Positions 1 through 23,557 of a stretch of DNA of 23,557 nt are shown here, one piece after another (positions within the stretch are counted from its first letter, which is position 1; each line of letters starts with the position of its first letter). The position numbers were made by a program, and so were the translations under genes. The DNA is from a virus. The stretch covers positions 1-23,557 of IMG/VR virus record IMGVR_UViG_3300047510_000931; one strand, given 5' to 3'. The notes beneath the pieces are model-generated. The model was given only the letters and a program-made list of their open reading frames with translations. It ran no database searches and had not been told where the DNA came from.

Positions 1-262
1 GATAATACTTCTCATTGGTATCGAAATCTTCGATCTCTGTACCATTACGCTCTGCGTAATAGATGATATCCCCAACACTAATATAGTCTACCTTGATGGT
101 ATCTCCAAGGTAGTTCTGCTCTCCGTCCCCAACTAGGATTACGGTAGCCTGTGTTAAATCACTGTCTGTAAGGGCTGCTGAGATTACTAGCCCACTCTTA
201 GTAGTTCTATCTACTGAATCAATCTTCTTTACTAAAAGGTTTGCACCCATAGGTTTAATCAT
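1..262 (-). CDS. GroES-like co-chaperonin (Cpn10), 3' end cut by window edge
   Basis: The predicted protein begins MIKPMGANLLVKKID and continues through a short beta-rich fold with TKSGLVIS and SVGDIIYYAERNGTEI. This is the Cpn10 pattern: an N-terminal strand (P-x-G-x-x-x-L-V-x-x), a mobile-loop segment and a late VGD-hhhY motif. The mobile loop (about residues 17-35) differs from bacterial GroES, as is common in phage co-chaperonins such as T4 gp31. About 87 codons are visible and the last residues run off position 1. GroES caps the GroEL folding chamber, so a phage version would help fold its own proteins with host GroEL. No GroEL is visible. Start ATG at 262 follows an AGAAAGAAG ribosome site and its own promoter (285-313). 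A second ATG four codons in is possible. Confidence 0.82.
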   Translation of the reverse strand, partial: MIKPMGANLLVKKIDSVDRTTKSGLVISAALTDSDLTQATVILVGDGEQNYLGDTIKVDYISVGDIIYYAERNGTEIEDFDTNEKYY

Positions 263-284
263 TTTACTTCTTTCTGTTTTTAAT

Positions 285-313
285 AGTATATCATTTTATA
301 GCAAATTTTACAA
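285..313 (-). promoter_or_regulatory. sigma70-type promoter of the GroES-like gene
   Basis: On the minus strand a -35 TTGTAA (308-313) and a -10 TATACT (285-290) are separated by 17 nt, with an extended -10 TGA just before it. The -35 overlaps the stop codon of the upstream gene. Predicted start of transcription is near 278, leaving a leader of about 16 nt before the ATG at 262. Confidence 0.6.
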
Positions 314-583
314 TAGGTCTTTTATTTTAGACTTATCTAAATTAAAATAGGTATTGCTATATCCAAGCTGCATCTTCTTTAGCCTTCTTTTAATAGCCCA
401 CCACATACCCCACTCAGTATATGCTAGACCACCCTTACAAGCATTTCCCCAATATCCGTCTTCTGGACCTGCACCCATTTGATACCACTTTTGAATATCC
501 CAGAATCTGGCTCTCTTGCCATATCTCCAGTCACGATTAACCTTAATTATATATTCTGGGCGATCAATTTTCTTTTTGCTCAT
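308..583 (-). CDS. Hypothetical protein, Trp/Lys-rich, 91 aa
   Basis: No family is recognised. The protein is basic (start MSKKKIDRPEY, several KRR/KK clusters) and rich in Trp, Tyr and Gly in the middle (residues 20-65, with GPEDGYWGNACKGG and EWGMWW). It has no signal peptide or clear membrane segment. Its ATG overlaps the stop of the preceding gene by 4 nt (ATGA), so translation is probably coupled within the train running down from 1651. Such small basic proteins are typical of early phage gene clusters, but no role can be read from sequence. Confidence 0.7.
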   Translation of the reverse strand: MSKKKIDRPEYIIKVNRDWRYGKRARFWDIQKWYQMGAGPEDGYWGNACKGGLAYTEWGMWWAIKRRLKKMQLGYSNTYFNLDKSKIKDLL

Positions 584-771
584 TTTAGATGCCTTTCAAT
601 AATCTTAAATATCTCTGTCTTGTTATACTTTTCATCAGTAAAGTCCCAGTCATTGGGTCTAATATATTCAACTACTGCCATCAAAGCAGTTGCTAATTCG
701 CTTGGAACCACATTAGTTTCAGGTGTAATAGATAGCTGTGCTATTCTTAGCATCATCTCATCGTGTGTCAT
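580..771 (-). CDS. Hypothetical small acidic protein, 63 aa
   Basis: Not recognised. It is a predicted mostly helical protein (MTHDEMMLRIAQLS, then SELATALMAVVEYI) without cysteines, membrane segments or signal peptide. The start ATG shares its A with the TAA stop of the gene before it (TAATG), and the stop overlaps the next start by 4 nt. This stop-start coupling is the main evidence that it is real. The helix-loop-helix look would fit a small regulatory or inhibitor protein, but that is only a guess. Confidence 0.65.
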   Translation of the reverse strand: MTHDEMMLRIAQLSITPETNVVPSELATALMAVVEYIRPNDWDFTDEKYNKTEIFKIIERHLK

Positions 772-947
772 TAGTATGGACCCTCAATCTGATACATTAA
801 ATATTTTATTACTTCTTCTTCTTTTCCCGCCTTAATCATTTCAACAGGTGACATCTTAAAGGCATGATTATAACCATTCATCCATTGATCCCTTTGAATT
901 TCATTATTAATAATAACAGAAAGAAGCCTAATTATCTGATCTGTCAT
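771..947 (-). CDS. Hypothetical small protein, 58 aa
   Basis: Not recognised. Start chosen at ATG 947 (MTDQIIRLLSV) because it makes an ATGA overlap with the stop of the upstream gene. The longer reading from 965 would use a TTG and lacks such coupling. The protein is predicted helical with an amphipathic first helix and a C-terminal KEEEVIKYLMYQ segment. It shares a 1-nt overlap (TAATG) with the next gene, so it belongs to the same transcript as its neighbours. Confidence 0.6.
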   Translation of the reverse strand: MTDQIIRLLSVIINNEIQRDQWMNGYNHAFKMSPVEMIKAGKEEEVIKYLMYQIEGPY

Positions 948-1354
948 TCTATACTCCCAATACAATGCTTAACTATTTCAAACCAAGTTCTGGCCCCTGG
1001 ATATTTTTTATTTGAAGTTGCTCCACGAGCTGCATGCTTGTACCATGTAATTATCATTCCGTTTGGCTTGTATAAAAAGTTTGGAGGACAACCCTGAGCA
1101 TGCGGGTGATTTGGATCTTCTTCCCACACCATACCACACCAGCAATAAGGTCGCATCTCAAATACATCATTTATGTATTCTTCTGAACCTGAATTAGATG
1201 TAAGCAATCCATTCCATCCATAAGTAGAGTACTGCTCTCCACGCAACTCAGCAATTACCTCTGCAATCAAATTTAATCCATCTGATGCCCAATAACAATC
1301 GTATTTGTGCCAATCATTATTGCTTAGTAACATTTGACCTAATTCAAGATCCAT
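944..1354 (-). CDS. Hypothetical phage protein, about 136 aa, Trp/Cys/His-rich C-terminal half
   Basis: The protein starts MDLELGQMLLSN if the ATG at 1354 is used. A GTG at 1378 would add eight residues. The N-terminal half looks helical (NLIAEVIAELRGEQ). The C-terminal half has CWCGMVWEEDPNHPHAQGC followed by PPNFLYKP and GMIITWYKHAARG, so a metal-binding site of Cys and His is plausible. No family can be named with confidence. It overlaps the end of the small zinc-finger gene upstream by 11 nt and the next gene by 4 nt, placing it in the operon driven from the promoter at 1658-1686. Confidence 0.65.
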   Translation of the reverse strand: MDLELGQMLLSNNDWHKYDCYWASDGLNLIAEVIAELRGEQYSTYGWNGLLTSNSGSEEYINDVFEMRPYCWCGMVWEEDPNHPHAQGCPPNFLYKPNGMIITWYKHAARGATSNKKYPGARTWFEIVKHCIGSIE

Positions 1355-1445
1355 TCTTGCACCACACCTTATAGTCACTCATGGTTTGATGGGTATCCCA
1401 ATATTCAATGTGTTCTTTGTCCATACCGCATTTATTACAGTTCAT
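1344..1445 (-). CDS. Tiny Cys-containing protein, 33 aa
   Basis: Too short for a usual gene search but well supported by context. The ATG at 1445 shares its A with the TAA of the upstream gene (TAATG), and the stop at 1344 lies inside the start of the next gene. The protein begins MNCNKCGMDKEH and carries one more Cys near the C-terminus (VWCKNG), so CxxC plus a distant His/Cys could bind one zinc. No known family is recognised. Confidence 0.55.
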   Translation of the reverse strand: MNCNKCGMDKEHIEYWDTHQTMSDYKVWCKNGS

Positions 1446-1651
1446 TAGTATCCACCCATACATTCATTTCTAGTATGATATAGCCTTATCTTAACAAGCA
1501 TCTTCCTTGTTTTTGCAAAAAGCTCTTCGTTGCAACACCCGCAATTCATAGCCCATTCCCTTGCAAAAAAGTCATACTTTGAACCAATATAGTTCCTATA
1601 TTTTTTTGACACAAATGTATCAAATGGGTCTGGAATATCCATATTGATCAT
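1445..1651 (-). CDS. Hypothetical protein, 68 aa, likely leaderless first gene of its operon
   Basis: Not recognised. The sequence has a YIGSKYDFFAREW segment, then CGCCNEELF (three Cys within four residues) and a basic KTRKMLVKIRLYH stretch. The CGCC cluster plus a late Cys (NECMGG) may bind metal. The ATG at 1651 lies 6 nt after the -10 TATACT, so the predicted transcript would start at the A of the ATG and have no leader. A second ATG three codons in (1642) is the alternative. No Shine-Dalgarno sequence is visible for either. It heads the leftward train of small genes down to 308. Confidence 0.68.
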   Translation of the reverse strand: MINMDIPDPFDTFVSKKYRNYIGSKYDFFAREWAMNCGCCNEELFAKTRKMLVKIRLYHTRNECMGGY

Positions 1652-1657
1652 TACTTA

Positions 1658-1686
1658 AGTATAATAAATTAATGTGAAGTTGTCAA
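1658..1686 (-). promoter_or_regulatory. Consensus sigma70-type promoter, leaderless configuration
   Basis: Minus strand -35 TTGACA (1681-1686), a 17-nt spacer, and -10 TATACT (1658-1663). The -10 is followed after 6 nt by the ATG of the next gene, so the transcript probably starts at the initiation codon. The -35 begins just 3 nt past the 3' end of the tRNA at 1690-1763. Confidence 0.8.
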
Positions 1687-1689
1687 TAG

Positions 1690-1763
1690 TGCTCCAGGTA
1701 GGACTTGAACCTACAACATCATGTTGCTAAGACATGCGCCTCTACCAATTGGACTACTAGAGC
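1690..1763 (-). tRNA. tRNA with UAG anticodon (Leu by anticodon), class I fold
   Basis: Complete cloverleaf on the minus strand: 7-bp acceptor GCTCTAG/CTGGAGC, TA at 8-9, D arm, anticodon stem CATGT/ACATG, loop CTTAGCA with anticodon UAG, 5-nt variable loop, T arm GTAGG/CCTAC with TTCAAGT, discriminator A. By anticodon it would read CUA/CUN leucine codons. However, bacterial leucine tRNAs normally have a long variable arm, and a C at position 37 is unusual, so the amino-acid identity is uncertain. CCA is not encoded. Confidence 0.8.
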
Positions 1764-1774
1764 AAAATATAAAG

Positions 1775-1801
1775 CCCTGCATTGTAATGGCTAATGCAGG
1801 G
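1775..1801 (-). terminator. Rho-independent terminator after the structured-RNA block
   Basis: A 9-bp perfect stem (CCCTGCATT/AATGCAGGG) with a 9-nt loop is followed on the minus strand by CTTTATATTTT. It sits between the structured RNA region (1811-2001) and the 5' end of the Leu(UAG) tRNA. It could also serve as a processing barrier for the downstream tRNA. On the plus strand it is followed by TTTTAT, so it may work in both directions. Confidence 0.7.
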
Positions 1802-1810
1802 TTTTATAAT

Positions 1811-2001
1811 TATTGTGAATAGGTGGATTGCCTTTTACCACCACGGATAAGTCAACAATACCATTGTATGATATACGCTTTCATCCGACCACCAGTTAGA
1901 CCCGCTAAGATCAGGACGCTAATCCCCCAGTGTACCTTACTCATCCCTTGCTGACAAAAGACTTCGTTCAGTCATATTCCAGAGTTGCCGTCGCTCCTCT
2001 G
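1811..2001 (-). ncRNA. Candidate structured non-coding RNA, about 190 nt
   Basis: This interval has no convincing reading frame, lies between tRNA-Trp and a terminator, and is transcribed with the upstream promoter at 2250-2279. On the minus strand several stems can be drawn: CAGAG/CTCTG (1980-2001), nested TGAC/GTCA and GACT/AGTC (1952-1974), TTAG/CTAA, ATCCG/CGGAT closing 1844-1887 with an inner ACAAT/ATTGT hairpin, and GGTGG/CCACC (1822-1842). It does not match tmRNA (no tRNA-like 3' T arm), RNase P RNA core motifs or hammerhead core motifs as far as can be judged by eye. Its function is unknown. Confidence 0.45.
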
Positions 2002-2005
2002 TTTG

Positions 2006-2073
2006 CACCGTGTCAAAGAATCGAACTCTGCAAGATCGGTTTTGGAGACCAATCCGTACCCAGTACCCACGAT
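2006..2073 (-). tRNA. tRNA-Trp (CCA anticodon) with shortened D arm
   Basis: Anticodon arm TTGGT-CTCCAAA-ACCGA gives anticodon CCA. The T arm is CAGAG-TTCGATT-CTTTG. The acceptor ATCGTGG pairs with ACACGGT over six of seven positions, and the discriminator is G, as expected for tryptophan. Only 14 nt lie between the acceptor and anticodon stems instead of about 19, so the D arm is short and poorly paired. It may be a minimal functional tRNA or a decaying copy. CCA is not encoded. Confidence 0.65.
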
Positions 2074-2099
2074 AGAGAGCAGTTTACATAGACGTGCTC

Positions 2100-2145
2100 A
2101 GGTCATTTTACCCAGTTTAATGACATCTGATAGGTCATTTAACCC
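2100..2145 (-). repeat. 14-nt direct repeat pair with mutually exclusive hairpins
   Basis: Two copies of AGGTCATTT-(T/A)-ACCC (2100-2113 and 2132-2145, 13 of 14 identical) flank an AATGAC element (2119-2124). AATGAC can pair with GTCATT of either copy (2102-2107 or 2134-2139), so two hairpins compete. The segment lies between tRNA-fMet and tRNA-Trp inside the same predicted transcript. The rest of 2074-2160 shows no gene. Confidence 0.5.
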
Positions 2146-2160
2146 CCACTACAGGATTAG

Positions 2161-2235
2161 TAGCAGAGACGGGATTCGAACCCGTGGCCTTCTGGTTATG
2201 AGCCAGACGAGATAACCGAGCTTCTCTACTCTGCG
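2161..2235 (-). tRNA. Initiator-like tRNA-Met (CAU)
   Basis: Cloverleaf with anticodon arm TCTGG-CTCATAA-CCAGA, T arm ACGGG-TTCGAAT-CCCGT and discriminator A. The first acceptor position is C1 opposite U72, a mismatch. An unpaired 1:72 position is the hallmark of bacterial initiator tRNA, and the D and anticodon regions (GCTCGG, CTCATAA, AGG after the stem) also resemble fMet. Only two of the usual three G:C pairs are present at the base of the anticodon loop. It is the first gene of the RNA transcript from the promoter at 2250-2279. CCA is not encoded. Confidence 0.8.
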
Positions 2236-2249
2236 TTGTTGTAATGTAT

Positions 2250-2279
2250 ATTATACACTAACACATAAATTCTTGTCAA
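2250..2279 (-). promoter_or_regulatory. Consensus promoter for the tRNA-fMet / tRNA-Trp / ncRNA transcript
   Basis: Minus strand -35 TTGACA (2274-2279), 18-nt spacer, -10 TATAAT (2250-2255). Predicted start is near 2243, a few nucleotides before the initiator-like tRNA. The rest of the 2236-2359 gap is very AT-rich and must also hold the divergent plus-strand promoter of the gene at 2360. There the -10 cannot be fixed; CATAAT and TATACT candidates both exist. Confidence 0.78.
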
Positions 2280-2359
2280 CTAAGAATAAGCGTGTAAAAT
2301 AAAAAAATATTTAATTTTTTCTTATATCATAATAAATACTAATATATACTTATACTATC

Positions 2360-2668
2360 ATGAATATTCTTGAATGGATCGTACTTGTAGGCGCTGCTTT
2401 TTCAGCGCTTATTTATATATTTAACAAGTTTTTTAAGCTATTCAAGACTTGGTTCAAATTCATTGAAGACTGGAATGGCACAGAAGATAATCCAGGTGTT
2501 GTAGAAAGACTTAAAGAAGGTAACGAAAGGTTTGAGAAAATTGAACAAGAAATTACAACCATCAAACACGAACTATTCACCAATAACGGTTCAAGTCTTC
2601 GTGATGCTGTTAACAGAATCGAACAAAATACAGCTAAGAAGCCTGTTCGTAAGACCGAACGTAATTAA
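2360..2668 (+). CDS. Membrane-anchored coiled-coil protein, DUF2746-like
   Basis: This is the only plus-strand gene in the window. An N-terminal membrane helix (residues 5-28, WIVLVGAAFSALIYIF) is followed by a basic-aromatic stretch, then GVVERLKEGNERFEKIEQE and NGGSS-like NNGSSLRDAVNRIEQ near the end. The order membrane helix, R/K-rich helix, NGSSLRDA motif matches small phage membrane proteins of the DUF2746 type, found near lysis or tail genes in actinophages. The role is unknown: a minor holin/spanin-like or tail-associated function is possible. Its 3' end overlaps the convergent gene at 2634-2852 by 35 nt. The start ATG has no strong ribosome site. Confidence 0.72.
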   Translation: MNILEWIVLVGAAFSALIYIFNKFFKLFKTWFKFIEDWNGTEDNPGVVERLKEGNERFEKIEQEITTIKHELFTNNGSSLRDAVNRIEQNTAKKPVRKTERN

Positions 2669-2852
2669 CCGCTGATTCATACGGAAATAAAGTAAAGTAC
2701 TCCTCTTTGTGTAACCTATCTTCATTAGGTATCCACCTGTGCTCTACAGAGTAATTAAATAATTCTAGCTGATAGTAATCTTTAGACTCTACGTTATTTA
2801 TTATCCATTGACAAATACTTAATAGGCTAGGTCCAGAGCAATCACGAGCCAT
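2634..2852 (-). CDS. Hypothetical protein, 72 aa
   Basis: Not recognised. It begins MARDCSGPSLLSICQWIINN and is rich in Tyr, Glu and Trp. It overlaps the upstream gene by 11 nt and ends 35 nt inside the convergent plus-strand gene. The tail-to-tail overlap means the last residues are constrained by both frames. No signal peptide or motif is visible. It is the last gene of the thioredoxin transcript. Confidence 0.6.
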   Translation of the reverse strand: MARDCSGPSLLSICQWIINNVESKDYYQLELFNYSVEHRWIPNEDRLHKEEYFTLFPYESAVNYVRSYEQAS

Positions 2853-3147
2853 CTGGTCTACCTAGATCTTCCCAAAACTTTTCTCTACCCATAGCATCTG
2901 TTTCTTTAATTGGAGCTGATTCTGTATTACTTAGATCTAAAAGCTCATCAAATATTCTATGGCCTTCTGTATCTATCTTCATTCCTAATGCTACCATAGA
3001 GGCAAGGGTTAGTCCAGCAGCCATTTGGCTCCGTCCTTTTTCTGTAAATACTAATGACATGTCACGAAGTTCGTCATGAATTTTTCTACGTATGTCTTCT
3101 TCTTTAGGACCAGTAGAAAGCAAAGCATTTAAAAAATCATCACTCAT
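2842..3147 (-). CDS. Hypothetical protein, 101 aa, helical
   Basis: Start chosen at ATG 3147 (MSDDFLNALLSTG) because it overlaps the thioredoxin stop and avoids an unnatural three-residue extension. The protein looks all-helical (EEDIRRKIHDELRDM, AAGLTLASMVALGMKID) and ends with a charged tail. No cysteines, no membrane segment (the AAGLTLASMVALGM stretch is too short and polar at the flanks). It is co-transcribed with thioredoxin; no family was recognised. Confidence 0.62.
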   Translation of the reverse strand: MSDDFLNALLSTGPKEEDIRRKIHDELRDMSLVFTEKGRSQMAAGLTLASMVALGMKIDTEGHRIFDELLDLSNTESAPIKETDAMGREKFWEDLGRPDGS

Positions 3148-3400
3148 AGTTTGCAAATAAGGTTTCTAGTCGTGCTTTTGGAACAGCACCACCGATAGAA
3201 CCTACCCTCTCATCGTTATAAAATGCAATAAATGTTGGCACACTAAGGATATTGTGCTCTCTTGTCATCTCAGGATGCTTATCAACATCAATCTGCTCAT
3301 ATTCCATTCCTGGATTATCTTCTAGAAAAGATGCGATAACTGGCTTCATAGCCTTGCATGGAGTACACCACTCTGCTGTAAAATGTAATAGTTTTTTCAT
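3140..3400 (-). CDS. Thioredoxin-like protein, 86 aa
   Basis: The WCTPC redox motif (Cys12, Cys15) follows a first strand LLHFTAEW. Asp38/Asp40 lie in the second strand, and a cis-proline lies in the SVPTFIAF motif (Pro55), with a glycine pair at GSIGG. It is a compact thioredoxin fold lacking the first helix of bacterial TrxA (86 versus about 105 residues), like other phage thioredoxins and glutaredoxins. It acts in the cytoplasm as a dithiol reductant. In phages it can supply a class I/III ribonucleotide reductase or act as a polymerase processivity factor (T7), but neither partner is in view. It heads its own transcript (promoter 3410-3438). The leader GGAGATACT precedes the ATG. Confidence 0.9.
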   Translation of the reverse strand: MKKLLHFTAEWCTPCKAMKPVIASFLEDNPGMEYEQIDVDKHPEMTREHNILSVPTFIAFYNDERVGSIGGAVPKARLETLFANYE

Positions 3401-3409
3401 AGTATCTCC

Positions 3410-3438
3410 ATTATACCTAAATATGGCAGGGGAGTCAA
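3410..3438 (-). promoter_or_regulatory. Promoter of thioredoxin, -35 inside a hairpin loop
   Basis: Minus strand -35 TTGACT (3433-3438), 17-nt spacer, -10 TATAAT (3410-3415). The -35 lies in the apex and descending arm of the perfect inverted repeat at 3423-3452. Predicted start is near 3403, only a few nucleotides from the ATG at 3400, so the GGAG at 3405-3408 may be only partly transcribed. Confidence 0.72.
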
Positions 3439-3452
3439 GACTCCCCTGCCAT
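3423..3452. terminator. 14-bp inverted repeat between hsp20 and thioredoxin
   Basis: Perfect 14-bp arms (ATGGCAGGGGAGTC / GACTCCCCTGCCAT) with AA between them. It follows the Hsp20 stop by about 45 nt and can end the hsp20 transcript, though only ATATTT follows instead of a proper U tract. Because the -35 of the next promoter sits in the repeat, it may alternatively be an operator for a dimeric regulator. Confidence 0.55.
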
Positions 3453-3495
3453 CTCTTATTTAGTTTTGGTCAGTCTCCTGACACTTCTATTTATA

Positions 3496-3918
3496 TTACT
3501 TAATGCGGATATTCTTTGGCTTCTTCTCAGCTGGAAGTTCAATCTTAACTGTTACGTTAAGCATACCGTCCTTGAGCTCAGCGTTATCTACATACGCATA
3601 TTCACCCAAAGCAAAGCTTCTTGTGAACTTTCTATTTGCAATACCACGATGTAGATAATCTGTTGTTACAGTTCCGTCTTCCTTAGATCCTTCGATCTTT
3701 AGAGTTCCGTCCTGCTCTGTGACAGTAATGTCTTCCTTTGTAAAGCCAGCAACAGCAAGTTCCACTACCCAAGTTTCTTCGTCTTTCTTTACGACGTTGT
3801 ATGGTGGGAACCCTTGAGAGTTTGTTGCTGTTGTATTGATTTTGTTGGCTAGTCTGTCAAAGCCGATGAAAAATGGATCATTAAATAATGAATTCCATGT
3901 AGTTGTATATGTAACCAT
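3496..3918 (-). CDS. Small heat-shock protein, Hsp20/alpha-crystallin family
   Basis: 140 residues. The N-terminal arm contains SLFNDPFFIGFDRL. The alpha-crystallin domain runs from PPYNVVKKDEETWVVELAVAGF through ITVTEQDGTLKIEG, the strand-loop region with FTRSFALGEYAYVDNAELKDGMLNV and TVKIELP. A C-terminal NIRIK tail supplies the I-x-I motif that docks between dimers. It is an ATP-independent holdase that oligomerises in the cytoplasm. T4-like and cyanophages also encode Hsp20, often active during virion assembly (established for family occurrence, role inferred). The AAAGGAGATATAA ribosome site precedes the ATG at 3918. Own promoter at 3978-4007. Confidence 0.93.
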   Translation of the reverse strand: MVTYTTTWNSLFNDPFFIGFDRLANKINTTATNSQGFPPYNVVKKDEETWVVELAVAGFTKEDITVTEQDGTLKIEGSKEDGTVTTDYLHRGIANRKFTRSFALGEYAYVDNAELKDGMLNVTVKIELPAEKKPKNIRIK

Positions 3919-3949
3919 TTATATCTCCTTTATTAAGCGAGTTACTAGT

Positions 3950-3970
3950 TCACCCCCATTAGGCGGGTGA
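3950..3970 (-). promoter_or_regulatory. Stem-loop at the predicted 5' end of the hsp20 mRNA
   Basis: TCACCC/GGGTGA, 6 bp with a 9-nt loop, begins at about the predicted transcription start of hsp20 and lies about 30 nt upstream of its ribosome site. It may stabilise the mRNA or terminate the upstream lysin transcript weakly. No pairing with the Shine-Dalgarno sequence, as in RNA thermometers, is evident. Confidence 0.4.
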
Positions 3971-3977
3971 TATGTAT

Positions 3978-4007
3978 ATTATATCAAAATAATTTGGGTA
4001 AAGTCAA
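3978..4007 (-). promoter_or_regulatory. Promoter of hsp20
   Basis: Minus strand -35 TTGACT (4002-4007), 18-nt spacer, -10 TATAAT (3978-3983) with an extended TGA directly before it. Predicted start is near 3971, giving a leader of about 53 nt. Confidence 0.78.
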
Positions 4008-4012
4008 GCTAA

Positions 4013-4213
4013 TTACTTGACTTTATTTCCAAATTTAGCCCATACTCTTTCGTGAATGAAATATCCTAAAGCTTCCCAGCCTATGTATAGCAGTGCTCCT
4101 AGGCTTGCATATTCCCATTCACCAGTAAATAAATAAATAACACCAGCAACACCGACCAAGTGGAAAGTTTCCCAACTTGCCGTCTTGATCAGAGTTCTTT
4201 TTGTTGAGTCCAT
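4013..4213 (-). CDS. DUF2061-like small membrane protein, 66 aa
   Basis: The protein starts MDSTKRTLIKTASWETFHLVG, has two hydrophobic segments (about residues 17-30 and 36-52) and ends with EALGYFIHERVWAKFG. The K-T-x-S-W near the start and the H-E-R-V-W motif at the end are the signature of DUF2061 inner-membrane proteins. Function is unknown. ATG 4213 lies directly after the endolysin stop (TAAATG), so it is the second gene of the lysis transcript. A role in lysis is inferred from position only. Confidence 0.82.
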   Translation of the reverse strand: MDSTKRTLIKTASWETFHLVGVAGVIYLFTGEWEYASLGALLYIGWEALGYFIHERVWAKFGNKVK

Positions 4214-4996
4214 TTACTTACCAAGAATCTTCTTGTATGTAACTTGATCTACTACTCCAGTAGAAGGTAGTCCAGCCTTTGTCTGAAAGTCTTTAACTGC
4301 CTTATCTGTTCCTGGACCAAAGTCTCCGTCTGCCTTTAGCTTTAGAGCTTCTTGAATCTTCTTTACAGAAGTTCCTTTTGCACCTAACTTAAATGGCTTA
4401 AATTCTTTCTTGACTGCTGGTGCTGGTGCTGAAGCTGGAGCATCTGTTGATCCAACCTTTGAAAGTAGTGGAACATTTTCCTCTCCAGAATATACTGGGC
4501 GACCCCAACCTACAATTGCATTCATAAGCTTTGGCTTATTATTCTTTACATATGCACGAGTCTTCTCTACGCACATTCCGCCATTGCGCTGATCTCCCTT
4601 AGCAGTTCCTGAAGTGTTTCCTTCAATAACTTGAATTGTTCCGTCTCCGTTGTTCTTTATGCAAAGACCTACATGTGAAATTCTATTTACGCCATCGTCT
4701 GGGAAATCAAAATAAATCCAGTCTCCAGGAGTTGGATCATCATTACGTGCATCTGCCCAACGATTATTTTTCTTAAACCAATCAGATGCCGCTACTGTAG
4801 CAGCACTCTTTGGATATTTCTTTGGATCTAGCCCTGCAGTAAATGCACACCAAGAAACGAATGACTGGCACCATGGCAAGAAGTTTGCACCTGTCCACTT
4901 ACCGTACTTTGTTTCGTTATCTTTTGGACCTTCAATAGTCCCAATTTCTTTCTTAGCAACTTCAATGATTGCTTCTAATGAACCTTTTACAGCCAT
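4214..4996 (-). CDS. Endolysin: CHAP amidase/peptidase with C-terminal peptidoglycan-binding domain
   Basis: 260 residues. The N-terminal CHAP domain (about 5-170) has the catalytic Cys43 in PWCQSFVSW, His108 in ISHVGLC and the acidic/polar pair in VIEGNTSG (Glu125, Asn127). A linker rich in Ala/Pro (180-195) leads to a PG_binding_1 domain (199-260; LGAKGTSVKKIQEAL, DGDFGPGTDKAVKDFQ, GVVDQVTYKKIL). It cleaves peptide bonds in host peptidoglycan at the end of infection. No signal peptide, so release depends on a holin; two candidates lie just upstream. A GGAAGGG ribosome site is 7 nt before the ATG at 4996. Own promoter at 5042-5070. Confidence 0.93.
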   Translation of the reverse strand: MAVKGSLEAIIEVAKKEIGTIEGPKDNETKYGKWTGANFLPWCQSFVSWCAFTAGLDPKKYPKSAATVAASDWFKKNNRWADARNDDPTPGDWIYFDFPDDGVNRISHVGLCIKNNGDGTIQVIEGNTSGTAKGDQRNGGMCVEKTRAYVKNNKPKLMNAIVGWGRPVYSGEENVPLLSKVGSTDAPASAPAPAVKKEFKPFKLGAKGTSVKKIQEALKLKADGDFGPGTDKAVKDFQTKAGLPSTGVVDQVTYKKILGK

Positions 4997-5028
4997 CTCA
5001 TACCCTTCCTATTTTGGCCCACGACTAA

Positions 5029-5058
5029 GGGGCATAAGTCAATTATAACCTATGCCCC
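5029..5058 (-). terminator. Hairpin between holin-like gene and endolysin, contains a -10 box
   Basis: GGGGCATA/TATGCCCC, 8 bp with a 14-nt loop, starts 15 nt after the stop of the 5073-5384 gene. There is no clear U tract on the minus strand (CTTAGTCG), so termination may be weak. The loop carries the TATAAT of the endolysin promoter. Confidence 0.5.
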
Positions 5059-5070
5059 CTAATCAGTCAA
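5042..5070 (-). promoter_or_regulatory. Consensus promoter of the endolysin gene
   Basis: Minus strand -35 TTGACT (5065-5070), 17-nt spacer, -10 TATAAT (5042-5047). The -35 overlaps the gap just after the holin-like stop codon, and the -10 is in the hairpin loop at 5037-5050. Predicted start near 5035, with a leader of about 40 nt containing GGAAGGG. Confidence 0.8.
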
Positions 5071-5072
5071 AA

Positions 5073-5384
5073 TTACTGAGCTTGCTTATCTACTTTAGAA
5101 AACGCTGCATTGATTTCTTCTGCACTCAGCTTTCCATCGTCTAGGAATGAACGAGCTAGTCTTTCAACTACTGTTGCTACACCCAATAGTCCAGCCATGG
5201 TTACGGCTGTTAGAGTATTAATTCCTACTACGGCTCCTGCTCCAATTACTGAAAGTCCTGAAGCAGCAAACACTGCAACAATTCTTAAGAATATATTCCA
5301 TAGGTTTGTTACGGCTCCACCAATTGCTGTCTGTCCAGTTGCCTCATCAATAACTGTATAATCTGCTTCTTTCTTTCTTGCCAT
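5073..5384 (-). CDS. Holin-like membrane protein, 103 aa
   Basis: An N-terminal charged segment (MARKKEADYTVIDE) is followed by two hydrophobic segments (about residues 28-50, IFLRIVAVFAASGLSVIGAG, and 52-68, INTLTAVTMAGLLGVATVV). The cytoplasmic-type tail has the sequence DDGKLSAEEINAAF, which resembles one EF-hand loop-helix. Two helices with charged ends directly before a CHAP endolysin fit a class II holin. The GGAGG ribosome site is strong. Such EF-hand-tailed small membrane proteins are common in actinophage lysis cassettes. Which of the two neighbouring genes is the true holin cannot be told. Confidence 0.72.
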   Translation of the reverse strand: MARKKEADYTVIDEATGQTAIGGAVTNLWNIFLRIVAVFAASGLSVIGAGAVVGINTLTAVTMAGLLGVATVVERLARSFLDDGKLSAEEINAAFSKVDKQAQ

Positions 5385-5385
5385 A

Positions 5386-5592
5386 TTATTCCTCCTTTCT
5401 GAGGGGTATTGTTATAAGCCATACTGCTGTTACTGCTAGTGTAGCAATACCAACAATATCTCTTGCTGATCCTGTTAATGTTAGCCAGGCAATAAAGAAA
5501 CCAAGGAGAGTAAAGGCTTGTGCGATTACTTCAACTCCAGCATCTTTAAGCCATGTGAAGAATCCCTTCACAATTTTTTTGATTATTTTCAT
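5386..5592 (-). CDS. Second holin-like two-helix membrane protein, 68 aa
   Basis: A basic N-terminus (MKIIKKIVKGFF) precedes two hydrophobic stretches (about 20-38, EVIAQAFTLLGFFIAWLTL, and 43-60, RDIVGIATLAVTAVWLITI) and a charged tail RKEE. This topology is that of a short class II holin or antiholin. It sits 1 nt upstream of the other holin-like gene's leader and 1 nt downstream of the PA14 gene, with GGAGATAAA as its ribosome site. It is probably transcribed from the PA14 gene's promoter, since no own promoter is seen. Confidence 0.65.
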   Translation of the reverse strand: MKIIKKIVKGFFTWLKDAGVEVIAQAFTLLGFFIAWLTLTGSARDIVGIATLAVTAVWLITIPLRKEE

Positions 5593-5593
5593 T

Positions 5594-7729
5594 TTATCTC
5601 CTCATCCCAATAAGAGTGCTTGCAATCTGTGAAACTATTACGACTGGAATAATCACTTCTTGGGCTTTTTCTCTTTGATCGTCTGTCATGTCCATACCTA
5701 ATTCTGAGAAATTAGATAGGAGTTCTGTTACATCCACTGATAGTACCGCTCCAAGTGGGTCTTCTAAAAATTCTTCTGTCTGGACTTCTGTCGTTGCATC
5801 TGCTAGTGTAAATGGCATTGAGGAATCTCCTGCTTCTGCTGCTCTTTCTGCAAACTCCACAAATGCTGATGCTACCGCTGGATCCGCCTTCATGATTTCT
5901 GCTACTTTTGCAACCTCTGCCGAAGAAATACCAAGATCCTTTGCAATTTCTTGTTTAGCTTCTTGAGTTAGCGCTTTAAGTGTTTGGCTTACTGCTGCTG
6001 TTTGCTCTGGAGAAAGTTTAACTAACTTGTTATCCTTACTTGTTAGATTTGCAATAACACCAGATAAGTCTTCCTGTGTTCCGCTACCCTTTTCTGGTAT
6101 AAGTGCTGCTAACTCTGCATCCTTGATAGCTGGATCAATGTTTTCTGCTGGCTTGAAGTCTGGTCTTGGAAGTGGTTTAGGCTCAGGCATAGGCTCTATA
6201 GGTGGTTCTGGAGCTGGTTCTGGCTTAGGTTCAGGCTCTGGAGCTGGTTCTGGCTTAGGTTCTGGCTCTGGAGCTGGTTCTGGCTTAGGTTCAGGTTTTG
6301 GGTTTCCAATAGCACCATCTGGGTCAGGATTAGCAACTGGTGGTGTTGGCTCAGGCTTTGGCTCCTCTGCTGGCGGATCTGAAGGCTTAGGCTCTGGCTT
6401 AGGAGGTGGTGTTGGTTCTACAGCAGGTGGAGATGGTGCAGGCTGTGGCATATTTGCAAGAGCGACGGCAATAGCAGCAGCAACTCTCTGCTTTTCCTCA
6501 AAATCCCATTGAGAAATGTACTGTTCTTCTGCAGCAGTGATTGCATCATTCATATCGCTTATTGAATTGTTATAAGCTTCAACAGCACTATCTTTTGATA
6601 TTAATGCTGATGCTGTAGTTGACTGTGCAGTTTCATATGCAGTCTGTGCACTATCTTTTTCATCTTGGGCCTGATCTAAAACATCTTGCAAATCATTAAG
6701 GACTTCAACTTCTTGGTTATAAACATTTAACTTATCGTTATAAACATTTTGAGCTAAGTTTTTTTCTGACAAAGCGTTGTTATATGCATCAATCTGGGCT
6801 TGGGTTGGTCCTGATCCTGAAGAGAATGTATTTAGATTACAACTAAATCCTACTCCCCATCCACCAGTATAATCGCATCCAGCTCCTGTCCATCCTCCAG
6901 GAATAGCCCATCCAAGATGGTACGAGCCTGGACCACCACCGTTATACCACCATATTTCTACATCAAATGTCTTATCTTCAGTGACATCATATACTGGCGA
7001 GTAAGAACTCCAGCTAACTCCTTGCTCTACCCAGTTACTAATTACCAACTGACCATCAATATACATTTTGAATCCATCATCTGTATATCCTGCAAAGTAG
7101 GTGGATGTCCAGTGTGATGGTACTGTTATCTGCCCAGTAAACTTAACCACTATATTTTCATATCTATTGCCACAGACTGGTAATTGCATAGAGCTTGAAT
7201 TCCATGTGCCAGAACAAATTACACTATCAGGTACGGCTATACTTGGCCACACTCTTGCTAGGTTATATACTGTGTACTGTAGTCCTGATCCTCCAGCAGA
7301 TTGCATGTTTGACTGGGATGTTTGAAGGTTGATATTAGCTATGTCAAGTAGATCTCTGGCATCATTTTTATTTTGAAGGGCAGAATCAACAACTTCTTGC
7401 TGATCATTTAAATTAGATTGTGCAATATCTAGTTCATCTTGTGCACTATTTAATTCTGATAGGGCGCTTGCTTCTGCTGTAACTGCATTTTCATAGGCTA
7501 AAATTGAGGCATTACGGGCATTCTGAGCCTCTACAGCAGTGTCATATTTGTCTTCAGCTATGGAGATTAATTCTTGAGTTTTTGTCTTGTCTGTGAGGTT
7601 ATTAAGCTTGTTATTAAGGTCTTCTATCCTTTGTCCGCCCAAAGTTATAGGGTCATCAGCGCTGGCTGGGGATAAAAACAACCATCCAAATGCCAACGTT
7701 GAGGCTGTTATTATTCTTAATAATCTAAT
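5594..7729 (-). CDS. Secreted PA14-domain surface protein with coiled coils and Pro-rich stalk, probable ATT start
   Basis: About 711 residues from an ATT codon at 7729. GGAG lies 6 nt upstream and the product then begins with an ideal Sec signal (RLLRIITASTLAFGW...SPASA, cleavage near residue 24). Reading further upstream would translate a terminator hairpin. Order: coiled coil (35-143), PA14-like lectin domain (about 150-290, with GYTDDGFKMYIDGQLVISNW at 215-234), second coiled coil (310-420), Pro/Glu/Lys stalk (427-530), helical domain (530-685) and a C-terminal hydrophobic segment (VIIPVVIVSQIASTLIG) with basic end. PA14 domains bind glycans. The layout suggests a protein exported by the infected cell, anchored at the membrane and crossing the wall. 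A virion fibre is less likely because of the signal peptide. Confidence 0.8.
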   Translation of the reverse strand: MRLLRIITASTLAFGWLFLSPASADDPITLGGQRIEDLNNKLNNLTDKTKTQELISIAEDKYDTAVEAQNARNASILAYENAVTAEASALSELNSAQDELDIAQSNLNDQQEVVDSALQNKNDARDLLDIANINLQTSQSNMQSAGGSGLQYTVYNLARVWPSIAVPDSVICSGTWNSSSMQLPVCGNRYENIVVKFTGQITVPSHWTSTYFAGYTDDGFKMYIDGQLVISNWVEQGVSWSSYSPVYDVTEDKTFDVEIWWYNGGGPGSYHLGWAIPGGWTGAGCDYTGGWGVGFSCNLNTFSSGSGPTQAQIDAYNNALSEKNLAQNVYNDKLNVYNQEVEVLNDLQDVLDQAQDEKDSAQTAYETAQSTTASALISKDSAVEAYNNSISDMNDAITAAEEQYISQWDFEEKQRVAAAIAVALANMPQPAPSPPAVEPTPPPKPEPKPSDPPAEEPKPEPTPPVANPDPDGAIGNPKPEPKPEPAPEPEPKPEPAPEPEPKPEPAPEPPIEPMPEPKPLPRPDFKPAENIDPAIKDAELAALIPEKGSGTQEDLSGVIANLTSKDNKLVKLSPEQTAAVSQTLKALTQEAKQEIAKDLGISSAEVAKVAEIMKADPAVASAFVEFAERAAEAGDSSMPFTLADATTEVQTEEFLEDPLGAVLSVDVTELLSNFSELGMDMTDDQREKAQEVIIPVVIVSQIASTLIGMRR
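6211..6300. repeat. Three tandem 30-nt repeats coding for a Pro/Glu/Lys stalk
   Basis: Units at 6211-6240, 6241-6270 and 6271-6300 differ at only a few bases. They encode the decapeptide-like pattern PEPKPEPAPE in the wall-spanning stalk of the PA14 protein. Such repeats change in number by slippage and set stalk length. Confidence 0.85.
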
Positions 7730-7754
7730 TTTCCTCTCCGTGTTAACTAATATA

Positions 7755-7763
7755 ATTATATCA
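7755..7763 (-). promoter_or_regulatory. Extended -10 promoter of the PA14 gene
   Basis: TGATATAAT on the minus strand (TGA 7761-7763, TATAAT 7755-7760), immediately downstream of the PstS terminator. No -35 match is present at 17 nt (CCCCCT), so the extended -10 would have to carry recognition. Predicted start is near 7748, about 19 nt before the ATT codon. Confidence 0.6.
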
Positions 7764-7776
7764 TTTGGATATAAAA

Positions 7777-7801
7777 AAGGGGGCAGATTAACTGCCCCCT
7801 T
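7777..7801 (-). terminator. Rho-independent terminator of the PstS-like gene
   Basis: Ten-bp stem AAGGGGGCAG/CTGCCCCCTT with a 5-nt loop, followed on the minus strand by a T run (TTTTTTATAT). It begins about 11 nt after the PstS stop. Confidence 0.9.
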
Positions 7802-7811
7802 CAAATGTATA

Positions 7812-8858
7812 TTATTTGCTAGATATCTCTGATATCCTTGCTTTTGCAAACTTTAGCATTGAGCCTCTTATTGGAGAATATCCGAGATCCTCTGCTTTTT
7901 TGCCACAAGAATCTACCATGAAATTAAAGAACTTTTTTACTGTATCGTTCTTAGAGTTCTTTTCCTTATAGGCTATTCCGTAAGTAAAAGTAGATATATT
8001 ATAGGATAGCTTATTAGGGTTCTTATAGTTTATTTTAACCGCCCCACTCTTATCTGCAACAAAATCTCCAAGAAATACAGATGCTGCTGCGGTGGTTGGT
8101 TGCATAAATCTTCCAGCTTCATTTTCAACAGAAATTGTTTTTAGATCTCTTGCATAAGATATTTCATTATATCCTATAGATCCGTTTGTAGTACTCTGAA
8201 CCATTGCAACTCCATGTGATCCAGAAGCGCTATTCATATAAACAGATTTGTTTATATCTCCAGGGAATACTGTTACAAAGTTTTTATTTCCTGGCTTAGT
8301 CCATATAGTTGGAGCAACGGCATTAAGGTATGAGGTGAATACTTCTGATGTTCCAGATCCATCCATACGGTACACAACTCGAATCTTCGTTGCTGGTATC
8401 TTAGGCAGTCTTGTACCTATCATGTTTTCTTTTAATATCTGTGGATCATTCCACATTGTTATTTGTCCTGCAAAAACTTTAGCTAGGGTATTTCTGCTCA
8501 TCTTAATATTAATTTTGTACCCATCAAGCCTATAAATGATTCCAATTGGTCCTGCTACAAGCGGTACATATACAAACTCTTTTGTTGGCCTAGGTTCTGA
8601 CCCAGAGTAAGGAACATCTGACATAGCAAAATCTGTTATCCCATTGGTAAACATATTCTTACCTGCCCCAGACCCATTTGGACCATATGAAATAGAGTCT
8701 CCTGTAGATTTAAGAAATTCGACCCTACATCTGTCTACAAAATTAGCAGAGAATGTGGATCCAGCACCTGTAAGGTTATCGGCATGTGAAGTAGTAATAA
8801 AAAAAGCATTAGCTAAAATTGCTAATGCTAAAGGTATGATAATAGATTTTATTTTCAT
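7812..8858 (-). CDS. pstS: Phosphate-binding PstS-like secreted protein
   Basis: 348 residues with a Sec signal peptide (MKIKSIIIPLALAILANAFF...SHA, cut near residue 26). The mature chain has PstS signatures: LTGAGSTFSANFVDRC at its start, GPNGSGAGKNMF, DFAMSDVPYSG, KVFAGQITMWNDP, YRMDGSGTSEVFTSYL and SGSHGVAMVQSTTNGSIGY. These loops bind phosphate in the periplasmic-binding fold. PstS feeds the host PstCAB importer and is a known auxiliary gene of marine phages; here it would keep phosphate flowing during infection. There is no Cys in the signal peptide, so no lipid anchor as usual for Gram-positive PstS. The ATG follows the -10 by 6 nt with no ribosome site, so the mRNA looks leaderless. 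Terminators lie on both sides. Confidence 0.92.
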   Translation of the reverse strand: MKIKSIIIPLALAILANAFFITTSHADNLTGAGSTFSANFVDRCRVEFLKSTGDSISYGPNGSGAGKNMFTNGITDFAMSDVPYSGSEPRPTKEFVYVPLVAGPIGIIYRLDGYKINIKMSRNTLAKVFAGQITMWNDPQILKENMIGTRLPKIPATKIRVVYRMDGSGTSEVFTSYLNAVAPTIWTKPGNKNFVTVFPGDINKSVYMNSASGSHGVAMVQSTTNGSIGYNEISYARDLKTISVENEAGRFMQPTTAAASVFLGDFVADKSGAVKINYKNPNKLSYNISTFTYGIAYKEKNSKNDTVKKFFNFMVDSCGKKAEDLGYSPIRGSMLKFAKARISEISSK

Positions 8859-8864
8859 ATATTA

Positions 8865-8873
8865 ATCATATCA
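8865..8873 (-). promoter_or_regulatory. Extended -10 promoter of pstS, leaderless configuration
   Basis: TGATATGAT on the minus strand (TATGAT 8865-8870, TGA 8871-8873), then 6 nt to the ATG at 8858. No good -35 is seen. No PhoB/PhoP box can be recognised by eye in the 60 nt upstream. Confidence 0.58.
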
Positions 8874-8927
8874 AATAAATATTCTGAACTTAGCCTAAAT
8901 TGGTTAACTGAGTATGAATATAAAGTA

Positions 8928-8957
8928 AATGGGGGACGAATTTCTCCGTCCCCCATT
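8928..8957 (-). terminator. Terminator after the S-layer-like gene
   Basis: Eleven-bp stem AATGGGGGACG/CGTCCCCCATT with an 8-nt loop, followed on the minus strand by TACTTTATATT. It lies 14 nt after the stop at 8971 and insulates the pstS gene from the strong upstream promoter. Confidence 0.82.
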
Positions 8958-8970
8958 ATGTTAAGCAGAA

Positions 8971-10098
8971 TTACTTAACTAGTGTAACCTTAGCCTTTGG
9001 ATTCTTTGCATTCCACTTCTTAGCGAGTGCATTGAATGATGCCTTGATCTTTGCAAGCTCTGCTGCATTATTTGACTTGAGCTTTGCAATTTCTGCAGTT
9101 GCATCTGCAAGTGCCTTGTCTGATGCGAGCTTCGCTGAAACTGCTTCTGACTTAAGCTTTGCAATCTCTGCTTCTGCTGCCAATTTAGCTGTTGCTGCTG
9201 CTGCCTTCTCTGCTGCGAGAGCTGTGGCTGCTACTGTTGCATCTGCTGCACGTCCTGCTTTCTCTGCTGCGAGAGCTGCTGCAGATGCTGCAAGCTCTCC
9301 AACAAGATCACGAACTGCGACTGACTTTACAACGCTTGATACTGGTGTATTAAATCCAGCAACTGTTGCTGCAATGTCTCCTGTTGCTGCTGAAACAACC
9401 AATGTGGTTGTACCAGTAGTAGGAAGTGTTACCTTGAATTCTGCTGAACCAAAGTTTGTTAGTGTAGCACCTGTTGTAGCAGTTGTTGTATCAACAGTGC
9501 CATTCACAATGAGTGCTGTGAGTGTCTTACCAGAAATCTTGTTTCCGAATACGTCTGTAGCAGTTGCTGTAACTGTTACTACGCTTGATGTTGATCCAGA
9601 ATCATTTCCAGTAAGTGCTACTGTGTTGATCTTTCCTGCTGTACCCTGTACATAGTATGTAAGAGTTGTGCCACCGTTGTTAATCACAACTGTACCGACT
9701 GCTGTTGTCTTTGTATAAACATAGAATGTAGCAGTTGTGCCAGTACCTGTTGCAATTGTAGTTGAAGCAGATCCTGATGCTGCAGTAACTGGTGCTGCTG
9801 CAGTAGCGGTTGCTAGAACGATTGTTGCATTTGTAGCAGTTGCTGATACGCTTGTACCAGTATCAACTGTTGCAACAAACTTTACAACGTCGCCATCTTC
9901 GATAGAGTTATCTTCTGGGACTGGACGTGTAATTGCTGTTGCTGCTGATGTGCCAGTAGTAACGGTTGTCCATGTTGTTGAACCACCTGATACTGCACCT
10001 GTTGATGTTGCAACTGTCATTGGAGCCGCTGATGCTGGAGCCACAGCAAGAACTGTTGCGCCAAGTACAGAAGCGACTAGAATTGATAGTTTCTTCAT
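8971..10098 (-). CDS. Secreted Ala/Thr-rich Ig-like surface (S-layer-like) protein
   Basis: 375 residues. Signal peptide MKKLSILVASVLGATVLAVA...ASA, cut at about 24. The mature part (25-255) is made of beta-rich Thr/Ala/Val/Ser segments. It includes SVVTVTATATDVFGNKISGKTLTALI, a bacterial Ig-like (Big) pattern. Residues 262-345 form an Ala-rich coiled coil with repeats AALAAEKA and AEIAKLKS, and the basic C-terminus reads AKKWNAKNPKAKVTLVK. No sortase motif or C-terminal membrane anchor is present. Base and codon use are clearly more GC-rich than the neighbours, so recent capture from the host is likely. Probable role: coat of the cell surface, or masking of a receptor. The GAAGAGG ribosome site is about 13 nt from the ATG. 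It has its own consensus promoter. Confidence 0.82.
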   Translation of the reverse strand: MKKLSILVASVLGATVLAVAPASAAPMTVATSTGAVSGGSTTWTTVTTGTSAATAITRPVPEDNSIEDGDVVKFVATVDTGTSVSATATNATIVLATATAAAPVTAASGSASTTIATGTGTTATFYVYTKTTAVGTVVINNGGTTLTYYVQGTAGKINTVALTGNDSGSTSSVVTVTATATDVFGNKISGKTLTALIVNGTVDTTTATTGATLTNFGSAEFKVTLPTTGTTTLVVSAATGDIAATVAGFNTPVSSVVKSVAVRDLVGELAASAAALAAEKAGRAADATVAATALAAEKAAAATAKLAAEAEIAKLKSEAVSAKLASDKALADATAEIAKLKSNNAAELAKIKASFNALAKKWNAKNPKAKVTLVK

Positions 10099-10163
10099 AT
10101 TTGTTTTATTTCCTCTTCAATTGATTTGGTTTATATGTGAGCTTATTTCCCACACAAGTCTTA

Positions 10164-10192
10164 ATCATACCAAAAGTACGGATTTGAGTCAA
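10164..10192 (-). promoter_or_regulatory. Consensus promoter of the S-layer-like gene
   Basis: Minus strand -35 TTGACT (10187-10192), 17-nt spacer, -10 TATGAT (10164-10169). It begins 4 nt before the stop of the upstream gene. Predicted start near 10157 gives a leader of about 58 nt. Confidence 0.8.
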
Positions 10193-10195
10193 ATC

Positions 10196-10486
10196 CTACT
10201 CTGGCCATTTTCCGTCAATTACCATCATGGCAATTGCGCTATAGTTCAGATCATCAATAAATGACTCTCTGAGCGTTTCAAACTGCGGCTTATCGTTTTT
10301 TCTGACAAAGAAAAGGTTTTTAATTCTTTCAAACTTGTCGTGCTTTCTTACGATTAAGCCATTCAGAGCCCCTCCTGGAGCTGATGAAATATTCTTTGGG
10401 CCGTAATCCCTATGCTTTCTAATTAGCAAGGTATAGGCTTCATCAAAAATCTTCTTTACTTCTTTTTCAAATTCTACCTCAGTCAT
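10196..10486 (-). CDS. DUF1599 / nucleotide-modification-associated domain protein
   Basis: 96 residues with the order FDEAYTLLIRKHRDYGPKN, GGALNGLIVRKHDKFERIKNL and ETLRESFIDDLNYSAIAMMV. The K-x-x-D-Y-G-x-x-N, R-x-x-D-K-x-x-R and D-D-x-x-Y-x-x-I motifs mark DUF1599 (Nucleotide modification associated domain 1). This is an all-alpha family related by fold to MazG-type NTP pyrophosphohydrolases. In phages it is linked to control or modification of nucleotide pools. The substrate is unknown. It overlaps the upstream gene by 8 nt, and it is the last gene of the transcript that includes WhiB and the Ntn protease. Confidence 0.8.
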   Translation of the reverse strand: MTEVEFEKEVKKIFDEAYTLLIRKHRDYGPKNISSAPGGALNGLIVRKHDKFERIKNLFFVRKNDKPQFETLRESFIDDLNYSAIAMMVIDGKWPE

Positions 10487-10685
10487 TTGATTCTGTCAAC
10501 ATTTCTGCTACGCTATTAAAATGAGTCATGAATCTATTTATAGTAAAACTCACATACTTCTCAGCACGATCTAAGTTTTCTAACATAACTTCTTGGTCTT
10601 CTGGGTCGCTAGAATTCTCAAAGAACTCTGCTCCAAACTCCGCTACTACTTTCTTAACAATTACTTCTAAGTCGTCGTAATTCAT
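10479..10685 (-). CDS. Hypothetical acidic helical protein, 68 aa
   Basis: Start set at ATG 10685 (MNYDDLEVIVKK), which overlaps the protease stop as ATGA. A longer in-frame reading has no coupling support. The protein is acidic and helical (EFGAEFFENSSDPEDQEVML, FTINRFMTHFNSVAEML). No family recognised. Position between protease and DUF1599 genes gives no specific clue. Confidence 0.62.
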   Translation of the reverse strand: MNYDDLEVIVKKVVAEFGAEFFENSSDPEDQEVMLENLDRAEKYVSFTINRFMTHFNSVAEMLTESND

Positions 10686-11221
10686 TTTGTGTGTAATACC
10701 TCCACTACGTCTATAGGCCCCATACATGAGGTTGAATATTTAGTTGCTGCATCAACAGCTATTCTTACTCTTTTCTTACCATCTGACCAAGCCTCTGTAG
10801 AATGCAAAGAACCGTATGCATACTCTGAACCGCTTCCAACCGATAGATGGTTTGTTGCAAATCTTGTCATCGACATTACACCCGCATCATGTTCATACAT
10901 TAATCCGTTTACGACAATGATCATGCCAAAATCTGCTTCTTTATCCTGCGTACTGAACACAAAATGCTCGTCGTAGAATTCTTTAAGTGATTTGGTAAAT
11001 TCATTTAACATGAACTTATCTGTATCTTTTTTTGGTGCTGGGGGTACAAAGTTATACATAACCTTTTCGCCATCCATGCTTCCGTAGTATCCAAAAAGAT
11101 ACTGTCCAGTCTTCCAAACTTTTGGGTGAGCTAACGGCAATATAATATTGCTATCAGATGCACCTCTGTCACCTGCAATGTATGAACCTTTTGAATTTAC
11201 TACCGCAACTATGCAGGTCAT
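10682..11221 (-). CDS. Ntn-hydrolase of the proteasome beta / HslV superfamily
   Basis: 179 residues beginning MTCIVAVV. After loss of Met, Thr1 would be the free nucleophile. Asp17 (in GDRGAS) and Lys33 (in HPKVWK) fall exactly where the 20S beta subunit and HslV have their catalytic Asp17 and Lys33. A GSGS motif (VGSGSEYAYGSL) and AVDAATKYST follow as in the family. There is no propeptide, as in HslV. No alpha subunit or ATPase (HslU, Mpa) is nearby, so it either forms a self-assembled peptidase or acts with host factors. Role could be maturation of virion proteins or removal of host proteins (inference). Starts with a 4-nt overlap with the preceding gene. Confidence 0.85.
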   Translation of the reverse strand: MTCIVAVVNSKGSYIAGDRGASDSNIILPLAHPKVWKTGQYLFGYYGSMDGEKVMYNFVPPAPKKDTDKFMLNEFTKSLKEFYDEHFVFSTQDKEADFGMIIVVNGLMYEHDAGVMSMTRFATNHLSVGSGSEYAYGSLHSTEAWSDGKKRVRIAVDAATKYSTSCMGPIDVVEVLHTK

Positions 11222-11442
11222 TTATTAATCCATTCCACGATTTTTCTAAAATCGCTGTTAATTGTTGTCAACCTACCCATTATACTAATAATAAATAGAG
11301 TTGTCAATACTGGAAATGGATCACCTGTATCATTAATAATCCTACTAAATAGCTCAATGGTTGACCATATAATTAATCCTAGCCATGAAAATACTGCTAT
11401 TAATAATCCTATTACATACCCTAACTTCTCAAACTTATTCAT
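11218..11442 (-). CDS. Small membrane protein, 74 aa
   Basis: Two hydrophobic helices (about 9-31, IGLLIAVFSWLGLIIWSTIEL, and 45-58, VLTTLFIISIMG) with a short loop ending in GDPFP, and a C-terminal tail NSDFRKIVEWINK. No family recognised. ATG overlaps the upstream stop by 4 nt and its stop overlaps the protease start by 4 nt, so its translation is coupled on both sides. Coupling with the protease may mean a membrane partner, but this is speculative. Confidence 0.62.
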   Translation of the reverse strand: MNKFEKLGYVIGLLIAVFSWLGLIIWSTIELFSRIINDTGDPFPVLTTLFIISIMGRLTTINSDFRKIVEWINK

Positions 11443-11678
11443 ATAAGTAACTCACTCGCCACTATTTCTTCGCCTATATATTTCTTATTTAATACATAAT
11501 CTTTCACTAATTCCGACCCACTCTGCCTTCCAGCAATAACTATTGCCCATCTAGGCTCATATCCAGAAGCTAAGCATGTCTCGCAAAGCATTAGATTAAT
11601 AGTCGGTATTAAGTTTGATTTAACTGCGTTAATTTTGTTTCTTGCTATACTGCAACTATAGCAAAGGATCTTGTCCAT
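11439..11678 (-). CDS. Zinc-binding-type hypothetical protein, 79 aa
   Basis: Two CxxC pairs, CYSC at residues 6-9 and CETC at 32-35, fit a single zinc-ribbon site. The C-terminal half (WAIVIAGRQSGSELVKDYV) resembles nothing known. Overlaps its upstream neighbour by 23 nt and the downstream one by 4 nt. Probably a small nucleic-acid-binding or protein-interaction module; no specific role. Confidence 0.62.
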   Translation of the reverse strand: MDKILCYSCSIARNKINAVKSNLIPTINLMLCETCLASGYEPRWAIVIAGRQSGSELVKDYVLNKKYIGEEIVASELLI

Positions 11679-11877
11679 CTAGATCTTCCTCAATATGTAG
11701 GAAACCTATCTCGTCAAGTATAGTAAAATCATCACTATCAAAGTAGGTTTGGTATTCTATTCCGTCTTTATTGTATTTAATAAGCGAACCATAAGCTCCA
11801 AACTGCATAATCACACCATGAACTTGCTCTTCATGAAGCCATACAATTTGGTACCGTTCGTTACTTTCGTTTACCAT
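11656..11877 (-). CDS. Hypothetical protein, 73 aa, beta-rich
   Basis: Not recognised. Predicted beta strands (YQIVWLHEEQVHGVIMQFG, SLIKYNKDGIEYQTYFD) followed by an acidic tail (EEDLDGQDPLL). No cysteine or membrane helix. It overlaps both neighbours (17 and 23 nt), so it belongs to the tight WhiB-to-protease gene train. Small SH3-like barrels in phages look like this, but the evidence is weak. Confidence 0.6.
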   Translation of the reverse strand: MVNESNERYQIVWLHEEQVHGVIMQFGAYGSLIKYNKDGIEYQTYFDSDDFTILDEIGFLHIEEDLDGQDPLL

Positions 11878-12124
11878 CTCCAGGAACTCCTTCGAACTCG
11901 CATCTTACACCAAAAGATTCTATTACTTTTCTAACTAATGTTATGTAATCGGTTATAACTACCCTCTGATTAATATCATAGGACATTATATTATCTTCAT
12001 ACATTCTTATAGTTAAAAATTCTGGGTATTCAACAATATCAATTAAAATTCCAGGAAAGGGCTTTTTTACTTGCCTTACCGCACCAGCCATTTGTTTGGT
12101 ATAGAATACCTTACTTCCAGCCAT
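11861..12124 (-). CDS. Hypothetical protein, 87 aa
   Basis: Not recognised. The sequence MAGSKVFYTKQMAGAVRQ leads into PFPGILIDIVEYPEFLTIRM and a strand-helix pattern ending FEGVPGDGKRK. The N-terminal basic segment and the following beta strands give no named family. It overlaps the WhiB gene by 14 nt. Confidence 0.6.
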   Translation of the reverse strand: MAGSKVFYTKQMAGAVRQVKKPFPGILIDIVEYPEFLTIRMYEDNIMSYDINQRVVITDYITLVRKVIESFGVRCEFEGVPGDGKRK

Positions 12125-12425
12125 GTCTTGCTTTCCACTTTTTCCAAAACTCTTGTGTCTTGTGTGCGTTTCTAGTCTTGTCTATCTTACCTAAAGATAA
12201 ATAAACTCCGCCCCACACACCGTACTCGCTATTTTCAACACCTGCAAGTAGGCAGTCCTTAGCAACTGGACATATCATGCACATCTCATCTATATTCTTA
12301 GCTAAGATTGCATCGTTTTCATAATCATCAAAGAAATAATTTGTTTCGATTCCACTGCATGTAGCAATGTCTGTCCAGTTAATATCTTCTTTATCTACAC
12401 CTAAAATATCAAGTATTTCTGACAT
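12111..12425 (-). CDS. WhiB-family iron-sulfur regulator
   Basis: 104 residues with the four cluster cysteines in the family order: Cys23 (IATCSG), then CxxCxxxxxC at Cys49, Cys52 and Cys58 (MCMICPVAKDCLLAG), followed by the beta-turn GVWGGVY (69-74). The C-terminus is basic (RNAHKTQEFWKKWKARHGWK), fitting DNA contact. WhiB proteins hold a [4Fe-4S] cluster and bind sigma factor A to change transcription; actinophage WhiB (for example TM4 WhiBTM4) can inhibit host septation and superinfection. This gene is the best single marker of an actinobacterial host. It lies second in the transcript from the promoter at 12654-12682. Confidence 0.93.
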   Translation of the reverse strand: MSEILDILGVDKEDINWTDIATCSGIETNYFFDDYENDAILAKNIDEMCMICPVAKDCLLAGVENSEYGVWGGVYLSLGKIDKTRNAHKTQEFWKKWKARHGWK

Positions 12426-12624
12426 AACGATCTGGTATCTCCCACTTCCCGTCAGATCTTACTTCAAATCTTTCGTGTATGCACCACTGGCCTTTGATTC
12501 TAATTCCATTTTTCTTATACATTCCGCCACTATCTTTTCTCCATGAAACGATAGTCCAACCATCCCAATAAAGATTATAATTTTTCTTTACAACCTTATG
12601 GGCATAGTCATAATCAAGTATCAT
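12409..12624 (-). CDS. Hypothetical Trp-rich protein, 71 aa
   Basis: Not recognised. It contains YWDGWTIVSWRKDSGG, KKNGIRIKGQWCIHERFEV and ends DGKWEIPDRYVRNT. It looks like a small beta-sheet protein, with basic and aromatic residues alternating as in nucleic-acid-binding folds. It is the first gene of the WhiB operon, about 24 nt after the predicted transcription start, with an AGAGAAAG-type weak ribosome site, and it overlaps WhiB by 17 nt. Confidence 0.65.
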   Translation of the reverse strand: MILDYDYAHKVVKKNYNLYWDGWTIVSWRKDSGGMYKKNGIRIKGQWCIHERFEVRSDGKWEIPDRYVRNT

Positions 12625-12653
12625 TAAATTTCTTTCTCTAGATTCTATTTACT

Positions 12654-12682
12654 ATTATACTAGTTAGAAGAGGTTTCGTCAA
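12654..12682 (-). promoter_or_regulatory. Consensus promoter of the WhiB/protease operon
   Basis: Minus strand -35 TTGACG (12677-12682), 17-nt spacer, -10 TATAAT (12654-12659). The -35 lies inside the last codons of the upstream gene. Predicted start is near 12647. About ten genes down to 10196 could be read from it. Confidence 0.8.
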
Positions 12683-13067
12683 GATCTTTGTCAAACCAAA
12701 CTGTATCTTCATTTAGATTTTCTTCCACGAAGACACCAGCCCATATATTCTTATTCATTTCTACGATCTTACGAGACCATGTAAAGCCTGCATCTCCACC
12801 CCATGCATCCCACATAATTCTTCCATTAGAAGGGTTACTTGTATTATTAAAGTCTTCGCCCTTCTTGTCCACCTCATGGCGTGAGAAGAATGAGTACATT
12901 CTTTTTACTACAGACAGAGACATTGATCTACCTGCAACAATATCTGAAGCTCTTCCCCAACCTACCGCTGTCCCAGCACCAGTTGCTTTGCCTTCTTCTT
13001 TCCACTTTAGGGCTCTACGTGCTGCAATCTTCATACCCTCTGTAGGTGCGTATGTTTTCTCTGCCAT
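12660..13067 (-). CDS. Conserved phage protein with FFSRHE and WGGDAG motifs
   Basis: 135 residues: MAEKTYAPTEGMKIAARRALKW, then GWGRASDIVAGRSMSL, VKRMYSFFSRHEVDKKGEDF, NPSNGRIMWDAWGGDAGFTW and a C-terminal acidic tail (NEDTVWFDKDLDETSSN). The run of helix, FFSRHE, PSxGRI and WGGDAGxxW recurs in phage proteins and in C-terminal modules of phage head proteases and DUF5872-type proteins. Its function is not established. It has an AAAGGAAT ribosome site and follows the nuclease gene closely (10 nt), so both probably form a unit. Confidence 0.68.
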   Translation of the reverse strand: MAEKTYAPTEGMKIAARRALKWKEEGKATGAGTAVGWGRASDIVAGRSMSLSVVKRMYSFFSRHEVDKKGEDFNNTSNPSNGRIMWDAWGGDAGFTWSRKIVEMNKNIWAGVFVEENLNEDTVWFDKDLDETSSN

Positions 13068-13077
13068 ATTTATTCCT

Positions 13078-13464
13078 TTATGATAACTTTACGTCTATAG
13101 TAGACTTTGATAACTCTTGCTCAGTCCAAAGACCTACTTTTGAATCTCCGCCATAAGGCTTAGCTAAACCTAATCTGATCATTTGATCATTAATACTTTC
13201 TTCAGAGTCAAGGTAAATTATACCTAGGTATCTTCCGTACTTATCTGGCTTTGAAACTTCAAGCTTTACAAGCTTTCCTTCTAACAAAGAGATCATGTAG
13301 GTCTTTAGAGCTTTTCCAAAGACTGTGTTCTTTTCTGCAGTATCAATACCAGCCAGTCTAATTCTTTCTTTATGCCAAACGCTAAAGCCTAGATCGATAA
13401 ACACATCTACTGTGTCTCCGTCTACAACCTTATCTATCTTTGTAAAATATGTATACATAGCCAT
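13078..13464 (-). CDS. Thermonuclease-like (SNase) nuclease
   Basis: 128 residues of a staphylococcal-nuclease-like OB fold. Visible motifs: VVDGDTVDVFIDLG (Asp15/Asp17 region), ERIRLAGIDTAE (Arg36, Asp41, Thr42, Glu44) and DKYGRYLGIIYLD (Arg78). These match the Ca-binding Asp, catalytic Arg35/Glu43/Arg87 of SNase. There is no signal peptide, so it acts in the cytoplasm, probably degrading host DNA or RNA or taking part in DNA processing. The AAGGAG ribosome site is strong. A -10 TATAAT lies 22 nt upstream of the start. Confidence 0.9.
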   Translation of the reverse strand: MAMYTYFTKIDKVVDGDTVDVFIDLGFSVWHKERIRLAGIDTAEKNTVFGKALKTYMISLLEGKLVKLEVSKPDKYGRYLGIIYLDSEESINDQMIRLGLAKPYGGDSKVGLWTEQELSKSTIDVKLS

Positions 13465-13485
13465 TTTTTTCTCCTTGACTATACA

Positions 13486-13491
13486 ATTATA
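13486..13491 (-). promoter_or_regulatory. Possible -10 element of the nuclease gene
   Basis: TATAAT on the minus strand between tRNA-Asp and the nuclease start, with the predicted start near 13479. No -35 consensus at the expected distance and no TGn extension, so the nuclease could instead be read through from the tRNA cluster. Confidence 0.35.
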
Positions 13492-13505
13492 CCCTACAAG
13501 GCTTG

Positions 13506-13579
13506 CGATCCCAAACGGACTTGAACCGTCGACCTCCGCCGTGACAGGGCGGCGCTCTAACCAACTGAGCTATGAGACC
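13506..13579 (-). tRNA. tRNA-Asp (GTC)
   Basis: Full cloverleaf: acceptor GGTCTCA/TGGGATC (with G:U pairs), D arm GCTC-AGTTGGTTA-GAGC, anticodon arm CCGCC-CTGTCAC-GGCGG, T arm GACGG-TTCAAGT-CCGTT, discriminator G as required for aspartate. CCA is not encoded. It lies 1 nt downstream of the tRNA-Gly CCA end. Confidence 0.95.
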
Positions 13580-13580
13580 T

Positions 13581-13654
13581 TGGAGCGAGTGACCAGAATC
13601 GAACTGGCACCATCTGCTTGGAAGGCAGAAGCACTACCATTATGCAACACTCGC
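13581..13654 (-). tRNA. tRNA-Gly (TCC), CCA encoded
   Basis: Acceptor GCGAGTG/CACTCGC, anticodon arm TCTGC-CTTCCAA-GCAGA with anticodon TCC, T arm GCCAG-TTCGATT-CTGGT, discriminator T and an encoded CCA tail at 13581-13583. It is the only tRNA in the window with genomic CCA. Confidence 0.93.
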
Positions 13655-13662
13655 ATGTGTTG

Positions 13663-13796
13663 GACCAACTTATTGTATTACTTAGATATCATTTTCATAC
13701 AACGCATGGTTGGTCAGCATGCCAGACTATCCAACTTTATCCGTAGGGCGGTCCCTAATAGGCACTAGTCCTATGCAGTGGTATCCTTCTTCCGAG
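13663..13796 (-). ncRNA. Structured spacer between tRNA-Asn and tRNA-Gly, candidate RNA
   Basis: No gene is seen between the two tRNAs (13655-13796). A two-part hairpin is clear: GACCAAC/GTTGGTC (13663-13669 with 13709-13715) and inside it TTGTAT/ATACAA (13673-13678 with 13697-13702). Further 5' on the minus strand are TAGGG-ACCG-CCCTA and TAGG/CCTA stems. A T-arm motif is absent, so it is not an intact tRNA. It may be a second small structured RNA or a processing spacer. Confidence 0.42.
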
Positions 13797-13869
13797 CTGG
13801 GGATATAGGACTCGAACCTATGACCTAGAAATTAACAGTTTCCCGCTCTGCCGACTGAGCTAATCCCCA
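13797..13869 (-). tRNA. tRNA-Asn (GTT)
   Basis: Acceptor TGGGGAT/ATCCCCA, D arm GCTC-AGTCGGCA-GAGC, anticodon arm GGAAA-CTGTTAA-TTTCT, T arm ATAGG-TTCGAGT-CCTAT, discriminator G. CCA is not encoded. It is the first of three tRNAs read leftwards and starts 7 nt after the FmdB-like gene. Confidence 0.95.
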
Positions 13870-13876
13870 ATATTTG

Positions 13877-14053
13877 TTAGCCTCCTTTAGAGTACCAACC
13901 AGAACCTTTTAGATCAATTCCAAAGGTTCTGTATACTTTTTTCATTGCGCTATCGCATTTAGGGCAATCTGGAATAACCTCTGGATCAAGAATAGATCTC
14001 TGTATCTCTATAATCTCTTCAGAACAATCACATTTATATTCATATATTGGCAT
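13877..14053 (-). CDS. FmdB-type zinc-ribbon protein, 58 aa
   Basis: Starts MPIYEYKCDCSEEI and has CPKCDSAMKKVYRTFG, so two Cys pairs form one zinc ribbon, the FmdB/CxxC_CXXC_SSSS regulatory-protein pattern. The C-terminal GSGWYSKGG is typical of these proteins. ATG at 14053 is chosen because GGAG lies 7 nt before it; a longer reading from 14089 is unlikely. FmdB-like proteins are widespread in actinobacteria and their phages. Role uncertain, perhaps transcription or zinc homeostasis. Confidence 0.85.
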   Translation of the reverse strand: MPIYEYKCDCSEEIIEIQRSILDPEVIPDCPKCDSAMKKVYRTFGIDLKGSGWYSKGG

Positions 14054-14055
14054 AT

Positions 14056-14529
14056 TTACTCCGTATGCGTTGGCCAAAAATATAGACATGTTTCACAACA
14101 AGGCTCATTTAGAGGATCATCATATGCTGATTGAAAAATTGCATACTCATAAGAATCTTTTCTATACAAATTTGCTTGGTGTGTAGCATTAATTCTACGC
14201 AACATTGTTTGATCTTTCATCCAAAATGGCCTATTGTTATGCTCAACGCCTTGAAAGTATACATCTATAGTTTGATCAATTGCATCTAAATTCTTCTTAA
14301 ACTTGATTCCTCGTGTATAGCATTCTTTTGCAATAGCGTTAAGATAGTTATACAGTACTAGCTCAGAACCACGCCACATTTTAGTAGCTGGATGATTTCT
14401 CCAGCCAGCCGTCTGACCAGCCAAAGCACTAAGGATTTGTCTGCCTTCTAGTAGTTGTTTATTTAGTCTTTTAGAATCTAAGACCATTGCACATTCGTCA
14501 AAGTCACTGTATGGTAAAAATGTTTGCAC
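14056..14529 (-). CDS. Pyrimidine-dimer DNA glycosylase family (Pyr_excise / MSMEG_6728-like)
   Basis: 157 residues opening MQTFLPYSDFDECAMVLDSKRLNKQLLEGRQ... with GWRNHPATKMWRGSELVLYNYL following. The QTFLPY-x-DF, LDxxRLxKQ and HPAxxMWxG motifs identify the family that includes T4 endonuclease V and actinobacterial MSMEG_6728-type proteins. The family excises UV-induced pyrimidine dimers by glycosylase and AP-lyase activity. The T4 catalytic Thr2 is not in the same place, so activity is inferred from the family only. Start codon is GTG (14529) with a weak ribosome site. The C-terminus has CCETCLYFW, three Cys that could bind metal. Confidence 0.78.
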   Translation of the reverse strand: MQTFLPYSDFDECAMVLDSKRLNKQLLEGRQILSALAGQTAGWRNHPATKMWRGSELVLYNYLNAIAKECYTRGIKFKKNLDAIDQTIDVYFQGVEHNNRPFWMKDQTMLRRINATHQANLYRKDSYEYAIFQSAYDDPLNEPCCETCLYFWPTHTE

Positions 14530-14544
14530 CGCAGTTCCGTTCTA

Positions 14545-14778
14545 TTAGTTGCTTGATTCTGACTTCTTATTAATTGTATCACGCTTATCAATGGTTGTAA
14601 AGGACCATGATTTTAGCTTTTCTTCATTCTTTGCATAGTGGTGTCCACAGAAATATAATTCCCCAGACAATCCTTTTACATAAACAAATGCTTGTGCTCC
14701 GCATGAGTCACATCGATCTTTAGCAGTAAGCTCAATGTCTTCCTGCTTATCTTCCACCAACTCTTCTGTTATTGTCAA
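14545..14778 (-). CDS. DUF7455-like zinc-binding protein, 77 aa
   Basis: The core CDSCGAQAFVYVKGLSGELYFCGHHYAKNEEKL contains CxxC, a later Cys and two His, consistent with one zinc site. This matches the short DUF7455 proteins common in actinobacteria, which lie beside sigma-factor genes in hosts. Function is not known. The ATG overlaps the upstream stop by 4 nt. The N-terminal extension is acidic and flexible. Confidence 0.72.
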   Translation of the reverse strand: MTITEELVEDKQEDIELTAKDRCDSCGAQAFVYVKGLSGELYFCGHHYAKNEEKLKSWSFTTIDKRDTINKKSESSN

Positions 14779-15362
14779 GCAAATGCTCCTCTCCAGAACT
14801 CGCTCTTCTTTTTCTTTTTCTTCTTGTCGTGTGATTCGCCATCTTCATCATCTTCATCCATAGACTTTGCTGTATCTGGATCTGGTCTCATAGATGCTTC
14901 TGGTTCTTCCAATCTCATATCTGCTAATGCTTTTTCTGCTTCTTCTCTATTTAAGTAGCATAGTACAGTTGTTCCGTCTTTTTCTACAAGTGCCACACCT
15001 TCGCACTTTGGATGCTCTTCAACAATTTCAAATCTATCTCCAGCAGCCTTAGTGGTCTTGTCTTTTGGAACACAGTTTGGAACTCTTCTTCCGTCCTTTG
15101 TCTTCCACCCAATCTGCTCATAACCTTCCCAGCATGGACCCTGAGCTTTTTCAATTTCTGAATCTGGACAGCACTTTAATATTGCTGAGTCAACATCATA
15201 GGAGTTATCTTTAGCGGTAGATGTATAGATGGCTGCTTGCTGTGCTCTTGCACTTGCTCTAGTCTTGTGACAACCATGAACCTTACCAGTGTCACCTACT
15301 ACTGGATATCCAGAACAACCATGTGTTCCTCTAGCACCTACTGTGTATCTACCTTTTGGCAT
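14775..15362 (-). CDS. Phage protein with GCSG...GCH module and KCCPDSE module
   Basis: 195 residues. An N-terminal module GTHGCSGYPVVGDTGKVHGCHKT is followed by a basic-Ala helix (SARAQQAAIYTS). A middle module has AILKCCPDSEIEKAQGPCWEGYEQIGWKTKDGRRVPNCVP. A C-terminal acidic/Lys-rich tail ends KKKKKKSEFWRGAFA. Both modules recur in tailed phages as appendages of prohead proteases, portal or head-associated proteins. The Cys pairs suggest disulfides or metal. A head-morphogenesis role is possible, but no protease Ser/His is seen. Strong AAGGAG ribosome site; own promoter. Confidence 0.65.
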   Translation of the reverse strand: MPKGRYTVGARGTHGCSGYPVVGDTGKVHGCHKTRASARAQQAAIYTSTAKDNSYDVDSAILKCCPDSEIEKAQGPCWEGYEQIGWKTKDGRRVPNCVPKDKTTKAAGDRFEIVEEHPKCEGVALVEKDGTTVLCYLNREEAEKALADMRLEEPEASMRPDPDTAKSMDEDDEDGESHDKKKKKKKSEFWRGAFA

Positions 15363-15385
15363 AATATCTCCTTGTATATATCTAT

Positions 15386-15414
15386 ATTATACTTTATTAA
15401 AATAAAGAAGTCAA
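15386..15414 (-). promoter_or_regulatory. Consensus promoter overlapping the tRNA-Arg region
   Basis: Minus strand -35 TTGACT (15409-15414), 17-nt spacer, -10 TATAAT (15386-15391). The -35 starts 2 nt past the tRNA-Arg discriminator. Predicted start near 15379 with AAGGAG before the ATG at 15362. It drives the gene train down to 13877 and possibly the tRNAs. Confidence 0.82.
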
Positions 15415-15416
15415 TG

Positions 15417-15489
15417 CGCCCTCGGCAGGAATCGAACCTGCGACCTGCGGATTAGAAGTCCGTCGCTCTGTCCCCTGAGCTACGAAGGC
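15417..15489 (-). tRNA. tRNA-Arg (TCT)
   Basis: Acceptor GCCTTCG/CGAGGGC (one G:U), D arm GCTC-AGGGGACA-GAGC, anticodon arm ACGGA-CTTCTAA-TCCGC, T arm GCAGG-TTCGATT-CCTGC, discriminator G. It reads AGA/AGG, codons that this AT-rich phage uses often but high-GC actinobacteria use rarely. CCA is not encoded. Confidence 0.95.
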
Positions 15490-15495
15490 ATAAGC

Positions 15496-15738
15496 CTATT
15501 CTACAAAAATATCTACTTTTTGTCTAGACCTAAGCCAGTCAAATGTGGCCATTAATTGCTCACGGACATTGCAGGTTTCACATCCGTCATAAGGATCATA
15601 TGGCTCCCAGCCTTCTTGGACGTCTTCCTCATCATATAAATACATATAGCAGGCATTCATATGGTCTGTAACAAAATTCTGAAGCTGATCCGCTTCTTCT
15701 GTAGTAAGAGGTAAATTAAACAATTGCTTCCTTTCCAT
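15496..15738 (-). CDS. Hypothetical acidic protein, 80 aa
   Basis: Not recognised. ATG 15738 is chosen because the upstream TTG gives no ribosome site. The protein has EEADQLQNFVTDHMNACYMYLYDEED, YDGCETCNVREQL and ends WLRSRQKVDIFVE. One CxxC plus another Cys may bind metal. The acidic, helical character is shared with several neighbours. It ends 6 nt before tRNA-Arg. Confidence 0.6.
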   Translation of the reverse strand: MERKQLFNLPLTTEEADQLQNFVTDHMNACYMYLYDEEDVQEGWEPYDPYDGCETCNVREQLMATFDWLRSRQKVDIFVE

Positions 15739-16126
15739 TATAGGCAAGGTATCTTACCTCGTCTACTATCCCATGCTTTATTGCTGTTCTAATCATCTTA
15801 TCAGAGTAACTACCCTGCTTGGGCTTTGAGGAAAAATACACAACATAGTATATTTCTGGTCTTTCTGCCTTTATAAGTGCTGCGTTAGCTATAGACTTCT
15901 TAACATTGTCTGTCCTCTTAGCTCCTGGACGCTTATGCTCTCCATTGTATCCGCCCTTACATTCAACATATTCAATCATGTCTGCAACAAAGTCGACTTC
16001 ACATCCAGTATTTTCTATTTCTATATCTGTGTCTAAGTGCATAAAGCCACGAGACTCTAGATCTAGCCTTACAACCTCTTGATAAGCATCTCCAGATATT
16101 TTGCTCATTGACTGAAAATTAATCAT
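15716..16126 (-). CDS. PD-(D/E)XK nuclease-like protein
   Basis: 136 residues with a helix (AYQEVVRLDLESRGFMHL), then TGCEVDFVADMIEYVECKGGYNG. Asp45 in the strand CEVDF and Glu55-Cys-Lys57 (VECKGG) form the D-x(n)-E-x-K active site of restriction-endonuclease-like folds, followed by helical NVKKSIANAALIKAE and a strand YYVVYFSS. Similar single-domain proteins act as junction resolvases, restriction nucleases or phage DNA-repair nucleases. The substrate is unknown. Start ATG 16126 overlaps its upstream gene by 8 nt with an AAGG ribosome site; an internal ATG at 16108 is possible. Confidence 0.72.
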   Translation of the reverse strand: MINFQSMSKISGDAYQEVVRLDLESRGFMHLDTDIEIENTGCEVDFVADMIEYVECKGGYNGEHKRPGAKRTDNVKKSIANAALIKAERPEIYYVVYFSSKPKQGSYSDKMIRTAIKHGIVDEVRYLAYNGKEAIV

Positions 16127-16445
16127 CTTCGTTGCCTTCCATATCTACAAAACCGTACTCTTCCATCAACTCTTTTGCTTCTTTACTTAATTTAATTTGT
16201 GCATTAAGCTCTTCATCATATTCAACCTGTACTAAGCCTTTTTGATATAGATCTATCATAGCGTCATCGATAGCCTCAGTATGCATTTGCCATAGCTCTG
16301 GAGCTAATTCTTGAGCTGAGTCTGTTATTTTATAAATAAATTGTCCATCTTTGAGGACACCGCTTACTTCTACTGCACCTATCTCAATGTAATAATTCAT
16401 GAGGTCTTCAAAATCCTCATCACTGAGATCAAAATCTTCGGCCAT
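16119..16445 (-). CDS. Hypothetical acidic protein, 108 aa
   Basis: Strongly acidic: MAEDFDLSDEDFEDLMNYYI at the start and DMEGNEDD at the end. The middle alternates strands (VSGVLKDGQFIYKITDSAQ) and helices (PELWQMHTEAIDDAMIDLY, SKEAKELMEEYGFV), somewhat like a winged-helix fold. No family named. An acidic phage protein of this size could mimic DNA or bind a host regulator, which is speculation. ATG 16445 lies 21 nt after a stable GAAA-loop hairpin. Confidence 0.6.
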   Translation of the reverse strand: MAEDFDLSDEDFEDLMNYYIEIGAVEVSGVLKDGQFIYKITDSAQELAPELWQMHTEAIDDAMIDLYQKGLVQVEYDEELNAQIKLSKEAKELMEEYGFVDMEGNEDD

Positions 16446-16465
16446 CGTTTCTCTTTCTACTTATA

Positions 16466-16491
16466 CTGCCCAGCCTTTTCAGGCTGGGCAG
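16466..16491 (-). promoter_or_regulatory. Stable 11-bp stem with GAAA tetraloop just before the 16119-16445 gene
   Basis: On the minus strand CTGCCCAGCCT-GAAA-AGGCTGGGCAG forms a perfect 11-bp hairpin with a GNRA-type loop. The next bases are TATAAG, with no U tract, so it is not a clear terminator. It ends about 20 nt before the initiation codon and may stabilise or regulate the mRNA of the acidic protein. Confidence 0.55.
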
Positions 16492-16559
16492 CAGTAACTA
16501 TTTTCCATCCCAAGGTACCTACAAGCACGTTGGCCAGGACCAAGCTGCGGATCATCCAC
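16479..16559 (-). other. Candidate short reading frame in a GC-rich leader (16446-16581 otherwise gene-free)
   Basis: A GTG-started frame codes for MDDPQLGPGQRACRYLGMEN and ends SYCCPA with its stop inside the hairpin at 16466-16491. An overlapping ATG frame from 16555 (MIRSLVLANV) runs through the hairpin. Neither has a ribosome site. A TATAAT (16571-16576) just upstream could place the transcript start within about 15 nt of both. The segment is richer in GC than its surroundings, so it is under some constraint: peptide, attenuator or structured RNA. Confidence 0.3.
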
Positions 16560-16581
16560 AAACTATGGTAATACAATTATA

Positions 16582-16689
16582 CTACTTCTTGTCTTTCTTC
16601 TGCTGCTTTGCTAAACGCTTTTCCTTGAGAGAGAGCTTAGGCTCTTTCTTTTTATTAGCGTTACCTTTTTGTTCTTTGTTTGCCATCAT
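16582..16689 (-). CDS. Very basic small protein, 35 aa
   Basis: MMANKEQKGNANKKKEPK then LSLKEKRLAKQQKKDKK: almost half Lys/Arg/Gln with no hydrophobic core. A canonical AAAGGAG site lies 4-7 nt before the first ATG. The SLKEKRxAKxxKK pattern occurs in tiny basic proteins of actinobacteria and their phages. Likely to bind nucleic acid or ribosomes, or be a DNA-packing peptide, but this is inferred from charge only. It lies 12 nt after the tRNA-Met gene and is probably co-transcribed with it. Confidence 0.72.
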   Translation of the reverse strand: MMANKEQKGNANKKKEPKLSLKEKRLAKQQKKDKK

Positions 16690-16701
16690 TACTCCTTTCT
16701 G

Positions 16702-16775
16702 TGCGGCAAGTAGGACTCGAACCTACGATTACCGAATTATGAGTTCGGGGCTTTAACCAACTAAGCTATTGCCGC
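16702..16775 (-). tRNA. tRNA with CAU anticodon (elongator Met or Ile2)
   Basis: Acceptor GCGGCAA/TTGCCGC fully paired at 1:72, so it is not an initiator. D arm GCTT-AGTTGGTTA-AAGC, anticodon arm CCGAA-CTCATAA-TTCGG, T arm GTAGG-TTCGAGT-CCTAC, discriminator A. Sequence alone does not decide between Met and lysidine-modified Ile2 reading AUA. CCA is not encoded. Confidence 0.92.
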
Positions 16776-16785
16776 TAGTATGTAT

Positions 16786-16814
16786 ATTCTAAACTAATAC
16801 GGCTGGCTTGTCAA
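16786..16814 (-). promoter_or_regulatory. Consensus promoter of the tRNA-Met transcript
   Basis: Minus strand -35 TTGACA (16809-16814), 17-nt spacer, -10 TAGAAT (16786-16791). The -35 lies within the end of the upstream gene (stop at 16789). Predicted start is at about 16779, a few nt before the tRNA. Confidence 0.8.
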
Positions 16815-17025
16815 TACTTAAGCGTACAGTGTCCTGCACAAATTCGCTAAAGTGTTTTCTTATATTTCCTGGTGGTTCTGTTCCCAGAACTTCCCACATT
16901 TTCTTATATTCCATTATATTTTCATATGTTGTTGGGCATACTGATATACCATTAAACTCAACTAATCTAGTTGGAAGTGGAACATGCTTACCCACACATT
17001 TACAAGTTATATTTTGTTTCTTCAT
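16789..17025 (-). CDS. Hypothetical Cys-containing protein, 78 aa
   Basis: Begins MKKQNITCKCVGKHVPLPTRLV and continues FNGISVCPTTYENIMEYKKMW. Three Cys (CKC and VCP) and a His may bind metal. The rest is helical (IRKHFSEFVQDTVRLSID). The ATG overlaps the terminase large-subunit stop by 4 nt, so it is translationally coupled to it. No family is recognised. Position after terL is often filled by small packaging accessories, but there is no direct sign. Confidence 0.6.
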   Translation of the reverse strand: MKKQNITCKCVGKHVPLPTRLVEFNGISVCPTTYENIMEYKKMWEVLGTEPPGNIRKHFSEFVQDTVRLSIDKPAVLV

Positions 17026-18794
17026 AATATAGACATACCTCTTATCGCATCATATAGTTCTTCTGGCATTCTCTTTGGAACTCCGTCTTTTGTGGTGTGG
17101 ACGTGTGTGTTGTCATCAACTGTCTCTGCCCATGTATGCACCTCAATAACCCTATCTCCCTTAGCAGACCTAGAAATTGCATTGTATATGGATCCACATA
17201 CAGCGTCTGCCAAGTCTTTTGATCCCTTTCTTGGGTGATCAACCTTGTCTCTCATAATTCTTAACTGCAAAAGCTCGTCTATTAGTAGCTTGATATCTGG
17301 TCCAGTAATTCTTTCTTCCATAATTCCAAGAGCCATGTCTTCGTAATGCCGCTTTGCAACTGAAAGAATCTCAGTATTAATATTATAGTTTTTAATCTGC
17401 TGCATCATATCATGTGAGTTCCATCTATCAAATGTCACAGCACGAACATTAAAACCTCTAGATCTTAATGAAATAATATAGTCTTTAACTTCTGTAAAAT
17501 CTACTGACTTATCTGCTGTTGGTGTCCACCACCTAACCGCATCTACAACTACGACAGGAGCTACCTGCTCATAATCATTAAATGATCTAATCTTTACCCA
17601 GTGTGATACGTGGCTCATTGCAACTGCACAATGGTCATGCTTTTGAGCTAAGTCTACGTGCACAAAATAGTCCACGTCCTGATTTGGAGTAAAGAATTCT
17701 TCGAATCTTCCCATTTCATCAACGCCATTTTTACCTACAAAGGCTTTCTCTATCTTCTCACGAGACTTAAAGAATGCGTCTACTGCTTCTGGAGGCATAC
17801 ATGCAAAACGTGCAAGGGCGTCTGTGGGGTTTGTATAAAATGCTACCTTAAAATCTTCTATGCTTCTTGTAGGGTTTACTTCCCATGTAGGTCTTCTTAA
17901 AGCGTATACCTTTGGATACTTATAGGAAACAATTTTATCTTCTTCCCAATCAATAGAGAACTCGTTCTCGCTCTTTCCGTCCTCAATCTCTTCTACCATC
18001 TTAAACTTATGTGATCTTATTATAGTTTCTTTTTCCGCTATCACAGCATTGTATCTTTGCTGTATATAGTCATTCTTATAGCGTGGAAAAGAAAGCAATA
18101 TAACCTTACCGAAGTCTGGAAAGCGAGAGTCAACCGATGCACGATACATGTCATAGATTGCCCCAGCAGTTTTTGCTTGCTCGTGACCAGTTGTATTATC
18201 AATACTAAATCCAGAAATCTCATCTAGAATAACAACAAGTGTGTTATACCCCTCAAATGCTTCTCTTTCGGAGTGACCTGAGTGGCAGCTTACACCCTTA
18301 TCAAACTCAATTACATCCGCCTTTGCAATATACTTTCCAGCAAACCAAGGTGACTTATCGACTCTATTCTTTAGACCTTTAAAGAAAACATTCTTTGCTT
18401 GCTGAGAGTTAATAGCAATATTAATAATATCAATAGAGTCTCCAGGAGGCTTTCCAAAATATTTTGCTGGATCCTTTAAGCATAACAATAGGTAAACAAT
18501 ATACGCAACCGCAATTGTAGAACAATAATCTTTTCCAGATCCTTTACCTAACTGAGCAATTACTTCGTTAACAGTTTCTTTCCATCTAGATATTCCTAGA
18601 TCTTCTCCATAAAGCTTTTCAAGTGTTGACTTCTTGTATATCTGAGAAGATGCTTTAATCAAAGTATACTGGTACTCTGAGAGTGGTGGTAGTCCTAAAT
18701 AATCTTCTTTAGTAACAAAGTCACGAATATCTACTGGACGCTCTTCAAACTCTTCTCCGTCCAGAATGTCAATTAGATCATCAAAATCAAACAT
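17022..18794 (-). CDS. terL: Terminase large subunit (packaging ATPase and nuclease)
   Basis: 590 residues. ATPase: Walker-A-like QLGKGSGKDY (residues 81-90, a GKGSGKD variant) and Walker B VVILDE (187-192, Asp191/Glu192). Nuclease: RNase H-like acidic residues in VHVDLAQ (Asp381), VVVVDAVRWW, VTFDRWNS (Asp456) and KDLADAV (Asp527/Asp530). This is the motor that translocates phage DNA into proheads and cuts it to length, docking on the portal. It overlaps the small-subunit gene by 8 nt. The next genes to the right are the recombination operon, so packaging and DNA metabolism are adjacent. The full length fits the family. Confidence 0.95.
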   Translation of the reverse strand: MFDFDDLIDILDGEEFEERPVDIRDFVTKEDYLGLPPLSEYQYTLIKASSQIYKKSTLEKLYGEDLGISRWKETVNEVIAQLGKGSGKDYCSTIAVAYIVYLLLCLKDPAKYFGKPPGDSIDIINIAINSQQAKNVFFKGLKNRVDKSPWFAGKYIAKADVIEFDKGVSCHSGHSEREAFEGYNTLVVILDEISGFSIDNTTGHEQAKTAGAIYDMYRASVDSRFPDFGKVILLSFPRYKNDYIQQRYNAVIAEKETIIRSHKFKMVEEIEDGKSENEFSIDWEEDKIVSYKYPKVYALRRPTWEVNPTRSIEDFKVAFYTNPTDALARFACMPPEAVDAFFKSREKIEKAFVGKNGVDEMGRFEEFFTPNQDVDYFVHVDLAQKHDHCAVAMSHVSHWVKIRSFNDYEQVAPVVVVDAVRWWTPTADKSVDFTEVKDYIISLRSRGFNVRAVTFDRWNSHDMMQQIKNYNINTEILSVAKRHYEDMALGIMEERITGPDIKLLIDELLQLRIMRDKVDHPRKGSKDLADAVCGSIYNAISRSAKGDRVIEVHTWAETVDDNTHVHTTKDGVPKRMPEELYDAIRGMSIL

Positions 18795-19326
18795 CTGGTT
18801 CGTTTTCTACTATGACTACTTCTTCAACTCTATTTGTAATACTAGATATTCTTCGTGCAACTTCTACCTTGCAGTGTGAACATTCTGCTGTAACATCACG
18901 AAGTATTTTAACAAGAACTTCTTGCTTTCTTTCCGTTTCAGCCAACTGTCCAGCGAGCTCTGCATTGTCCAATAAACCTACTTGCTGCAGCATTGCTATT
19001 CTCTTAGTTTCAATATCAGCAATTAGTTTAAGCGATTGTGCCTTTACATTAAGCTGACCAGCTTGATCTGCATCTTCTACAGTCTTCCAAGCTTCTTTTA
19101 TAAGCATGGCATAGTGCTGGTCTGCGCCAGACACTGCTTCTTTAGCACGTTCTCTGGCACCAGTATCGTCTCTTACTATTTCACGCCAGCTATCAATTAA
19201 CTCAAGGACGTCCTTGCGTGGTATAGATAGCACCTTTGCAATTTGAGTAGGATTATTACCCATCAAATGCTGTTCAACAACAGCATTCATACGATCAAAC
19301 TTTTCTACTACTTCTACTTCTGACAT
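18787..19326 (-). CDS. terS: Probable terminase small subunit
   Basis: 179 residues. The N-terminal helix-turn-helix (FDRMNAVVEQHLMGNNPTQIAKVLSIPRKDV, about residues 10-40) fits DNA recognition at the packaging site. A long central helical region follows (DQHYAMLIKEAWKTVED, LNVKAQSLKLIADIETKR), then CSHC near the C-terminus (AECSHCKVEVARR) and an acidic tail. The order HTH, helical oligomerisation region, and position directly upstream of terL with an 8-nt overlap support the call. Sequence similarity between small subunits is always low, hence moderate certainty. GAGAGG ribosome site; strong promoter at 19344-19372. Confidence 0.8.
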   Translation of the reverse strand: MSEVEVVEKFDRMNAVVEQHLMGNNPTQIAKVLSIPRKDVLELIDSWREIVRDDTGARERAKEAVSGADQHYAMLIKEAWKTVEDADQAGQLNVKAQSLKLIADIETKRIAMLQQVGLLDNAELAGQLAETERKQEVLVKILRDVTAECSHCKVEVARRISSITNRVEEVVIVENEPDV

Positions 19327-19343
19327 ATCTACCTCTCAATATA

Positions 19344-19372
19344 AGTATACTTTTGGTCAACTAAAATGTCAA
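19344..19372 (-). promoter_or_regulatory. Consensus promoter of the terminase operon
   Basis: Minus strand -35 TTGACA (19367-19372), 17-nt spacer, -10 TATACT (19344-19349). A second TTGACC lies within the spacer. Predicted start near 19337. It would serve terS, terL and the gene to 16789. Confidence 0.85.
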
Positions 19373-19394
19373 ATTTGATTGACTAATAGTATAG

Positions 19395-20201
19395 TTACTT
19401 ATTTTTTATAAATGTAAGGTGTACGCTTGTCCACTTATAATGACCGTTATCTAGCTTTATATGAGGATGTGCAGTATCTCGATATTGTTTGTCGTGGATA
19501 CTTCTTTCAAAATCGATGTATTCTGTATCGTCCAAGTCAAAGTCAATAGGCTCATATAGCTTCCAAGGGATACCCTCAAGCCATATCTTATTAATTCTCT
19601 CCTCGTCAAATAGCTGTACGTTGTGAAAGAATTCTCCTTCTCCGCTTATTTTATATTCTGTAGAGATTGCAGCGATTCCGCCTGGCTTTAAAACTCTGCA
19701 TGCTTCCTCAATAGATCTTCTAACCTCATCTGCATCTCCGAAGTGTTCTAGGGAACTGCAACTAAAAATAGCATCAAACGAGTTGTCTTCATACGGAAGG
19801 TCTCTTCCATCAACATGCTGCCATACAACACGTCTATTATTATAGCTGGAATCCATATACTTCTTTGGATTTACTAACAAGTCATTTTCATACCACTCGT
19901 GCCATGTTCCTGGTTCAAGATAAATGTCTGTTGCAAACACTCGCTTTGCCTTATTTGATAGTACTGAAATTGTTTGCTCTTTTGCCACTCCAATACCTAG
20001 AACCTCTGAGTTTTCATCAATGGCATTTGTTTTATCTAAAGATATCAAAGCCATTCCTATCTCCCAAGTTTTTCTATTCATAATGCTTGGAACAGCATTT
20101 GGAAACATAGATATGTAGCCAAGATCATTCTTTTCAAACAGCTCTTTAAACTCTGGAGCTTCAAAGTCTTTTACATTAGCTACTTTACATAGTGATATCA
20201 T
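19395..20201 (-). CDS. SAM-dependent methyltransferase (Methyltransf_11 type)
   Basis: 268 residues from ATG 20201, chosen because it overlaps the HTH gene stop as ATGA. Rossmann motif I is EVLGIGVAKE (66-75), an acid after strand 2 in ATDIYLEPG, then DLPYEDNSFDAIFSCSSLEHF (134-154, motif IV/post-I with DA-x-F-S-x-S-S-LEH). VLKPGGIAAISTE follows. These are class I AdoMet-methyltransferase features of small-molecule or sugar/lipid methylases; DNA-specific motifs (NPPY/DPPY) are absent. Substrate unknown. Such enzymes in phages modify surface sugars, nucleotides or host cell envelope. Confidence 0.85.
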   Translation of the reverse strand: MISLCKVANVKDFEAPEFKELFEKNDLGYISMFPNAVPSIMNRKTWEIGMALISLDKTNAIDENSEVLGIGVAKEQTISVLSNKAKRVFATDIYLEPGTWHEWYENDLLVNPKKYMDSSYNNRRVVWQHVDGRDLPYEDNSFDAIFSCSSLEHFGDADEVRRSIEEACRVLKPGGIAAISTEYKISGEGEFFHNVQLFDEERINKIWLEGIPWKLYEPIDFDLDDTEYIDFERSIHDKQYRDTAHPHIKLDNGHYKWTSVHLTFIKNK

Positions 20202-20359
20202 TTTGTCCACTTTCTTTGATTTTTGATTAAGCCGAACTGCTCTAGGTATCTTTGAATTGTCATGTGAGATACACCACATTCATCTGCTATTTCTTTTATT
20301 GTCTTCTTCTGAAGAACATATCTTCTATGAAGGAATTCTTTGCTTTGATATAATTTCAT
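20198..20359 (-). CDS. Small helix-turn-helix DNA-binding protein, 53 aa
   Basis: MKLYQSKEFLHRRYVLQ, then KKTIKEIADECGVSHMTIQRYLEQFGL, and a basic tail KNQRKWTK. The helix-turn-helix EIADECGVSHMTIQRYL (about residues 23-39) is the sigma-like/Hin-recombinase-type HTH found in terminase small subunits and homing endonucleases. It overlaps RuvC-like upstream (ATGA) and the methyltransferase downstream (ATGA), so translation is doubly coupled. Role unknown: a small repressor or DNA-binding accessory is likely. Confidence 0.78.
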   Translation of the reverse strand: MKLYQSKEFLHRRYVLQKKTIKEIADECGVSHMTIQRYLEQFGLIKNQRKWTK

Positions 20360-20922
20360 CTGTCCGTCAACTTTTCATATGCATAGTATGATATAGCAAT
20401 TGAGTCTGCTACGTCATAGTCTTCTATTGTAATGCCCCACTTATTGCTAATAAAATCACAGGTACGCTGCTTTCTAGCCTCACGCAACTGAGTTCTATAC
20501 CAAGAATCTTTACGACCTGGATTTTTAGAATAGAAATCATCTTTCTCCGCCTTACTCATATTTTTATTTCCAATATAATTTTGCCAACTACTTGGAGAAA
20601 CGGTGACAACCTTTGCTCCGAACTCCATAAGCTCTGCAATTACAACCCCATAAACGTAAGACAGTTTAATTACGGCATCTGGAGATCTTACAAGGATAGC
20701 TCCTTCTACTGCAATATAGTCTGCATTTAGTTCCTCTTTAAAAGCACGAACTTTGTTCTTGGCATCATATATCTTCTCATAAATATCTTGACCATTTAGC
20801 TCTATCTTGCCATACCTTACTGGTATACCGTTGTCCATAACACAAAAGGCAACTGAGTTAGTTGATGCGTCTATGCCAACAACCCTAGAGGTCTTAGTTT
20901 TTCGAAGTGCCGCTAGCGACAT
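20356..20922 (-). CDS. RuvC-like Holliday junction resolvase
   Basis: 188 residues of an RNase H-like fold. Motifs: VVGIDASTNSVAF (Asp18 at strand 1), YIAVEGAIL (Glu73), and EDYDVADSIAISYY (Asp170, Asp173) for the third acidic site. These correspond to RuvC catalytic Asp7, Glu66 and Asp138/141. It cleaves four-way DNA junctions formed by recombination, so that branched DNA can be packaged. The N-terminal tail LRKTKTS is basic. It overlaps the zinc-finger gene upstream by 29 nt. The presence of the Cas4-like nuclease and RecA supports a recombination operon. Confidence 0.88.
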   Translation of the reverse strand: MSLAALRKTKTSRVVGIDASTNSVAFCVMDNGIPVRYGKIELNGQDIYEKIYDAKNKVRAFKEELNADYIAVEGAILVRSPDAVIKLSYVYGVVIAELMEFGAKVVTVSPSSWQNYIGNKNMSKAEKDDFYSKNPGRKDSWYRTQLREARKQRTCDFISNKWGITIEDYDVADSIAISYYAYEKLTDR

Positions 20923-21187
20923 TTAGCATCTCCAGTAAGTTCTTTTTCTTATCAGATTTAGACTTTGCCTCACAGACATTACACATAACTCCATAGTTAT
21001 ATCTGCTTAGCTTCATCTTACATTTATTGCAAAACCTAGCTGATCCGCTCTTTATTGCTTTTTTCTCATAGTACTTTTCCATGATTCTCTTGTTAGTTGC
21101 AATTCTGCAACATTCATCTGAGCAGTACTTTTGATTATGAGTCTTTTGTTCAAACTCAATTCCGCATTCTTCTCTAGCACATATCAT
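20894..21187 (-). CDS. Double zinc-finger protein, 97 aa
   Basis: The first metal site is ICAREECGIEF...KYCSDECCRIA (CxxxxC, CxxxC) followed by a basic helix NKRIMEKYYEKKAIK. The second site is RFCNKCKMKLSRYNYGVMCNVC (two CxxC pairs), then a Lys-rich helix. Two zinc-binding modules joined by a basic helix suggest a nucleic-acid binding protein. Similar small Zn proteins occur near HNH or recombination genes in phages. Overlaps neighbours at both ends. No enzyme motif. Confidence 0.72.
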   Translation of the reverse strand: MICAREECGIEFEQKTHNQKYCSDECCRIATNKRIMEKYYEKKAIKSGSARFCNKCKMKLSRYNYGVMCNVCEAKSKSDKKKNLLEMLNVASGTSKN

Positions 21188-21957
21188 TTAGGAAGGTCCA
21201 ACTTTTCAATTTTGTGTACGCCAATTTCACTAGACCAGCATTCTTTTCTAACTGGACAGTACTTACATACAGTGCTAGATTTTGTAAAAGGTCTCTCTGG
21301 CAATAGATCGTCTTTCCAGTTTTTATAGACAACCCTCATCCACTCAACTATGCGCTCTATTAACTCTCTATTTCTATCATTCATATTAATAGGCATAATC
21401 AATATCTGATTATCATTTTTGTTTTCATACATGACAAAGCCTTCGTCTATCTTCTCTACCCACATATATAAGAGAAGCTGAACTAAGTGCGAGATTGATG
21501 GAGACATCTGAGCTTGTCTTGTATGGAATATTTCATCCTTAACTGTCTTAAGCTCTCCAATAACATCCTTGCCATTCCAGTCAAGAATTATGTCTGCAAA
21601 TCCTCTTACTGGTGGATCATTACATAGGATTTCTCTTTCAATCTCTTTCAATACATGAGTAGACTGCAAGAGAGTTTGTATTCTGTCGTGAGCCTGCTTA
21701 CCGTTTTCCATATTGGCAATTGCCATTGCATCGAAGTTATCTTCAAAGTCTGCACCATTAAATGCTATGAACCAATATCTTGGGCACGTTCCATATCCGT
21801 AACCCACTGTACTTGGAGAAAATGTATGCTTCTTTGCCCACCTGTCTGTATTTCTTCCAGCAGTATATGCCTCGTCAATCATCTTTCCAAATACTTCTGG
21901 ATCAAAGCTGCCGCTTATCTTTTTAAACTTTAAGTTTGTTACTAAATCTCTTCCCAT
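21184..21957 (-). CDS. Cas4/RecB-type PD-(D/E)XK exonuclease with Fe-S cysteines
   Basis: 257 residues from ATG 21957, one nucleotide after the upstream stop. A longer in-frame start at 21993 exists. Nuclease core: ENGKQAHDRIQ (His90), RGFADIILDW (Asp122), VIGELKTVK (Glu135, Lys137) as in Cas4/RecB nuclease domains. Four Cys suit an Fe-S cluster: Cys58 (GTCPRYW) and CKYCPVRKEC (Cys231, 234, 240). It would resect DNA ends 5'-3' and feed RecA. There are no cas1/cas2 genes or repeats nearby, so it is not part of a CRISPR system. Weak ribosome site, coupled by stop-start. Confidence 0.88.
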   Translation of the reverse strand: MGRDLVTNLKFKKISGSFDPEVFGKMIDEAYTAGRNTDRWAKKHTFSPSTVGYGYGTCPRYWFIAFNGADFEDNFDAMAIANMENGKQAHDRIQTLLQSTHVLKEIEREILCNDPPVRGFADIILDWNGKDVIGELKTVKDEIFHTRQAQMSPSISHLVQLLLYMWVEKIDEGFVMYENKNDNQILIMPINMNDRNRELIERIVEWMRVVYKNWKDDLLPERPFTKSSTVCKYCPVRKECWSSEIGVHKIEKLDLPK

Positions 21958-21958
21958 T

Positions 21959-22288
21959 TTACATATTTCTCGCTGCATATTTAAGAGCATCAACTAGTCT
22001 ATCAATAGCTTCATTGGCAGTGTAATAAATATTTTTCTTATTATTATTTGGTGTGCCAGTCTTATCTTTAGCAATAGTTGTGTAATAAGATGCTAATACA
22101 GCGAATTTAGCACTTAAAGCCTGCAATTCAATAATAATCATTGGAGCTTTTGCAGACGGTACATCTGGATTCATAAGCAGCTTAACTATCATGGCAAGGG
22201 CCTTGTCTAGCTGCTCATCCTGCATATACTCATGCAGGTCATTAAACTCTGTTACCTTACTAATTAATTCTAACGTACTCTCAGACAT
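21959..22288 (-). CDS. Hypothetical helical protein, 109 aa
   Basis: MSESTLELISKVTEFNDLHEY, then a helix DKALAMIVKLLMNPDVPS, followed by MIIIELQALSAKFAVLASYYTTIAKD and a basic NNNKKNIYYTANEAIDRLVD. All-alpha, with no catalytic motif. Placed just upstream of the Cas4-like nuclease in a recombination operon, it could be a partner (single-strand binding mediator or anti-nuclease), but there is no sequence support. No family known. Confidence 0.62.
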   Translation of the reverse strand: MSESTLELISKVTEFNDLHEYMQDEQLDKALAMIVKLLMNPDVPSAKAPMIIIELQALSAKFAVLASYYTTIAKDKTGTPNNNKKNIYYTANEAIDRLVDALKYAARNM

Positions 22289-22385
22289 TTTTTTCTTTTA
22301 TCTTTCTATCCCACTTATCCATGAGTAAGCCCATGCCATACCCAATCACAAATCCAAGCATAATACCAAATAAGAACGTGGTCAT
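22281..22385 (-). CDS. Single-pass membrane micro-protein, 34 aa
   Basis: MTTFLFGIMLGFVIGYGMG then LLMDKWDRKIKEKNV: one Gly-rich membrane helix (residues 3-22) with a charged tail. Its start overlaps the XapX gene's stop by one base (TAATG), and its stop lies inside the next start, so translational coupling supports it. Not recognised; comparable to small phage membrane proteins of unknown role. Confidence 0.65.
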   Translation of the reverse strand: MTTFLFGIMLGFVIGYGMGLLMDKWDRKIKEKNV

Positions 22386-22540
22386 TAAATAAACCTCTGC
22401 ACAATCCCGTAGCCAATCCATAAACCAACAATACCCATCAATCCAGCAAATACTGGAGGTGCTGGAATAGGAAGTTTGAATATACTAAAAATACCGCCTA
22501 CGGCAATTCCAGTTAGTGTTGTATATAAAATTTCTTTCAT
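22385..22540 (-). CDS. XapX-domain membrane protein, 51 aa
   Basis: Two membrane helices with GIAVGGIFSIFKLPIPAPPV, then FAGLMGIVGLWIGYGIVQRF. The A-V-G-x-x-F-x-x-F-K-L-P-I-P-A-P-P sequence followed by AG-x-x-G-I-V-G-x-W-x-G is the XapX signature (DUF1427). The family is membrane-bound and of unclear role, once noted with xanthosine uptake genes. ATGA overlap with the upstream gene, TAATG with the next. A phage XapX protein in a DNA-metabolism operon is unexpected. Confidence 0.86.
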   Translation of the reverse strand: MKEILYTTLTGIAVGGIFSIFKLPIPAPPVFAGLMGIVGLWIGYGIVQRFI

Positions 22541-22671
22541 TTTTCTACTTTCTTATGTTTTACTTCATACGGAGCTATCTTAGACTTAATTCTTCCGTCT
22601 TTATATAATCTTACTATCCATCCGTCTTTAATCTGGATTGGATTAAATGCATGTGCTTTTTTCTTAGGCAT
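22537..22671 (-). CDS. Small basic protein, 44 aa
   Basis: MPKKKAHAFNPIQIKDGWIVRLYKDGRIKSK then IAPYEVKHKKVEK. Two beta strands (IQIKDGWIVRLY and GRIKSKIAPY) with Lys at both ends. The ATG at 22671 has GGGAG about 8 nt ahead and overlaps the stop of the resolvase-like gene by 8 nt; its stop overlaps XapX (ATGA). Possibly a nucleic-acid-binding micro-protein. Confidence 0.68.
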   Translation of the reverse strand: MPKKKAHAFNPIQIKDGWIVRLYKDGRIKSKIAPYEVKHKKVEK

Positions 22672-22969
22672 TATTTTTCTCCCAAAATTCTATTAACTCT
22701 TCTAACACTGCCCACTCAATGATTCCTAACCTAACCTTTGAGTCTGTTCCAATAATAATCTTTAATGCTGGATGCATATTTCTACTTACCTTAAAGGTAT
22801 CTGTACATATTTTTGCCCAGTTATCTTGATTAAGTGTAAATGATTTAGATGCTTCCTTATAGTCTACAAGGAACTGATTCCACTTAGCATCACCCTTTTG
22901 ATACTGGCCTCGACCAGAATTCTTTTGAGCCTTTGCTCCGTCTCTTTTTATTTCACCACGTTCTGACAT
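22664..22969 (-). CDS. PD-(D/E)XK Holliday-junction-resolvase-like phage protein
   Basis: 101 residues from ATG 22969 (MSERGEIKRDGAKAQ), which shares its A with the upstream TAA. Core: GRGQYQKGDAKWNQFLVDYKEASKSF, NWAKICTDTFK, and a LKIIIG strand. Asp27, Asp36 and Lys38 (D-x8-D-Y-K) give the PD-(D/E)XK pattern of archaeal-type Hjc resolvases. The VDYKEAxKSF and DNWAKICTDAF-like segments recur in phages as HJR-type proteins. It is the second resolvase-like protein in the operon, besides RuvC. Activity is inferred. Confidence 0.78.
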   Translation of the reverse strand: MSERGEIKRDGAKAQKNSGRGQYQKGDAKWNQFLVDYKEASKSFTLNQDNWAKICTDTFKVSRNMHPALKIIIGTDSKVRLGIIEWAVLEELIEFWEKNNA

Positions 22970-23163
22970 TATCCAAGTTCTACTTTCGAAACATGTCCTT
23001 CTGGGCATACCCAAGTAACGTAGTATTCAGCACGATTATATTCGGCCTCGTCAACTATCTTATTGCATGTCTGACAGCTAAATGCGCCACCCATCTGAAT
23101 AGAATCTTCAGTGACTACTGTCTTCTTTGGCTTCTTGCCAATTAGATCTTCAATCTTTGCCAT
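22969..23163 (-). CDS. Zinc-ribbon protein, 64 aa
   Basis: Basic N-terminus (MAKIEDLIGKKPKKTVV) followed by a zinc ribbon FSCQTCNKIVDEAEYNRAEYYVTWVCPEGH (CxxC plus CPEGH). It overlaps recA by 14 nt and the resolvase-like gene by 1 nt. Single zinc ribbons of this size in phages are often RNA-polymerase or recombination accessories; nothing more can be read. Confidence 0.72.
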   Translation of the reverse strand: MAKIEDLIGKKPKKTVVTEDSIQMGGAFSCQTCNKIVDEAEYNRAEYYVTWVCPEGHVSKVELG

Positions 23164-23557
23164 AGATCTTATTCTTCAACTTTTCTACCATTTCAGGATT
23201 TTCTCTTAGCCAAGCTACAGCCTTAGCTCTACCTTGGAATCTTTCTCCTTCTATAGTATACCATGCTCCGCCCTTTTCAACTGCTCCATGTTGTTCTGCA
23301 ACATCTAGGACTTCGCCAACAAAATCTACACCTACAGTTTCCCCCTGAAAGTAGAAGTCATATTGTCCTGAAAGATTAGGGGGGCCGAGTTTGTTGTAAT
23401 CAATAATCCAGTTAACTGGTCTTCCGACTCTTTGTTCGATAATCTTGTCGCCAACTTTAACACCAGCCTTAATAGCATTTGCCTCAGCTTCAGACGACCA
23501 GAGCTTAACGACAGTGGAAGAGAAGAACTTGACAGCCATTCCGCCTGTGGGGATGTG
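23150..23557 (-). CDS. recA: RecA recombinase, 5' part outside the window
   Basis: The visible 135 codons begin HIPTGGMAVKFFSSTVVKLW, where TGG-x-A-V-K-F is the RecA L2/core motif that precedes the DNA-binding strand, followed by GDKIIEQRVGRPV and YDFYFQGETVGVDFVGEVLDVAEQHGAV. The C-terminal domain follows (AWYTIEGERFQGRAKAVAWLRENP). These are the last third of a typical 330-350-residue RecA. It drives strand exchange and repair during phage replication. It is upstream of, and overlaps, the zinc-ribbon gene. The start and the ATPase Walker motifs are outside the window. Confidence 0.93.
   Translation of the reverse strand, partial: HIPTGGMAVKFFSSTVVKLWSSEAEANAIKAGVKVGDKIIEQRVGRPVNWIIDYNKLGPPNLSGQYDFYFQGETVGVDFVGEVLDVAEQHGAVEKGGAWYTIEGERFQGRAKAVAWLRENPEMVEKLKNKIYGKD

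Follow-up and report, generated by a model that had tools for sequence, protein, structure and literature searches.

What is encoded in the stretch of about 190 nt that lies between a tRNA gene and a terminator-like hairpin in a phage sequence? The window, i.e., the whole stretch of DNA that was analyzed (23,557 nt), is a 23.6-kb phage fragment. Among named phages, Streptomyces phages of the Stanwilliamsviridae have the terminase large subunits most similar to that of the window (~60-63% identity). The window also encodes a WhiB-family regulator (12111-12425, minus strand; Pfam PF02467), and WhiB proteins form an actinobacterial family. In view of the terminase kinship and the WhiB gene, the host is most likely an actinobacterium.

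The stretch is a member of the known manA RNA family, on the minus strand of this actinobacterial phage. In an Rfam scan, as suggested in a preliminary description of the locus, the minus strand of positions 1812-1998 matched RF01745 (manA RNA) with 63.9 bits (E 2e-14), above the curated cut-off of 55.2 bits. The match is full length (model positions 1-192). Subclass model R1, of which the window copy is itself a part, gives 179.1 bits over 1812-2005. The preliminary description, which gave no strand, had presented an unassigned structured RNA beside phage tRNAs; the RNA is indeed structured and adjoins tRNAs, but it now has a family. The limits proposed for it, 1811-2001, were almost exact, P1 beginning at 2001 and the final model position falling at 1812. 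Also as described, the stretch contains no ORF, its GC content exceeds that of the surroundings (0.43-0.50 vs. 0.24-0.35 outside the tRNA block), and no match to tmRNA, RNase P RNA, or hammerhead models is listed on the element (ARAGORN, Rfam).

Thermodynamics by itself would not prove that this RNA is structured, its folding energy having a z of -1.9, with 9 of 200 shuffles folding equally well. The evidence for structure is the manA family match together with covariation. When 30 distinct relatives were aligned on one fold, 43 of 62 pairs changed on both sides and 85.5% of cells were paired. The covariation score was 0.491, compared with 0.187 ± 0.008 for shuffles and at most 0.165 when the partners were slid, and none of 500 shuffles attained the observed value. 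Covariation in these relatives supports P1, P2, P3, P4 with both of its hairpins, the outer helix of P5, and P6 (Table 1). The inner P5 helix (P5b) is unsupported.

Table 1. Features of the manA locus in the window, in minus-strand order
Feature	Positions	Strand	Evidence or remarks
Sigma-70-type promoter, TTGACA-18-TATAAT	2250..2279	-	12/12 consensus matches
tRNA-Met (CAT), first gene of the operon	2160..2235	-	ARAGORN; Rfam 61.8 bits
tRNA-Trp (CCA), directly upstream of manA	2005..2073	-	ARAGORN; Rfam tRNA gathering score not reached
manA-family RNA	1812..2001	-	~190 nt; 5' end near 2001-2004, 3' end 1812
P1 hairpin, GACG loop	1980..2001	-	88% of cells paired; 7/9 pairs change both sides
P2 closing helix, 5' strand	1975..1979	-	100% of cells paired; 4/5 pairs change both sides
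P3, conserved UGACUGAA...UAAGGU internal loop	1934..1972	-	Covariation, helices 3-5; RF01745 alignment
P4, two UUAGCG-loop hairpins (loops 1917-1922, 1903-1908)	1890..1932	-	Covariation, helices 6-8
P5	1844..1887	-	Outer helix 94% paired, covaries; inner helix 58% paired
P6 hairpin, GGUGG-UAAAAGGCAAU-CCACC	1822..1842	-	Covariation, helix 11
P2 closing helix, 3' strand	1817..1821	-	Covariation, helix 2
Hairpin, probably two-way terminator	1768..1808	-	Just 3' of manA; terminator scans
tRNA-Leu (TAG), downstream of hairpin	1689..1763	-	ARAGORN; Rfam 53.6 bits

The window copy shares helices P1-P6, the conserved UGACUGAA...UAAGGU, and GGU...AAUCC with RF01745, the structure of which was corrected in Rfam release 14.3 (PMC7779021). 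However, the consensus has three P4 hairpins, whereas the window has two, both with UUAGCG loops, the third being deleted in its RF01745 alignment. Three P4 hairpins are part of the consensus structure and not a formal criterion, and we have treated the missing one as a subclass difference.

These results bear on two alternatives. The location of the site within a tRNA array, next to a tRNA-Trp that is degenerate in appearance, might be taken to mean that the stretch consists of degenerate tRNA remnants or of spacer between tRNA genes. The preliminary description had named such remnants, as well as a lack of covariation in homologs, as findings that would speak against it. The strong covariation refutes this reading, to which we attach almost no probability. 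The manA match is full length, neither ARAGORN nor the Rfam tRNA model has a hit inside 1812-2001, and alignment to survey loci L331 (90%) or L301 (84%) persists at this place only in manA and the tRNAs. The same description had also raised the option of a ribozyme. A phage ribozyme, self-cleaving or similar, would be in keeping with a complex fold and conserved internal loops, but no ribozyme family reaches threshold on the element (Rfam), and the element begins and stops at tRNA ends, promoters, and terminators, which would provide its ends without self-cleavage. Nothing specific points to a ribozyme, and we have rejected it as extremely improbable.

We surveyed viral contigs and named phages for manA using DNA patterns, which yielded 226 loci in 59 clusters at 90%. 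A loose pattern gave mainly chance matches, and stricter ones were used instead. The pattern motifs GGTA, AATCC, and TTAGCG are invariant by construction in the resulting loci, while helix covariation and genomic context lie outside the search. The window falls in a subclass with two UUAGCG P4 loops, which comprises 29 of the 59 clusters. Of 50 records tested with RF01745, 48 match, 31 of them above the cut-off and 17 below it, with scores mostly of 160-194 bits for marine cyanophage copies and mostly of 38-82 for UUAGCG copies. In return, a subclass-only model recovers the cyanophage manA RNAs (E about 1e-7 to 1e-13). Since each model recovers the other's copies, all of them belong to a single family, a divergent branch of which is in part missed by current annotation. 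No feature is annotated at the manA site of Corynebacterium phages, and the copy in Corynebacterium phage Zion, with 38.5 bits, is below the RF01745 cut-off.

As for its distribution, the subclass pattern had a single match in 84,980 cellular genomes (L334). Since this lone match fails the model (11.8 bits, partial), the subclass appears, at the stringency of the pattern, to be restricted to viruses. BLASTN with the RNA found no match in plasmids, and in phages it gave clear matches only for the Corynebacterium group, the weak match in Rhodococcus phage Francesca being confirmed by RF01745. Mycobacterium phage Erdmann, which has a large tRNA array, lacks manA, and one survey locus (L318) has no relative among named phages. 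Because RF01745 has no match in 15 terminase relatives of the window, some of whose records are fragments, manA seems to be dispensable or patchy among related phages.

The genomic setting of the RNA in the window is a tRNA operon, in contrast to the 5' UTR site of the described family. In minus-strand order, the locus consists of a promoter, tRNA-Met, an 86-nt gap, tRNA-Trp, manA, a hairpin, tRNA-Leu, and a second promoter (11/12, 1686-1658). The consensus promoter invoked in the preliminary description is real, lies upstream of tRNA-Met, and serves the entire operon. P1 of manA begins 3 nt past the end of tRNA-Trp, and downstream of manA there is no ORF in the window, but the hairpin and tRNA-Leu instead. 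The good terminator that had been described is there as a terminator-like hairpin, which a standard scan calls on the plus strand. On the minus strand, the same stem is accepted by a looser scan, but its T-run is weaker.

Two other elements of this operon are unusual. The tRNA-Trp, which scores under the Rfam tRNA cut-off and has a short D arm (GUAC-UGG-GUAC by eye), may be decaying or specialized. The gap between tRNA-Met and tRNA-Trp (2074-2159, minus strand) contains a repeated AATGACCT and has a predicted fold of -19.5 kcal/mol.

A similar setting is seen across the subclass. Among 29 non-redundant members, a tRNA ends within 20 nt upstream of manA in at least 13, compared with 1.2% for positions drawn at random from the same contigs, and one starts within 20 nt downstream in at least 9, mostly at 2-5 nt. 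Both counts are lower bounds because ARAGORN misses tRNAs with a visible T-arm (L262, L267, and L313). In 8 of the 13 members, the tRNA end is exactly 3 nt before P1. The adjoining tRNAs differ between copies: manA lies between tRNA-Trp and tRNA-Ser in Zion and between tRNA-Met and tRNA-Lys in Francesca, and it fills the gap between tRNA-Gln and tRNA-Trp in Streptomyces phage Wakanda. For Zion (L002:3855-4351), the annotated tRNA strand is opposite to that given by ARAGORN and Rfam, and the computed strand was used. Where no tRNA lies upstream, promoters scoring at least 8 are found in 5 of 16 members (background 12%, p 0.03). In four loci (L257, L283, L291, and L304), 9-10 nt separate the end of the -10 box from P1, a spacing with which transcription would start where a tRNA otherwise ends. 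Where no tRNA abuts downstream, a terminator follows in 10 of 20 members (background 6.9%, p 2e-7). The in-register site between tRNA genes suggests that manA is released together with tRNAs and is not a switch placed before a protein gene.

The manA RNA was described in 2010 by Weinberg as a riboswitch candidate found in 5' UTRs, in marine metagenomes and cyanophages (PMC2864571). It has been filed since then as a cis-regulatory, riboswitch-like element without a ligand, and we found no published function for it in the literature. Because of its placement beside tRNAs, its own promoters and terminators, and the unrelated genes downstream, we favor a stand-alone RNA acting in trans over the "cis-regulatory" label of Rfam. 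We thus consider it probable that the manA RNA of this actinobacterial phage functions as an independent structured molecule that acts in trans. The first promoter would give rise to a transcript with tRNA-Met, tRNA-Trp, and manA, ended by the hairpin. When the 3' end of tRNA-Trp is trimmed by RNase Z or exonucleases, the 5' end of manA would be released a few nucleotides upstream of P1. As for the 3' end, it would be set by the terminator here and, in relatives, by the cut that RNase P makes at the following tRNA. During infection, the mature RNA of ~190 nt would then act in trans, with translation or tRNA-related processes as its most likely targets.

Alternatively, manA could be a cis-regulatory element, i.e., the riboswitch candidate of the published 5' UTRs, which in the window would control read-through into tRNA-Leu via the hairpin. 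The hairpin does come after manA, the Rfam type is "Cis-reg," and the copies in 12 of 12 named cyanophages begin at a promoter, most of them preceding a gene. However, no ORF follows in the window, the RNA occurs inside tRNA arrays, and 2-5 nt separate manA from the next tRNA in these arrays, which leaves no space for an expression platform. Moreover, the 3' strand of P2 covaries and is therefore not a fixed anti-Shine-Dalgarno. The downstream genes of the whole survey are unrelated (25 reading frames in 17 families) and form no coherent set of targets, and the adjoining tRNAs vary as well. The genes downstream of manA do not look like a regulon. For these reasons, we judge cis-regulation to be unlikely in the window.

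In marine cyanophages, manA stands at the head of mRNAs, and cis-regulation is possible. A promoter that agrees with the consensus at 11-12 of 12 positions precedes manA in all 12 named cyanophages, its -10 box ending 0-10 nt upstream of the RNA (background 1.7%), and in 7 of them the -35 box lies inside the terminator hairpin of the upstream gene. The genes before manA include gp23, pstS, an NAD synthetase gene, regA, and a ferredoxin gene, and those after it gp32, talC, a purL-annotated gene, a carbamoyltransferase gene, and small genes without known function. A cis role fits there because most copies precede a gene without a convincing terminator, which is found after manA in 3 of the 12, and because a start codon lies within ~20-45 nt downstream of the short-class copies. 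In cyanophage P-RSM6, a borderline glutamine riboswitch (RF01739/RF01704; L337:728-780, plus strand) lies just upstream of a short gene and manA. Several marine copies (L142, L160, and L250) have a similar downstream hairpin, GACCTAAGATGCAA...GGGCAGA[T/G]GGTC, which ends in a T-run in L160 and has no Rfam match there.

We are evenly divided on whether the stand-alone reading extends to the whole manA family. The family would then not be a riboswitch but a widespread phage-borne RNA that has fixed ends, occurs in actinophages, cyanophages, and others, resides in tRNA arrays or in a promoter unit of its own, and acts in trans on translation or the tRNA machinery of the infected cell. The metabolic genes to which it owes its cis-regulatory label would be neighbors by chance. 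At least the subclass copies that sit in register between phage tRNA genes can be argued to be independent RNAs. For these, one would look for a trans target instead of a ligand, and Zion, Francesca, and Wakanda are named phages in which the role of manA can be examined.

In a narrower form of the stand-alone reading, manA would serve as a tRNA-like decoy or substrate. The stack of P6 on P2 would mimic a T-arm and acceptor stem, so that the RNA could bind tRNA-handling enzymes or distract defense nucleases that cut tRNAs. Read by eye, P6 resembles a T-arm by its position and by GGU...AAUCC, which offers a lead. The 3' strand of P2 directly follows P6, as in tRNA, Wakanda has GGUGGAAUCC, and tRNAs are close by. 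Against such mimicry, P2 has 5 pairs instead of 7, P6 usually has a loop of 11 nt, a CCA end and an anticodon arm are absent, and no tRNA model matches the RNA. In addition, GGUA and AATCC are conserved in the survey partly because the search pattern required them. We therefore regard a decoy as rather improbable.

Adjacency of manA to tRNAs as such is not new. A 178-nt manA was reported in an RNA-seq study of the Bifidobacterium megaplasmid pMP7017, in a region with 20 tRNA genes and a tmRNA, by authors who already stated that tRNAs sometimes adjoin manA (PMC10832533). The copies in pMP7017 and in the window thus both lie in tRNA-gene regions. The same arrangement beside tRNAs is seen for rnaC and rnaD (species 1 and 2) of phage T4, small stable RNAs without a known role (PMC3014915, PMC9697503). 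They lie where the T4 tRNA array ends, rnaD at a distance of 1 nt and rnaC at one of 6 nt from the neighboring gene. The T4 tRNA cluster has no match to RF01745 or R1, which gives no indication of homology between manA and rnaC/rnaD. The placement of manA suggests a theme shared with these unexplained RNAs. Another phage-borne structured RNA without a known function is wcaG, which lies near manA in S-CREM1 (PMC9964418). It is a different Rfam family from manA and was not found in the window by Rfam.

Finally, several proteins encoded on the minus strand of the window deserve mention. The product of 10682-11221, which has no Pfam match, looks by eye like an Ntn-hydrolase or proteasome-type peptidase. 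That of 8971-10098, also without a Pfam match, is Ala/Thr-rich, exported, and repeat-like, with a Lys-rich C terminus. This manA-carrying phage also has Hsp20 and PstS-like genes (3496-3918 and 7812-8858, respectively), which are kinds of auxiliary genes known from cyanophages.
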